A stretch of DNA of 64,000 nt from an uncultured Gammaproteobacteria bacterium (GTDB lineage Bacteria; Pseudomonadota; Gammaproteobacteria; Nitrosococcales; Methylophagaceae): contig CAJIZI010000001.1 of NCBI GenBank assembly GCA_905181885.1, positions 372,001 through 436,000 on the forward strand. The letters run 5' to 3'. A model generated the notes under the pieces. That model saw only the letters and a program-made list of their open reading frames with translations. It was not told the DNA's origin and did not search any database. Below are positions 1 to 64,000 of this stretch, in pieces. The position numbers and the translations under genes were made by a program. Every line of letters begins with the position of its first letter. Positions within the stretch are counted from its first letter, which is position 1.

Positions 1-194
1 TGCTGATAAGCATCGCAATCATAAATAAGGTGGATGTCACCTGATGAGATTAATTCTTCAGCTCGCTCCTCATAGCGTTGGCCCCATTCGTTAGCATATT
101 CACTGCCCCCCAAAACTTGCTGTGCTGATCCTCCTAGGATCTGATCAGCCGCCAATAGCCGCTGCCATTGCTCTGCTATCAGGATGTTGTTCAC
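1..194 (-). CDS. Unidentified protein, N-terminal part only
   Basis: An open frame on the minus strand runs off the left edge of the window, giving about 64 residues (it begins with VNNILIAEQWQRLL and includes HLIYDCDAYQ). I chose the GTG at 192-194 because a GAGG stands about 8 bases upstream. It lies 28 bases downstream of the stop of the DsrE-like gene on the same strand, so the two may form an operon. I do not recognise the family. The composition looks like a real soluble protein, but the piece is short and could be spurious. Confidence 0.4.
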   Translation of the reverse strand, partial: MNNILIAEQWQRLLAADQILGGSAQQVLGGSEYANEWGQRYEERAEELISSGDIHLIYDCDAYQ

Positions 195-222
195 ATCACT
201 TGCCTCAACCAGCTCATAAACA

Positions 223-669
223 TTACGGATGAATGTCTATGTAGCCACGCTTAATTTCATCAATTAAGAATTTAACACCAATTTGCACCACTTCAACACC
301 CAGAACCATTTCAGGTCGCTTATGGGACTTTCGCTCCATAGTATCTAAGGTATTCCCACAGACATAAAAACGGACACCATGCTCTTGTAGACTAGCAATT
401 CGTTTGGAAAACTTATTATCTTTAGCCAGCAACATTGGAACACCTGCACCAAAAGCAATAATTTCAATATCAATCATTTCTTGACCGTAGCCCTTGGTAA
501 GGTTGTTTGAAATATCTAATACTGCTTGATAATGAACCGGATCGGCATCGCTCACCTGCATAATAATATGGGTATCCGCGAAGGGTTTACCATCGTTAAG
601 CCCTTCTTCGGCCTGAACAATACCTAAACTCAATGCAATGACGATTAGCCAAGTGACTATCTGCTTCAT
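223..669 (-). CDS. Secreted DsrE-family protein
   Basis: 148 residues. The first 20 or so form a signal peptide (K then a hydrophobic run, cleavage likely after IVQA), so the protein is probably periplasmic. The rest resembles the DsrE/DsrF/YchN alpha-beta fold: a VHYQAVLDISN helix, an IEIIAFGAGVPML strand-loop and a single cysteine in RFYVCGNTL. Family members act in sulfur relay or have unknown roles; no DsrF/DsrH/TusE partners are visible here. The lone cysteine could be a persulfide carrier, which is inference. A second, unidentified frame follows on the same strand. Confidence 0.75.
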   Translation of the reverse strand: MKQIVTWLIVIALSLGIVQAEEGLNDGKPFADTHIIMQVSDADPVHYQAVLDISNNLTKGYGQEMIDIEIIAFGAGVPMLLAKDNKFSKRIASLQEHGVRFYVCGNTLDTMERKSHKRPEMVLGVEVVQIGVKFLIDEIKRGYIDIHP

Positions 670-829
670 AATTAACCACCTTAAATTACCTTAAAAGCCA
701 TTGTCGTCAATATTTAATTTAATAACAAGTAACCTGTCCTTTTTGGTTCCTGTTTTCACAAAAAAGTCACCAAATTTTAATAAAAATTGTAATATCCTAA
801 AAGGGTAGCAATATTTTGAGGAGTTTTTA

Positions 830-1333
830 ATGACTACAAATATCATTTCGCCTGTCACAAAGTTACTGGACCAACTTAATATTCCTTACCACGTCATTAC
901 TATCCCTTTGAGTGAAGATCAGAAACCGATCCGAAGCCTTGAAACCTTGTTAACATTACAAGAACAAGATCCTACTTCAATTATTCGTAGTTTATTATTT
1001 CGAACTGGCTCTAATACTTCTGTATTGTTAGCCATTCCTGGCGGTCATAGGGCTGATTGGAGTGTGTTAAGAAAGCACCTAGGTCAGCGAAAAATTAAAA
1101 TGGCAAATTTAGACCAAGTCAAAGAGGTCACTGGTTACGTTGTCGGTGCCGTACCTCCCATTGCCTTACCTGAGAACATACAAGTATTACTCGATGAGAC
1201 TGTCTCCAATTATCTTCACGTTGTGATTGGTAGTGGTATCTTGGGCTATGCACTTTCATTGTCCAGTCAAGACCTTTGTTCAGCTATGGGTAGCGCTGTA
1301 GAAACAGGTCTGTTTACCAAAATAGACCTGTGA
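830..1333 (+). CDS. YbaK/ProX-type aminoacyl-tRNA deacylase-like protein
   Basis: 167 residues matching the YbaK/ProRS-INS fold, which clears mischarged tRNA in trans (for example Ala- or Cys-tRNAPro). Supporting segments are the N-terminal helix LLDQLNIPYHV, the VLLAIPGGHRADWSVLRKHLG core and VIGSGILGYALSLSS near the end. By my alignment, the lysine that YbaK enzymes use next to the active site is arginine here (IIRSLLF, about residue 50), so substrate or activity may differ. The ATG is preceded by a strong GAGGAG. The stop overlaps the GTG start of the next gene (GTGA), showing translational coupling. Confidence 0.7.
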   Translation: MTTNIISPVTKLLDQLNIPYHVITIPLSEDQKPIRSLETLLTLQEQDPTSIIRSLLFRTGSNTSVLLAIPGGHRADWSVLRKHLGQRKIKMANLDQVKEVTGYVVGAVPPIALPENIQVLLDETVSNYLHVVIGSGILGYALSLSSQDLCSAMGSAVETGLFTKIDL

Positions 1334-1815
1334 TAAAAAACGCCATATTTTCACCCTGCCGCCGATATCGTTATGCCTTGTGGCGAACATGGGATCAAAA
1401 CAAGCCCTCAGTATTATTCATTGGCCTTAATCCTTCTACTGCTGATGAGACAAATGATGACCCGACACTCACTCGCTGTATCAACTATGCTAAATATTGG
1501 GGCTATGGAAGTGTTTGCATTGCAAATATTTTTGCTTATAGGGCAACTAAACCCAAAGAGCTATTCGCCCGCAAAAGGATCATAGGCAAAGAGAATAATC
1601 ATTGGCTTTTTAAACTAGCTAATGATGCCGATTTAGTTATTGCCGCATGGGGTAATCATGGTCAATATAAAAACAGATCTTCGCATGTGAAATTAATGTT
1701 CAAACAATTACATTGTCTAAAATTAACAAAAAAAGGTGAACCTGCACATCCACTTTATCTTAGAGCCGATCTTACCCCTACTTTATTTGCTCCCAAAATC
1801 AAGGCTGTTGATTGA
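1330..1815 (+). CDS. DUF1643 family protein
   Basis: 161 residues of the DUF1643 family, found sporadically in bacteria and phages with no established function. Family hallmarks seen are the start YRYALWRTW, the FIGLNPSTADETNDDPT segment, ANIFAYRATKP and VIAAWGNHG. It starts with GTG overlapping the previous stop, so it is co-transcribed with the YbaK-like gene. Its last 17 bases overlap the convergent DUF547 gene. No signal peptide or membrane segment is seen. The fold is sometimes linked to nucleic-acid processing, but nothing here proves that. Confidence 0.7.
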   Translation: MIKNAIFSPCRRYRYALWRTWDQNKPSVLFIGLNPSTADETNDDPTLTRCINYAKYWGYGSVCIANIFAYRATKPKELFARKRIIGKENNHWLFKLANDADLVIAAWGNHGQYKNRSSHVKLMFKQLHCLKLTKKGEPAHPLYLRADLTPTLFAPKIKAVD

Positions 1816-2569
1816 TCGTCCAGTCATAATTAAAAAATTTGACCTCGTAATTTAATGGGATTTTCTCGACACTATACTGATTAATGTAAACAAGTAAATC
1901 TTGTTTTTTACCCGAATCAACAAAGTCTTCAGTGTAAAAATCTAAAATCTCTGAGACATAAATAAAGCCATGCTGGTGATCAATGTTAAGGTGCTTCTTT
2001 TTATTAAAAAAATCTTCTGTTAGATCCGATAATTGCTCCTCAAGTGTATTTGCCTTAAATCTTTCCTGAGGAAGGCGAGGACAATCCTTCACCATACAGT
2101 TCAGTGCAAAATGGACCCGTGGCTCATTAAAAACCCTAATAACATCATTTTCATAATCATATAAAGATGTGGATTTATTGCCCACTATCACAGTCTGTAA
2201 TTTAAAAAACCAAAGTCGTTTAAAAAAACTGTCAAAATCACTTGGGATATCACGCTCAATAACGCCCCACATTGCTAAAGCGTTATAAGCGTTTAAATGG
2301 TAGGACAACACTTCAGCCTGTGAAGTGAATACTGCTTGATGAGAAGTCGGGCTCATCCTGGCAATAACATCAATATAAGTCTTTAAATACTCTGGTTCCT
2401 TTGCCAAGGATTTAAAATCAATTTTTCCTTCTTTATCTACATATGAAGCAAGTACTAAGGACCAGTTCTCTAATGCTACTTCATAATCAGCTTTTGTCAC
2501 TGCACCAACTGAAGGTACCATCAGGGATAGGAAAAACAGACATGATAATCGCTGTAAAACATCAGACAT
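1799..2569 (-). CDS. Secreted DUF547 protein
   Basis: 256 residues with an N-terminal hydrophobic signal (LFFLSLMVPSVGA, about residues 11-23), so it is exported. The body matches DUF547: SYHLNAYNALAMWGVIE (about residues 90-106), a central HFALNCMVKDCPRLP with the paired cysteines of the family, and a C-terminal FYTEDF segment. DUF547 proteins have no agreed biochemical role; the His/Cys/Asp pattern has prompted suggestions of a papain-like fold. The gene begins 3 bases after the radical SAM gene ends, so both are surely one transcript and may share a pathway. Confidence 0.8.
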   Translation of the reverse strand: MSDVLQRLSCLFFLSLMVPSVGAVTKADYEVALENWSLVLASYVDKEGKIDFKSLAKEPEYLKTYIDVIARMSPTSHQAVFTSQAEVLSYHLNAYNALAMWGVIERDIPSDFDSFFKRLWFFKLQTVIVGNKSTSLYDYENDVIRVFNEPRVHFALNCMVKDCPRLPQERFKANTLEEQLSDLTEDFFNKKKHLNIDHQHGFIYVSEILDFYTEDFVDSGKKQDLLVYINQYSVEKIPLNYEVKFFNYDWTINQQP

Positions 2570-2572
2570 TCT

Positions 2573-3844
2573 CTAATTACCACCACTAACTTTTCGAAAC
2601 TTTTTAATATCAGGGATCGCCACATATTGCTCTATCGTTCCATCTTGCTTGGTAACTTGTAATGGCTGCAAAATAAAGTCATCACGCTTTGCATTATGTT
2701 CGCACATTGAAACAGGACCTTGTGCCGTCATCACCATAAATGAACAAGCATCAACCCGCTCTTGCTCTATTTCTGTCGCATCCATAAAGTTCTGCATAAA
2801 GAAAGACAACTTATGTACCCGTCCTCCACTCAAAAGCAAATGTCTCCCCATTTGCCAAGCCAGTCCAGTGAAATAATTTATAGCAGGCCACCACCACCAT
2901 GGCCGTTTCAACAAAGCCAAGCTATAATCCAAGATCAGTTGATAATGCGTTGCATGGCGATCGGTACGAATATGCTGGAAATCTTTTAAGAAGCGACCAA
3001 ATAAATCACGATCAGCAATCACAGGAAATACCCGATTATTCACAACCGCCGTCGGCATGTAACTATGACAATCACCATGCCCAAAATCGATGACACCCCA
3101 TGGTAATGGACTTGAAGTGCCCCGTTCTATCTGCCTTTTCATCGATTCCTGTGTAATCAAGTCATCACGCGAACCCCATTCACCTCGGCCTGTCTCTGCT
3201 TGCAATTGAAATGACACTAAGCCAACATCGTTACTATGCCTAATAAAGAATCGAACTAGGTTCGGAATATGAGAAAAGTTACCTTCATGAACAGTCGTAT
3301 TAAAAACCACCATTAAACCTAAGCCACTTGCACGAGAAAGATATTCCTTACGAATAATATTTAAATCCATTTCCGTGTCAAAGCCTGCACGACGTTGCGT
3401 TGTATCAACGTGAAAAGCCACATCTTGTAAGCCCACTGCAGCAAGATTTTCTAGCAAAGTCCGCGTAGCAGCGATCCCATTAGTAAATAAAGCAGGATAG
3501 AGCCCAATATCAGCCGCATACCGGACAATATTTATCAACTCTGTGTGCTTGCGTAATGTTGGATCACCACCTGTAATCTGTACATGTGTCCCAACACCGT
3601 AGTGAATAATAATATCATCCAGCCGCCGAAATACTTCTTCTAACGGTATATCCTGTACCGACTGGGAATGTTCAGACAAATAACATAAAGTGCAATCCAA
3701 ATTACAGCGCTGGGTGATTTCCACCGCGACACATCCGATCGTCTGAGTACGGCCTAGAACTTGGTTCGCAGTATAATGCTCACCCATTCTCGTTCGTGTC
3801 TCGAACATCAGCTCAGCATCATCACGTTTCTGATTGATTTTCAT
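2573..3844 (-). CDS. Radical SAM enzyme with C-terminal cysteine region
   Basis: 423 residues. The radical SAM cluster motif CNLDCTLC (Cys47, Cys51, Cys54) is followed by the glycine motif QITGGDPTLR and a TNGIAATR segment, as in MoaA/COG1964-like enzymes. Further conserved-looking cysteines in HGDCHSYMPTAVV and in DACSFM...SMCEHNAKRDD could bind an auxiliary Fe-S cluster. A tryptophan-rich stretch (RPWWWWP) sits about two thirds along. The reaction is unknown. The layout recalls archaeal-type COG1964 enzymes, some of which methylate pterins or join lipid chains, but that assignment is tentative. It leads a two-gene operon with the secreted DUF547 protein. Confidence 0.7.
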   Translation of the reverse strand: MKINQKRDDAELMFETRTRMGEHYTANQVLGRTQTIGCVAVEITQRCNLDCTLCYLSEHSQSVQDIPLEEVFRRLDDIIIHYGVGTHVQITGGDPTLRKHTELINIVRYAADIGLYPALFTNGIAATRTLLENLAAVGLQDVAFHVDTTQRRAGFDTEMDLNIIRKEYLSRASGLGLMVVFNTTVHEGNFSHIPNLVRFFIRHSNDVGLVSFQLQAETGRGEWGSRDDLITQESMKRQIERGTSSPLPWGVIDFGHGDCHSYMPTAVVNNRVFPVIADRDLFGRFLKDFQHIRTDRHATHYQLILDYSLALLKRPWWWWPAINYFTGLAWQMGRHLLLSGGRVHKLSFFMQNFMDATEIEQERVDACSFMVMTAQGPVSMCEHNAKRDDFILQPLQVTKQDGTIEQYVAIPDIKKFRKVSGGN

Positions 3845-3922
3845 TAATTAAAACCTTACCCAAATAGGGTCTTATTCGAGCGTGAACTGTATCAGGTTTG
3901 ATCCTATACTGTCATTGCAGAT

Positions 3923-3958
3923 AAAAAAAAGCCCCTACCAATTGGCAGGGGCTTTTAT
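3923..3958 (-). terminator. Rho-independent terminator of groES-groEL
   Basis: A 12-base-pair stem with one mismatch (arms 3928-3939 and 3944-3955, AAAGCCCCTACC against GGCAGGGGCTTT) with an AATT loop, followed on the minus strand by a run of eight T. It lies 19 bases after the groEL stop. Confidence 0.9.
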
Positions 3959-3976
3959 ATTCACAAAATGAATGAC

Positions 3977-5617
<1,641 letters not shown>

Positions 5618-5666
5618 TTATTCCTTTTAAATATGCTTTTAAAATTTAATTAAATTATGTAGACGT

Positions 5667-5957
5667 TTAGCCTTCAATGACAGCAACGATATCGTCTTCA
5701 CGCATCACCAAAAGCTCTTCACCATCTACTTTAATTTCCGTACCGGCATATTTGCCAAATAGGATTTTATCGCCAATAGCTACATCCATTGCACGCACTT
5801 CACCAGAATCAGTGATCCTGCCTTTACCAGCTGCAATTACCTCACCACGGTCTGGTTTTTCAGAAGCGCTTCCAGGTAAAACAATACCACCTGGGCTAGT
5901 TTTTTCTTCTTCCACTCGGCGAACAATCACACGGTCATGAAGGGGACGAATATTCAT
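5667..5957 (-). CDS. groS: Co-chaperonin GroES
   Basis: 96 residues, the normal length. It caps the GroEL ring. Motifs are the N-terminal [12 protein letters not shown], the mobile loop [15 protein letters not shown] (about residues 22-36) with its Gly-Gly-Ile-Val-Leu GroEL-contact sequence, and the roof region ending [10 protein letters not shown]. First gene of the heat-shock operon, directly downstream of a sigma-32-type promoter at 6003-6032. Confidence 0.99.
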
Positions 5958-6002
5958 TTACACTATCCTTAAAAAATTTCTATCAAAAAAGTTACGAACC
6001 CA

Positions 6003-6032
6003 TAACATGGGGCTTAAAAAACAAACTTCAAG
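6003..6032 (-). promoter_or_regulatory. Sigma-32 heat-shock promoter of groES-groEL
   Basis: Reading the minus strand, a perfect -35 box CTTGAA (6032-6027) is followed after 14 bases by a -10 box CCCCATGTTA (6012-6003), close to the RpoH consensus (CTTGAA, 13-17 bases, CCCCATNTA). It sits between fxsA and groES, about 45 bases before the groES start. Confidence 0.9.
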
Positions 6033-6047
6033 TACTGAAGTCAAAAA

Positions 6048-6494
6048 TTATCGTAAATGGCGTTCATCGTCTTCGTTGACGATCTCACCTTCTATAATAT
6101 TAGGCTTTTCATGATGCTCCGACGACCTATACCCAGAAAACTGAGCCTTTTTTATCAGTCGCTTAATTAAAGCTTGCCTCACTAACGGTATTAATAATAA
6201 AAAACCCGCCAGATCTGTAAAGAAACCGGGCGTCAGTAAGAGTCCTCCACTAATCAATAATGCTAATCCCTCTAGCAGGGCTAATGTAGGCAACTGGCCT
6301 TGAGTTATTGATACCTGTGCTCTTTGCATCGTACTCAGACCCTGTATTCTTAGTAAGCCTGCCCCAATAAAAGCTGTAGCCACCACCAAAAAAATTGTCC
6401 AACCCGCACCAAACTCTTCTCCAACCTGAATCAAAAAGTAAATTTCAATCAATGGCACTAATAAAAACAATATAAATAAGGTGCGAAGCATCAT
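6048..6494 (-). CDS. fxsA: FxsA-family inner-membrane protein
   Basis: 148 residues with several hydrophobic helices: residues 1-23 (LRTLFILFLLVPLIEIYFLI), about 28-48, and a third and fourth around 72-105. The family signature PLIEIYFLIQVG near the start and the LLLTPGFFTD segment are clear. FxsA (suppressor of F exclusion of phage T7) is a cytoplasmic-membrane protein of poorly known function. It is commonly the gene upstream of groES-groEL, as here. The first of two adjacent ATG codons was taken. Confidence 0.88.
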   Translation of the reverse strand: MMLRTLFILFLLVPLIEIYFLIQVGEEFGAGWTIFLVVATAFIGAGLLRIQGLSTMQRAQVSITQGQLPTLALLEGLALLISGGLLLTPGFFTDLAGFLLLIPLVRQALIKRLIKKAQFSGYRSSEHHEKPNIIEGEIVNEDDERHLR

Positions 6495-6612
6495 TCTTCC
6501 ATGTTCAACAGTTAGACTACATAATATAAGGTCTACCGATCTAAATTCAAGGGGTTCAGACTCTCAACTCCTGAAGTTGTTTCAAAACAACAAAATGAGA
6601 TATTTGTCGCAA

Positions 6613-6641
6613 TGTCATATAAATGTCACGCTACTTTCACT
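6613..6641 (+). promoter_or_regulatory. PHO box in front of the porin gene
   Basis: Three 7-base half-sites repeat every 11 bases: ATGTCAT, ATGTCAC and CTTTCAC, separated by ATAA and GCTA. The first two almost match the E. coli PHO box (CTGTCAT, 4 bases, CTGTCAC). The block ends 83 bases before the porin start codon, the right distance for a PhoB-activated promoter. Binding by the PhoB encoded at 62566-63258 is inferred. Confidence 0.75.
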
Positions 6642-6724
6642 ATCTTGAAATATTACAACGTTAATCTACGCCCAATCGGACAAATTAGATCCGCTTTTTT
6701 ATTATAATTAATGAGGATAATATT

Positions 6725-7924
6725 TTGAAAATAAAATCTACGTACATACTAATCCTTGGCGCTTTGATGGGTACGGCAGTTTTGCCTGCTCACGCTAGCA
6801 ATGATGCCATGATGGATTTATTAAAAGTGCTTCGTGATAGGGGTACAATAAGTACCCAAGATTATGAGCTGCTTTCAAACGCAGCAAAAGCAGATAAAGA
6901 GGTAGGTGACTCTATTGCAATGACAGTTGATAGCGTTCAAAAGAAATCTTCCTCACTCAAAGCTCTCGAATGGGCAGAACGCATCAAAATTAAAGGTGAC
7001 ATGCGTTTTCGTCATGAGACAGAAAATGTTGATTTGGGTACTTCTGGCGCATCAAGTACAAACGATGAAGACCGTTTACGTATTCGAGCTCGCATCGGAG
7101 CATACGCACAAATCAATAATACAACTAAAGCCGGTATTCGTTTAGTAACAACTTCAGGGAGTGCCACTTCAACAAATCAATCTTTAGAAAATAATTTTGA
7201 AAGTTCTGATGTAGGCATTGACTTAGGTTACATTGATTGGGCTCCCTCAGCACTCGGAGGCAGCACCAATATTATCGTTGGTAAAATGAAAAAGCCTTGG
7301 CAAAGTGTTAATGATGTAATCTGGGATGGAGATACAAACCCTGAAGGTATAGCCATTAAATCTAAATTTAAGTTAGGCGGTATAACACTCCTTCCATCAG
7401 TTGGTTACTTTGTTCTCGATGACAATGGTAATGATTCATTCAGAGAAGATGTCCATGTTAACCATGCACAATTAGCTGCTAATCTAGGTAAAAAAACACA
7501 AATTGGTGCTTCTTTCTACGCATTTGAAAATATCAATAGCGTAAGTGAAGAAGAACGGATGTTAGAAATTTTTGGCCAAACAACCATTCCTGGAATTCCG
7601 GTCACTGTCTTTGCAAGTCATGTCACAAACACTAATGCCAATGCTGCTGGCGATAATGACAATGCATGGTCTCTTGGTGCTAAAGCAAAATTAGGTAAGT
7701 TTAAGCTAGGATATGAATACCGTGATTTAGGTGTAAATGCTGTCAACGACAACTTCGATAACAGTGATTACTTGAGTGACTCAAAAGGAAGTATTTTCAA
7801 AGCCGCATACTCAATAAACAAAAACTTTGCTGCACAAGCAACTTATTACAGCTCTGAATCAAATATTAGAACTTCTAATAAGGAAGTTGATCTTCTCCAC
7901 TTGGACTTAAAAGTAAAATTCTAG
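6725..7924 (+). CDS. Outer-membrane porin, probably phosphate-starvation induced
   Basis: 399 residues. A signal peptide (about residues 1-24, ending PAHA) precedes a helical segment MMDLLKVLRDRGTISTQDYELL, typical of OprP/OprO-like putative porins. After that come alternating beta strands (IKIKGDMRFRHE, RLRIRARIG and others) ending in the aromatic-style terminus DLLHLDLKVKF, as for a beta-barrel. The start codon is TTG at 6725 with AGGA about 9 bases upstream; no better in-frame start precedes the signal peptide. The PHO box at 6613-6641 suggests a role in phosphate uptake across the outer membrane. A strong hairpin follows. Confidence 0.82.
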   Translation: MKIKSTYILILGALMGTAVLPAHASNDAMMDLLKVLRDRGTISTQDYELLSNAAKADKEVGDSIAMTVDSVQKKSSSLKALEWAERIKIKGDMRFRHETENVDLGTSGASSTNDEDRLRIRARIGAYAQINNTTKAGIRLVTTSGSATSTNQSLENNFESSDVGIDLGYIDWAPSALGGSTNIIVGKMKKPWQSVNDVIWDGDTNPEGIAIKSKFKLGGITLLPSVGYFVLDDNGNDSFREDVHVNHAQLAANLGKKTQIGASFYAFENINSVSEEERMLEIFGQTTIPGIPVTVFASHVTNTNANAAGDNDNAWSLGAKAKLGKFKLGYEYRDLGVNAVNDNFDNSDYLSDSKGSIFKAAYSINKNFAAQATYYSSESNIRTSNKEVDLLHLDLKVKF

Positions 7925-7941
7925 GCCTCTTTACCTTCCCA

Positions 7942-7981
7942 GTGTAAAAACCACTCACGATACTCTGAGTGGTTTTTACAC
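7942..7981 (+). terminator. Terminator after the porin gene
   Basis: A perfect 16-base-pair stem (7942-7957 with 7966-7981, arm GTGTAAAAACCACTCA) and an 8-base loop lie 18 bases after the porin stop. The 3' arm carries five consecutive T. The hairpin could work in both directions. Confidence 0.8.
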
Positions 7982-8108
7982 ACTTAAGATATAGAGCTAC
8001 CAAGAGTCCAAGATAACTAACTCTTTTGACTTATTGTGACAGAGTTTAACTCCTCTTAGGCCTCATCTGGTAGAGTATAAATATTTTTATAACAAAGAAG
8101 TATTACTC

Positions 8109-8783
8109 GTGAATAAACTGATTAATCACATATTGCTTGCCCTTCTCATCCTGAGCCCATTGATAAGTTCAGCTGAAACCACTCGTTATGTCTCTGATCA
8201 ACTTGAAATCACTATGCGTGATGGACAGGGTGTAAAGTTTGCGATCAAAAGGGTCCTGACAAGTGGTGACCGTTTAGAGCTCATTGAAGCTGATTCCTCA
8301 GGTTATTCGAAAGTCCGCACCATAGAGGGTGTTGAAGGCTGGGTACTAACTCGATACCTAATGAATGCACCAAGCGTTCGTAATCTCGTTGCAGACAGTG
8401 CTCAAAAAGTTGCAAACCTAGAATTAGAGTTAGCTGAAACCAAGGAAGAACTTCGAAAACTTTCTACAAAAGTCACTACGTCTGATAGCAAAAGTATGAC
8501 ATTGAAAGAAACATCACAGCGCCTCAAAAAAGAACTCGATTCCCTGCAAATAACGGCATCAAGCTCCATCGCCTTAAGTAATGAAAATATTCAATTAAAA
8601 GAGAAAATTCAACAAATTGACATCCGTATACAAGCACTTGTATTAGAAAATACTGCGATAAAAAATAGCGACTCTCAAAGCTGGTTCTTAACTGGTGTGG
8701 CGGTTCTCCTTGGCGGTATTATTCTTGGCTTAATTCTTCCTCGCCTTCGGCTTCAAAGAAAAAATAGCTGGGGAAATATTTAA
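8109..8783 (+). CDS. Membrane-anchored bacterial SH3-domain protein (TIGR04211/YgiM type)
   Basis: 224 residues. A signal peptide (about 1-22, ending SSAE) leads into a bacterial SH3-like domain (about 25-88: YVSDQLEITMRDG, GDRLELIEADSSGYSKVRT, GWVLTRYLMN). Then follow a long coiled coil (about 95-190), one transmembrane helix (about 195-215, FLTGVAVLLGGIILGLILP) and a short basic tail. This order is the YgiM/TIGR04211 architecture, so it is probably anchored in the inner membrane with the SH3 domain facing peptidoglycan. The start is GTG with only a weak AAGAAG upstream. It is a single gene with its own terminator. Confidence 0.85.
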   Translation: MNKLINHILLALLILSPLISSAETTRYVSDQLEITMRDGQGVKFAIKRVLTSGDRLELIEADSSGYSKVRTIEGVEGWVLTRYLMNAPSVRNLVADSAQKVANLELELAETKEELRKLSTKVTTSDSKSMTLKETSQRLKKELDSLQITASSSIALSNENIQLKEKIQQIDIRIQALVLENTAIKNSDSQSWFLTGVAVLLGGIILGLILPRLRLQRKNSWGNI

Positions 8784-8816
8784 AATCAATTAAAGACTCA
8801 TAACAGATATCTACAC

Positions 8817-8840
8817 GCCCGTTTCCAAAATGGGCTTTTT
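8817..8840 (+). terminator. Terminator after the SH3-domain gene
   Basis: An 8-base-pair stem (GCCCGTTT with AAATGGGC, one G-T pair) with a 3-base loop is followed by five T at 8836-8840. Confidence 0.8.
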
Positions 8841-8911
8841 ATTGACTCCTCAATATACATCCCCCGACCAAGAGACAAGGCAACCCTTAATTTGTACATA
8901 GTCAAATAACA

Positions 8912-8931
8912 ATATATACTTTTTCATATAT
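8912..8931 (+). promoter_or_regulatory. Possible ArsR operator
   Basis: ATATAT half-sites flank an 8-base centre containing TTTTT, about 20 bases before the arsR GTG. The layout resembles ArsR operators that overlap their own promoter. The region is very AT-rich, so this dyad could be chance. Confidence 0.3.
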
Positions 8932-8953
8932 ATAACTTTTAATATGTGATGCC

Positions 8954-9304
8954 GTGAATATTCAAGCAAGTGACTTTTATTCCGCACTCTCGCACCCAAT
9001 GCGGCTCAGAGCTGTCGTTCTAATCATTCAAATGAACGAGCTTTGTGTTTGTGAACTTACCCACACACTAGGTCAAGCTCAGCCTGTTATTTCACGCCAT
9101 CTCAGTCAACTCAAAGAAACTAAAATATTGCTAGCACGTAAGCAGGGGCAATGGGTTTACTACCGTATTAATGATGCACTCCCAAAATGGGCACTTGATG
9201 TCATCCGAGCAACTCTTAACGGCGTCCTTGATTTACCCCCTTATCAAAATGATAGGCAGGCACTTTACACTATGTCTAACCGGCCCAATCAAGCCTGCTG
9301 CTAA
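8954..9304 (+). CDS. arsR: ArsR-family arsenic-responsive repressor
   Basis: 116 residues, a winged-helix repressor. The As(III)-sensing pair is visible as Cys31 and Cys33 in ELCVCEL at the start of the third helix. The recognition helix follows (QAQPVISRHLSQLKE), then the wing KQGQWVYYRIND. The protein ends in Cys-Cys (115-116), which may add a thiolate ligand. The start is GTG; the nearby ATG codons are out of frame. It is the first gene of an arsR-gapdh-arsJ operon and presumably represses it until arsenite is present. Confidence 0.93.
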   Translation: MNIQASDFYSALSHPMRLRAVVLIIQMNELCVCELTHTLGQAQPVISRHLSQLKETKILLARKQGQWVYYRINDALPKWALDVIRATLNGVLDLPPYQNDRQALYTMSNRPNQACC

Positions 9305-9324
9305 CACTCATTAAGGAATAGAAC

Positions 9325-10338
9325 ATGACGATACGCGTTGCAATTAACGGCTTTGGCCGTATTGGAAAACTCGCATTACGCGCTGGCTGGGGTAACGAAG
9401 AATTAGAATTTATTCATATCAATGAAACTGAAGGTGATGCACATTGCCATGCCCACTTGATTCAATTTGATTCAATTCATGGACGTTGGGGTACTCATAA
9501 AACCATCTCCAGTACAGATAACAGTATCACTATCGATAATCAAACCATTTCGTATAGCCAATCGGCAAATCCTATGGGAGTCGGTTGGGACAAACTCAAT
9601 ATAGACTTAATGATCGAGTGCAGTGGCCAATTTAAAACACAAAAGCAACTGCAGACTTATTTCGATTGTGGTATCAAAAAGATATTGATCTCAGCGCCAG
9701 CACCAGAGCCTGCATTAAATGTCGTCTATGGCGTCAACCATCATCTCTATGACCCTGCACGCCACCAAATTGTCACCGCAGCCTCTTGTACCACTAATTG
9801 CTTAGCACCATTAGTAAAAATAATGCATGAAAATATTGGTATCAAACATGGCTCAATAACCACTATTCATAATATAACCAATAGCCAAACTATTGCAGAC
9901 AAGGGTCATAAAGATCTACGCCGTGCCCGTGCAAGCGGTCAATCTTTAATTCCAACTACTACCAACTCAGCCAAAGCAATCTCAATAATTTTTCCCGAAT
10001 TAACAGGTAAACTCAATGGCCATGCAGTACGAGTGCCTCTACTCAATGGCTCCATTACCGACTTTGTCTTCGAAGCTAAACGTTCGACGGATGTACAAGA
10101 GATTAACCAACTTTTTAGAACTGCTTCCGAATCAACTTTAGTCGATATTCTTGGCTATGAAACACTCCCACTTGTCTCTGCCGATTACACTAATGACCCA
10201 AGATCTGCCATTGTTGATGCCCCATCCACCATGGTGATTAACAACACCCAAGTTAAACTACTTGCTTGGTATGACAATGAGTGGGGGTATGTAAACAGAA
10301 TGATCGATATCGCTAAGATGATAGCTAAATCTTTATAA
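9325..10338 (+). CDS. Arsenate-associated glyceraldehyde-3-phosphate dehydrogenase
   Basis: 337 residues. The Rossmann motif GFGRIG (residues 9-14) and the active-site ASCTTNC with catalytic Cys155 are intact, as are the C-terminal WYDNEWGY residues. In ars operons this GAPDH uses arsenate in place of phosphate to make 1-arseno-3-phosphoglycerate, which ArsJ exports. That role is inferred from position between arsR (20 bases upstream) and arsJ (7 bases downstream). A separate glycolytic GAPDH is expected elsewhere. Confidence 0.92.
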
Positions 10339-10345
10339 CAAAAAA

Positions 10346-11557
10346 ATGAGTCCGCTTCGAAATTACTTAGTTATTTCTGGTACATACTGGGCCTTCACAT
10401 TAACGGATGGCGCTCTTCGTATGTTGGTAGTCCTCTATTTCTACCAGCTGGGTTATTCTCCATTATCTATTGCAAGCTTATTTTTATTCTATGAGCTCTT
10501 TGGCATAGTCACTAACCTTCTCGGCGGCTTAGCAGCAACAAGATTCGGACTCAAGTCCACCTTATTAGTCGGGCTGACGTTGCAAATATTTGCTTTACTG
10601 ATGCTAACTGTCCCTACTGAAAACCTCACAGTCCTTTATGTTATGGGTGCACAAGCATTGTCCGGTATCGCCAAAGATCTCAATAAAATGAGTGCAAAAT
10701 CCAGTATTAAACAACTTTTCCCAGTGAATGCTAAAGATAACAAGCTATTCAAGTGGGTCGCCATACTCACCGGCTCTAAAAATATTTTAAAAGGTGTTGG
10801 CTTCTTTTTAGGTGGTTTTTTATTAGCTCATTATGGCTTTCAAACCGCCTTATTCATTCTGGCTTTCAGCTTATTAATTACACTTCTACTAGCGATCCCT
10901 TTACTAGTCTCTAGCCAAACCAAAATTAACCACAAAGCCAAGTTCTCTCAATTATTTTCCAACGATCCTGCCGTAAATTGGTTATCTGCTGCTCGCTTTT
11001 TCTTATTTGGTTCAAGAGACGTTTGGTTTGTCGTAGCCCTACCTGTTTATTTAGTTAGCCAGCTCAATTGGCAGTTTGATCAAGTAGGCAGTTTTTTTGC
11101 CTTCTGGCTTGCTGGGTACGGATTGATGCAAGCCTATGCACCCTGGCTATTACAATACTGTAAACAAACCCGACACTCGACAGATCGCAAAATAACGCAA
11201 CAACTCGCAATAATCTTAGCCCTTATTCCTGCTGGTATGGCTTTAGGCTTGTATTTAAGTTTAGGTACTAATTGGATAATTATAAATGGCTTGGCTCTCT
11301 ATGGTATTATTTTTGCCCTCAATTCAGCTGTCCATTCCTACCTGATTATCGAGTGGTCTGATCACCAAAAAATATCAATGAATGTCGGCTTTTATTACAT
11401 GGCTAATGCAGGGGGGCGTCTAACTGGAACGATCTTGTCAGGGTTAGTTTATCAATACTATGACTTAATTGGCTGCTTGATCATCTCTAGCTTTTTTGTT
11501 GTCTTTACCGTAATCCTTTCGCGACACTTGCCAGCATCCAATTCAATTTCACCTTGA
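10346..11557 (+). CDS. arsJ: ArsJ, major-facilitator exporter of 1-arseno-3-phosphoglycerate
   Basis: 403 residues with about 11-12 hydrophobic helices. The N-terminal segment NYLVISGTYWAFTLTDGALRMLVVLYFYQLGYSP is typical of ArsJ. The pump removes the unstable arseno-phosphoglycerate, which breaks down to arsenate outside the cell. It follows gapdh by 7 bases, completing a known two-gene organoarsenical detoxification module. It ends 15 bases from the convergent ilvD with no terminator visible between. Confidence 0.92.
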   Translation: MSPLRNYLVISGTYWAFTLTDGALRMLVVLYFYQLGYSPLSIASLFLFYELFGIVTNLLGGLAATRFGLKSTLLVGLTLQIFALLMLTVPTENLTVLYVMGAQALSGIAKDLNKMSAKSSIKQLFPVNAKDNKLFKWVAILTGSKNILKGVGFFLGGFLLAHYGFQTALFILAFSLLITLLLAIPLLVSSQTKINHKAKFSQLFSNDPAVNWLSAARFFLFGSRDVWFVVALPVYLVSQLNWQFDQVGSFFAFWLAGYGLMQAYAPWLLQYCKQTRHSTDRKITQQLAIILALIPAGMALGLYLSLGTNWIIINGLALYGIIFALNSAVHSYLIIEWSDHQKISMNVGFYYMANAGGRLTGTILSGLVYQYYDLIGCLIISSFFVVFTVILSRHLPASNSISP

Positions 11558-11572
11558 TGAACAATCAAAATC

Positions 11573-13426
11573 CTACTTCTTGTTCAACTGTTCCAGATCC
11601 CTAACCGCCCCTTTCGAAGCTGAGGTCGTTAACGCAGCATAAGCCTTTAGTGCCAGACTCACTTTGCGCTCTCGTCCAACAGGTTGCCATGCATCATCAC
11701 CTTTCGCTTCCATAGCCGCTCTTCGCACTGCCAATACAATATCGCTAACATCGGCTTTAATCACTCGGTTTGGAATATCAATGATGATAATATCTCCTTC
11801 CTCTATTAAACCTATAGCACCACCTTCTGCTGCTTCTGGGGAGGCATGACCAATGGAAAGGCCTGATGTCCCTCCAGAAAAACGACCATCCGTTAACAAA
11901 GCACAGGCTTTACCCAAGCCTTTAGCTTTTAAATAACTAGTCGGATATAACATTTCTTGCATACCTGGCCCACCTTTAGGCCCTTCATAGCGAATAAGTA
12001 CAACATCACCCTCGATAACTTGATCTGTCAAAATAGCAGTCACAGCTAGATCTTGGGATTCAAAAATACGTGCTGGGCCTGTAAAAGTTAGGTTTGACTC
12101 ATCGACACCCGCCGTTTTAACAATGCAGCCTTCTTCAGCTAAATTACCAAACAATACAGCAAGCCCGCCATCTTGACTGTATGCATGTTCAATATCACGA
12201 ATACACCCATTCTCACGATCTAAATCAAGTTCAGGCCAACGGCAGTCCTGACTAAATGCCACTTGGGTCGGGATACCCGCCGGACCCGCCAAATATCGCA
12301 TTTTTGCGACTTTATTATCACTACGTTTAACATCCCATTTATCCAAAGCCGCTGCCAGACTCTCGCTGTGAACGGTAGGTATATCTGTATGTAATAAACC
12401 ACCTGCTGCTAATTCCCCCAAAATACTCATTACACCACCAGCACGGTGGACATCTTCCATATGATATTCTGGTGTTGCGGGTGCTACTTTGCATAAATTT
12501 GGAATTTTACGCGACATCCGATCAATATCAGACATCTTGAAGTCCACTTCACCTTCATGCGCTGCCGCTAATAAATGCAGAACTGTGTTTGTCGAACCGC
12601 CCATCGCAACATCTAAAGCAATGGCATTTTCAAACGCTTGCTTGTTGGCAATCGATCGCGGCAAGACACTATAGTCATCTTGTTCATAGTGCTGCTTAGT
12701 AATTTTAACGATCTGGCGGCCAGCTTCTAAAAACAACTCTTCACGATCGGCATGGGTTGCCAATAGAGAACCGTTGCCTGGCAGTGATAAACCCAAGGCT
12801 TCCGTTAAGCAATTCATTGAGTTGGCCGTAAACATGCCAGAACATGACCCACACGTTGGACAAGCCGCACGTTCAATTTCGGCTACATCTTCATCACTAA
12901 CACTCTCATCTGCAGCTTGGACCATTGCATCTACTAGGTCTAATTTAACCTCTTTTCCCCCTAATTTTGTTTTTCCTGCTTCCATCGGGCCACCGGAAAC
13001 AAAAATAACTGGGACATTAAGACGTAGAGCCGCCATCAACATACCTGGCGTAATTTTGTCGCAATTAGAAATACACACAATTGCATCAGCACAATGGGCA
13101 TTAACCATATATTCCACTGAGTCTGCGATAATATCTCGTGATGGCAAGCTGTACAACATGCCCCCGTGTCCCATCGCTATACCATCATCGACGGCAATAG
13201 TATTAAACTCTTTTGCTACACCACCTGCCCGCTCAATTTCGCGCGCAACTAGCTGACCAAGGTCTTTTAAGTGAACATGGCCTGGGACAAACTGGGTAAA
13301 GGAATTGGAAATCGCAATAATTGGCTTACTGAAATCATCATCTTTCATCCCAGTCGCTCGCCAAAGTGCTCGTGCACCTGCCATATTGCGGCCGGCGGTC
13401 GATGTTTTAGAACGATATACTGGCAT
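11573..13426 (-). CDS. ilvD: Dihydroxy-acid dehydratase
   Basis: 617 residues, full length. It dehydrates 2,3-dihydroxy-isovalerate and -methylvalerate in valine, isoleucine and leucine synthesis, using an Fe-S cluster and Mg2+. Cluster and metal motifs are present: [31 protein letters not shown] and [14 protein letters not shown]. The ATG has GAGGAA just upstream. It stands alone, with a 118-base gap to the divergent argA. Confidence 0.98.
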
Positions 13427-13544
13427 AGTAATTCCTCAAACTAAATGAAATGATGTTAACCAAAAGGAGCTTTGGTCACATTTAATTCCTCAAATTTTAC
13501 ACGCAACTTTGCAACCTTGCTGAGACTAGGATAAAAAGAGCACT

Positions 13545-14861
13545 ATGAATGACAAAATAAAACCTCCCTTAACGCAATTTATTGCCACAACAACCAGCTG
13601 GTTCCGCCATGCTGCGCCATATATCCACAGCCACCGTGGCGCAACATTTGTTATTTCCGTCGATGGTGAAACAATCGCTTCAAATAATTTCGACAACTTA
13701 ATTAACGATTTAGCGCTATTAAATAGTCTTGGCGTCCGTTTAGTTATTGTTTATGGTGCACGCCACCAAATTGAACAACAGTGCCACCAAAACAATATTC
13801 CCGTCCAATATCATCAAGACCTTCGTGTCACCGACGATGATAGCCTTAAAGTTGCTAAGACTATTATTGGGCAAATTCGTTTAGAAATTGAGGCTAAGCT
13901 ATCGTTTAGTTTACCCCACACACCAATGGCTGATGCACAAATTAGATGCAGTAGTGGTAACTTCGTCACCGCACAGCCAGTAGGCATAATTGAAGGTGTT
14001 GACTTGTGTCACACGGGCCAAGTTCGTCGTATTGATACCAAGGCTATCGAACAACAGCTCGATTTGGGTAATATTGTGTTATTGCCTCCTCTAGGTTACT
14101 CCCCGACTGGGGAAATCTTTAATTTATCGGCCGAAGCTATTGCTACAGCCTGTGCTAGCCAACTTAAAGCCAATAAACTCATCTTTATTGGTGATGCTCA
14201 CTCTGAACTACCTAAAGAAATGACCGTAGTTCAAGCGGAAGATGCCCTTATGGACATAGAGCTCACTAATAGTCACACCCTTCAAGCGGCTGTTGATGCC
14301 TGTGAAGCTGGTGTCAAACGCGTTCATCTGCTTGACCGTGAACAGGATGATGCTTTGTTACAAGAATTATTTAGTCGTGATGGTGCGGGAATATTGATAA
14401 GTGCGATGGCTTTCGAAACCACCCGAATAGCTACAATTAATGATATTGGTGGTATTTTAGATTTGATTCAACCCCTCGAACAAAGCGGCGTATTGGTCAA
14501 GCGTGCTCGTGAAGAACTTGAACTACATATTGAAAATTTTGTAGTAATGGAGCGTGATGGAACTATCCTCGCATGTGCTGCCCTGCATCCTTACCATGAA
14601 CATAAAGTCGGAGAGTTAGCTTGCGTTGCTGTCTCCTCTGATTATCGCGGCTCTCGTAGAGGTGAGCAATTACTTACAGCTATCCAACATCAAGCAATAA
14701 ATTTGAAACTGACCGAACTCTATGTCTTAACGACCCAGGCTACCCATTGGTTTTTAGAACAGGGCTTTGTTGCTGCAGAAATTTCTGATTTACCAGTTGA
14801 GAAACGAACCCTCTATAACTACCAGCGCAATGCCAATGTGCTCATGAAGTCTCTACTCTAG
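13545..14861 (+). CDS. argA: N-acetylglutamate synthase
   Basis: 438 residues. An amino-acid-kinase domain comes first (about 1-290: [40 protein letters not shown]). A GNAT acetyltransferase domain follows (about 295-438: [37 protein letters not shown]). It acetylates glutamate with acetyl-CoA, the first step of arginine synthesis, and the kinase domain usually carries the arginine feedback site. The stop overlaps the rppH stop by 4 bases. Confidence 0.97.
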
Positions 14862-15367
14862 CTTTTTACAATGCCTTCGACTCGCTTTTTATATTCTGGG
14901 AATAACAGCGGTGCCAACTCATGCAAGGCTTTTTCATAGACTCGTCGCTTAAAAAATACAATTTCTTTCGTAGGTGTCCAGTAATTTACCCAACGCCAAT
15001 CATCAAACTCTGGCTTTTCATACTGGTCCAACTTAACGTCTTCCTCTTTACCAATAAACCGCAATAAAAACCAACGCTGCTTTTGGCCTATGCATAAAGG
15101 TTTGTTACCGAAGCGTAGGTACCTTTTAGGTAAGCGATATCGTAACCAACCAGTTGTTTCCCCTAACATTTCAACATGCTGCTGTTCTAAACCTACTTCT
15201 TCCATTAATTCGCGATAAACTGCCTGTTCAGGTGTTTCATTGACTTTAATGCCTCCTTGCGGAAACTGCCACGAGTCATGACGTGCTCGTTGCGCCCACA
15301 GCACCTGGTTCTGTTCGTTACACAGAATAATCCCTACGTTTGGTCTAAAACCGTCTTTATCAATCAC
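14858..15367 (-). CDS. rppH: RNA pyrophosphohydrolase
   Basis: 169 residues. The protein starts [17 protein letters not shown] and carries a complete Nudix box ([22 protein letters not shown], about residues 38-59) with the metal-binding REXXEE. RppH removes pyrophosphate from 5' triphosphate mRNA ends and so triggers RNase E decay. It begins with GTG at 15365-15367; no upstream in-frame start gives a better fit to the family. Confidence 0.96.
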
Positions 15368-15517
15368 GAGTCAGGTCTCTCGTTATTGAACTAGCGTACT
15401 AGCTAATAACGTGATAATTTTTCAATAAGGATAAGATTAGACAATGCATCCAACGGATGCAAACCAATTTGGCTTACAATAACAAGCTAATTTCCTTTCA
15501 CAACAAGAAAAAATGAC

Positions 15518-16171
15518 ATGGCACTAGCAATCTTTGATTTAGATAATACATTGTTAGGTGGTGACAGTGACTACCTTTGGGGTGAATACCTAGTTGAAAA
15601 AAAACTAGTCAATACTGTGAATTATCAGCGTACTAACCAATTTTTTTATGAGCAGTACGTAGCCGGTAGTATGGATATTTTTGAGTTTTCCGCCTTTCAA
15701 TTTAAGCCGCTGGCGGATAATTCTATAATCACATTAGAACAATGGCGTGAAGATTACCTGATCAAGAAAATAGAACCTATTATTTTAGTTCAAGCCTTAG
15801 CTCTAATTGAAAAGCACCGACAACAAAATGACACCTTAATGATTATTACTGCTACAAATAGCTTCATCACCGCACCTATTGCTAATAAATTAGGCATTCC
15901 CAACCTGATAGCAACTGAGCCTGAAATTGTTGATGGTCACTTTACTGGTAAAGTAAGTGGCTGCCCCTCATACCAGCAAGGTAAGGTCACCCGTCTAAAA
16001 GCTTGGCTCAAAGATACTCAACATTCTTTAGATGGGAGTTATTTTTATAGCGATTCTCATAACGATCTACCACTTTTAGAACTAGTGGAATACCCCTTCG
16101 CAGTCGACCCTGATCCTGAACTCAAGGCAATTGCACAAGAACGGAACTGGCCTGTTATAAGTCTGAGGTAA
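15518..16171 (+). CDS. HAD-superfamily IB phosphatase
   Basis: 217 residues. HAD motif I is FDLDNTLLGGDSD (residues 5-17), with the nucleophile and general-acid aspartates. Motif II is ITATNSF, the motif III lysine is in QGKVTRLKAW, and motif IV is SDSHNDLPLL. The helical cap between motifs I and II is the subfamily IB type (phosphoserine phosphatase/SerB-like, TIGR01490). The substrate is not evident; phosphoserine, histidinol phosphate and other small phosphomonoesters are possible. It lies upstream of gatB with a 101-base gap. Confidence 0.88.
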   Translation: MALAIFDLDNTLLGGDSDYLWGEYLVEKKLVNTVNYQRTNQFFYEQYVAGSMDIFEFSAFQFKPLADNSIITLEQWREDYLIKKIEPIILVQALALIEKHRQQNDTLMIITATNSFITAPIANKLGIPNLIATEPEIVDGHFTGKVSGCPSYQQGKVTRLKAWLKDTQHSLDGSYFYSDSHNDLPLLELVEYPFAVDPDPELKAIAQERNWPVISLR

Positions 16172-16272
16172 TAAAGCTTTTCCCAATCTCATCAATCCAA
16201 CATTTTTAATAGAGCTAAACAACAATAATTGATACAATTCCAGCTCTGTTAACATTAAGATCAGGCCATAAA

Positions 16273-17715
16273 ATGGAATGGGAAGTAGTTATCGGGCTAG
16301 AAATACACGCCCAACTCGCCACTAAAAGTAAAATTTTTTCCAGTGCAGCCACTACTTACGGCGCGGCTCCAAATACCCAAGCTTGTGCTGTTGACATAGG
16401 ATTGCCTGGGGTTTTACCTGTCCTAAATCAAGAAGCTGTCAAAATGGCTATCAAGTTTGGTTTGGCAATCGATGCTAAATTAACTGAAAGGTCCATTTTT
16501 TCCCGCAAAAACTACTTCTACCCAGACTCACCAAAGGGATATCAAATCAGTCAGTTTGAACTGCCAATTGTGGGAACAGGCCAATTAGCTATTGAATTAG
16601 AAGATGGAACAGAAAAAATCATCGGTGTCACTCGAGCCCATCTTGAAGAAGATGCCGGTAAATCAATGCATGAAGACTTTCATGGGCAAACAGGTATAGA
16701 TTTAAATCGTTGTGGAACTCCGCTACTAGAAATAGTCTCTGAGCCTGATATGCGCTCTGCAAAAGAAGCCGTCGCCTACATGAAGAAAATTCATTCATTA
16801 GTGCGCTACATTCAAATATGTGACGGCAATATGCAAGAAGGCTCCTTTCGCTGTGATGCTAATGTGTCTGTTCGACCTGCCGGTCAAAAAACCTTAGGTA
16901 CTCGTTCAGAACTAAAAAATATTAACTCTTTCCGTAATGTCGAGCGTGCTATTAATATCGAGGTAGAGCGTCAAATAGAATTAATAGAAGATGGAGGTAG
17001 CGTTGTACAAGAAACACGCCTGTATGACGCAGATAAAAATGAAACACGCTCTATGCGAAGTAAGGAAGAAGCTAACGATTACCGCTACTTTCCAGACCCT
17101 GACTTGTTACCACTCGTACTTGACCAAAAAATGATTGAGGAAGTAAGGGCAAGCATGCCTGAGCTACCCAAAGAGAAACGAGACCGTTTTATAGCAACTC
17201 TAGGCTTATCACTCTATGACGCATCAGTACTTACGAGTAGTCGAGAAATGGCTGATTATTTTGAAGCCGTGTTGGCATCAGCGAACAATAATGACTCAAA
17301 ATCTTGTGCCAACTGGGTTACAGTCGAATTATCTGGCGCGCTGAACAAGGCTGGCCTTGAAATTGATCAGTCACCAGTTACCGCTGAACAATTGGGTGGC
17401 CTTCTCGCTCGAATAAGTGATAACACCATTTCAGGGAAAATCGCAAAGAAGATCTTCGAAGTTTTATGGGCAGGTGAAGGAGATGATGTCGATAGTATTA
17501 TCGAAGATAAAGGACTGAGACAAGTCACGGACATTAATGCGCTCGGTACCCTTATCGATGAAGTAATAGCTAATAATCCTGCACAGTTAGAACAGTACCT
17601 TGCAGGTAAAGAACAGCTCTTAGGTTTCTTCGTTGGTCAAGTAATGCAAGCTTCAAAAGGTAAAGCTAATCCAGCTCAAGTCAATGACCTGCTAAAGGCT
17701 AAGTTAAGTCGCTAA
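16273..17715 (+). CDS. gatB: Asp/Glu-tRNA amidotransferase subunit B
   Basis: 480 residues, full length. It begins [21 protein letters not shown], carries the [16 protein letters not shown] and HLEEDAGKS motifs and the zinc/Mg region [16 protein letters not shown], and ends in a YqeY-like tail domain. GatB phosphorylates Glu- or Asp-tRNA and passes ammonia from GatA to form Gln- or Asn-tRNA. The partners gatC and gatA, often just upstream, are not in this window; a HAD phosphatase is upstream instead. Confidence 0.97.
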
Positions 17716-17770
17716 CCTAAGTCAAGAACCAGAAAAACGCGAGAATATTAAATCAACCTCTTATTTCTAT

Positions 17771-19057
17771 CTAATTAGTTAGCGCTGCAATTTCTCTAGC
17801 AGCTGCTAGTAAAGCCAACCTCGCTATAACTCCATAGGCGTAAAAACGATTGGGTTCAGCATCCGGAGTTTCTTGCTTATTGGGAGTTGTGCAGGACTGT
17901 GCAAATGCCAAAGGCTCAAAATGCATACCAGGAGCATTTAAATTCTCATTTTCACCCCTACCTGTATGCACACGATAAAAACCTCCGACCACAAAACGGT
18001 CTATCATATAAACAACAGGCTCAGCCACGGCATTCTCAGCACCAATAGTTTCAAAAGTGTAAACCCCTTCTTGAACTAGCACATTTTCAACAACTAACCC
18101 TTCTTTACTCGATGCCATTTTAGTCCGTTGCTTACGATTTAAGCTCTCTATTTCTTCAGCACTTTTCACCATCATGACTCCCATACCATAGGTACCGGAA
18201 TCAGACTTCACAACTACAAAAGGCTCTTTATCAATGCCATATTCATCATATTTCAGTTGCACCGCAGCTAATAATTTAGACACGTTCTTAGTCAAACATT
18301 CCGTACCCTCTCGCTCTTTAAAGTTAACCTTGCCACATTGCAGTGACATTGGCGATACTAGCCAAGGATCAATTCCAATTTGTTCAGCAAATAGTTCTGC
18401 CACCGACTGATAATGATTAAAATGATCTGATTTTTTCCGAGTCGACCAACCTGCTGCTAATGGTGGTGACAACTGCTGGTCTAAACCCTCTAGAATTGAA
18501 GGCCGTCCAGCTGACAAGTCATTGTTCAACAAAACTAGGCAAGGTGAATAGTCGCCCAAAGCCACACGCTCACCAACACGATCCAAAGGTTCTAATAAAC
18601 ACTTATTACCTGACGGTAAATCAACCATAGTTGCTTCCGCTAAGTCGTCTCGAATGCTCCCAATTCGCGCTTCAATACCGGCTTGTTCGAAAATACTTCT
18701 CAGCATTTCTAGGCTTTCTAAATAAAACAAATTCCGTGTGTGATTTTCCGCCACAATCAATACTTTTTTTGCCTGAGGACAAGTCCGCTCGACTGCTGCT
18801 TGCACCGCCTGTATACACAAAGGCATGAACGCCGGGTTCAGGTTATTAAACCCAGCAGGAAAAAGATTAGTATCGACAGGCGCTAACTTGAAGCCGGAAT
18901 TTCGTAAATCAACAGAAGCATAAAAGGGTGCGGGTGTCTCTAACCATTGCTGACGTAACCAGGTTTCTACTTGGGTTTGGTGTTGTAATAAATGCGCTTC
19001 GAGTTGAAGAAGCGGGCCCTGCAAAGAGGTTGTGAGGTTTGGCACGCCAAAAGTCAT
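17771..19057 (-). CDS. gshA: Glutamate--cysteine ligase (proteobacterial TIGR02049 type)
   Basis: 428 residues of the short gamma-glutamylcysteine synthetase class found in Acidithiobacillus and many gammaproteobacteria, distinct from E. coli GshA. Recognisable stretches are FYASVDLRNSGFKLAPVDTNLFPAGFNNL (about residues 45-73), KKVLIVAENHTRN and VVKSDSGTYGMGVM with its ATP-binding glycines. It makes the first intermediate of glutathione. In relatives gshA or gshB often borders the pil-chp genes, and here pilI starts 228 bases away on the other strand. Confidence 0.92.
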   Translation of the reverse strand: MTFGVPNLTTSLQGPLLQLEAHLLQHQTQVETWLRQQWLETPAPFYASVDLRNSGFKLAPVDTNLFPAGFNNLNPAFMPLCIQAVQAAVERTCPQAKKVLIVAENHTRNLFYLESLEMLRSIFEQAGIEARIGSIRDDLAEATMVDLPSGNKCLLEPLDRVGERVALGDYSPCLVLLNNDLSAGRPSILEGLDQQLSPPLAAGWSTRKKSDHFNHYQSVAELFAEQIGIDPWLVSPMSLQCGKVNFKEREGTECLTKNVSKLLAAVQLKYDEYGIDKEPFVVVKSDSGTYGMGVMMVKSAEEIESLNRKQRTKMASSKEGLVVENVLVQEGVYTFETIGAENAVAEPVVYMIDRFVVGGFYRVHTGRGENENLNAPGMHFEPLAFAQSCTTPNKQETPDAEPNRFYAYGVIARLALLAAAREIAALTN

Positions 19058-19284
19058 TTAGTAAAGCCTTGTAATCAATTAGAGAGCACTTTAACACCAG
19101 CAACATAGAAATCAACACGCAACTTTAACCAGCATCGCTATTTATTCTCTATTTTCGTATGTAATCAGCCCATATGGCAAGAATAAGTTTCGGTATATCT
19201 CACTAGCTTGATAATTAAAAATAGGTTACCTTCATAACTAGATTTGCTAATTAAACTAATCTCATGATGGTATGTTAACTAGCT

Positions 19285-19860
19285 GTGATTGATAACCTAA
19301 CTAAACCCCCTACTTTAAAAGGCGCGACCATTCAGAATCCTATCCAGCTTCTTAGAGACATAGATCAACAAATTCAACAAGGTATTACCAGAGTATCAAA
19401 GCAAGCTAGTCACACAGATGCCTGGTCTGCAATAGATTTTAAAATGGCTCAAGTCAATTATTTAGTACCCATAAAAGAAGTACTTGAAGTACTCCTTGTG
19501 CCTAGCCAAATAACAGTAGTGCCAAAATCAAAAGCTTGGGTCTATGGAATGTCTAACCTCCGCGGCGAATTATTACCCATTTTTGACTTGAAGTGTTTCT
19601 TCTTTGGTCAAATATCCAATACCAACAGCCGTAGTCGAATTTTAGTCATAAATCACCTCGACTTATATTTTGGCTTACTTATTGATGAAGTCTCTTGCCT
19701 TAAACATTTTCAGGAGCAGCCCAAGCAAGACCTGCAACAAGAAGGTAGTCTACTTTCAAACTACCTAAGTGGTAGTATTGGCCAAAAAGAAGTCTCTTGG
19801 GATATATTTAGTCTCCAAAAACTAATCAGTGACCCACGGTTTCTAAATGCCGCCAAGTAA
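19285..19860 (+). CDS. pilI: CheW-like adaptor PilI of the Pil-Chp system
   Basis: 191 residues with a CheW domain over about 48-185: VNYLVPIKEVLEVL, VYGMSNLRGELLPIFDLKCF and the LRG contact loop. PilI couples the receptor PilJ to the ChpA kinase, which controls type IV pilus extension and twitching. The start is GTG. It comes 18 bases before pilJ. The response regulators pilG and pilH that normally precede pilI are missing; the 228-base gap to gshA cannot hold them. Since chpA is broken, this adaptor probably has no working partner. Confidence 0.85.
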   Translation: MIDNLTKPPTLKGATIQNPIQLLRDIDQQIQQGITRVSKQASHTDAWSAIDFKMAQVNYLVPIKEVLEVLLVPSQITVVPKSKAWVYGMSNLRGELLPIFDLKCFFFGQISNTNSRSRILVINHLDLYFGLLIDEVSCLKHFQEQPKQDLQQEGSLLSNYLSGSIGQKEVSWDIFSLQKLISDPRFLNAAK

Positions 19861-19878
19861 TATTAAAGTTCTAGGATA

Positions 19879-21177
19879 ATGATTATGAGCTCTCCACGTA
19901 AACTGTTTTATTCATCTCTATTTAGTTCACGGAATATTTTCAACTTATTCTTAACCCTGCTTTTTGCCAGTACTGTTGTTCTTGGAGTTTGGTTACTAGC
20001 CACCGAGCAATACCTGCAATTATTAGCGACAGACCAGTACCTCAAATTCTTAGATAATAAAATACACATAACTGGAGCAGTCATTAGCTCCCTTATAATC
20101 ACTATGCTGTTGACCGTTCGTCTTAGTTATTTACCCATTAAAATGCTACAGACGGCACTGGATGAAATAGCGTTAAAGAACCGTCGTAACCGTAATGCCA
20201 TCATAAGATTATTAGAAGAAATGGGGGGGTTGAAAAATGGAGATTTGACTGCGTGTGCTACTGTCGACGAGAATATAACCGCTTCAGTCGCTGATACAAT
20301 TAACTCAACAATTGTCGAACTCCGTAACCTGATCAATAAAATTAATATCAACACATTACAAATATCAGCTGCTGCACAAGAAACTCAGGCCACAGTACTT
20401 CACTTAGCAGATGCTAGTGACCATCAAGCCCAACAAATTTCAGAAGCTAGCCACAATATTGTAAAGTTCACGAACACTGTGGAACAAGTATCACTAAACG
20501 CGAACCGCTCTTTAGTTATGACAACACAGTCAACGAACTTAACTCACCAGGGACAAGAATCTGTTTCAGAGGCAATACACAGCATAGATAGTGTCAATGA
20601 ACACATCCAAGAAACCTCAAAAATTTTCACAAGGCTCATCGGAAACTCTCAACAAGCCAGTGATCTCGTCGAGCTCCTTAATGACACTGCAGAACAAACT
20701 AATATACTTTCGTTAAATGCGGCTATACAGGCTACTATGGCTGATAAGGCTGGGCATGGCTTTGCTGTAATTGCTGATGAAGTACAACGACTGGCAGAAC
20801 GTTCTGGTAAAGCAGCAAGACAAATAGGCACTCTCATCAAAACTATACAAAGTGATTCTAAAGAAGCTATAAGCTCCATAGAACATGCCACCACAAAAGC
20901 ACTCCTTGGCAATAAACTCTCTCGTGAGGCATCTAGTTCCCTAGAAAAAATAGAGGCTCTTTCTCATCGCCTTTCAGAGCAAGTTAGTAACATTACTACT
21001 GCAGCAGAACAGCAAGGGAAAGAGGCTCTGTCCGCTTCGGATAATATGAATATTATTCAAGAAATAACGATGCAAGCATCCACTGGTAATGATGAAAATA
21101 TCGCATCTATCAGCCGCCTCCTTGAGCTAACTAACGAACTGCGCGCCTCTGCTTCTAGCTATAAGCTACCCTCATAA
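19879..21177 (+). CDS. pilJ: PilJ-type methyl-accepting chemotaxis protein, shortened
   Basis: 432 residues. Two transmembrane helices (about 19-40 and 63-84) enclose a loop of only about 22 residues; Pseudomonas PilJ, near 680 residues, has a large periplasmic sensor there. A HAMP-like stretch and a full cytoplasmic signalling hairpin follow, with the tip LNAAIQATMADKAGHGFAVIADEVQRLAER as in PilJ proteins. The gene is open and otherwise intact, but it has lost its outside sensor and its downstream kinase is ruined. A GTGATTATGATT-like double start region leaves the exact first ATG uncertain by two codons. Confidence 0.82.
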   Translation: MIMSSPRKLFYSSLFSSRNIFNLFLTLLFASTVVLGVWLLATEQYLQLLATDQYLKFLDNKIHITGAVISSLIITMLLTVRLSYLPIKMLQTALDEIALKNRRNRNAIIRLLEEMGGLKNGDLTACATVDENITASVADTINSTIVELRNLINKININTLQISAAAQETQATVLHLADASDHQAQQISEASHNIVKFTNTVEQVSLNANRSLVMTTQSTNLTHQGQESVSEAIHSIDSVNEHIQETSKIFTRLIGNSQQASDLVELLNDTAEQTNILSLNAAIQATMADKAGHGFAVIADEVQRLAERSGKAARQIGTLIKTIQSDSKEAISSIEHATTKALLGNKLSREASSSLEKIEALSHRLSEQVSNITTAAEQQGKEALSASDNMNIIQEITMQASTGNDENIASISRLLELTNELRASASSYKLPS

Positions 21178-21220
21178 ATATCGAGATTACCACCATGATA
21201 TTTAACACGCTAGCAAACTC

Positions 21221-23492
21221 ATGTCTCCCTTGGTCAAAGCAGTTGCCATGAAGGGTAATAAAGAACTGCTTGAAGCCTTTACTCATGAATCTGCAGTATT
21301 ACTTGCATCAAGTAATACTGCCATTAAGCAGTGGCAAAAAGAACCTAGTAACGATATGCACCCAAAACAACTCCAGCGCTACCTCAGTACAATAAAAAAT
21401 GGTGCCTACTTATCTTCAACATTCCCTATAGCCGATTTAACACGTCACACTGAGTCCTTAGTCTCACTTGTGAATGATAATAAATTTGAAACAAACACCC
21501 TGTTCTTCAATTTATTACAACGTTGCCAGCTTCGATTAGCAGATATGCAAGACCAGTTAAAACGTCGCTCTAGCATAAAACTGGCTAAGGACCTTATTGC
21601 CGAAATAAATCACTTTTTAGTTCAGCAAGATCCAGAACTTGATACTAAAGAAATAACACCTAATAGCAACATTGCCATAGACAGTAAGACACTCAGCACT
21701 ACAATTAAAGCATCGATTGGCGGTGAATTAGTTCAGGTCAAAGCGGACTTATTTAATCTTTCGACTAATTTTTCCCATGACGTCAATATTTCATCTGCTT
21801 TAATAGCAGAACAAAACATGGCTATTCGCCATCAAATTCATGAAATGAATTCCACCTTTGAACACCTTCAAAACCAAATTAAAAAGCTAGCTCACTTTTC
21901 AGGAATGCAACAGATCTCCCACGATTTAACAGATAGCGCTACTCACTTAGGGCTACTGACACATTCCATAAGAAACCTAGCAAATGAATCGGAAGCTCTT
22001 ATACGTCAACAATCAAAACTTAGTGATAATTTACATCACGACTTAATGAATACGCGCCTATCTCCTTTTAGTCAGCTCATTCCAAGATTAAAGCGCTTTG
22101 TTCGACAAATAAACGCAGAGTTAAATAAGCGTAGTGAGCTAATCGTTTATGGTGCTGATCTTAAACTTGACAGCACTGCTCTGAACTCAATCGCAGCTCC
22201 ACTAGAACAAATACTTCGAACTGCAATTAGCTATGGAATCGAAAACCATAAAGAGCGTAAACAGTCGGGGAAAAATGACGTTGCACAACTGATCACTTAC
22301 AGTCACTCGCATCATGAATCAGAGATCGTAATTAACCTATCAGACGATGGCCAGAGGTATTGATATCGAAAATATCCGTCATAAAGCTCTTGCTCATAAC
22401 TTAATTAATCCTGAAAGTATGTCCTAGTGATGAGGAAGTACTTCAGTTAATTCTCCACTCCACTTTGATGTCTGCTGATAGCACCTCCTGATATGGCATT
22501 ACTAGGGGTGGGACTTGATGTTACCTACAGTGAAATAAAAGCTTTGAAAGGCGACTTTATCTGTCCGAACAGTCAAGAATAACGGTACCGACTTTAATAT
22601 TCATCTACCAATAACACTCTCACTCATGAAGGCCTTGCTTGTCAGCTTCCGCTAATGAACAGTACGCTATTCCTCTATCACCCGTTCTAGCAGTGAAACG
22701 GCTTACTGTTGAAGAAAGTAAGACCATAACGGCACAAGGCAATGGTGCGTCTTACACACATGAAGGTGTTGCATTCCAATTTATGCCTTTAGCTCTCTTA
22801 TTGAACCAACACTTTTCGCTTGCATGATGACCCCTCGACACAAATGCCATTATTTCTCTTCAAGTCAGGAGAGCTGCAGCTCGCTATTTTAGTTGACTCA
22901 ATTAATACTAGCCGTGAAATCTTCCTTCAACCTGTCGGTGACCAGCTAGGGAATATAACAGCACTCAATGACGCAGCTATCCTCGGGATAGCGGACAAGT
23001 CATTTTTGTTTTAGATATTCCTGCACTTTTCAATGACATCGATAATACCCTTATCGCTAATAATCTATTAGTTACTGCTTCATCGCCAACCCACTAGTCA
23101 GACCATCTGTCGCCATGATAATGATAGATTCCATCACCATGAGAAAGGCTACAGCAAACCTATTAAAGCGCCATAATTTCGAGGTGTTCTCTATTGATGA
23201 TGGCGCTGATGCTGATCCTTTCACATTACTGAATGAAAAGGCACCGGACGTACTTTTACTTGATTCTGAAATGCCCAAAATGGATAGCTTTGAATTTTCA
23301 ACTCTCGTGAGGAATGATAAACGGTTTAGTCACCTGCCTATTATCATGTTCTCGGCCCTCAGCGCTAGCCAGCAACACGAGCAGACAAAAGTTATTGGTG
23401 TCAGTGCCCTTCTGGCCAAATCTTATCAAGAAGGTGAGCTCATAGAGGCCCTACAAAACCTCATGGGTAACAGATACCCCAGTTCTGAATGA
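21221..23492 (+). pseudogene. chpA: Decayed chpA (CheA-like hybrid kinase of the Pil-Chp system)
   Basis: The reading frame is open for 380 codons (21221-22363) and then broken at least seven times. Homology can be followed across the breaks: Hpt-like region, dimer/ATPase (DLMNTRLSPFSQLIPRLKRF), DDG box, LDVTYSEIKALKGDF, HLPITLSLMKALLV, a CheW domain (from about 22640) and a receiver (23115-23492, with DVLLLDSEMPKMDSFEF). Shifts lie near 22355, 22425, 22490, 22580, 22640, 22820, 22987 and before 23115. Independently of the shifts, key residues are gone: Hpt His is Ser (RYLSTIKNG), the N-box Asn is Thr (QILRTAISYGIE), and the G2 box GRGVG reads LLGVG. ChpA is normally much longer. Confidence 0.85.
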
Positions 23493-23510
23493 GCTAGAAT
23501 ACAACACCCC

Positions 23511-23970
23511 ATGACTAACTTAACCACCGACTTTATTTCATGCCTGCTGATCCCCCTTCGGAAACATTACCTATTGTTACCCAAAGCCAGCATTGCAGAA
23601 GTCATACCCATGCCAGACATCATAAAAGAAACACAAAGCCCTACATATTACATCGAACAATATCTCTGGGAAACAGGCCCTTTAACTATTCTCAATTTAG
23701 AATACTTAGTTAATAAAAAAGAGCCACTAGGGAAGGTAGCAAGCAAACTGTGTATACTTTACGGCGCCCATAATGACAAGCTTAAAGCCTATGCCTTAGC
23801 TTGCTACGGCCGCACCGCAACTGCTCCGTTCGAATGAAACCGCATTAAAGTTGGTTGACGATGGCATACCAGAATCGGTGTTCTTACACTGCAGAGTACA
23901 TATTGCCAATAAAGTGGCATACATCCCCAGTCTTGAAAAATTAGAAGAGATAGTTCTCCAACAACTTTAA
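23511..23970 (+). pseudogene. chpC: Frameshifted chpC (CheW-like protein)
   Basis: A CheW-like frame (23511-23837: CLLIPLRKHYLLLPKASIAEVIPM, GPLTILNLEYLV) ends early. Removing one A at 23819-23820 joins it to LLRSNETALKLVDDG and on to EEIVLQQL with a stop at 23968-23970, a normal 152-residue ChpC. It is the last gene of the broken Pil-Chp cluster, 18 bases after chpA. Confidence 0.8.
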
Positions 23971-24017
23971 AGTTACATTCACCATTATCATCTAACATTT
24001 TAGTTTATGATGTTGTC

Positions 24018-25964
24018 ATGGTTTTCTCTAAAAAAATATTTCTATTTAGCTTGCTACTCCACCTGCCAACGCACGGCTTGGCAACTAGCGATATTGTATT
24101 AGAGCAACAACGTACAATTTTTCAAAAAGCTAAAAAGGCACTTGAAAAAAGAAGTTTTACGCAGTTTAATCGTCTTAAAAAGCAGCTAGGCGACTACCCA
24201 TTAAGTAATTACCTTGAATATCGTTATCTACGTTCAAGACTCAACCAGAGCAACTCTAAAAAAATTGAACAATTCTTACATCAGAATAGTAATACTTTTT
24301 ATGGCTCAAAACTACGTAATGTCTGGTTAGATCACCTCGCTAAAAAGCGACAATGGAAGCTGTTCCTTAAACACTATCAGCTTCCCCAGCCTTCATCTCG
24401 GCAGTGCTCTCGTATTAAAGCTTTGATTGCAACGAATCAACATAGTCTAGCCCTATCTGAACTACCCTCGCTCTGGCTTGTAGGAAAATCGCAACATAAA
24501 AACTGCGACTTTCCTTTTCAATACTGGCAAACGAAAGGGAAGTTAACTAACACTTTACGTTGGCAGCGGCTTAACCTCGCACTCCAAAACCAGCAGTTTC
24601 TCCTTGCCAATTACCTGGCCAAATCTGTAAAAGACAAGACAGCTGCTAAAAGGTTTATTCTTCGTTGGCAAAAAATGCACTACAATCCACACTCCCAACT
24701 CAAATTATTGCCTCTAAAAGAGAAAAAAAATACTGCTCTACGCTCCATAAACTTTAATATAAGTGATAAAAACCTCGTACAGTATGGCCTTGCTAGACTA
24801 TCTAGGAAGTCGACGTCGAAAGCCTTTCGCCAATGGCAACGACTAGCTTCTTTCTACAACTTTAGTCCTCAACAAAAACATAGCATACAAGCTAATATTG
24901 CTAACCGCGCTGCATTGAATCGACAAGATAATGCCCTGACTTTTTTTGGCGATCTTAAAAATGAACATTGGCGAGTACGCTCTGCACTCTGGCAACAAGA
25001 TTGGGCTGCTGTCCAACTGGCTATTCAAAGCTTAAGCCATGAGCAACAAAATACAAATCGCTGGCAATATTGGCTAGCGCGCAGTTATGCTGCTTTAGGC
25101 GACCAGCATAAAGCTGATCAAACCTACCATAAGCTTATGCTAGAGCGGGATTATTATAGCTTTCTTGCCGCTGATAAATTAGGCAAAAATTACCACATGA
25201 GTCACCACCCTTTTACTTTCAAAAAAGCTCGATTAGACCAGTTTTCTAAACGGCGTGATATTGCATCTTTATACGAGTTTTATGTGCTCAATATGGATCT
25301 AGAATCTCGCCAACAAGCATATTATTTAAACCAAAAACTTAACAAATACGAATTGGAAATGCTTGCAACTTTTACTAATCAATGGGGCTGGCATAATCAA
25401 ACTATAGCCCTGTTAGGTAAGGCTCAATCATGGGATGCTCTCAACCTCCGTTTTCCAGTAGTCTTCGAACAAAATATGATTCAAGCTAGCCGTGATAACA
25501 AGCTAGACGCCTCTTGGCTGATGGGTATAGCTAGACAAGAAAGCGCTTTCGACCCGAAAGCACGTTCTCCTGTTGGAGCCCTCGGCCTAATGCAACTGAT
25601 GCCTTCAACAGCTAAATCTATTGCTAAACGAATAAAGCAACCCTTAAAAGGGCCGTATGAACTTGTTAACCCGAGTCGAAATATTGAACTTGGCAGTGCT
25701 TATTTAAAGCACGTATACAAAATCAATCACAATAATCCAGTTCTAGCCACAGCCTCTTATAATGCTGGACCATACCGCGTTTCCCGCTGGTTGCCTAAAA
25801 ATAAATTGCCTGCCGATATATGGATAGAAAACATTCCCTTCACAGAAACCAGAAGGTATACCCGCAACGTTATCACTTATGCTGCTATTTTTGACTATCA
25901 ACGTCAACGTACGATTACACCCTTATCGATACGCATGCCTGCAATAAACCCTAAAACACCTTAA
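24018..25964 (+). CDS. slt: Soluble lytic murein transglycosylase Slt
   Basis: 648 residues. A signal peptide (about 1-22) is followed by a long alpha-helical superhelical domain rich in short repeats (about 30-470). The C-terminal goose-lysozyme-like SLT domain has catalytic Glu508 in GIARQESAF, then ALGLMQLMPSTA and NIELGSAYL...ASYNAGP. It cuts glycan strands of murein to 1,6-anhydro ends in the periplasm. It lies 9 bases before cca, with which it is probably co-transcribed. Confidence 0.95.
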   Translation: MVFSKKIFLFSLLLHLPTHGLATSDIVLEQQRTIFQKAKKALEKRSFTQFNRLKKQLGDYPLSNYLEYRYLRSRLNQSNSKKIEQFLHQNSNTFYGSKLRNVWLDHLAKKRQWKLFLKHYQLPQPSSRQCSRIKALIATNQHSLALSELPSLWLVGKSQHKNCDFPFQYWQTKGKLTNTLRWQRLNLALQNQQFLLANYLAKSVKDKTAAKRFILRWQKMHYNPHSQLKLLPLKEKKNTALRSINFNISDKNLVQYGLARLSRKSTSKAFRQWQRLASFYNFSPQQKHSIQANIANRAALNRQDNALTFFGDLKNEHWRVRSALWQQDWAAVQLAIQSLSHEQQNTNRWQYWLARSYAALGDQHKADQTYHKLMLERDYYSFLAADKLGKNYHMSHHPFTFKKARLDQFSKRRDIASLYEFYVLNMDLESRQQAYYLNQKLNKYELEMLATFTNQWGWHNQTIALLGKAQSWDALNLRFPVVFEQNMIQASRDNKLDASWLMGIARQESAFDPKARSPVGALGLMQLMPSTAKSIAKRIKQPLKGPYELVNPSRNIELGSAYLKHVYKINHNNPVLATASYNAGPYRVSRWLPKNKLPADIWIENIPFTETRRYTRNVITYAAIFDYQRQRTITPLSIRMPAINPKTP

Positions 25965-25973
25965 ACTATCAGT

Positions 25974-27188
25974 ATGGAAACATATCTTGTCGGCGGCAGT
26001 GTTCGCGATCAACTTTTAGGCTTACCCATCAGAGATAAAGACTGGGTCGTCGTCGGTGCCTGTCCAGAACAAATGCTCGAGTTGGGCTTCCGTTCTGTCG
26101 GTAAAGACTTTCCTGTTTTTCTTCACCCTAAAACCAATGAAGAATATGCTTTAGCCAGGACAGAGAGAAAAGTCGCGCCAGGTTATAAAGGCTTTGCAAT
26201 ACACGCTTCACCAGACGTTACTTTAGAACAAGACCTCGCAAGGCGTGACCTCACTATCAATGCTATTGCACAAAGCCATGACGGCAAACTTATTGACCCA
26301 TACAACGGACAAGCAGATCTTAAAAATAAATGCTTACGCCATGTTTCACCCGCCTTTACTGAAGATCCTGTTCGTGTACTTCGCATCGCCCGCTTTGCTG
26401 CACGCTTCGATTTTTCTATCGCCGATGAAACCAAGATTCTGATTAGGCATATGGTTGATAGCAATGAACTCGACCACCTCGTCCCTGAGCGTGTCTGGCT
26501 AGAATTAACTAAAGCCATGTCCACAGAAAAACCCTCCTTATTTTTTACCACATTACGCAATGTAGGTGCGCTGAAAAACCTGTTCCCAGAAGTCGACCGC
26601 TTATTCGGTGTCCCTCAAGTCCCAAAATGGCATCCCGAAGTAGATACTGGTATTCATGTCATGATGGTAATCGATCAAGCAGCTAAATTAAGTACTGATA
26701 TTGCTGTCATCTTTGCCGCACTCTGTCATGACTTAGGTAAGGGTACAACTCCAGCTGAAACACTGCCTGAACATAAAGGCCATGAAGCCCGTAGTATTGA
26801 ATTAACACAACTGCTATGCGAGCGGCTCCGTGTACCTAAAGATATCCATAACCTTGCTCTAAAAGTCGCTGAGTATCATACCCACATGCACTTATTGACA
26901 GAGCTAAAACCTAAGGTAATCCTTGAAGTAATTGATGCCTTAGATGCTTATCGAAGGCCTCATCAGCTTGAACAATACCTCCTTGCAAGTGAAGCTGATT
27001 TCAGAGGTCGCCCTGGCTACGAAAATGTTAACATGCCCAATATAAAACTCTTTAAACGCTGCTACCAAGTCAGTAAAGCTGTTGATACCCAACCTATTCT
27101 TGAAGCGGGGTTTGAAGGTAAAGCTATTTCTGAAGAGTTAACTCGACAACGGACAAACGCAATTGCCAAACTTCTGAAAAATCTGTAA
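25974..27188 (+). CDS. cca: CCA-adding tRNA nucleotidyltransferase
   Basis: 404 residues, class II nucleotidyltransferase with an HD domain, as in E. coli. The signature is LVGGSVRDQLLGLPIRDKDWVV (from residue 5) with catalytic aspartates in RDKDWV, then RRDLTINAIA. The HD phosphohydrolase motif CHDLGKG and later GHEARS follow. It builds or repairs the 3' CCA end of tRNA; the HD part adds phosphatase and phosphodiesterase activity. It starts 9 bases after slt. Confidence 0.97.
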   Translation: METYLVGGSVRDQLLGLPIRDKDWVVVGACPEQMLELGFRSVGKDFPVFLHPKTNEEYALARTERKVAPGYKGFAIHASPDVTLEQDLARRDLTINAIAQSHDGKLIDPYNGQADLKNKCLRHVSPAFTEDPVRVLRIARFAARFDFSIADETKILIRHMVDSNELDHLVPERVWLELTKAMSTEKPSLFFTTLRNVGALKNLFPEVDRLFGVPQVPKWHPEVDTGIHVMMVIDQAAKLSTDIAVIFAALCHDLGKGTTPAETLPEHKGHEARSIELTQLLCERLRVPKDIHNLALKVAEYHTHMHLLTELKPKVILEVIDALDAYRRPHQLEQYLLASEADFRGRPGYENVNMPNIKLFKRCYQVSKAVDTQPILEAGFEGKAISEELTRQRTNAIAKLLKNL

Positions 27189-27268
27189 TTAAACCTAAAC
27201 CTATTCTAACTTAAAGTAAACTTCACACTCGTTAATTCTTTAATCAAAAAAAGACAGGATTCATAGCT

Positions 27269-28252
27269 ATGAGTGATTCTATTTCTACTAACTGGGCCAG
27301 TGTTAATAAAGCCAGTCAGTCCCTTGTTGACCAACTAGTTGCCGATGCCAAAGCCTTGCAATTAGAAATCAACACTTTAAGTAATGGAACACGCATTGTA
27401 GACGCTGGCGTCAATTGCACCGGTGGATTAGAGGCAGGTCGCCTTATCGGTGAGATATGTATGGGCGGTCTTGGTACAGTCACTTTAGGGACCAATAGTG
27501 GCTTCGAGAACTGGCCATGGTCGGTAAATGTCCATGCAAAGACCCCAGTTTTGAGTTGTCTTGGCAGTCAATATGCAGGATGGAGCCTATCCCACAAAAG
27601 CGAAGAAGGTAAGTTTTTTGCCCTAGGCTCTGGCCCAGGCAGAGCACTAGCTGCAAAAGAAGAAGTTCTGAAAGAGTTTGCATACAAAGACAGTGCTAAA
27701 TCAACATGTATTGTGTTAGAAGTTGATAGCTACCCACCTGTTGAAATTGCTGATAAAGTTGCAAAAGACTGCGGCATTAATGCTGATAAGCTTACTTTTA
27801 TCCTAACACCAACCTCCAGCCTTGCAGGCGTTATGCAGATAGCTATTCGAGTACTAGAAGTAGCTATGCATAAAGCCCATACACTTAACTTTCCCATGGG
27901 AAAAATTATTGATGGGTATGGCGTCACCCCTGTAGCACCCCCTGGAGGTGACTTTATGACTGGCATGGGTCGAACTAACGACGCCATCCTTTATGGCGGT
28001 ATGGTTCAACTTTTTGTTGATTGCAATGATGAGGAAGCGGAAGATTTAGCTAACAAAATGCCCAGTAATACTTCTTCAGATTACGGCCGGCCTTTTGGCG
28101 AAATATTCAAGACTTATGAATATGATTTTTTCAAAATTGACCCTATGCTTTTTAGTCCCGCAAAAATCATTATCACCAATGTCAAGACCGGCAAGAATTA
28201 TACCGCCGGCGAGCTCAATGAAGCCATGTTAAAAACCTCCTTCGGTTTATAG
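27269..28252 (+). CDS. mch: Methenyltetrahydromethanopterin cyclohydrolase
   Basis: 327 residues, full length. It hydrolyses methenyl-H4MPT to formyl-H4MPT in the oxidation of formaldehyde to formate. Family stretches are VDAGVNCTGGLEAGRLIGEICMGGLG, VLSCLGSQYAGWSL, GSGPGRALA, APPGGDFMTGMGRTNDAILYGG and the Mch-like C-terminus. It is the first gene of a four-gene run ending in fae and has AGGA before the ATG. Presence of Mch with Fae is the strongest evidence that this organism oxidises formaldehyde through H4MPT. Confidence 0.98.
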   Translation: MSDSISTNWASVNKASQSLVDQLVADAKALQLEINTLSNGTRIVDAGVNCTGGLEAGRLIGEICMGGLGTVTLGTNSGFENWPWSVNVHAKTPVLSCLGSQYAGWSLSHKSEEGKFFALGSGPGRALAAKEEVLKEFAYKDSAKSTCIVLEVDSYPPVEIADKVAKDCGINADKLTFILTPTSSLAGVMQIAIRVLEVAMHKAHTLNFPMGKIIDGYGVTPVAPPGGDFMTGMGRTNDAILYGGMVQLFVDCNDEEAEDLANKMPSNTSSDYGRPFGEIFKTYEYDFFKIDPMLFSPAKIIITNVKTGKNYTAGELNEAMLKTSFGL

Positions 28253-28302
28253 TCTAAATCCTAGATGAAGCCAAAACTAGGGCTACTTTTCAGGAGAGCA
28301 AT

Positions 28303-29232
28303 ATGAGCAAATCGCCTCATATTGTTATCTTTAATGACACACACGGCTGGCATAGTAAACAACTTGTGGAAGCTTTATCGCCCTATAACATCAAAGTAAC
28401 TCTCGCTGATCTAGCACAGTGCAGAATCGATCTCGATCAACCAACAGGCCTCTATATTCCAGGTTTGAAAAACAAGCTACCAGATGCCATCATGGTTAGA
28501 GGTATAGCCCCCGGTACCCTAGAGCAAATAACCCTTCGGATGGATGTCTTACACACTCTTGCCGAGCTAGGCATACCTGTCTTTAATAGTGCTAAAGCAA
28601 TTGAACATACTGTTGACAAGGCAAGAACATCACTTCGCCTTCACCTTGCAGGCCTAGCCACACCCAAAACGTGGGCCTGTGAAAATGAGGTTGTCGCACA
28701 TCAAATTGCCTCTCAACAGTTATCTCAAGGCTATTCCTTGGTCATCAAACCCTTATTTGGCTGCCAAGGTAAGGGGCTTAAAAAGGTCACTTCACTGGCC
28801 GAATTTGAGAATATCAAACCCGTTGGCCAAGCATTCTATCTACAGCATTATATCCCACCTTATCAACCAAAGCAGTGGCAAGACTGGCGTTTGATGGTTG
28901 TTGAGGGCAAGGTTTGTGCTGCCATGTCTCGCCGTTCAAAACATTGGATCACCAACTTTTCTCAAGGAGCAGAATGCTTTCCCGCGTCGATCAACAGCGA
29001 CATGGCCAATCTTGCCATCCAAGCATGCAAAGCAGTCAATGCTGATTATGCTGGTGTCGATATTATTCGAATGAAAAATGGTCAATACACGATATTAGAG
29101 GTCAATAGTGTTCCCGCATGGAAGGGCATCTTCCAAGCTACAGGCATTGATGTTGCAAGCCACCTTGCTAAAGCTTTAGCTGCTCTCGCAAAGCAAAACC
29201 TAGCTACTGTAAGCCAATATGCTAAACACTAA
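28303..29232 (+). CDS. RimK-like ATP-grasp ligase of the H4MPT gene cluster
   Basis: 309 residues with an ATP-grasp fold: a leading domain (HIVIFNDTHGWHSKQLVEAL), KTWACENE, the nucleotide loop LVIKPLFGCQGKGLKKV and the metal-binding end YAGVDIIRM...YTILEVNSVPAWKG. RimK/MptN-type ligases add glutamate tails to cofactors such as H4MPT or F420. In methylotrophs a gene of this kind is regularly found next to mch and fae. The exact ligation step is inferred. It follows mch by 50 bases and overlaps the next gene by 14 bases. Confidence 0.85.
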   Translation: MSKSPHIVIFNDTHGWHSKQLVEALSPYNIKVTLADLAQCRIDLDQPTGLYIPGLKNKLPDAIMVRGIAPGTLEQITLRMDVLHTLAELGIPVFNSAKAIEHTVDKARTSLRLHLAGLATPKTWACENEVVAHQIASQQLSQGYSLVIKPLFGCQGKGLKKVTSLAEFENIKPVGQAFYLQHYIPPYQPKQWQDWRLMVVEGKVCAAMSRRSKHWITNFSQGAECFPASINSDMANLAIQACKAVNADYAGVDIIRMKNGQYTILEVNSVPAWKGIFQATGIDVASHLAKALAALAKQNLATVSQYAKH

Positions 29233-30067
29233 CAGTATTAACAAAGCTATTATTTGGGCTTGCCAGAAAGAAGTGTCCTCACCAAAGCCAGGTAATGTAA
29301 ATTGTTACAGTGACGCGCATCAAATGTCATTACAAGACTTTCTCAAAAGTGCACAAGCCATTGCGCCTATCCTATCCCAAAAAAATCTTTCTATAGGGAG
29401 CATGATCCTCAAATCAGTAATTGCAACCCAAAAAGTCGTAAACTGTAATACCAATCTAGGCATCATCTTATTATTTGCTCCACTCTGTAAAGCAATTCAT
29501 CACTGTCATACCCGTGAACAATTACCAGAATCATTAAGCCTTCTCCTCAACGATCTTACTATCGACGATGCTAAAAAAACCTATGAGGGTATTCGCTTAG
29601 CACGAGCTGGCGGACTGGGAAATAGTGATTTGCATGATATTAATAACGAACCGACAGTAACCCTTCGCCAGGCAATGGCATATGCTAAGGACAAAGATAG
29701 CATCGCTGCACAATACCTAAATAATTACCGCGATATTTTCGACTTAGGCCTAACAAATTTGACATTATCGATTAATTGTGGAGAAAGTATTGAATGGGCT
29801 AGCGCTTTCGCGTATCTTAATCTCCTATCTGTCATGCCTGATAGCTTGATCATTCGTAAACAAGGGCTGTCATGTGCAAAATCATTGATGAACCAATCTA
29901 AGGAGATTCTTCAAAAAATGAATGAAAACAATAAGATAAGTCAAATTGAAAGTGACATTATTTTATTGGATAAGGAATTAAAACAGAAAGCAATCAACCC
30001 TGGTACAACTGCGGATATGACCGCTGCAACCTTGCTAGTCTATGCATTTGAACAGGCGCTTTCTTAA
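29219..30067 (+). CDS. Triphosphoribosyl-dephospho-CoA synthase-like protein (CitG family)
   Basis: 282 residues resembling CitG/MdcB: the start AIIWACQKEVSSPKPGNVNCYSD includes the SPKPGNV family motif, GLGNSDLHD lies mid-protein, and NPGTTADMTAATLLVYA is at the end. CitG enzymes make a 2'-(5-phosphoribosyl)-dephospho-CoA type product. In C1 clusters a homologue sits between the ATP-grasp gene and fae and is thought to act in H4MPT synthesis, perhaps on the ribosyl side chain; this is inference. It overlaps the upstream gene by 14 bases. Confidence 0.85.
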   Translation: MLNTNSINKAIIWACQKEVSSPKPGNVNCYSDAHQMSLQDFLKSAQAIAPILSQKNLSIGSMILKSVIATQKVVNCNTNLGIILLFAPLCKAIHHCHTREQLPESLSLLLNDLTIDDAKKTYEGIRLARAGGLGNSDLHDINNEPTVTLRQAMAYAKDKDSIAAQYLNNYRDIFDLGLTNLTLSINCGESIEWASAFAYLNLLSVMPDSLIIRKQGLSCAKSLMNQSKEILQKMNENNKISQIESDIILLDKELKQKAINPGTTADMTAATLLVYAFEQALS

Positions 30068-30124
30068 ACTGAATTTTGGTACTATTACCTTTTTAAAAGA
30101 AAAGACAATTGTATTAAGCAGGGC

Positions 30125-30145
30125 ATACGTTCCTTGAATACGTAT
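30125..30145 (+). promoter_or_regulatory. Inverted repeat upstream of fae
   Basis: A 21-base dyad: ATACGT, nine bases, ACGTAT. It lies 80 bases before the fae ATG in a 158-base gap. It could be a transcription-factor site for fae; no known regulator matches. A second imperfect dyad of A and T lies at about 30176-30197. Confidence 0.4.
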
Positions 30146-30225
30146 AAACTCATTGCCTAAGCTGGTAATGTGTAATTTAAGAATTTTAAATTTTAATGAT
30201 TTATTTGTAACAGGAATAAAATAAC

Positions 30226-30744
30226 ATGCCTATTATCGATCGCGTCCTTGTAGGAGAATCTCTCGTCATTGAAGATGGAGATCTAGACAACGTTGCACAC
30301 ATTGACTTAATCATGGGCCCACGTGGTTCAGCGGCTGAAGATGCATTTTGCCGCACCTTAACAGATCAAAAACAAGGTGTTAATGGCCTTTTAGCTGTTG
30401 TCGCTCCCAACTTAATGGTAAAACCCGCTACCGTTATGTTTAATAAAGTTACTATCAAAAATATGAAGCAGGCCGTTCAAATGTTTGGCCCTGCCCAACG
30501 TGGTGTTGCAATAGCTGTTGCTGAATGTGTTGAAGACGGTACTATTCCTGCAAACGAAGCTGATGACTGCTTCATTTGTGTAGGTGTATTTATTTCTCCT
30601 ACTGCTGACAGCGACCAAAAAATTCAAGATTGGAACTACCGTGCTACTAAAGAATCAATTAAACGTGCTGTAGCCCGTGAACCAAAAGCTGCTGACGTGC
30701 TCGCACAATACAAAACTTCAGAGCACCCATTTGCTCCTAGCTAA
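30226..30744 (+). CDS. fae: Formaldehyde-activating enzyme
   Basis: 172 residues. It speeds condensation of formaldehyde with H4MPT to methylene-H4MPT, the entry point of the pathway and usually one of the most abundant proteins in methylotrophs. The active-site His is His25 in [31 protein letters not shown] and [12 protein letters not shown] are typical. AGGAA precedes the ATG. The gene has its own upstream dyad and a strong terminator at 30762-30797, so it can be expressed far above its neighbours. Confidence 0.98.
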
Positions 30745-31480
30745 GTTTTGATAAATTAATCGTACTGCCTTTAGCATTTAAGGGCAGTGCTTTTTTTGTT
30801 ATCGCCTCGAGCATTGCTCTGCTAAGCCCACCGTCATGTAATGCACTTGCAACCAATACCTTTGCAACGCCTGCCTCTTTGAGTAACTCTAGGTCTTTAC
30901 CCCCCCTCACCCCACCAGCCATCACAACATCCACCCTCTTATTTTTGTCCATCACTTTTTTTAATAAATCCATATCTGGCCCTTGCCTAGTGCCGACATA
31001 ATCAAGTTGCATCAGAATAACTTGATGTGGCCACAGGTTTTTATCTTCCCATAAGCTGTGATCACCTAAAAACTGGCCTTGCCTGAAATCTAAAGATAAT
31101 ATGGTCTCCCCATCACCAGGCAGCAAAGTAATATTATGTAGCGTTTCACTTGCTAGCACAGGCCTAATACCTTCAATATTAAATAATCGTGCAAGGTCAT
31201 TCTCTTCTCTTATACCCGCATCTAACCAGAATGAAATGTTAGGGAAATCCACTGCTAATTGTTGATACTGCTCAAGAACTAACTCTTTGCCTAATATTGC
31301 ATCTAAATCAGCAATATAAACTGTATTAAAAGGGAAAAAAATATTTAAATCAGCGACAACTGAGCTTAGGTCTGTAGCGCACGTTAATACCGATTTAATT
31401 GGTTCGTAAAAATCACGCAAACCTGCTTTTGCATGTACAACTCTTCCCCCCATTAAATCAATGACCGGTATAATTTCCAC
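30737..31480 (-). CDS. HisA-related TIM-barrel protein of the H4MPT cluster
   Basis: 247 residues of the COG1411/TIGR00734 group, related to phosphoribosyl-formimino isomerase His[18 protein letters not shown] (residues 4-20), [29 protein letters not shown] and [16 protein letters not shown]. Such homologues occur with methanogen-type C1 genes and not with his operons, so a role in cofactor synthesis is likelier than histidine synthesis. It begins with GTG preceded by AAGGAG, 23 bases from the divergent ATP-grasp gene. Its last 8 bases overlap fae. Confidence 0.82.
30762..30797 (+). terminator. Rho-independent terminator of fae
   Basis: A 12-base-pair stem (GTACTGCCTTTA with TAAGGGCAGTGC, two G-T pairs) and a 5-base loop are followed by seven T at 30791-30797. 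It starts 18 bases after the fae stop and lies inside the 3' coding end of the convergent HisA-like gene. Confidence 0.92.
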
Positions 31481-31503
31481 TCGTTCTCCTTATACCTATA
31501 ATA

Positions 31504-32529
31504 ATGAAACTATTCATATACGAACATATCACTAGCGGCGCATTATCAGGCAATAGCTTGCCAGTTAGTCTTGCTAATGAAGGTAATGTAATGCTGATGG
31601 CAGTATTACATGACTGCGCCTACCTTAGCGGTATGTTTATAAATACCATGAGAGACCAACGTCTAAAAGCCATAGAGTTCATTGATGACGATCCCCAACA
31701 TAATTGTCACTTCATCAGCACTCAAACCCAGTACGCTCAGTGTTGGCAACATTGTCTCAACACAGCAGATGCTGTCCTAATAATTGCTCCTGAAACAGGT
31801 AGCCTCTTAGTTGAGCTACAACAACAGGCTCTTGCCGCAAATAAGCTCATTATCGGCTGTCAGCCTAATGCAATTAAACTCGCAACTGATAAAAATAAAT
31901 GCAACAAGCATCTTATCAAACATGGTATTGCCGTTGTAGAAACTACCCTTGCCAATCATTGGCTAACGGCACCATTTACTAGTCCGTCAGGCTATATTCT
32001 CAAACCCACTGATGGTGCGGGCTGCATTAATACTTATTACTTTAATGATAGTAAAGAGCTTCAAAAACATCTCTCTTCACAAGAACTAGCAACATTAGGT
32101 CGCTTAATTGTTCAACCTTACGTAGAGGGAATATCTGCTAGCTTATCTTTATTGGCATCAAATGATGATATAGAAGTTTTGGCGATTAATCGACAGTATA
32201 TAAATCAATTTCAACAACAGCTAAAATTAACAGCATGCACAATCAATGACCTTTCTGCTATTCCACTATCTATCGAAGAAGCATGTGAACTAGCACAACA
32301 AATACATAAGGCTATCCCTGGACTTTGGGGCCACATTGGCATCGATTTAATAGTCACTGATAGTTCTACATTTGTCATCGACATTAACCCTCGGCTTACA
32401 TCGAGCTATATTGCACTAAGCTCTTCATTAAATATTAACCCCATGTCTCGGCTCCTCGAAATGAAAAAACATACCTTGTCAGCCTTACCTCCAATTACAC
32501 AACGTAATAAAATAGAGCTCAAATTATGA
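31504..32529 (+). CDS. ATP-grasp ligase similar to tyramine--glutamate ligase MfnD
   Basis: 341 residues. The start KLFIYEHITSGALSG, the ATP-grasp core GYILKPTDGAGCINTYYF and the metal-binding end HIGIDLIVTDSSTFVIDINPRLTSSYI match COG1821 ligases. MfnD of methanogens joins glutamate to tyramine in methanofuran synthesis. With a MfnF-like gene overlapping by 4 bases and MfnE- and MfnA-like genes downstream, the same role is likely here. No Shine-Dalgarno sequence stands before the ATG, and only 23 bases separate it from the divergent start. Confidence 0.8.
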   Translation: MKLFIYEHITSGALSGNSLPVSLANEGNVMLMAVLHDCAYLSGMFINTMRDQRLKAIEFIDDDPQHNCHFISTQTQYAQCWQHCLNTADAVLIIAPETGSLLVELQQQALAANKLIIGCQPNAIKLATDKNKCNKHLIKHGIAVVETTLANHWLTAPFTSPSGYILKPTDGAGCINTYYFNDSKELQKHLSSQELATLGRLIVQPYVEGISASLSLLASNDDIEVLAINRQYINQFQQQLKLTACTINDLSAIPLSIEEACELAQQIHKAIPGLWGHIGIDLIVTDSSTFVIDINPRLTSSYIALSSSLNINPMSRLLEMKKHTLSALPPITQRNKIELKL

Positions 32530-33572
32530 CAGGACCACAAGCACTCATAACAGGCTGGGATATAGGTGGCGCCCACTTAAAAGTTGCACAATGTAACCGA
32601 CAAGGCCAGCTCATCCGTACTATCGAAATCCCATGTCCACTTTGGCTGGGAATCGAACACTTGCAACAAGCTATAAAAACTGTGCAACAACAACTCGGCT
32701 CACAACAAACACTAGCGGCGGTTACTATGACTGGTGAGCTGGTAGATATCTTTGCTGACCGACAAGCTGGAGTAAATGACATACTCGACTGCATATCTCA
32801 ATATATACCAACTGAGTGCTGCATCGTTTACGCAGGTGGCCTCAGTTGGCTATCAATCTCAGAAGCTAAAGAGCAATGGCAACAAGTTGCCTCCCGAAAT
32901 TGGCAAGCAAGTGCTCTATTCACAGCAAAGCAAATAAAACATGGTTTGTTTATCGATGTTGGTAGTACCACCAGCGATATAATTCCTATTCAAAAAAACC
33001 AAGTTATTACTCAGGCATTAACTGATTTTGACCGTCAAGCTAACAGTGAGCTTCATTATGCTGGTGCAATTAGAACACCCTTAATTGCTATTGCACATAA
33101 GGTACCCTTTGATGGAAAAACACTCCAGCTGGCCGCTGAAGTCTTTGCAACAACAGGTGATTGCTGGTGCTTATTGGGCAAGCTTGATCCCCTATCCATC
33201 TCTGACACCAGTGCTGATAGCCAATCCTGGCAACCACAAGACTGTACCCGCCGCATAGCCCGCTTACTTGGTACCGATGCAAGCAACTACCCTCCTGAGC
33301 AATGGAGGCATCTAGCAAACTGGTTTGCACAACAACAAATTTCTCAACTACTGGGGGCCTGTGAAGCTGTCTTGACTGCAAATGGCTCTATCAGTGCCAA
33401 AGCGCCAATTGTTGGTGCTGGAATAGGTCGCTTTATCGTCAAAAAATGTGCGCAGGAGCTAGGTAGAGCCTATATTGACTTTAGTGAGCTAATCAAGCCA
33501 GCCTCAGTTCATGCTGCAAATCATGCACCAGCTGTGGCTGTGGCTCTTTTAGCTTGCGACCAGTTAAAGTAA
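32526..33572 (+). CDS. MfnF-like H4MPT-linked C1 transfer protein (hydantoinase/oxoprolinase fold)
   Basis: 348 residues matching the TIGR03123/COG1548 family: GWDIGGAHLKVAQ near residue 10, the phosphate loop FIDVGSTTSDIIPI and VGAGIGRFIVKKCA toward the end, an ASKHA/sugar-kinase-like layout. In methanogens MfnF couples the aminomethyl-furan phosphate to gamma-glutamyltyramine, building the core of methanofuran. It overlaps the MfnD-like gene by 4 bases (ATGA) and lies 10 bases before pabB, forming one operon. Confidence 0.85.
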   Translation: MTGPQALITGWDIGGAHLKVAQCNRQGQLIRTIEIPCPLWLGIEHLQQAIKTVQQQLGSQQTLAAVTMTGELVDIFADRQAGVNDILDCISQYIPTECCIVYAGGLSWLSISEAKEQWQQVASRNWQASALFTAKQIKHGLFIDVGSTTSDIIPIQKNQVITQALTDFDRQANSELHYAGAIRTPLIAIAHKVPFDGKTLQLAAEVFATTGDCWCLLGKLDPLSISDTSADSQSWQPQDCTRRIARLLGTDASNYPPEQWRHLANWFAQQQISQLLGACEAVLTANGSISAKAPIVGAGIGRFIVKKCAQELGRAYIDFSELIKPASVHAANHAPAVAVALLACDQLK

Positions 33573-33582
33573 TATAATCACT

Positions 33583-34971
33583 ATGTCCCTAATATTCCCC
33601 CCACTTTTTAAGCAATTACCCTATCAATCGGATAGTTGCCACTATTTTGAGCTTGTTCGACATCTTCCATGGCCTGTCTTTTTAGACAGTACACAAAATA
33701 CATCTCAGAATAATCGTTATGATATTATCGCCGCCGATCCTTTTCTAACTCTATACACTAAAGGCGAAAAAACAGTCATAAAACAGAGGTCTGGCCATGA
33801 AACAACATCTGATCTCGATCCTTTTCACTTATTACAAGTGCAGCTCAAAAGTTTCCCTGTCCAAAGAACCACCTCCCTTCCTTTTTGTGGTGGTGCCATT
33901 GGCCATTTTGGTTATGACTTAGGAAGAAGGATAGAAAAACTACCTAATACCGCCATCGATAATGAAGAAACTGCCGATATGCTTGTCGGTATTTACGATT
34001 GGGCCATTGTTACTGACCATCAAAAAAAGAAATCGTATATAGCTAGCTATGGGCTCCACTCTCAAACACAACAACAATGGTCAAGTATATTAGCTCTTAT
34101 CAACCGTCAGGAAAAGAAGCCCACTGCTATATTGTCAGTCTCAGGGCCTTTACGTAGTCAGCTCGGTTTAAAGCAATATCAAACAGCTTTTAACAAAATT
34201 AAGCACTATATTCGTGAAGGTGATTGCTATCAAGTTAACTTAGCAAAGAGATTTGAAGTAAATGCTAAGGGCGATCCATGGCACGCCTATAAATTACTTC
34301 GCCAACAAAATGCTGCACCGTTCTCTGCTTTTTTTAGCACACCAGAACTCACTTTACTAAGTTCATCACCAGAACGACTCTTAAAAGTTTATAATCGACA
34401 AGTCGAAACTAAACCGATTAAAGGAACAAGGCGTCGCGACTTAACAGATCCTATACGCGACAAGGCTCTGGCTAATGAGCTCCAGCAAAGTATTAAAGAT
34501 CGTGCTGAAAATTTAATGATCGTCGACTTGTTACGCAATGACTTAGGTAAAGTCTGCAAACTCGGCTCTATTAGCGTCCCAAAACCCTTTGCTCTCGAGT
34601 CTTTTGCGACCGTTCATCACTTGGTCAGTACTATCACTGGCTCTTTAGCCGAAAAACAAGATGCAATTGGGCTACTCCGGGCTTGTTTCCCTGGTGGTTC
34701 TATTACTGGTGCACCTAAACTCAGAGCGATGGAAATTATTGAGGAGCTAGAGCCTGACCGACGTGGGCCCTATTGTGGCAGCATCGCTTATATCGGATTC
34801 GATGGTAATATGGATAGCAACATTTTAATTCGTACGTTGGCATATAATGATAATAAGCTCCGGTTTTGGGCTGGCGGGGGAATAGTCACAGATTCTAATG
34901 TATATGATGAATATCAAGAAATCCATGACAAGGCCGCCGCTTTATTAGCCTTAATAGAACAACTTCGCTAA
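33583..34971 (+). CDS. pabB: Aminodeoxychorismate synthase component I
   Basis: 462 residues. The chorismate-binding domain (about 195-455) carries CYQVNLAKRF, SSSPERLL, KPIKGTRRR, DLLRNDLGKVC and FPGGSITGAPKLRAMEII. It forms 4-amino-4-deoxychorismate from chorismate with the amidotransferase PabA. Its place inside the cofactor operon, 10 and 4 bases from its neighbours, suggests that the p-aminobenzoate is meant for H4MPT as well as folate. TrpE is a less likely alternative: the leading domain YQSDSCHYFELVRHLPWPVFLDS is PabB-like. Confidence 0.93.
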   Translation: MSLIFPPLFKQLPYQSDSCHYFELVRHLPWPVFLDSTQNTSQNNRYDIIAADPFLTLYTKGEKTVIKQRSGHETTSDLDPFHLLQVQLKSFPVQRTTSLPFCGGAIGHFGYDLGRRIEKLPNTAIDNEETADMLVGIYDWAIVTDHQKKKSYIASYGLHSQTQQQWSSILALINRQEKKPTAILSVSGPLRSQLGLKQYQTAFNKIKHYIREGDCYQVNLAKRFEVNAKGDPWHAYKLLRQQNAAPFSAFFSTPELTLLSSSPERLLKVYNRQVETKPIKGTRRRDLTDPIRDKALANELQQSIKDRAENLMIVDLLRNDLGKVCKLGSISVPKPFALESFATVHHLVSTITGSLAEKQDAIGLLRACFPGGSITGAPKLRAMEIIEELEPDRRGPYCGSIAYIGFDGNMDSNILIRTLAYNDNKLRFWAGGGIVTDSNVYDEYQEIHDKAAALLALIEQLR

Positions 34972-34975
34972 TACC

Positions 34976-35563
34976 ATGGTCGTTGTAAAACTGGGAGGCA
35001 GCCTATATCAAGCAGCAGAGTTAAGACCCTGGTTAGCTGCATTAAAAGCATTATCACAGCAACAAAATATTATTATCGTTCCCGGTGGAGGGCCTTTTGC
35101 AGAGCAAGTTCGTAAAGCCCAACAAATACACGATTTTAACAATGTTATTGCCCATCATATGGCAATCCTAGCTATGTCACAATTTGGTGTTCTACTGTCC
35201 GGCCTAATGCCAAGTTGCCAACCTTTTTCCTTTCCCACTCATCCTCCTGCCACCCCTCTTTTATCTATTTGGCTACCAGATAAACAACTCTTAGAGCAAA
35301 CTGACCTAGTTCAAAATTGGGATACTACATCTGATACCCTTGCCCTATGGTTAGCTCAAAAATATCAGGCCAAAAAGCTCACTCTTATCAAGTGCAGTCC
35401 ACCTGAGCATGTAACATCAATTGACAAACTTAATAAAATGGGAATTCTCGATAATGCTTTTTCTGCAATAGCCTCATCTGACACCATCCCTATAGAAATT
35501 ACTGCCGCAAACCGGTATAGGCAGTTCACATTAGATTTGCCCATAAATCCACTTCACCAATGA
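34976..35563 (+). CDS. MfnE-like small amino-acid kinase
   Basis: 195 residues of the COG2054 archaeal-type kinase group. It begins VVVKLGGSLYQ (phosphate-binding KLGGS), has IIIVPGGGPFAEQVR, a GVLLSGL segment and TLIKCSPPEHV near the end. MfnE phosphorylates 5-(aminomethyl)-3-furanmethanol phosphate to its diphosphate in methanofuran synthesis. Its length equals the archaeal enzyme. It overlaps the decarboxylase start by 4 bases. Confidence 0.85.
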   Translation: MVVVKLGGSLYQAAELRPWLAALKALSQQQNIIIVPGGGPFAEQVRKAQQIHDFNNVIAHHMAILAMSQFGVLLSGLMPSCQPFSFPTHPPATPLLSIWLPDKQLLEQTDLVQNWDTTSDTLALWLAQKYQAKKLTLIKCSPPEHVTSIDKLNKMGILDNAFSAIASSDTIPIEITAANRYRQFTLDLPINPLHQ

Positions 35564-36759
35564 TCCCTTTAGATAAAATTCTTAATACGCTCGAGCAGTT
35601 AAACCAATTTAAATTCGCAGATGGGAGCCCCTCCTCATTTATAGAGCTGGGGGAGCAAGGTGCAGATCAAGATATCTTAACAGCTCAGATCAACACACTT
35701 ATCGCCGAGGGTCAATTACATGATCAATTAGCATGGGCGGCCCATATGACAGCTAGTGTGAGTCCTCAAAGCCTTTTTGGTCAGCTCCTATCCAGCTTAC
35801 ACAATGGTAACTTATTATCCCCTGAGCTTTATCCTGTTTTGGCAGCAATAGAACAGCAAATCATTACTTGGTTGTGCCAGTTATTCGACCAACAATATGG
35901 TCATTTTACTGCTGGCAGCAGCTACGGTAACTTAGAAGCCCTTTGGCAGGCAAAACAAGCCAATCCTCATAGCCGTATTATTTATGCCTCTACCGCCGCA
36001 CACTACTCCATCAACAAGGCTTGTCAACTACTAGATCTAGATCTAAGAACAGTTCCTTGTAATAGTGAAAGTCAAATCAACATTGAAGATTTACGTTCAG
36101 CTTGTCTGGCTGCAGCTCCCATGGCTATCGTTGCTACAGCAGGCACACCTGCAGCAGGTGCCTTCGACTCTTTAGATGACTGCATCCTGCTTGCCCAAAA
36201 ATATCAAGCCTGGTGCCATATTGATGCGGCATGGGGCGGAAGCTTACGTTTATTACCAGAATGTTCCCAATTATTTGGACAACATTTAGCCAAAGCAGAC
36301 TCTCTTTGCTTTGATCCTCACAAAAGTTGGGCACAACCAAAACCCGCCAGTATTTTACTGTATAAGCGGCCAATGAAACCAATGATGTCAATTGATGCTA
36401 ATTATCTTCAACAGCCTCCAGCTGCTAGTCTTAACGGCTCTAGAGGGGGGGAGGCTTTTTTACCCCTGTGGTTTACTATAGCTTCACTCGGTGTTAAAAC
36501 CTTAAGAGAACAATCCCGCTTTCCGCTTGCTCAAGCCCAACATTTTGCTGAACAACTTGCCGATAGAACATCTTGGCCAATTTATACATCACCATCGGGT
36601 ATTGTCTGCTTTGAGGCTCCAAAAGATTTAACTGGCTTGGTCAAAACCGGCATGTTATCTCAAGCGAAAATAGCACGTAAATCAGTCTACCGTGCTGTTT
36701 TTATCAGCACCTTAGTGCGTTCTGAAGAACTAATATCCCACTTGGAACCATATTTTTAA
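35560..36759 (+). CDS. PLP-dependent decarboxylase, MfnA-like (tyrosine to tyramine)
   Basis: 399 residues, group II decarboxylase fold. Visible are the GHFTAGSSYGNLEAL substrate/PLP segment, IVATAGTPAAGAFDSL, the HIDAAWGGSL aspartate region and the Schiff-base Lys255 in FDPHKSWAQP. MfnA of methanogens makes tyramine from tyrosine; the next step is the MfnD-like ligase 3 kb upstream. It ends the cofactor operon and converges on aroB with a 14-base gap. Other amine-forming decarboxylases cannot be excluded. Confidence 0.82.
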   Translation: MIPLDKILNTLEQLNQFKFADGSPSSFIELGEQGADQDILTAQINTLIAEGQLHDQLAWAAHMTASVSPQSLFGQLLSSLHNGNLLSPELYPVLAAIEQQIITWLCQLFDQQYGHFTAGSSYGNLEALWQAKQANPHSRIIYASTAAHYSINKACQLLDLDLRTVPCNSESQINIEDLRSACLAAAPMAIVATAGTPAAGAFDSLDDCILLAQKYQAWCHIDAAWGGSLRLLPECSQLFGQHLAKADSLCFDPHKSWAQPKPASILLYKRPMKPMMSIDANYLQQPPAASLNGSRGGEAFLPLWFTIASLGVKTLREQSRFPLAQAQHFAEQLADRTSWPIYTSPSGIVCFEAPKDLTGLVKTGMLSQAKIARKSVYRAVFISTLVRSEELISHLEPYF

Positions 36760-36773
36760 TAAGATCACCAGAG

Positions 36774-37880
36774 CTACTCTTCCGTGCCTGATTCACCGGT
36801 GTAATGAATTAACGTTTCTGACAATAAAGAGGCTCCATAGCTATCACTAATCACAGCATGGCCAATCTCTTTTAATAATACTAAACGTATCACACCATCT
36901 TGAACTTTTTTATCAATAGCCATCAATGACATGAAGTCTGTTGCACTCATCTTTGATGGCACTTCCACAGGGAGGCCTGCTGCAATAAAAAGTTGCTCTA
37001 TTCTTGCTACATCTGTTTCCATCCAACCAGCCTAATCGGAGAGAAAGGTTAGCTGCCATCATCATACCGATAGCTATAGCTTCGCCATGCAAAACTTCGC
37101 CATATCCCATTCCGGTCTCTATTGCATGTCCAAAGGTGTGACCAAGATTCAATAAAGCTCTAACCCCCTTCTCCCGTTCATCCTTCGCAACAATATTGGC
37201 TTTGTTATTACATGATCGTTCGATTGCCTCAGCTAACAAACTTTCATCTCGAGACCGAAGTCCCGCTATATTTCTCTCTAACCATTCAAAGAAGATAAGG
37301 TCGTTAATTAATCCATATTTAATGACTTCCGCTAAGCCCGATGATAATTGGCGCTCATCTAAGGTGTTTAATGTGGCGGTATCAGCAATGACACATTCCG
37401 GCTGATAGAAGGCACCAATCATATTCTTGCCCAAGGCATGATTTACAGCTGTTTTACCACCTACTGATGAGTCTACTTGTGACAGTAGTGTCGTTGGTAT
37501 TTGGATAAAACGGACTCCTCGCTGATAGCACGCCGCGGCAAATCCTGCCATATCGCCTATTACGCCACCACCTAAAGCAATCAATGTCACTTGCCGTGAA
37601 AACTGAGAGCGCAATAGTTGGTCAAATATTTGGTTTAACTCTGTCAAAGTTTTGTATTGTTCACCATCGGGTAAAACAACCACTTCACAATGGAAATCAT
37701 CCGATAAGCTTGCTGTTAAATTCTTGAGGTAAAGCTGTGAGATACTGTACTATTTGTGACAATACAAACTTCTTTATTTTGTATGTGCTGAGCTAGCAGT
37801 TCAGTTCGTGATAACAAGCCCGCCCCAATATAAATTGGGTAGGATCGTTCTTCAAGAGTCACTGTCAAGGTTTTCATCAT
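36774..37880 (-). pseudogene. aroB: 3-dehydroquinate synthase with two frameshifts
   Basis: Translation in three frames gives one full AroB of 367 residues once repaired: start [22 protein letters not shown], the NAD loop [12 protein letters not shown] and [10 protein letters not shown]-like [32 protein letters not shown], and [24 protein letters not shown] doubling near 37736-37739 stops the frame after about 50 codons, and an extra G near 37019-37020 shifts the last 85. All conserved residues are otherwise intact. It starts 5-8 bases after aroK, the usual aroKB order. If the shifts are real, the cell cannot make chorismate by this gene. Confidence 0.85.
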
Positions 37881-37885
37881 AGCTG

Positions 37886-38407
37886 CTATTGGTCCAGACT
37901 TTCTAATTGCCTTATTAATCCTGAGACAACATATTGTATCGACTGGTCGCCTGTCCTTAACTCTATATCTGCGACGTCCTTATAGAGTGGCGCACGTTCA
38001 GCCATCAAGCCCGTGACTCTGTCTTCTGGTTGACCCGTTTGTAACAGCGGCCTGTTTTTGTCTTTATTCGTTCTACGCAACAATTGTTCGACAGATGCAG
38101 ACAAATAAACAACATAGCCTCTAGCTCGCAAAGCCCGCCTATTTTCTTCTGCTAAAACTGCGCCTCCGCCTGTTGCAAGCACAATGTTTTTAAGCTCTGT
38201 TAACTCATCAATTACCTTGCGCTCACGTAACCTGAAACCAGCTTCGCCCTCCATTTCAAAGATCCAGGCAATAGATACGCCCGTTCTTTTCTCGATCTCC
38301 TTATCACTATCATAAAAATCACGGCCAAGCGATTTAGCCAACTGCTTACCCACCGTTGACTTACCTGCCCCCATCGGGCCTACTAGAAAAATATTACTCG
38401 CAATCAC
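37886..38407 (-). CDS. aroK: Shikimate kinase
   Basis: 173 residues. P-loop [15 protein letters not shown] (about residues 11-25), shikimate-binding [11 protein letters not shown] and [15 protein letters not shown], and the lid RPLLQT. It phosphorylates shikimate in aromatic synthesis. It starts with GTG. The usual upstream genes pilMNOPQ are absent; the divergent mrcA begins 147 bases away. Confidence 0.96.
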
Positions 38408-38443
38408 GTCACTATTCTCTTAATTTCTATCGCCAGAAGTAAA

Positions 38444-38467
38444 AAAGCCGGGGTAATGCCCGACTTT
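38444..38467 (-). terminator. Hairpin with T-run upstream of aroK
   Basis: A 9-base-pair stem with one mismatch (AAAGCCGGG with CCCGACTTT) and a 6-base loop. On the minus strand it runs into six T. It lies 37 bases before the aroK start and not after a gene, so it is either an attenuator of aroKB or a relic of the end of a lost upstream operon. Confidence 0.6.
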
Positions 38468-38554
38468 CTTACTATTTTACGCTAAATCAGTGTCGTGAGA
38501 TATACTAATAACATTTCAGACTGATACTTTCTAAAAGAGCAATAAAAAAACCAT

Positions 38555-40955
38555 ATGCTACGCCACCTTAAGTACATATCCGCTTTCTTTTTTATTGCTT
38601 CTTCCTTGGCTATCATCAGCTGCAGCTACTTTGTATTACGCTCTTACACCACAGCTAGCACCAGGGGAAACAATTAAAGAAACACAGCTACAAGTGCCCC
38701 TTAGGGTTTATAGTGCTGAGGGTCTTCTTTTGGCTGAATTTGGTGAAAAACGACGTATACCTGTCAAATACGATGACATCCCACCACGGCTTATTAATGC
38801 ATTTCTCGCTTCTGAAGATGACCGGTTTTTCGAACACCCGGGTGTAGATTATCAGGGCCTATTAAGGGCCACGTATAGTCTGATAGCTACAGGTGAAAAG
38901 GCTCAAGGTGGTAGCACTATTACTATGCAGTTAGCTCGGAATTTCTTTCTCAGCTCCGAAAAAACATATCTACGGAAACTAAAAGAAATCATTCTTGCTC
39001 TTCAGATAGAACGAGATCTCACCAAAAAAGAGATTTTAGCTCTTTATCTTAATAAAATTTATCTTGGCAAACGTGCCTATGGCATAGGTGCTGCCGCTAA
39101 GGTTTATTACGGAAAGTCATTAAAAGAACTAACTCTAGCTGAAATGGCTATGATTGCTGGCTTACCGAAGGCGCCTTCAAAATACAATCCTATTGCCGAC
39201 CCTAAACGAGCCCAACAGCGAAGAAATTACGTATTACGTCGCATGTCCGAAGTCGGTTACATCACCTCTCAAACTTATAACAGTGCTATGCAAATGCCTG
39301 TTACTGCACGCTATCACAGCCGAGAAATTGAAGTTTACGCACCTTACGTTGCAGAAATAATCCGTACTGAACTGACTGAAAAATTTGGAGGTTCAGCATA
39401 TAGCATGGGCCTTAGTGTATATACTACTATTCAAGCCCATCACCAACAATCCGCTAATAGTGCATTGCAATCTGCATTAATCAATTATGATAAGCGTCAT
39501 GGTTACCGTGGTCCTATAGGGCACATTGATCTACCGCAGTGAATTAACAACTGAATCCCTAGAACTGTTGCTCTCTGAAACTAACAGCATTGGTCCACTT
39601 CACCCCAGTCGTGGTCATTAGCACACAAGAAAAAATAGCCAATATTTATATAAAAGGAAGAGGATTAACAAGCATAAGTATCAAAGACTTACTTTGGGCG
39701 AGAAAACAGCTCACTACTAATGCTATGGGAAAAAAGCCTTCCAAAGTAGAAGACGTTTTTATCGCAGGTGACATCATACGCCTGTATCAAGATACATTAG
39801 GTCAGTGGCGACTAACACAGCTCCCAGAAGTGGAAGGCGCACTAATTGCTCTTTCCCCAGACAATGGGGCCATCACAGCTTTAAATGGTGGGTTTGACTA
39901 CTACAACAGTAAATTCAACCGTGTCACACAGTCACGCCGTCAGCCAGGCTCTGGCTTCAAACCCTTTATTTATTCAGCAGCCCTTGAAAGGGGTTATACC
40001 CCAGCCACTCTCATTAATGATGCACCAGTCGTATTTGATGATCCAGGCCTTGAAAATGCTTGGCGTCCTTCAAATTATAGTGGGAAAGTTTTTTGGTCCA
40101 ACGCGACTGCGCGTTGCATTAACCAACTCACGAAACTTAGTCTCCATCAGGCTACTTAGAGATATCGGCCCTACTTATGCTATAAATTACGCCTCTCGCT
40201 TTGGCTTTGACGCTACGCAAATGCCTCGAGATTTATCCTTAGCACTGGGGAGCGGTAGTGCCTCACCTTGGGATATGGCTCGCGCCTACGCATCCATAGC
40301 CAACGGTGGTTACCGTATAGAGCCTTTCCTGATTCAGCGTATTGAAGATATTAATGGCAATATCCTTATGGAGGCTTCGCCCGCAACAGTCTGTGTTACC
40401 TGCTCGACAAATCCTATAACAACTACTGCTGCTGTTGAGATACTACCTAACGTTATACCTGCAAAGCGAATTATTACATCACAAAATGCCTACATAATGA
40501 ATAGTCTTTTAAGAGACGTCGTGCGCTATGGAACTGGAAGAAAAGCAATGGCAATGGGCCGCAATGATCTTGCTGGTAAAACAGGCACAACCAACAATCA
40601 AGTTGATGCTTGGTTTAATGGGTTTTCACCAAAGCTCGTGGCCATAAGCTGGGTGGGCTTTGACTCGCCACGCTCTTTAGGTCGACATGAAACAGGAGGC
40701 AGAGCTGCTTTACCCATGTGGATAAACTTTATGCAGAAAGCCTTGTTAGGCCAGCCTGAAGCGCGCCTAAAGAAACCTCTCGGAATGGTAACAGTAAAAA
40801 TAGACCGCAAAACTGGCCTTCTTGCAAGGCCAGGTACTCCAAAGGCAGTATCTGAAACTTTCCGTAGTGAATATGTACCCAATGAATATAGCTCAACGTA
40901 CAGCACAAAAAACAAACCGAGTGAAAAATCCGAGCCCCTTATTGATATATTCTAA
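38555..40955 (+). pseudogene. mrcA: Penicillin-binding protein 1A with four frameshifts
   Basis: Homology runs from MLRHLKYISAFF (38555) to SEPLIDIF, 798 residues after removing four single-base insertions: near 38616-38621, near 39537, in the C run 39603-39606 and in the T run 40089-40094. Inside the pieces every key motif is intact: transglycosylase EDDRFFEHPG and GGSTITMQLARN, transpeptidase SGFK in QPGSGFKPF, and KTGTTNN. PBP1A polymerises and crosslinks murein. It is divergent from aroK, the classic mrcA border of the pilMNOPQ-aroKB locus, but the pil genes are gone. Confidence 0.85.
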
Positions 40956-41078
40956 AGTTATTATTGTACAAACACTTCGCTCGCTGGCCTATGCACAACT
41001 CCTTGCCCCAGAATAACGCCCATACCACTTAAAACTGTCACAGGCTTTTGCGCTCAGACTTACAACATCTATAAGCAA

Positions 41079-41108
41079 AAAAGCCCCTGCTACAAGGCAG
41101 AGGCTTTT
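41079..41108. terminator. Bidirectional terminator between mrcA and rpmE
   Basis: A 12-base-pair stem with one mismatch (AAAAGCCCCTGC with GCAGAGGCTTTT) and a 6-base loop. Six A on its left give a T-run for rpmE (minus strand), and TTTT in the right arm serves mrcA. Confidence 0.85.
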
Positions 41109-41191
41109 AAATAATTAGTGGCATGTACACATCGGTACGTCCTCAATCATTAATATTCTTAAACAAACTTAGATAGGAGTGTCTGGCTAAT

Positions 41192-41392
41192 TTATTTTCC
41201 ATATTTCTGACGGAATTTATCAACTCTGCCAGCCGTATCAAGCATTTTTTGTTTGCCTGTGTAAAACGGGTGACATTCTGAACAGACATCTAAAGTTAAT
41301 GCTGTTGCACGTGTTGAACGAGTTTTGAAAGTATTACCGCAGCTGCAGCTCACATCAATCTCATTATATTCTGGGTGGATATCGGCTTTCAT
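41192..41392 (-). CDS. rpmE: 50S ribosomal protein L31, zinc form
   Basis: 66 residues. Zinc ligands Cys16, Cys18, Cys37 and Cys40 are all present (VSCSCGN and [12 protein letters not shown]), so this is the zinc-containing primary L31, not the zinc-free YkgM type. It is a single gene with its own terminator. Confidence 0.97.
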
Positions 41393-41514
41393 CTCTTCAC
41401 TCGTTTCTTATTTCACTAATAATTTGCCCAAAATTTAGTCTAAGGGCTACCATGGCTGAATGATTCTACTCATCTATCTAATCAACAGCAAATTTATTTA
41501 GACCACAATAAATA

Positions 41515-42096
41515 CTATCCTGGCTTTTCTGCTAACAACCATGCCTGATTTCGCATACCCCACGCATGATTTCCTAACAGCGCCTCTTCCCGATAAACGC
41601 GCATCATCATCTTTGGAAACAAACTGAGCAACTCATTATCAGCTAATAAATAATCTGGATTACTTGGTCCCCTTTTATCCACTTTATGTACACAATAAGT
41701 CTGATAAAGTAATAAGCCCCCCGGATTGATCGCTGCAAAGAGTGCAGGACATAACCCACGATCTAAAAACCCACTCACAACTAACACGTCGACACTGTTC
41801 ACTTCCGGGGGCTCTGCAACCACATCCCTCACGGCTGCCTCAAGTTCTAATCCATTTGCAGTAGCCATTGCCTCCAACTTTTTAATAGCCACGGGTGATA
41901 TATCCCATGCTTTAACTTTTAATCCTTTGTCGGCCAAAAATAAGGCATTACCACCTAGGCCACATGCTAAATCTAAAGCCACTCCATCTGGTGGCAATAA
42001 ATAATGATTATTCTGTAGGACTTCCGCAACATTAGCCTCACCATCACACTCCTGATATATCTGGTCCCATTTTTTTTGTATCATCTTAATAATCAA
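41515..42096 (-). CDS. Class I SAM-dependent methyltransferase
   Basis: 193 residues. The SAM-binding motif I is ALDLACGLGGNALFLA (about residues 40-55), followed by KVKAWDISPVAIKKLE and VLVVSGFLDRGL, resembling the TehB/tellurite-resistance type small methyltransferases. The substrate is unknown. The gene begins directly at the end of trkH (adjacent bases) and closes the miaB-to-trkH run on the minus strand. The first ATG in MIIKMIQKKWDQIYQE is taken; the second ATG, five codons later, is equally possible. Confidence 0.8.
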   Translation of the reverse strand: MIIKMIQKKWDQIYQECDGEANVAEVLQNNHYLLPPDGVALDLACGLGGNALFLADKGLKVKAWDISPVAIKKLEAMATANGLELEAAVRDVVAEPPEVNSVDVLVVSGFLDRGLCPALFAAINPGGLLLYQTYCVHKVDKRGPSNPDYLLADNELLSLFPKMMMRVYREEALLGNHAWGMRNQAWLLAEKPG

Positions 42097-43551
42097 TTAT
42101 CGCCTCCAAAATGCGGGGGTCAGCACAACTAATAATGTAAATATTTCGAGCCGACCCAGAAGCATAGCCATACAAAGCACCCATTTTGATGTTGAGTTGA
42201 TACTACTGTAGTTTTCTCCAACTTCTCCTAGCCCAGGACCCAAATTATTCAAGCATGCCGTCACAGCTGAAAAGGAAGTCACAATATCCAGGCCGGTCGA
42301 CATCAGCAACAAATGCATAAAGCTAAAGCTAAAAACATACAGAGCAAAAAAGCCCCAAACTGCACCTACAACTTTCGAAGACATAGCTTTATTATTAACT
42401 TTGATCGCGATAATCGCATTTGGGTGAATCAAACGTATAACCTCACGATAACCCTGTTTGAACAAAAGCATTACCCTAATTACCTTCATACCACCGCCTG
42501 TTGAACCAGCACAACCGCCAATATAGCTTGCCATCAATAATAAAATGGGTAAAAATCCTGGCCATAAATAATAGTCAGTTGTTGTAAAACCAGCTGTAGT
42601 ACCAATTGATACCGCTTGAAAAATCCCGTGGTGTATCGCAGCCCAGGGTTCATCAAAAGTTCGGGTAAAGAATAAATAAGCCGCGGTGACCAAGGAGATA
42701 ACTACTAAAACAAGGATATACGTCCTCAGCTCTGAGTCTCCCCAGTAATGGCTAATTGAACGATGCCTCCATGCTAAGAAATGTAAAGAAAAATTCATCC
42801 CGGCGAGTAACATAAAGAATACTGCAACCATTTCAATAGTCGCGCTATTAAAATAGCCAATGCTCTCACTATGGGTCGAAAACCCACCGATTGCTACTGT
42901 CGAAAAGCTATGACCTATTGCATCAAACCAGCTCATCCCCGCCAAATAATATGATATAGCACACAATACAGTCAGCGTTAAATATATATACCACAACGCT
43001 TTTGCAGTTTCAGTGATCCGAGGTGTTAGCTTTGAGTCTTTCATCGGACCCGGCGTTTCGGCACGGTATAACTGCATACCACCGACACCCAATAATGGCA
43101 AAATTGCTACAGCCAGCACAACGATCCCCATACCACCAAGCCATTGCAAAAACTGGCGGTAAAACAAAACTGCTTTCGGTAAATCATCCAAGTTTGTTAA
43201 TACTGTCGCCCCAGTTGTAGTTAAACCTGATACTGACTCAAAGACGGCATCAGTGAACGACATCTCTGGTACCTGAGTGAGAAAGAAAGGTACTGCACCA
43301 GATAGGCTAAGCGTCACCCAAAACATAACAACTACCAAGAAGCCGTCCCTGACCTTTAATTCTTTACGGTGCTGCCTTACAGGAAACCAAAAAATAAACC
43401 CAATTGCTAGCAATAAAATAAAAGCATATACGAATGCTTGCGTAGAGCCGTCTTGATAAAACAACGAGACTGCAATCGGAGGTAAAAGGGATAAACTGAA
43501 AAGGCCTAATAAAATGCCCAAAATACGTTGTATAGTTAGAAACTGCATCAA
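42097..43551 (-). CDS. trkH: Trk potassium uptake protein TrkH
   Basis: 484 residues, about ten membrane helices arranged as four M-P-M repeats. Selectivity-filter regions are SGLTTTGATVL, TVAIGGFSTHS, GTTAGFTTTDY and ACLNNLGPGLG. It forms the K+ channel of the Trk system and works with the cytosolic NAD-binding TrkA, which is not in this window. It overlaps lnt by 4 bases, an unusual attachment to the lnt operon but clear from the spacing. Confidence 0.95.
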   Translation of the reverse strand: MMQFLTIQRILGILLGLFSLSLLPPIAVSLFYQDGSTQAFVYAFILLLAIGFIFWFPVRQHRKELKVRDGFLVVVMFWVTLSLSGAVPFFLTQVPEMSFTDAVFESVSGLTTTGATVLTNLDDLPKAVLFYRQFLQWLGGMGIVVLAVAILPLLGVGGMQLYRAETPGPMKDSKLTPRITETAKALWYIYLTLTVLCAISYYLAGMSWFDAIGHSFSTVAIGGFSTHSESIGYFNSATIEMVAVFFMLLAGMNFSLHFLAWRHRSISHYWGDSELRTYILVLVVISLVTAAYLFFTRTFDEPWAAIHHGIFQAVSIGTTAGFTTTDYYLWPGFLPILLLMASYIGGCAGSTGGGMKVIRVMLLFKQGYREVIRLIHPNAIIAIKVNNKAMSSKVVGAVWGFFALYVFSFSFMHLLLMSTGLDIVTSFSAVTACLNNLGPGLGEVGENYSSINSTSKWVLCMAMLLGRLEIFTLLVVLTPAFWRR

Positions 43552-45065
43552 CCGGCCTGCTTATTTAAATCATTTTTTCGATAATACGCCCACACTAACA
43601 ACATGAACAGCGCTAAAATCAATAATGGCCAATGATTCCATTGAACATAAAAGGTCATGCCCTGCCGAGGCCCTACTTTACCATTTAAAACTGCGAGCTC
43701 AAATTGTGCTGTTGTTGCCTGTAACTTACCTCGATAATCAATCAACGCAGAAATACCATTCGTCGTTGCTCTGATTACGGGCCTACCAGTTTCTAAAGCC
43801 CTATTTTGGGAAATCTGTAAATGCTGATGTGGTGCAAATGAGTCGCCATACCAAGCATTATTTGTTGCATTAACCAGTATGCTAGCCTCAGGCACCGTAT
43901 CTAAAACTTCACTAGAAAATGCATCTTCATAGCATACTGAAATGCCTATTTTTTGACCCGCGGCCGATAGCAAAACCTGGTCATCCTTACCAGGATAAAA
44001 AGATGACATTGGTAAATCAAAAAATGTAATTAATCCCCGTAGCCATTCGAAAGGTACATAATCTCCGAATGGAACCAAGTGACGCTTATGATAAAAACCT
44101 ACCTCAGTCCCGAGTGACATCATTCCATTGTAATAACGAATGCCATCATCATCATAAAGTGGTAACCCTAATAAAATATCCGTGTTATTTTTACGTGCTG
44201 CCGCCCCTAAAGGATCAAAAAAAGCAGTTTTAGCTTGATGATAAAAAACAGTTGCCGCATTCTCAGGCCAAACAATAAGATCACTTTTCCATTGTTCTTC
44301 TGTTTTTGTTTGATATAAAAACAGTGTTTTTAATACCTGCTCACTATCCCACTTTATATTCTGCGGCACATTACCTTGAATCACACTAACTGATATGGGA
44401 GGGTCACTTTCATAAGTCCATTCAACCGTATTTAAAACAGCCCCACCTGCCCAAATAATAGCTATAACTAGTAAAGACTTTATTTCTTTAGATTGCCAAA
44501 AACTAGCTAATAATCCTGCCGACACCGCCGCAATCAAAGACACGCCTAACGCACCCACCACCGGAGTATAACCACTTAATGGCCCCTCAATTTGGCTGAC
44601 ACCAAGCTCTAGCCACGGGAATCCAGTTAGAAACCAGCCTTTAAACCATTCGAAAAAAAGCCAAGCTAAAGGCAACAATAGTACGTAATCAATTGCCGTA
44701 AAATTTCTTTCAGCCGTTATTTTTTTTATACCCCAGCCAAGGGATGCAAGATAAAGCGCAAAGAAAGCGACAAAGAGAATAGTTAGCAAGCTTGCCAGCA
44801 GCATACTAGCTTGCCCAAACTCATGAATTGCAACATACACCCATGAAACGCCGACACCAAATAAGCCTAGGCCAAATAAGAAGCCGCGTATTGCAGCCTG
44901 CTTTCCATCAATACCTTGCCAAGTTAAAAATAGCAGCGAAACACTCAGCAACGCAATAGGGTAGTAATGGAAAGGTGCAAAGGCTAATGGCATTGCTGCA
45001 CCTGCTAGCAATGCAATCGTGTTCCCAGCCCGGTTTGACCAAGCCGTAACATCTAACATTGTCAC
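43548..45065 (-). CDS. lnt: Apolipoprotein N-acyltransferase
   Basis: 505 residues. Six or so N-terminal membrane helices (about 1-215) and a periplasmic nitrilase-like domain with the catalytic triad: Glu in VWPENAATVF, Lys in HKRHLVPFGDY and Cys in ISVCYEDAF. A last helix anchors the C-terminus. It adds the third acyl chain to lipoproteins, needed for Lol sorting. It overlaps corC by 4 bases. Confidence 0.97.
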   Translation of the reverse strand: MTMLDVTAWSNRAGNTIALLAGAAMPLAFAPFHYYPIALLSVSLLFLTWQGIDGKQAAIRGFLFGLGLFGVGVSWVYVAIHEFGQASMLLASLLTILFVAFFALYLASLGWGIKKITAERNFTAIDYVLLLPLAWLFFEWFKGWFLTGFPWLELGVSQIEGPLSGYTPVVGALGVSLIAAVSAGLLASFWQSKEIKSLLVIAIIWAGGAVLNTVEWTYESDPPISVSVIQGNVPQNIKWDSEQVLKTLFLYQTKTEEQWKSDLIVWPENAATVFYHQAKTAFFDPLGAAARKNNTDILLGLPLYDDDGIRYYNGMMSLGTEVGFYHKRHLVPFGDYVPFEWLRGLITFFDLPMSSFYPGKDDQVLLSAAGQKIGISVCYEDAFSSEVLDTVPEASILVNATNNAWYGDSFAPHQHLQISQNRALETGRPVIRATTNGISALIDYRGKLQATTAQFELAVLNGKVGPRQGMTFYVQWNHWPLLILALFMLLVWAYYRKNDLNKQAG

Positions 45066-45928
45066 TCTTTGATATCGCTCAACTGTTCAGAACTGGCTAA
45101 TACTTTCATTTCAAGCAAGTGCACTCTTCGGTTATCCGCCCTAACAACCCTAAATTCAAACTGGCCTATAATTACTTTCTCACCCCGTTCAGGTAGATGA
45201 CCAAACTGATTTACGACATAACCGCCTACAGTGTCAAAATCCTCATCACTCCATTTCGTTTGAAAACGCTCATTAAACTCATCCAGCTCTGCTAGTGCCT
45301 TTATGGCATAGGTCATCTCATCACGTTGTAAGATAGGCACGTCATTATCAATATCGTGCTCATCTTCTATTTCACCAACAATCTGTTCAAGCACGTGTTC
45401 TATAGTCACCATTCCCGCGACCCCACCGTATTCATCTACGACAATAGCCATATGATTTCGGTGTCCACGGAACTCACCCAGCAACACATTTAAACGCTTA
45501 CTTTCTGGAATAAATACCGCAGGTCTCAATAACTCACGAATATCAAACTGAAATTCACCGGCAGATACCACCATGGAGAGGACATCTTTAACTAGCAAAA
45601 TACCAATAACATCATCACGATCATCATCAATAACAGGAAAACGTGAATGTGCAGTTTCGGTGATTAATTTCAAAATATCTTTTGCTGGTGCGTCGCGCGA
45701 TACCATAACAACTTGCGAGCGAGGAATCATAATATCGCGGGCTTGCATTTGAGCCACATTCAAAGCACCCTCTACAATAGCAAGAGCATCGGCATCTATA
45801 ATGTGTCGTTCAGATGCAGAGCGAACTAATTCTACTAATTGTTCTTGATCTTGTGGCTCTATAAATAATTTACTTAGTCGCTTCTGCCAAGATAAAATCT
45901 TCGAGCCGCTTTGCTGTCCCTCACTCAT
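45062..45928 (-). CDS. corC: CorC/YbeX CBS-domain protein
   Basis: 288 residues. Two CBS domains (about 65-190: ARDIMIPRSQVVMV, HSRFPVIDDDRDDVIGIL, HMAIVVDEYGGVAG) are followed by a CorC_HlyC domain ending with VRRVHLLEM-like sequence. No membrane segments. Linked to Mg2+/Co2+ efflux and ribosome-related functions in E. coli. Middle of the phoH-ybeY-corC-lnt operon with 4-base overlaps on both sides. Confidence 0.95.
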   Translation of the reverse strand: MSEGQQSGSKILSWQKRLSKLFIEPQDQEQLVELVRSASERHIIDADALAIVEGALNVAQMQARDIMIPRSQVVMVSRDAPAKDILKLITETAHSRFPVIDDDRDDVIGILLVKDVLSMVVSAGEFQFDIRELLRPAVFIPESKRLNVLLGEFRGHRNHMAIVVDEYGGVAGMVTIEHVLEQIVGEIEDEHDIDNDVPILQRDEMTYAIKALAELDEFNERFQTKWSDEDFDTVGGYVVNQFGHLPERGEKVIIGQFEFRVVRADNRRVHLLEMKVLASSEQLSDIKE

Positions 45929-46389
45929 AACTCAGCACCTTGTTCTTGGTATGGGTCACTAATTGTCAACAAATCTAATATGTCGATTTCCAATGCTTCC
46001 ATCTCTTTTGCTTGTTCGTCTTTTATATGATCATAACCCAATAAGTGCAAACATCCATGTATAACCATATGCGCCCAATGATGCTCCACAGCTTTCGCTT
46101 GTGCTTTGGCTTCTCTCTCAACTACGGGCACACAAATTACTAAATCACCTAACAGTCGTGGCTCAAGCTCAACCGATGTATTAAAGGGAAACGACAGCAC
46201 ATTTGTTGGTCCTTTTTTACCTCTATAAGTTAAGTTTAAATCAGCACTCTCATTTTCACCAACTAAACGAATGCTTAACTCGCAATCTTCTGCTACTTCT
46301 TTTAAGGCTAGCCCTACCCATGACTGTATCGACTGTGTAGATGGCACCAAGCCAGAATAAGCTTGTTGAATATCGACCGTCACAGCCAT
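45925..46389 (-). CDS. ybeY: Endoribonuclease YbeY (16S rRNA maturation)
   Basis: 154 residues. The zinc site HGCLHLLGYDH with three histidines (about residues 113-123) is complete, preceded by TNVLSFPF and LGDLVICVP. YbeY processes the 3' end of 16S rRNA and takes part in ribosome quality control. It overlaps corC by 4 bases and phoH by one base. Confidence 0.97.
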   Translation of the reverse strand: MAVTVDIQQAYSGLVPSTQSIQSWVGLALKEVAEDCELSIRLVGENESADLNLTYRGKKGPTNVLSFPFNTSVELEPRLLGDLVICVPVVEREAKAQAKAVEHHWAHMVIHGCLHLLGYDHIKDEQAKEMEALEIDILDLLTISDPYQEQGAEL

Positions 46390-47363
46390 TAACTTTTTTC
46401 TCCTGCCTGCTCATAAGCTATAATTACTTTTTGAACTAAAGAGTGCCGTACTACATCTTTAGCTTGGAAAAATGTAAAGCCAATTCCTTCAACACCATCA
46501 AGCACTTCTATCGCATCTCTTAAACCTGACTTTTTAGAAGTGGGCAAATCTACTTGAGTGATATCCCCAGTAATAACTGCTGTTGAGTTATACCCTAAAC
46601 GCGTCAGAAACATTTTCATCTGTTCGACAGTGGTATTTTGTGCTTCATCCAAGATAATGAAGGATTCATTAAGTGTCCGGCCGCGCATATAAGCTAGAGG
46701 GGCGACTTCAATGACATTGCGTTCAATTAGTTTTGCGACTCGCTCAAAACCAAGCATTTCATATAAAGCGTCATAAAGGGGTCTTAGGTAAGGGTCAACC
46801 TTCTGAGTCAGATCACCTGGTAAAAAGCCTAAATTCTCTCCAGCTTCAACAGCTGGCCGAACAAGTACGATACGTCGTGCAAAATCACGCTCTAGAGCTT
46901 CAACAGCACATGCAACGGCAAGGTAGGTTTTACCCGTACCCGCTGGACCAATGCCAAAGTTAATATCGTGAGTCATAACTCGCCGCAAGTATGCTTGTTG
47001 ATTATCACCACGTGCTTTTACTAAGCCACGCTTAGTTTTAATAATGATTTCTTCTGATGATTTTTGTGTCACCGTTTCTGTACCACCTACTTCCCGAATC
47101 GCTAGATGAACTTGCTCTGGTGCAAGAACAGACTGCGATGTTTCCGCATATAATTCGTTAATGACTGCTTGAGCAACTGCCAGAAAACCTACCGGACCTA
47201 TAATTTGAAACTTAGAACCTCTGTTATTCACTTCAATACCAAAACCACGCTCTAGCATCCTCAAGTGTTCGTCGAGATGGCCGCATAAATTAGCCAAACG
47301 CTCGTTATCGATAGGGCTTAATTCAAAATTGATAGTTTCTAATGAAGTTGATGGTGCACTCAC
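46389..47363 (-). CDS. ybeZ: PhoH-like ATPase YbeZ
   Basis: 324 residues. P-loop GPAGTGKTYLAVA (about residues 138-150), Walker B FIILDEAQNTT and GDITQVDLP. An N-terminal KH-like domain (residues about 1-90) is typical of the YbeZ/PhoH-L group, which works with YbeY in RNA processing. Operon order miaB-ybeZ-ybeY-corC-lnt is the gammaproteobacterial standard. The first gene of the overlapping set, 18 bases after miaB. Confidence 0.95.
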   Translation of the reverse strand: MSAPSTSLETINFELSPIDNERLANLCGHLDEHLRMLERGFGIEVNNRGSKFQIIGPVGFLAVAQAVINELYAETSQSVLAPEQVHLAIREVGGTETVTQKSSEEIIIKTKRGLVKARGDNQQAYLRRVMTHDINFGIGPAGTGKTYLAVACAVEALERDFARRIVLVRPAVEAGENLGFLPGDLTQKVDPYLRPLYDALYEMLGFERVAKLIERNVIEVAPLAYMRGRTLNESFIILDEAQNTTVEQMKMFLTRLGYNSTAVITGDITQVDLPTSKKSGLRDAIEVLDGVEGIGFTFFQAKDVVRHSLVQKVIIAYEQAGEKS

Positions 47364-47381
47364 AAATAGTTGTCCCTTAAA

Positions 47382-48722
47382 TTAAAGAATGACGCTGTCG
47401 GCCAATAACTTCCCACGCAATGAATTGCTGTACGCTTCGATAATGTAAACATCAACAAATTTACCAATTAATGCTTTATCACCTACAAAATTAACTACAC
47501 GGTTATTTTCCGTCCGGGCAGCTAATTCACCATCCTGCCGTTGGGCAACACGCTCAACCAAAACCCGCTGCGTCGAATCTAGCATCTTCTGACTATACTG
47601 GCTTTCTAACTCGCGTAAACGGTCTTGAACTATTTTTAATCGCTCTTTTTTTGTTTCTGCTTTTACTGAATCTACAAAAGCTGAGGCGGGTGTTCCTGGA
47701 CGGGCGCTATATATAAAACTGAAAGAATGATCAAATCCAATATCATTGATCAGGGTCATCGTGTCTTGAAAGTCAGATTCTTGTTCATCAGGAAAACCTA
47801 TAATAAAGTCACTCGACATACTTAGGTGTGGGCGCACTTCCATAAGCCGTTTAATTTTATCTTTATATTCATCTACAGTATGCCCACGCTTCATCATCGA
47901 CAAAATACGGTTTGAACCTGACTGTACCGGTAAATGCAAATGACTCACCAACTCCGGAACTTCAGCAAAAGCATCGATCAAACTATCAGAAAATTCAACT
48001 GGATGAGATGTCGTGAATCGAATACGATCAATGCCTTCAATCGCAGCGACATAGTGAATCAAGAGCGCTAAATCCGCCTGATCTTCCCCATCGATATCAC
48101 CTTGATACGCATTGACGTTTTGACCCAGTAAATTAACTTCACGGACACCTTGTAGTGCCAGACCCCGAATTTCAGTCAACACTTTATCAACAGGCCTACT
48201 AACTTCTTCACCCCGGGTATATGGCACCACACAGAAAGTGCAGTATTTACTACACCCCTCCATGATCGACACAAATGCGGTTGGTCCGTCAGATTTAGCC
48301 GCAGGCAAATTATCGAACTTTTCAATTTCAGGAAAAGAAATATCTATCCGCGGCTTACGGGTTTTATTCACATCATTAAGCATTGATGGCAAGCGATGTA
48401 GCGTTTGCGGACCAAAAATCAAGTCAACATATGGCGCACGGCGACGAATTGCATCACCTTCTTGACTAGCGACACAACCACCTACACCAATGACAAGGTT
48501 AGGCTTATCATCTTTCCATCGCTTCCATCGGCCAAGCTGATGAAACACTTTTTCTTGTGCTTTTTCACGAATAGAGCAGGTGTTGAGTAACAACACATCT
48601 GCCTCTTCAGCAACTTGTGTTATTTCAAGCTGATGAGATTCAGCTAGCACGTCAGCCATCTTGGATGAATCATACTCATTCATCTGGCAACCAAAGGTCT
48701 TTATATAAAGTTTACCGGTCAT
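47382..48722 (-). CDS. miaB: tRNA-2-methylthio-N6-isopentenyladenosine synthase MiaB
   Basis: 446 residues. N-terminal MTTase domain with the auxiliary-cluster cysteines ([25 protein letters not shown]), the radical SAM motif CSKYCTFC at about residue 156, and a C-terminal TRAM domain. It adds the methylthio group to ms2i6A37 of tRNAs. It heads the miaB-ybeZ-ybeY-corC-lnt run; the 267-base gap upstream should hold its promoter. Confidence 0.98.
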
Positions 48723-48982
48723 AATTTAATCATAAAAAAGGGTGGGTTAGGTTACTCTTTTTAGTCTCCAAATTCAAAATAAGTGGTTGTTTTTGTTAAA
48801 AACACTCAACAAAGAGAAAATGACATCATTAATCATAAAAGGTCATAAATGGTTACCAGGGACAGCCTACCAACAAACACCAATATAAATAGTAGTCTTT
48901 ATTGAGTGACCCCACCTAATTTGATAGAAAACCGTTAACCATCTATTTGCGCAGTAATGCACAAAAGTATTGTCAAAAACCT

Positions 48983-49058
48983 AAAATCATCAAACTGCTA
49001 TCGGTGCCGAAATATGAGCCTGAGGCTCATAGTTGACTATTTCAAAATCATCAAACTG
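48983..49058. repeat. Short direct repeat at the end of thyA
   Basis: The 15-base word AAAATCATCAAACTG occurs at 48983-48997 and again at 49044-49058. The first copy contains the thyA stop codon and the second encodes part of the FDDFEI segment. Confidence 0.7.
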
Positions 49059-49823
49059 ATAATCAAAAATAGAAGCCGGTTTACGTTTGATAATAAGTTG
49101 GGGCAGGCTACCAGGCTTTCGCGTTAATTGCTCATTTACCTGCTCAAAATGATTAGAGTAAATATGAGCATCACCGATACTGATAATAATATCACCCGCT
49201 TCTAAATTACATTGCTGTGCCAACATATGCGTTAGAAAAGCCAAAGAAGCTGTGTTGTAAGGGTTACCTAGAAACAAATCATTCGAGCGAATATAGAGTG
49301 AGGCGCTTAATTTCCCCTCTGCCACATAAAATTGATAAAGCAAATGGCAAGGCGGTAAAGCCATTAAACCTGCCTCTGCATTTTCCCACGGCTTCTTGGT
49401 TTCATCAGGGAGTAATGCAACATTCCAGCCGCTTATTATATGGCGGCGGCTGTCAGGGTTATTTTTAAGACCGTCCACTAAAGTTGAGATTTGGTCGAAT
49501 ACCTGGTCATCAGCACCCTGCCAACGGCGCCATTGCGCTCCATAAACTGGCCCTAATTCTCCAGATTCTGTTGCCCAAGCATTCCAAATGGAAACCCCGT
49601 TATCTTGCAGATACTTTATATTCGTCTCACCACTCAAAAACCACAACAATTCATGCAAAATACTACGTATATGTAATTTTTTACTGGTTAACAATGGGAA
49701 ACCCTCTGTAAGGTCATAACGTAACTGCCGACCAAAAACTGAGCGTGTCCCCGTACCTGTACGATCTCCTTTTTCGACACCGTTTTGCATCACATCTTGC
49801 AACAAGCTTAAATACTGTTTCAT
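48990..49823 (-). CDS. thyA: Thymidylate synthase
   Basis: 277 residues, near the 264 of E. coli with a small insertion. Motifs are [27 protein letters not shown], the catalytic Cys in [23 protein letters not shown] and GDAHIYSNH. It methylates dUMP to dTMP with methylene-tetrahydrofolate, so folate is used alongside H4MPT. The usual QRS-D phosphate-binding motif reads IRSND here. The stop lies in a 15-base repeat. Confidence 0.96.
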
Positions 49824-49864
49824 GAATTGCCCTAAAAACTTTTTTAATTAATTATCACTGTAGG

Positions 49865-50800
49865 CTAGAGTTCGTGCTTTTGCATCCGGTAGAGCAACGT
49901 GTCTCTGCTTATACCCAATAACCGCGCTGCTTTGGAGCGATTTCCTGCTGACAAATTAAGTGCCTGCTCAATTAAATCCACCTCGACCTGCGCCAACTTT
50001 ATCCCCGTCCTAGGTAATGTAAACACATGACTTTGGGCTCCTGATTCTGGCATCATTTCAGACGCTAAATCCTCTGGTTGAAGTGTTTTACCCGGGTTTA
50101 ACAAAGCCATCCTTTGACAAAAATTAATCAACTCTCGTATGTTACCAGGCCAAGCATAAGTTAATAAACAACGTTCAGTCTCCTTACTGTAACGAACGAC
50201 GGCATTATTACCAGCGAATTTACGTCCGAAATGACGCAACAACATCAGAATATCATCAACTCGATCTCGCAATGCCGGCACCCTAAGAGGTACAACTTGC
50301 AGCCTATAGTACAAGTCACTCCGAAAACGGCCAGCATCTACCAAATGTTGAAGGTCCGCGCTACTGGCTGCGACAATACGTACGTCAACTACCTGTAGCT
50401 TATGGTGCCCCTGTAGCTGGCACTCTCCTGCTTCTAAAAAACGTAATACCTTTGCCTGAATTGATAGCGGTAAGGATTCAACATTATCAAAAAATACCGT
50501 ACCACCTTCTGCTGCTAATAAACGGCCTCGATGAGTAATCTCTCCGCTCTCATCACCCTTACCAAACAGATCAACTTCAACCCGCTCGACAGGTAAAACA
50601 GCACAATTTATTGTCACAAATGGTTTGCTTTTACGGCGACTTTCAAAGTGTAAAGCCTTAGCAATTAGCTCTTTGCCTGTCCCCGTCTCCCCTTCTATCA
50701 ATACGCTAGCTTCACTCAAGGCGATCATTGGCAAGGTTCGCAATAAATGTGTTATTGCGGGGGAACTCCCTAATATTTCCATTGCCATTTCAGTCACCAT
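49865..50800 (-). CDS. AAA+ Fis-type regulator lacking the sigma-54 contact loop
   Basis: 311 residues, resembling the central and DNA-binding domains of NtrC-family activators but with no receiver. Walker A GETGTGKE (about residues 38-45), the arginine-finger region FRSDLYYRLQV, YAWPGNIREL and a Fis helix-turn-helix GNRSKAARLLGISRDTLLYR are clear. Where NtrC has HEKGAFTGA there is only FGKGDESGEI, so the loop that touches sigma-54 is absent. Walker B reads FFDNVE instead of FLDEIG, losing the catalytic Glu. It is therefore unlikely to be a normal sigma-54 activator. It overlaps the upstream SafE-like gene by 11 bases. Confidence 0.8.
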   Translation of the reverse strand: MVTEMAMEILGSSPAITHLLRTLPMIALSEASVLIEGETGTGKELIAKALHFESRRKSKPFVTINCAVLPVERVEVDLFGKGDESGEITHRGRLLAAEGGTVFFDNVESLPLSIQAKVLRFLEAGECQLQGHHKLQVVDVRIVAASSADLQHLVDAGRFRSDLYYRLQVVPLRVPALRDRVDDILMLLRHFGRKFAGNNAVVRYSKETERCLLTYAWPGNIRELINFCQRMALLNPGKTLQPEDLASEMMPESGAQSHVFTLPRTGIKLAQVEVDLIEQALNLSAGNRSKAARLLGISRDTLLYRMQKHEL

Positions 50801-51515
50801 CTTCTACTTGATGAAACTCAATACTATGTATCTCTTCGATGTCATGATGGGGTAAAAATAGTGTCAATAATGCCATCACAATAATCGACATACCAGCTAT
50901 CTGCCGCGTATGTTTTGCTTTTGCAAGTGAAGCCAGTAGGCCAGTAAACATGCCAGCACTCATTACGGCAGGTAAGGTTCCTAGGCCAAATGATAACATC
51001 ACCAGTGACGCTTGGACTGGATCGCCCACTGTTGCTGCAACAGCTAATGCGGCGTATACCAAACCACAAGGAAGCCAGCCCCACACAATACCCAGCCAAA
51101 AAGCCTGCGAAAAAGTTCTAACTGGAAGTAATTTTTGACCAATGGGTTGCAACCATCGCCATACTGGAGCACCCATGCGTTCCATTTTTGCAAACTTTGG
51201 AAACCAACCCGCTAAATACAACCCCATCGAAATTAAGACAACGACAGATAAATATCGAAGAACCATATGCCCGTTAATGTTTGCCAGGGGTGCACTAAGT
51301 AAGCCAACGATCGCTCCAGCCATCGCATAACTTAATATTCGCCCCAAGTTATAATTAAAAACATAAGGCAGCATTTTCCGCTGACTTTCTCGTACTTCCA
51401 TTGGCAAACTTAAAGTCAGCGCACCAATAACTGAGCCACACATGGCCAAACAATGGATCGTACTGAATAAGCCCAACAAAAAAGCCGTAACATAGGAGCC
51501 CGTAATAGCTTCCAT
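50790..51515 (-). CDS. SafE/UreH-like membrane protein (DsbD_2 fold)
   Basis: 241 residues with about six membrane helices. Typical paired-cysteine helices are STIHCLAMCGSVIGAL near residue 22 and WGWLPCGLVYAAL near 150, as in PF13386 proteins. Relatives are annotated as sulfite or nickel/copper transporters and often lie near cbb3 oxidase assembly genes; none are visible here. The tail is histidine- and acid-rich (FLPHHDIEEIHSIEFHQVED), which suggests metal binding; that is inference. The overlap with the AAA+ regulator indicates co-expression. Confidence 0.8.
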   Translation of the reverse strand: MEAITGSYVTAFLLGLFSTIHCLAMCGSVIGALTLSLPMEVRESQRKMLPYVFNYNLGRILSYAMAGAIVGLLSAPLANINGHMVLRYLSVVVLISMGLYLAGWFPKFAKMERMGAPVWRWLQPIGQKLLPVRTFSQAFWLGIVWGWLPCGLVYAALAVAATVGDPVQASLVMLSFGLGTLPAVMSAGMFTGLLASLAKAKHTRQIAGMSIIVMALLTLFLPHHDIEEIHSIEFHQVEDGD

Positions 51516-51739
51516 TTCAACAAACCTTGCATGTAAAAAAAATAATTATACGTAAGATAACATGCCGCATGAAGCTATAGTTGAGTCATTCAACATATTT
51601 AATTTATGTAATTATCAATCACTTGCTTTATAGCTTTAAGGTGGATTTATCGGAAGGCTTAGTTTCAAAAGTATTCTTATCGTCAAGGTTCTCCAATCCT
51701 AAGAATGAACAATTTAAGCCATGGCTGTATAATGATACT

Positions 51740-51752
51740 TTCAAAATTTGAA
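51740..51752. promoter_or_regulatory. Palindrome before the FAD/2Fe-2S reductase gene
   Basis: A perfect 13-base palindrome TTCAAAATTTGAA, 33 bases before the start codon and next to TATAAT- and TATACT-like words. It may be an operator over the promoter. The bound regulator is unknown. Confidence 0.35.
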
Positions 51753-51785
51753 TCGCTATACTAGTTAATACAAAAGGCTTAAGTA

Positions 51786-52802
51786 ATGAATTTTTACCCG
51801 CTTATCGTCAGTGATATTATTGAAGAAACATCACTGGCAAAATCGATTACCTTTCAATTAGAAGATAAATATCGAAGCACTTTTAATTACCAAGCAGGTC
51901 AATTCTTATCCTTGCGACTTCCCTGGGAAGATAGCTTTTTAGACCGTAGTTATTCATTATCAAGCAGCCCAAATGAGAATTCTCAGCTAAAAATAACGGT
52001 AAAACGCGTTCTAGATGGCCGCGCCTCAAACTTACTCAATGACACGTTAAAGATCGGTGATATTGTCGACGTCGCAGCACCCACCGGCCGTTTTATCCCA
52101 ACCGCTAATAATATTCCTATCACTCTGTTTGCAGCAGGAAGTGGTATCACACCTATCATATCCATCATCAGGCACACTTTAAAACAAACTGAGCTCAGCA
52201 TCAGCCTGTTTTACGCTAACTCAAACGAAAATCAAATAATTTTCGAACAAGAATTAGAGCAGCTCAATAAAGAATACCCTGATCGATTCAATTGCCTTCA
52301 CCACCTAAGTAGCGACAATGGCCGTGTCAATAAGATAGTCATTAAGCACTTCATCGACAGCAGAATACAACAGGACTTCTTCATTTGTGGCCCAGGTCCT
52401 TTTATGGATTTAACTGAAAGCGTTTTACAAGAGTTGGGAGTTGATGATAAAACAATTTTTATTGAACGATTTATTTCTGACGCTGAATCGACACTAGACC
52501 CAGAAACGCTTATAAATACTAATATTAAATCATTCAATGCCATTCTTGATGGTGAACAACACTCCGTGCCTTACCTTGGAGATAAAACACTTTTAGAAAG
52601 TATGCTGGCACATAATTTAAAGCCTGCTTATTTTTGTCAAAAAGCTAGGTGTGGGATGTGTACTGTCACCAAAGTTACTGGTGATGTGGCTATGCGAAAT
52701 AGTGAAATTTTATCTAAGGGCGATATAGAAAAGGGGCAAATTTTATTATGTCAATCTTTACCTTTAACTGATGACATTTTGGTTAACTGTGATACTGACT
52801 GA
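51786..52802 (+). CDS. FAD/NAD(P)H reductase with C-terminal plant-type 2Fe-2S ferredoxin domain
   Basis: 338 residues. An FAD-binding barrel (DRSYSLSSSPNE, about residues 58-69), an NAD(P) domain (TLFAAGSGITPIISIIRHT, FFICGPGPFM) and a 2Fe-2S domain with CQKARCGMC and a fourth Cys in LLCQS. This order is that of PaaE/KshB/HcrA-type oxygenase reductases. No oxygenase or hybrid-cluster protein is nearby, so the electron acceptor is unknown. It is monocistronic, convergent with ppx (6-base gap), with a palindrome upstream. Confidence 0.88.
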   Translation: MNFYPLIVSDIIEETSLAKSITFQLEDKYRSTFNYQAGQFLSLRLPWEDSFLDRSYSLSSSPNENSQLKITVKRVLDGRASNLLNDTLKIGDIVDVAAPTGRFIPTANNIPITLFAAGSGITPIISIIRHTLKQTELSISLFYANSNENQIIFEQELEQLNKEYPDRFNCLHHLSSDNGRVNKIVIKHFIDSRIQQDFFICGPGPFMDLTESVLQELGVDDKTIFIERFISDAESTLDPETLINTNIKSFNAILDGEQHSVPYLGDKTLLESMLAHNLKPAYFCQKARCGMCTVTKVTGDVAMRNSEILSKGDIEKGQILLCQSLPLTDDILVNCDTD

Positions 52803-52808
52803 ATACTT

Positions 52809-54312
52809 TTAATTCAGCGCTATCGGAATACCTGCATCCTCTAAATAATTCATTTCTTGCTGTAGATCTGCTTCGGTTAATGGGTGAGCAGTTAGCCACC
52901 CTTCCGGTAAAAAAAGCTGAAGTTCTTTTGGGGTATCATTTACTGTTAGGGGAATACTACCAACAACAGAACGACCTCGATTAAACACCATTGCTAAACG
53001 CAACAAGATTGTTAAACGCTGAGTTAACACTCGCAATGAAGAAGGGCAAAGTCTTGATGTGTTTTTTTGGGAAAACACGGCGTTGCCCTCGAACCATGAT
53101 GGCTAAAACACCCTGTTCTTCACGCGAAAAGCCAGGTAGGTGTGAATGGGCTAATAAGTAATAAGAATGTTTTTGATAATGGTCATGAGAAATCGATAAG
53201 CCAATTTCATGTAATTTCGCCGCCCAATGAAGGGAATGGCGGTGCTTTTCGTTTAAATGCCAAGTCTCAGCTACCTGTTCAAATAAATTATCCAGCATCA
53301 GAATAATACGAACTGATTGCACCTCATCGACATGATAACGTCTTGCCAAAGTCTGTACAGTTCGTTCGCGCTCATCATCATGGTTAATACGACCTAACAA
53401 GTCATACAACAACCCTTCTCTAAGAGCGCCATTGGACACGATTATTTTATCAATTTTTAATTGATTGAATACCGCCTTTAAGATCGCGATTCCACCGGGC
53501 AAAACAGAGCTTCTCTCAGCAGTCATACCCTCCAAAAGTATGGCCTTCATTTGTTTCTGGTCAACCATATATTCAATCAGCTTATTAAGAGCTTCAAGAG
53601 TGATCATGCCATCCCCACACCATCCCTTGTCCCTAACAATATGAGCAACGCACCGAATTGTCCCTGAAGCACCAATTGCTTCAGACCAGCCGATATCACG
53701 GTATTTTTTTTGAATAGATCGCAAGTGCGTACCTGCAGCAATAATAGCTAACTTCATCCTTAATGCAGACAATTCTCCATTAGGGAAAAAACGTTTTGAA
53801 TAACTTACGCAACCCATTTCCAAACTTTTTCGCTCTAAACCAACAGAGTTTTCACCTATAATAAGTTCTGTACTTCCGCCCCCAATGTCTATTACTAGAC
53901 GACGTGAGTCATCAAAAATTAGGGTCTGAGCAACACCTAAATAAATTAGACGTGCCTCCTCTTCGCCTGTGATTATTTCAATCGAATGGCCCAATGCCTT
54001 ATTAGCCTTATGCAAAAAAGAATCACTATTTTTAGCGATACGTAAAGTATTAGTTCCCACAACCCGAACACTTTCTTTAGGTAAATCTTTTATTCGCTGA
54101 CCAAAACGCTCTAAACAGGCAATAGCTCGATCTTGCGCCACCTCACTCAAACATCCCTGAGCATCGAGACCAGCCCTGAGCTGAACCATCTCGCGTAATT
54201 TATCGACAACTTGAAAATGATCATCTCGCAAGCGTGAAATGATCATATGGAAACTATTCGATCCTAAATCTATTGCCGCTAAAATTGTGGGGGAGTCTTG
54301 CTTATTCATCAC
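52809..54312 (-). pseudogene. ppx: Exopolyphosphatase/guanosine pentaphosphatase with one frameshift
   Basis: Ppx/GppA family. The first 426 or so codons are open: AAIDLGSNSFHMIISRL, RLVIDIGGGSTELIIG, AIGASGTIRC, PGGIAILKAVF, and an HD-like HEIGLSISHDHYQKHSYYLL. A single extra base near 53037-53046 then moves the frame; the other frame continues SSLRVLTQRLTILLRLAMVFNRGR to a stop at 52809, together 500 residues, the normal length. Either an assembly error or loss of the last 75 residues. It degrades polyphosphate and suits the neighbouring phosphate genes. Confidence 0.85.
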
Positions 54313-54437
54313 AGTAGTTTGTATGAGTCGCCTAGTACATGCCAGTAAAATAAAAAAACTTATCTAATACTTCAATTCAAATATAAAAAAGCCAATAGTG
54401 AGCGTAAGCTCTAATTTATAACCAAATTTAAGATTAA

Positions 54438-55148
54438 CTATTTTCCTTTGACTACTTCTTTCATCTTTTCAAGGCTTAAATGCCTCACATCTTTACCTTC
54501 AACCAAATAAATGACGTGTTCACAAATATTAGAAGCATGGTCTCCAATACGTTCTAATGAACGCGCTGACCACATCATATTAATAGCCTTGCCCACCGTT
54601 CTAGGGTCTTCCATCATATAAGTAATCAATTGACGAATAATACCTTCGTACTCCGCATCAATTTCACGATCTTCGTGAGCCACTTTGATTGCTTTTTTCG
54701 AATCTAAACGAGCATAGGCATCTAGAGCATCTCGTAACGTGCTTAATACATGCTTACCTAGTGACTGTAATTCACGGTAGTTAGTTTTTGGCCGATCTAT
54801 TTCTGATAAGCTCATAGCCATTCGAGCAATGCTGACCGACTCATCACCAATACGCTCTAGATCTGTAATGGTTTTTAATATCCCAGCAATAAGCCTCAGA
54901 TCACCAGCCGTCGGCTGGCGAAGTGCAATAATTTGAATACATTCTTCATCAATACTGACTTCTAGCGCATTGACTTCATCATCAAGAGAAATAACAGAGC
55001 GTGCTAATTCACTATCGCCCGTTAAAAGAGCCTTTTGTGCATTTTCAACCTGTTGCTCAATTAAGCCCCCCATAGTCAAAACCGATGAACGAATATCTTG
55101 TAGTTCTTTCTCAAACTGCTGAGAAATATGCTGTGATGTTGTCGCCAT
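54438..55148 (-). CDS. phoU: Phosphate-specific transport regulator PhoU
   Basis: 236 residues, two PhoU three-helix repeats with the metal-binding E/DXXXD segments (DLERIGDESVSIARMA and SLERIGDHASNICEHVIY). PhoU links the Pst transporter to PhoR and shuts the regulon off when phosphate is plentiful. AGGAG precedes the ATG. It is the last gene of the pst operon, 27 bases after pstB. Confidence 0.97.
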   Translation of the reverse strand: MATTSQHISQQFEKELQDIRSSVLTMGGLIEQQVENAQKALLTGDSELARSVISLDDEVNALEVSIDEECIQIIALRQPTAGDLRLIAGILKTITDLERIGDESVSIARMAMSLSEIDRPKTNYRELQSLGKHVLSTLRDALDAYARLDSKKAIKVAHEDREIDAEYEGIIRQLITYMMEDPRTVGKAINMMWSARSLERIGDHASNICEHVIYLVEGKDVRHLSLEKMKEVVKGK

Positions 55149-55175
55149 AAATACTCCTAATTAATCTAAACCACC

Positions 55176-56021
55176 TTATCCATAACGGCCCGTAATATAA
55201 TCTTCCGTTTGTTTTTTTGTCGGATTGGTAAATAGCTCATCTGTCGCCCCAAACTCTATCACTTTACCCATATACATAAAGGCTGTGTAATCGGAAACAC
55301 GAGCCGCCTGCTGCATATTATGAGTCACAATAACGATGGTATATTTATCTTTAAGTTCAAAAATCAACTCCTCTATCTTCAAAGTCGACAAGGGGTCCAG
55401 CGCCGAAGCAGGTTCATCCAATAACAACACTTCGGGTTCAATTGCAATAGCACGCGCAATCACTAAACGCTGTTGTTGCCCGCCCGACATTCCCATTGCA
55501 GACTCTTGAAGTCGATCTTTAACCTCATCCCATAGGGCTGCCCCTTTCAATGATTTTTCAACTACCTTATCTAAGGTTGAGCGGTCATTAACCCCTTGCA
55601 AGCGAAGACCATAAGCTACATTTTCATATATAGACTTAGGAAATGGGTTTGGCTTTTGAAAAACCATACCCACTTGGCGCCGTAAGTCTGCAACATTTAC
55701 CGAAGGCTTATTTATATCTTCGCCATCAAGTAACATCTCACCGTTTATTTTAACCGAATCAATCAAATCATTCATCCGGTTAAAACTGCGTAATAATGTC
55801 GATTTACCACAACCACTAGGCCCAATGAAGGCAGTCACACGGTTCTTAGCAACCTTCATATTGATATCAAATAAAGCCTGCTTATTGCCATAAAACAAAT
55901 TGAAATCATTCACTTCTATGCAAGTAGACTCGTTGGCCATATCAAGCTTTTTACCGCGCGGCAATGATGCAATATCAATGGCACGTGCCGCTGTAGTGTG
56001 TCTTACCTTCGTTTCTTCCAT
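55176..56021 (-). CDS. pstB: Phosphate ABC transporter ATP-binding protein
   Basis: 281 residues from the ATG at 56019-56021. Walker [13 protein letters not shown]-loop [18 protein letters not shown], signature MSGGQQQRL, Walker [13 protein letters not shown] and H-loop IVIVTHNM. It energises phosphate import through PstCA. An upstream GTG at 56051 would add ten residues but lacks a Shine-Dalgarno and would overlap pstA by 29 bases; the ATG lies one base after the pstA stop region. The N-terminal 35 residues extend beyond E. coli PstB. Confidence 0.95.
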
Positions 56022-56022
56022 C

Positions 56023-57693
56023 TTAATTCTCACTTGCTTTGGAGTTTTCACGTAAGCGATTACGGATACTAATTGCGGTGATGTTTAACACAACAATAAT
56101 CAAAACCAATAATAAGGCTGTTGCATAAACTAAAGGCTCTGCCGCTTCTACATTTGGGCTTTGGAATCCTACATCATAAATATGGAAACCCAGATGCATA
56201 AACTGACGATCTAAATGTAAATAAGGTGCCACTGTATCAACTGCCAAGGCCGGCGCTAATTTCACCACACCCACCATCATCAATGGTGCAACCTCTCCAG
56301 CTGCACGTGCCACGGCCAGAATTAATCCTGTCATCATTGCAGGCGCCGCCATCGGTAATACTGTTCGCCATAGCGTTTCAGCTTTAGTTGCACCTAAGGC
56401 CAAACTACCCTCACGAATATTACGCGGAATGCGGGAGAGCCCCTCTTCAGTCGCTACAATAACTACTGGTACAGTCAAAATAGCCAATGTTAATGAAGCC
56501 CACAATAATCCCGGCGTACCAAATGTTGGTGAAGGCAAGCTTGCTTCAAAAAACAACTCGTCAATATTACCACCCAGAAAATAGACGAAAAAACCTAAAC
56601 CGAAGACGCCATAGACAATTGAGGGAACACCCGCCAAATTATTCACTGCAATACGGATTAAGCGAATCGTTGGTCCTTGGGTTGCATACTCCTTCAAATA
56701 CACAGCGGCCACCACACCAAATGGTGTTACCAACACTGCCATAATCATGACCATCATTACTGTGCCAAAAATAGCAGGGAAAATGCCACCTTCTGTGTTC
56801 GCTTCACGCGGATCACCCGATACAAACTTCCATACCTCATTGAAATAAAAACCTAATTTATCAAGTCTACTCATTGCATTTGGGCGGTATGCATCAACCA
56901 CTTTTGCCAGTGGGATTTCAACTTCACGGCCATCTGACATCATCATTGTGATCTGATCTCGATTAAGCGCCCTATATAAACCTTCCAACCTTTCTTGTAA
57001 CACTTTGTATTGCTCATTCCAAGCTTGGCGTGACTCTGCTATTTCTTGGTGTTGTAACGAGCCTTCGGCAATACCATCTATGTCTAATTGACGCTCATCT
57101 AGACGGAGCGACTCTAGCGCATGATTAATATCCCCAATTGCATGCTTTTCAATCTTCTTAATTTGAGCTACCAAGCTATTACTTCGTTCCAGACGCTGTT
57201 GTAACTCATTCCATGCAGGGTCACCCTTTGCAACTAGTTCACCTGCCTCTTTAACAGCGCTCAAGTAACCGTAAAAATGTCCCCATTCACGCCGTTCAAT
57301 GGCCACCACATTCACGGGCCTGATTTCTTCAGCCATCCAAGGGCCGTTGACCCACCTATAATCTAGGCCAAAATAATCACGATTACCAATCTTTAACAAA
57401 AAACGCTCGCCAGAAGATTGACCTTCAGGTAGCACAACACCCGCATTTCTTAACCGCAATGCTGAGACTGTTTCTTTATCAACAACCTCACCTAGTAAGG
57501 TCACCGAGTCCTTACCCGGCTCCACATAGCCCACCGCAACAATATCCGCAGGCCAAAAATGACTTAACCCACGAACAGCAATCAAGCCCAATAAGCCTAT
57601 AACCATAACCAAACTAATACTCACTGCACCCGCATTGAGCCAGACCCATGGGCTGCCACTTTTAACCCAAGAGGATAAAGGTTGATTCGTCAT
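56023..57693 (-). CDS. pstA: Phosphate ABC transporter permease PstA, long form
   Basis: 556 residues from the ATG at 57691-57693. I prefer this start to the GTG at 57705 because AGGTGAG, overlapping the end of pstC, stands 7 bases before it. The N-terminal helix (about 23-45) is followed by a large periplasmic part (about 50-290, rich in helices and coiled coil). The ABC permease domain has the EAA loop [20 protein letters not shown]. The periplasmic extension is absent from E. coli PstA but usual in pseudomonads and marine gammaproteobacteria. Its role is unknown. Confidence 0.94.
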
Positions 57694-57705
57694 TTTTTTA
57701 CTCAC

Positions 57706-59979
57706 CTAAAGGCTACTGTACTTAACACGTAAACGCTGACGAACAACTTCAGCAATGGTATTAAAGATAAATGTCGCCATAAACAACACTAAAGCTGCTA
57801 AAAATAAGACACGGTAATGTGTACTGGCGACTTCAGCTTCCGGCATTTCCACTGCAATATTGGCAGATAAAGCCCTGAAACCCTCAAAAATATTGAAGTC
57901 CATAATTGGCGTATTGCCCGTAGCCATCAATACAATCATCGTTTCACCTACGGCCCGACCTAAGCCAATCATCACGGCGGAAAATATACCTGGGCTTGCC
58001 GTTAAAAGCACAACCCGGGTTAGCGTTTGCCACGGTGTTGCTCCAAGGGCTAATGAGCCGATCGTCAGGTGCTTAGGCACACCAAAAATTGCATCTTCAG
58101 TAATAGAGAAAATCGTAGGGATCACTGCAAACCCCATAACTAAGCCAACCACCAGGGAGTTACGTTGATCAAAGCCCACACCTATATCATCAAGCCATCT
58201 TGGCATATCGCCATTAAATAACCATAACTCGAGTGTCGGACTCATCATCATCGACACCACGCCAACCAAAATAACCACTGGCACCAGAATTGCCGCCTCA
58301 CAACCCTCTGGGATAGATTCCCTAAAGCTTGAAGGCAGTTTAGTCCATAAATAAGCCGTCAATATGGTCATGACTGGCAACATAATAAGGATCGAAAACA
58401 CACCCGGTAAATTTCCTTCCACAATTGGAGCCAGCCATAAACCTGCCAAGAATCCGAGAATAACTGTCGGTAAAGCTTCCATGATTTCAATCGTCGGCTT
58501 TATCAACCTTCGCATTTTTGGTGACATGAAATAGGCGGTATATATCGCCCCCATAATTGCCAATGGCACAGCAACCATCATCGCGTAAAATGCAGCTTTA
58601 ATCGTTCCAAAAGTCAATGGACTTAAACTAAATTTCGGCTCAAAATCATTACTCGCCGAAGATGACTGCCAAATATATTCTGGCTTATCTCGACTTTCAT
58701 ACCAAACCTCTTGCCATAAAGAGTGCCAGGACACCTCAGGGTGCTCATTATCCAAAGTTATTAATTTGGCATGACCATCTATTGATAGCGCCAAAACACT
58801 ATTCGCCCTAGGAGAGACTGCAATTAAGGTCTCCACATCATCAACTACCTTTTCAACCAACAAGGTTCGTTCTGCTGTTGTATGGTAAATCCCCAGATGG
58901 CCTGAGGCATCCAAGGCTAAAAAACCTTTCCGCGAGTGTTCAGGTGCCAACTCAATAATTGCTGACTCCTGCTCCTTAAAGTTTCTAACATTATGCAAAG
59001 TGTAATTATTATGAAGATCACGTAGCGGAAACCATTGATCAATTTGACCATCACTACGGCCAACCAGAATAGAGATCCCACCCGTTAAAAATGATAATGC
59101 GGTGACATTAACTCCAGTTGGTACAGCCTTAACCTTCTGTATCAGATTTGGTTCTGAAATATCACTGATATCATAAAAAAAGATAAAGCCGCTATCATCA
59201 ACTAGATATAATTCTCGCTGCTCAATATCCATTTGAATATGCGTGATTTTTTCGTCACTCGGCAAACTAATTTCAGCCCGTTTTTCCTCAAGGGTGAACG
59301 CATCTTCATCCATGAAGTTTTCTTGGCGAATTAAACCAAGTAAAACCAAAGTATTAATATCTGTTAAACCAACAACGGTTGTTTGTTCCTCACTGCTTTG
59401 CACTGTTAATGAAGTCAAGGAACGCCCCCTGTCATCAACCTTCAATAGAGCCTTCCCAATGGGGTAAGTGATTACTGGAGTGATATAGCGCTTATCATCA
59501 GGGTAACTAATTTTATATTCACGTTTAAAGATCAAGGCACGGCCATCATCAAAGCCATAAGCAAGCACACCGGTCGTCGGGGCACCGTGACTAAAACTAA
59601 CAATGTTGCTATTTAACGGTAAAGGTAGCGCGGGTGTTGATATGGTATGGCCCGTATCTGCTACAAAAAACCGTATAAGCCCATCCATATTGGCAGACAA
59701 TGCGACATCGTTATATTCGTTCAATGCAATATGGACAGCCTTATTACTTTCCAACGTATATTCAGAGACGGTATCCATCTCCGCGCCGTCAAATAAAGGT
59801 AATACCACGTGTAATAGATAGAAGAAAATTAAGACAATGGCAAAAATAACTGATAGACCGCCAAAAGCAACCCCATACCGCGCGGCCCTGTCCTTAAACT
59901 CACGCCAGGCTCGACGACGTATCGCTATTGGCGAGTTTGCGGCAGGTAATACACTACCAATAGATGAATGCTCAACCAT
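57706..59979 (-). CDS. pstC: Phosphate ABC transporter permease PstC, long form
   Basis: 757 residues, more than twice E. coli PstC. A first membrane helix (about 38-62, FGGLSVIFAIVLIFFYLLHVVLP) is followed by a periplasmic insert of about 400 residues that looks like a beta-propeller (repeated FDDGRALIF, VGRSDGQIDQWFP and ALSIDGHAKLITL blocks). The permease helices follow, with the EAA loop [20 protein letters not shown]. It forms the membrane channel with PstA. Such inserts occur in many marine gammaproteobacteria. It is adjacent to pstA. Confidence 0.95.
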   Translation of the reverse strand: MVEHSSIGSVLPAANSPIAIRRRAWREFKDRAARYGVAFGGLSVIFAIVLIFFYLLHVVLPLFDGAEMDTVSEYTLESNKAVHIALNEYNDVALSANMDGLIRFFVADTGHTISTPALPLPLNSNIVSFSHGAPTTGVLAYGFDDGRALIFKREYKISYPDDKRYITPVITYPIGKALLKVDDRGRSLTSLTVQSSEEQTTVVGLTDINTLVLLGLIRQENFMDEDAFTLEEKRAEISLPSDEKITHIQMDIEQRELYLVDDSGFIFFYDISDISEPNLIQKVKAVPTGVNVTALSFLTGGISILVGRSDGQIDQWFPLRDLHNNYTLHNVRNFKEQESAIIELAPEHSRKGFLALDASGHLGIYHTTAERTLLVEKVVDDVETLIAVSPRANSVLALSIDGHAKLITLDNEHPEVSWHSLWQEVWYESRDKPEYIWQSSSASNDFEPKFSLSPLTFGTIKAAFYAMMVAVPLAIMGAIYTAYFMSPKMRRLIKPTIEIMEALPTVILGFLAGLWLAPIVEGNLPGVFSILIMLPVMTILTAYLWTKLPSSFRESIPEGCEAAILVPVVILVGVVSMMMSPTLELWLFNGDMPRWLDDIGVGFDQRNSLVVGLVMGFAVIPTIFSITEDAIFGVPKHLTIGSLALGATPWQTLTRVVLLTASPGIFSAVMIGLGRAVGETMIVLMATGNTPIMDFNIFEGFRALSANIAVEMPEAEVASTHYRVLFLAALVLFMATFIFNTIAEVVRQRLRVKYSSL

Positions 59980-60127
59980 AAATTAACAATTCAAAACTCA
60001 ATCTCCAAAAATAATATACGTAGATAATACAACTTTTAAACTACCTTATTATTCTTAACTAATTATATGAAAATCTAATGGGAAATTGATATTAAGTCAG
60101 CTTGCCATTCGACCCTGTAGGGCAGGA

Positions 60128-60154
60128 AAGCCCATACATTTAGAGTATGGGCTT
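60128..60154 (-). terminator. Hairpin between pstS and pstC
   Basis: A perfect 10-base-pair stem (AAGCCCATAC with GTATGGGCTT) and a 7-base loop, 23 bases after the pstS stop, with no long T-run. It is suited to partial termination or to protecting the pstS message so that binding protein is made in excess of the permeases. Confidence 0.7.
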
Positions 60155-60177
60155 CCCTATTCTTACCCTATATAAAC

Positions 60178-61128
60178 TTACTGTATCTTAGCTAATTCTT
60201 TTTCTACTACTGTCAAGGGCAGTGGTACATAGCCATCCTTAACCACTACTCTCTGTCCTACTTTCGACAACACCATTTTAATAAACTCACGGTCAAGCGG
60301 TGCCATAGGCTTGTTTGGAGCTTTATTCACATAAACGTAGAGGTATCGAGATAGCGGGTAAGAACCATTGGCTGCATTTTTTTTAGTTGCTGCGATCATT
60401 TTACCATCCCGCTTTTTACTTAAAGCTAATGCTTTAACACCAGATGTTTTGTAGCCAATACCAGAATAGCCAATACCATTTAATGACTTCGTCACGCCTT
60501 GAACAACAGAAGCAGAACCCGGCTGCTCATTTACTTGATCTTTATAGTCACCTTTACATAAAGCTTTCTTCTTAAAGTACCCATATGTACCTGATACCGA
60601 ATTTCGGCCGTACACTTGAATGCTGCCTAAGTTGCTACCCAATTGTGACCAGCTAACGATATCTTCTGCGTAACCACATTTACGTGTTGCAGAGAAAATG
60701 GCATCAACTTCTGGGATGCTCAACCCTTCAAGTTTGTTATCTTTATGGACATAAACTGCTAGTGCATCAATTGCGACGCGAATAGGCGTTGCTTTATATC
60801 CGTACTTCTCTTCAAAAGCTGCATTTTCTTTATCTTTCATCTTACGGCTCATAGGGCCAAAACTTGAAGTCCCTTCAGTCAATGCCGGTGGTGCGGTAGA
60901 AGAACCTGCTGCTTGAATTTGAATAGTTACATTTGGGTATTCGCGTTTAAATTCTTCTGCCCAAAGTGTCATCAAATTAGCCAGCGTATCTGAGCCTACA
61001 CTTGATATTTTGCCAGAAATACCGCTTGATTTCTGATAACTAGGTAGTGTATCTACATCGGCCATTGCTAATGTAGAAAAAATCATTAGGACCACAGCCC
61101 CAAGTGTATTCATTTTTTTCACAAACAT
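60178..61128 (-). CDS. pstS: Phosphate-binding periplasmic protein PstS
   Basis: 316 residues. A signal peptide (about 1-23, ending AMA) and phosphate-binding loops [34 protein letters not shown] and [17 protein letters not shown]. It captures phosphate for PstCAB. It is first in the operon, behind a tandem PHO box, with GGGAG before the ATG. The order pstS-pstC-pstA-pstB-phoU is standard. Confidence 0.97.
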
Positions 61129-61194
61129 TGTTGTCTTACTCCCAAATAATTAGTCGTAGTAATTAAATTACCCTCCTAAGTATCTAAACTCTAT

Positions 61195-61234
61195 GTGACA
61201 ATGATATGTAAAAACTATGACAGTTCTGTTACAA
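61195..61234 (-). promoter_or_regulatory. Tandem PHO boxes and promoter of pstS
   Basis: Reading the minus strand, four half-sites recur every 11 bases: TTGTAAC, CTGTCAT, TTTACAT and TTGTCAC, each followed by four bases. This is two PHO boxes in tandem. A TAGATA (61186-61181) lies 8 bases after the last half-site as a candidate -10. PhoB from the neighbouring phoBR genes should activate pst here. Confidence 0.82.
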
Positions 61235-61268
61235 GTGAAAAAAACTAATGTGGCGCATCGTTAAGCGC

Positions 61269-62552
61269 CTAAGATTTAGCCAATACATTTTCGAGTGGGA
61301 AATGACAAGAAAAGGTTGATCCATGGCCCGGATTACTGCTAATTCTTAGCATGGCGCCATGTCGCTGAAGCACATGTTTAACGATTGCAAGTCCTAAACC
61401 GGTCCCACCATCCTCAAGAGCGCGTCCATTATCTACACGATAAAAACGTTCAGTTAACCGGTCTAAGTGATGCTCTGGAATACCGTTGCCCTCATCTTTT
61501 ACCGAAATAACACCTTCTTGCTCATTGACCCCCCACGTAACGGTGATCCGGCAGGCTGGCGGCGTATACCTCACGGCATTAAAGATAATATTAGATAGTA
61601 CGCTGCGAAGCTCACCCATATCAGCCAATAGTGAATGGTCCACATCTAAGTTCAACTCAACCATATGCTTGTCATATTGAGGTAGTTTCATCGCTTCCGT
61701 GATGACTTCTTGTAAGATAGTATTTATATCTATTGAGACTAGGTTTAATGGCTTTTCACCGGACTCTAAGTGAGACAAAGCCAATAGCTCTTGCAGCATG
61801 CCGCTCATCCGAGCAGCTTGTTGGCGCATTGCGGGTAATGCCTTTTTCCATTGCTCTGGGGGTGTTTTACTACTAAATATTTCCAAGTAACCACTTATCA
61901 CTGTCAGCGGTGTCCTTAACTCATGGGAGACATTTGCCACAAAGTCGCGCCTCATTTGTTGCAATTTAAGTATCGGCGTCATATCTCGAGCGATTAACAT
62001 CCGAGCGTTACCCATATAACTGACGATCTTTATTTCTAATTTAATCTCTTTATTCACTGGTGACGTTAATGATACCGCTTTCCCTTTCATCGCCGGATCA
62101 ATAATCAACTTCTGAAAAACTGGATCCCTAATTAAGTTATTTACCCTAATACTCTTATCTCTAGGGCACGTTATGCCTAACAAAGCTTCAGCTGAAGCAT
62201 TAACCCACATCACCTCACCAAACGAACCCAATACAACAACCGCATCAGGTAGCGCAGCTGTTGCAGATTGAAACCGTTTCAAATAACCCGTTAACTTCTT
62301 CTTTCTCGACTTGTTCTGCCGGCGCATTTGCTCTAGATCTCTACACACATCATTGACAACCCCCTCTGCTTCTGGTGGCTGGTTTTTCTTTGGGTTTCTC
62401 AACCACGCTGACAATTTATACCAAGAATGTTGAATCCATACCGCATAAAGAAGGGTGGCAATAAACATAAACGTCATCATTTGACCAAATAACAGCCCAA
62501 TAAAGCCCGATAAACTGACTACTGTTAATAACCTCCAATAATCCCAAGGCAT
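61269..62552 (-). CDS. phoR: Phosphate regulon sensor kinase PhoR
   Basis: 427 residues. An N-terminal membrane hairpin (about 7-45), a PAS domain (about 90-190, TAALPDAVVVLGSFGEVMWVNASAEALLG), the phosphoacceptor His in DFVANVSHELRTPLTV, N-box NIIFNAVRYTPP, G1 DEGNGIP and G2 GGTGLGLAIVKHVL. It phosphorylates PhoB under phosphate limitation. It follows phoB by 13 bases in one operon. Confidence 0.96.
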   Translation of the reverse strand: MPWDYWRLLTVVSLSGFIGLLFGQMMTFMFIATLLYAVWIQHSWYKLSAWLRNPKKNQPPEAEGVVNDVCRDLEQMRRQNKSRKKKLTGYLKRFQSATAALPDAVVVLGSFGEVMWVNASAEALLGITCPRDKSIRVNNLIRDPVFQKLIIDPAMKGKAVSLTSPVNKEIKLEIKIVSYMGNARMLIARDMTPILKLQQMRRDFVANVSHELRTPLTVISGYLEIFSSKTPPEQWKKALPAMRQQAARMSGMLQELLALSHLESGEKPLNLVSIDINTILQEVITEAMKLPQYDKHMVELNLDVDHSLLADMGELRSVLSNIIFNAVRYTPPACRITVTWGVNEQEGVISVKDEGNGIPEHHLDRLTERFYRVDNGRALEDGGTGLGLAIVKHVLQRHGAMLRISSNPGHGSTFSCHFPLENVLAKS

Positions 62553-62565
62553 TGATTAAACCTGC

Positions 62566-63258
62566 TTAATGTTTAGCAAAGCGATACCCTACACTACGTA
62601 CTGTTTCAATTAGAATGCCATTTCCACTAAGTCCTAATACTTTTCGTAGGCGAAGGACATGCACATCCACTGTTCGTTCTTCAATATAAACCATATCTCC
62701 CCAAACCTGATCTATCAGCTGACCTCTGCTGTATGCACGATCGGGGTTTTTCATAAAGAAATGCAATAAACGAAACTCTGTCGGACCCAAATTAACTTCC
62801 TCACCGTCTATTAAAAGGCGGTGGCTTTTTATGTCTATTTCCAAAGGACCATGCTTTATATTTGTGCTTGTAGGTTCATCAAGACCCTTGCATCGTCTCA
62901 ATAATGCCTTTATCCGTGCAATCAATTCTGGTGGTGAAAAAGGCTTATTTACATAATCATCTGCCCCAACGCTTAATCCTTTCACCATATCCCCGCTTTC
63001 TCCTTTGGCAGTCAGCATGATCACTGGAATGTCAGCAAAAGTGTTTATAGCACGTAAGCGCCTAATAAACTCAACACCATCAATACCTGGCAACATCCAG
63101 TCTAAAAGAATAATAGCTGGTCGTCTCTCTTTCAATGATACTAACCCTAATTCAGCATCAGCGACTCCTTCACACTCAAACCCAGAGTGGCGGAGTGAAA
63201 AACACAACATCTCCCTGATGGCCTTATCATCTTCTATTACTAAAACCAGCTCAGCCAT
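62566..63258 (-). CDS. phoB: Phosphate regulon response regulator PhoB
   Basis: 230 residues. A receiver (acidic pair in VIEDDKAIR, phospho-Asp in LLDWMLPGIDG, Thr/Lys in MLTAKGE and NKPFSPPEL) and an OmpR-type winged helix with LGPTEFRLLHFFMKNPDRAYSR and RTVDVHVLRLRKVL. It binds PHO boxes such as those upstream of pstS and the porin. I see no clear PHO box before phoB itself in the 99-base gap to recQ. Confidence 0.97.
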   Translation of the reverse strand: MAELVLVIEDDKAIREMLCFSLRHSGFECEGVADAELGLVSLKERRPAIILLDWMLPGIDGVEFIRRLRAINTFADIPVIMLTAKGESGDMVKGLSVGADDYVNKPFSPPELIARIKALLRRCKGLDEPTSTNIKHGPLEIDIKSHRLLIDGEEVNLGPTEFRLLHFFMKNPDRAYSRGQLIDQVWGDMVYIEERTVDVHVLRLRKVLGLSGNGILIETVRSVGYRFAKH

Positions 63259-63357
63259 GAAAAATCACCCCAAAATACAATTAATTAGAAGCATACAGTT
63301 CAAATATTACAAACTTATAACATAATCAACAAATTACCGTATTTAGTCACAACTCAC

Positions 63358-64000
63358 CTATAAACTCGCTCTAACACAACGTAACATGCCATAACTATAC
63401 TGACCTTCAAACGCATCATAAACCGGTTTCAAGCGCCCTTTATCATCTTCATCAAATGATTCTATCATTCGGACAATTTCAACATAATCATCATCGCTCA
63501 AACCCAACACGTCACGAGCCGTTAAGAGCCCCACTTCTATCGTTTCTGCCAAATGCATATAAATAGTGCTAGCTTTAACATCACGCTCTCTAGCAATCAC
63601 ATCGATATTTAAGCCTTGCTGATATAGCATCAATGTCTCATTAACCGTATCACTGAGCCGGTTATCTAATAACACTGGTAACGGGTGCTTAGCTATCTCT
63701 TCCATAAAATCATTACCATAGCGCATTAGCTTTTGCTCACCAACACCAGAAATAAGCGCCATTTTAACCATGGAACCGGGTCTTTTTTTCACCATTTCTT
63801 TCAAGGTTGCATCATGAAAAATTAGATACGGTGGAACACCAAAACCTTCGGCTAGACGAACACGTAGTGCCCGTAATGCTGCCCACAGCTCTCCATCTTG
63901 AGGCCTTACAACTTGCTTTTTCTTCGATGCTTTATCTTTCTCAGCGGACTGCTGATGATGTCTTAATGCTAAAACTTGTTTGCCCTTCAATAATGCACGG
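63358..64000 (-). CDS. recQ: ATP-dependent DNA helicase RecQ, C-terminal part
   Basis: The frame continues beyond the right edge; about 214 residues are seen. They match the RecQ C-terminus: the end of the RQC domain (RALLKGKQVLALR), an HRDC domain (WAALRALRVRLAEGFGVPPYLIFHDATLKEMV, ISGVGEQKLMRYG) and an extra helical tail with a helix-turn-helix (LMLYQQGLNIDVIARERDVKASTIYMHLAE) found in many RecQ proteins. The helicase core lies outside. The TTG that could serve as a start at 63988-63990 is internal. Confidence 0.9.
   Translation of the reverse strand, partial: RALLKGKQVLALRHHQQSAEKDKASKKKQVVRPQDGELWAALRALRVRLAEGFGVPPYLIFHDATLKEMVKKRPGSMVKMALISGVGEQKLMRYGNDFMEEIAKHPLPVLLDNRLSDTVNETLMLYQQGLNIDVIARERDVKASTIYMHLAETIEVGLLTARDVLGLSDDDYVEIVRMIESFDEDDKGRLKPVYDAFEGQYSYGMLRCVRASL

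Follow-up and report, generated by a model that had tools for sequence, protein, structure and literature searches.

A predicted phosphate-starvation porin whose barrel is exchanged between two families behind a conserved PhoB box

The porin locus

The window, by which we mean the whole stretch of 64,000 nucleotides that was analysed, contains a porin gene whose frame begins with a TTG codon at 6725 and ends with the stop codon at 7924 (399 amino acids). The features of this locus and of the phosphate genes near the other end of the window are the following:

3977..5614, minus strand: groEL (Cpn60), profile match, conserved neighbourhood
6048..6494, minus strand: fxsA (PF04186), left neighbour of the porin, conserved in short- and long-form genomes (defined below)
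6612..6651, plus strand: PhoB box of four half-sites with an 11-bp period, ATGTCAT (6612-6618), ATGTCAC (6623-6629), CTTTCAC (6634-6640) and TTGAAAT (6645-6651), supported by sequence, trained matrix and conservation
6662..6667, plus strand: -10-like TAATCT, 10 bp past the last half-site, presumed promoter element
6713..6717, plus strand: putative ribosome-binding site GAGGA, assigned by position
6725..6904, plus strand: porin head with TTG start, signal peptide and N-terminal helices (codons 1-60), common to the relatives' OprP-type porins
6905..7924, plus strand: linker and Porin_5 (PF16930) beta-barrel, the exchanged part, with 16 strands from residue 86 in the structure model
8109..8783, plus strand: TIGR04211 SH3-domain protein, right neighbour, profile match, conserved neighbourhood
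8954..9304, plus strand: ArsR/SmtB-type regulator (NF033788, 81.6 bits, cut-off 55)
9325..10338, plus strand: ArsJ-associated GAPDH (NF033735, 534.9 bits, cut-off 450)
10346..11557, plus strand: ArsJ, arsenate-resistance transporter (NF033734, 544.1 bits, cut-off 400)
60178..61128, minus strand: pstS (TIGR02136, 276 bits, cut-off 206.6)
61195..61234, minus strand: PhoB box before pstS, found by trained matrix and genome pattern scan
61269..62552, minus strand: phoR (TIGR02966, 385.5 bits, cut-off 334.2)
62566..63258, minus strand: phoB (TIGR02154, 294.1 bits, just below the cut-off of 296.2, but the best of 95 families)

About 52 kb separate the end of the porin gene from pstS, and the porin is indeed far from the pst locus, as a sequence-only reading of this DNA had remarked.

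The PhoB box and its conservation

The same reading had described three half-sites, ATGTCAT, ATGTCAC and CTTTCAC, and had let the box begin at 6613. The three motifs and their 11-bp period stand, but the true start is 6612 and the box has a fourth half-site, TTGAAAT. In order, the half-sites agree with the CTGTCAT consensus at 6, 5, 5 and 4 of 7 positions, while those of the pstS box (61234-61195: TTGTAAC, CTGTCAT, TTTACAT, TTGTCAC) agree at 4, 7, 4 and 5; each of the three half-sites noted earlier thus outscores two of the four before pstS, as had been claimed, and the totals of the two boxes are equal (20 of 28 consensus matches each). The porin promoter has the characters of the Pho regulon: tandem 11-bp repeats of CTGTCAT type, and a box about 10 bp before the -10. 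A TA-rich element lies at the equivalent distance after the box in the 25 homologous promoters that bear one, where box and gap align.

One could argue that such a box is a random match, and a plain scan of the window gives this notion some room: an 18-bp consensus allowing at most 3 mismatches has 9 matches in the 64 kb where 5.4 are expected, a number reached by 10 of 100 shuffles and thus not significant. A matrix of three half-sites was trained on 25 pstS promoters of relatives. These remained from the 30 pstS loci listed once the locus of the window itself had been removed, together with three distant loci and another that contains N, so that the window's genome had no part in the training. 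By this matrix the porin site is the best of the 64-kb window (22.6) and the pstS site the second (22.3), whereas no position scored above 19.3 when the window was shuffled 200 times (first-order), and scores of at least 16 appeared at 0.025 per window; ten other promoters of the window score below 0. A degenerate three-half-site pattern matched only the porin and pstS promoters in the 1,504,707-bp genome (reversed control: 0 and 1). Since this pattern was drawn up with knowledge of both sites, it counts as support only and the independently trained matrix is the fair test. The genome-wide search for further boxes that had been proposed was thus carried out, but it added none to these two promoters. 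The trained matrix, the shuffles and the conservation described below all speak against a random match, which we regard as extremely improbable.

Other candidates were rejected. The other PF07396 gene of the genome (C1:273341-274255), considered as the real starvation porin, is without a PhoB box (matrix score -15.4). A candidate box at 753-781 before a gene with a tRNA-editing domain (three-half-site matrix score 16.5) is not kept in the relatives G012 or G003 and is probably a chance match.

A protein search matched the porin in 48 of 75 related genomes, the window's own counted, and the 300 bases before each start (124 in one case) were read for 30 homologous loci among the matches listed. 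The box, defined by at least 17 of 28 consensus matches, is kept before 25 of these 30 homologues, 108-137 bases ahead of the start, and 24 of the 25 box-bearing promoters score at least 16.3 with the matrix (L018 of G025: 7.7). In the other five (G007 L023, G001 L024, G018 L027, G006 L032, G008 L038) the box is lost or decayed, with 13-14 of 28 consensus matches and matrix scores below -6. As the box is lost in 5 of 30 promoters and the protein has no match in 27 of 75 genomes, neither the control nor the gene is universal. The proposal that PhoB controls the porin nevertheless gains from the conservation of the box before 25 of the 30 homologues and from the phoB- and phoR-like genes in the window, and the prediction that the porin is switched by phosphate starvation via PhoB is well supported.

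The loci that have no box carry OprP-type genes and retain the leader and the start. A TTG occupies the codon aligned with the window start in 30 of 30 homologues, after a GAGG- or AAGG-type site; it is an unusually invariant weak start, preceded by a conserved leader end GAGGATA..CCC (6713-6727; 20 leaders aligned). The same 20 leaders yielded a hairpin of 4 pairs across the ribosome-binding site with no compensatory change, and the notion of a structured leader was dropped. Before phoB, a weak box-like stretch at 63284-63323 (ATGTTAT, TTGTAAT; full-matrix score -5.3) makes weak phoB autoregulation possible.

Two barrel families at one locus

In what follows, the short form is the porin with a Porin_5 barrel, the long form is the porin with a Porin_O_P barrel, and G000 is the window's genome. 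Full-length matches to the window porin occur in G000 itself and in G003, G010, G013 and G017 (67-78% identical), while in the remaining matched genomes chiefly the first 60-100 residues are alike. An alignment of 28 complete proteins, from which two truncated by contig ends were excluded, illustrates this division: across the 115 pairs of a short with a long form, identity averages 72.9% in residues 1-60 (61.7-91.7%) and 17.7% in residues 91-399 (13.0-21.5%). Pfam finds Porin_5 in all three short forms tested and Porin_O_P in all seven long forms tested, and the long form of G012 matches the solved OprP 2o4v at 2.7e-8.

The window porin matches Porin_5 (PF16930) with 116.6 bits (cut-off 22) in two stretches that cover part of the 535-position profile. 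It gives no match to Porin_O_P (PF07396) in Pfam at E 0.001, and among PDB sequences no OprP at E 1 and no solved relative. By sequence the window barrel is therefore not of the OprP/OprO-like class to which it had been assigned, and that label is wrong for the window's genome. The relatives have Porin_O_P at the same place, so the label fits most relatives examined, but not the window barrel. What links the gene to OprP/OprO is the PhoB-type box and the fact that relatives have a Porin_O_P barrel at this locus, behind the same promoter, TTG start and head; what separates it is the barrel, about 18% identical to their OprP-type barrels. With Porin_5 the likeness lies in the profile match and in ten relatives outside the genus (E-values down to 1.7e-69), and the differences lie in a head and promoter from an OprP-type locus and in the length, 399 residues against 535 profile positions.

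Both forms share one neighbourhood. The porin follows fxsA in 21 long-form genomes and in four of the five short-form genomes, and groEL lies on the far side of fxsA wherever the contig is long enough; in the fifth short-form genome, G010, the contig starts 124 bases ahead of the porin. Where contigs extend, the SH3-domain gene comes after the porin directly or past EAL-domain and ArsC-like genes. G010 has the EAL-domain gene (L079:1447-3246), of which only a short remnant lies between porin and SH3 gene in G003 (L077 7302-7751). The long form of G016, G025 and G027 lies immediately downstream of phoU of the pst operon, as does a homologue in G026 whose barrel is cut off by the contig end, and no porin lies between fxsA and the SH3 gene in G005, G016 and G025. 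In G027 (L083 6878-17939) fxsA and the porin are separated by the entire pstSCAB-phoU operon, an arrangement that unites two loci about 52 kb apart in the window.

Exchange of the barrel in place

The nearest relative examined, G022, is 85-87% identical to the window's genome in DNA over 10.5 kb located 16-27 kb from the porin (six other relatives: 68-72% in the longest stretch of each), and it has the OprP form at the porin locus. DNA similarity between the two runs through fxsA, promoter and head up to +175 (codon ~59), is absent in the barrel and returns 91 bases beyond the stop (94 in G022). A second sister pair is formed by G003 (Porin_5) and G012 (OprP), whose RpoB is 97.4% identical over the 622 residues available for G003: their heads are 92% and their barrels 23% identical, the break falls at +184, and similarity returns 112 bases beyond the G012 stop and 1,312 beyond that of G003, in which other genes intervene. 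The barrels of G012 and of G002, a genome from another branch, share 89% identity, although the two genomes are much less alike in the head (75%), fxsA (68%), the SH3 protein (67%) and GAPDH (78%); groEL is 91% identical.

An alternative reading is that short and long forms are two ancient paralogues, lost differentially in each species, with no exchange at one locus. In favour of paralogues, both forms exist in one family, G017 carries a head on each of two contigs, and a second, weaker homologue is present in both G026 and G027. However, both forms occupy the same fxsA-porin-SH3 interval behind a homologous promoter and head, the heads agree at 72.9% where the barrels agree at 17.7%, DNA identity breaks sharply at +175 and +184, and G012 shares its barrel with G002 at 89% with flanks of 67-78% (groEL 91%). 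Thus we consider the paralogue reading improbable and return to exchange at one locus.

The distribution of the barrels was compared with a tree of six flanking proteins of one region from 31 genomes, with many gaps; its genes adjoin the porin and may recombine themselves. On this flank tree a clade of the four short-form genomes other than G017 is rejected (AU p 4.7e-07, log-likelihood 369 lower), and at least four changes of barrel type are required, or three w/o G017. The unlinked RpoB backs the pairing of G003 with G012, and the distant 10.5 kb that of G000 with G022. G017 was treated separately because two of its contigs carry fxsA plus head (82% alike); its position differs between two trees, and it is either a mixed assembly or a duplication. 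As the Porin_5 carriers are rejected as one clade, the barrel was exchanged more than once. Barrel types do not cluster on the flank tree beyond chance, with 112 of 500 shuffles requiring no more changes; this is in line with repeated exchange, but also with a small sample.

The relatives are mostly incomplete, multi-contig draft assemblies, and the two versions of fxsA plus head in G017 are a reminder that an exchange could be an artefact of metagenome assembly or binning. Against this, the window porin lies inside a 918,716-base contig, the short form with its neighbours was found again in four other assemblies with differing contig names, and G012 has its long form, together with the flanks on either side, within a contig of 65,889 bases. 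An artefact is in our view very improbable.

By the sequences compared, then, a fixed PhoB switch stands before a channel domain that has been exchanged in place, on more than one occasion, between two porin families. This in-place swap is what is new here, and it is because of it that the family label was wrong for the window's genome. We found no description of a barrel exchange behind a PhoB switch in open-licence PMC full texts, the literature covered by our search (subscription papers were outside its scope). The simplest route would be homologous recombination between related species, which could use the shared left flank or head on one side and the right flank on the other.

Phosphate linkage and channel function

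A search with the barrel alone gave matches in 45 of 369 genomes of the class. When the ten best matches outside the genus were placed in their surroundings, nine (G405, G211, G322, G245, G105, G227, G335, G339, G427) lay among phoB, phoR, pst or phoU genes, and the tenth, G178, did not. The same nine have a pair of half-sites within 300 bases before the start at a shuffle P of at most 0.010, against 0.11 for G178 (mononucleotide shuffles with a minimum possible P of 0.003; start codons selected manually); with three half-sites, G335 reaches only P 0.05. Therefore, phosphate control and linkage accompany this barrel type in other bacterial families. Of the phosphate-uptake role that had been suggested for the porin, the association stands, in that homologues lie beside pst and pho genes, and the protein is likely a phosphate (and arsenate) channel.

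A structure model built from six sequences (pLDDT 68, pTM 0.67) has N-terminal helices and 16 barrel strands. A fold search with it returned solved porins as the best matches, with OmpM1 first (Z 25.6, 276 residues, 20% identity); OprP is not among the best 50 matches listed in either of two fold searches, which is no evidence for differing folds. Arg 94, 96, 117, 119, 121, 123 and 139 are invariant in six homologues, and four of them alternate on one strand. The presumed inner face, chosen by hydrophobicity in the model, has 19 basic and 9 acidic residues, while the whole barrel is net negative (-6 to -17 across the five short forms). The inner-face charge and the arginines of the barrel suit an anion channel and are no proof of a preference for phosphate.

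PhoE is a porin of the Pho regulon under a PhoB-type box, of a family other than that of the window porin, and it is usually described as a PhoB-induced general, not phosphate-specific, porin. One could argue that the window porin is of this kind and makes the starved cell more permeable to anions overall: Porin_5 lacks an assigned substrate, general porins and OmpM1 come out as the best matches of the model among solved structures, and the arginine-rich strands could serve any anion. The results fit a phosphate-specific channel as well as a general one; the tight pst linkage in nine of the ten distant genomes and the alternation with the OprP family lean to phosphate, and a general porin, while to be taken seriously, seems to us not the probable answer. 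KpnO is reported to be a porin under a PhoB-type box, too (PMC3405095), and belongs to another porin family; the likeness is one of control.

Arsenate genes downstream of the porin

Phosphate routes admit arsenate, too. The GAPDH-ArsJ pair lies 1.4-3.6 kb downstream of the porin with scores above the NCBIfam cut-offs, as a neighbour and separate from the porin itself. In some relatives ArsC-like and EAL-domain proteins stand between porin and SH3 gene (EAL tested for G010); the ArsC-like protein of G003 reaches 141.4 bits, below the cut-off of 174.3. G022 is missing the arsR-GAPDH-arsJ trio at the porin locus and has an ilvD-type gene after the SH3 gene. The pair is present downstream in all five short-form genomes versus 11 of the 18 long-form loci with sufficient contig reach, one of these 11 showing GAPDH only, up to the contig end; the numbers are too few for a claim on arsenic neighbours and barrel type.

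Together, GAPDH and ArsJ are known to confer arsenate resistance (Chen et al. 2016, cited in PMC6620896; PMC9601151), and linkage of pst with ars genes in arsenic islands has been described (PMC3834237). A starvation-opened porin beside arsenate detoxification makes sense as a pairing of adjacent genes.

Discussion

We consider it quite probable that the locus encodes a PhoB-induced porin passing phosphate and arsenate, in which the slot is inherited and the barrel is repeatedly exchanged. When phosphate is scarce, phosphorylated PhoB would turn on the outer-membrane porin at 6725-7924: bound to the four tandem half-sites at 6612-6651, it would recruit polymerase to the -10 at 6662 and substitute for a -35. 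The channel, presumably a trimer, would admit phosphate, and unavoidably arsenate too, into the periplasm for PstS. The slot, consisting of the PhoB promoter, leader, TTG start, signal peptide and N-terminal helices, would be inherited with the groEL-fxsA neighbourhood, and the barrel behind it would be exchangeable by recombination between related species: one crossover would fall within the head or ahead of it, the other beyond the stop codon. In this way Porin_O_P and Porin_5 barrels could have taken each other's place, in one direction or the other, on more than one occasion.

More tentatively, the locus may be seen as a porin slot, in which a PhoB switch and a helical head take an OprP- or Porin_5-type plug that selection changes, be it for phage escape or for tuning between phosphate and arsenate; we hold this to be rather doubtful. 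If it were true, phages that use the starvation-induced porin, or arsenate entry beside arsR-GAPDH-arsJ, would drive the changes of plug.

Pfam describes Porin_5 only as 'putative porin'. The present data offer a likely function for a subgroup of it, namely a PhoB-controlled, pst-linked channel able to replace OprP. Close relatives that combine one type of promoter and head with barrels of different families amount to a natural experiment on the requirements of a phosphate porin, and they also bear on the question whether porin turnover in phosphate-poor settings is driven by phages or by arsenate.

Two further observations concern the phosphate genes. In G050, from another family of the order, two tandem OprP-type genes (L094 7125-10172) are divergent from phoB-phoR-pstS. 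In the window, the first pst permease protein (57706-59979) has 757 amino acids, where PstC is usually much shorter, and it shows weak beta-propeller-like matches N-terminal to the permease domain.
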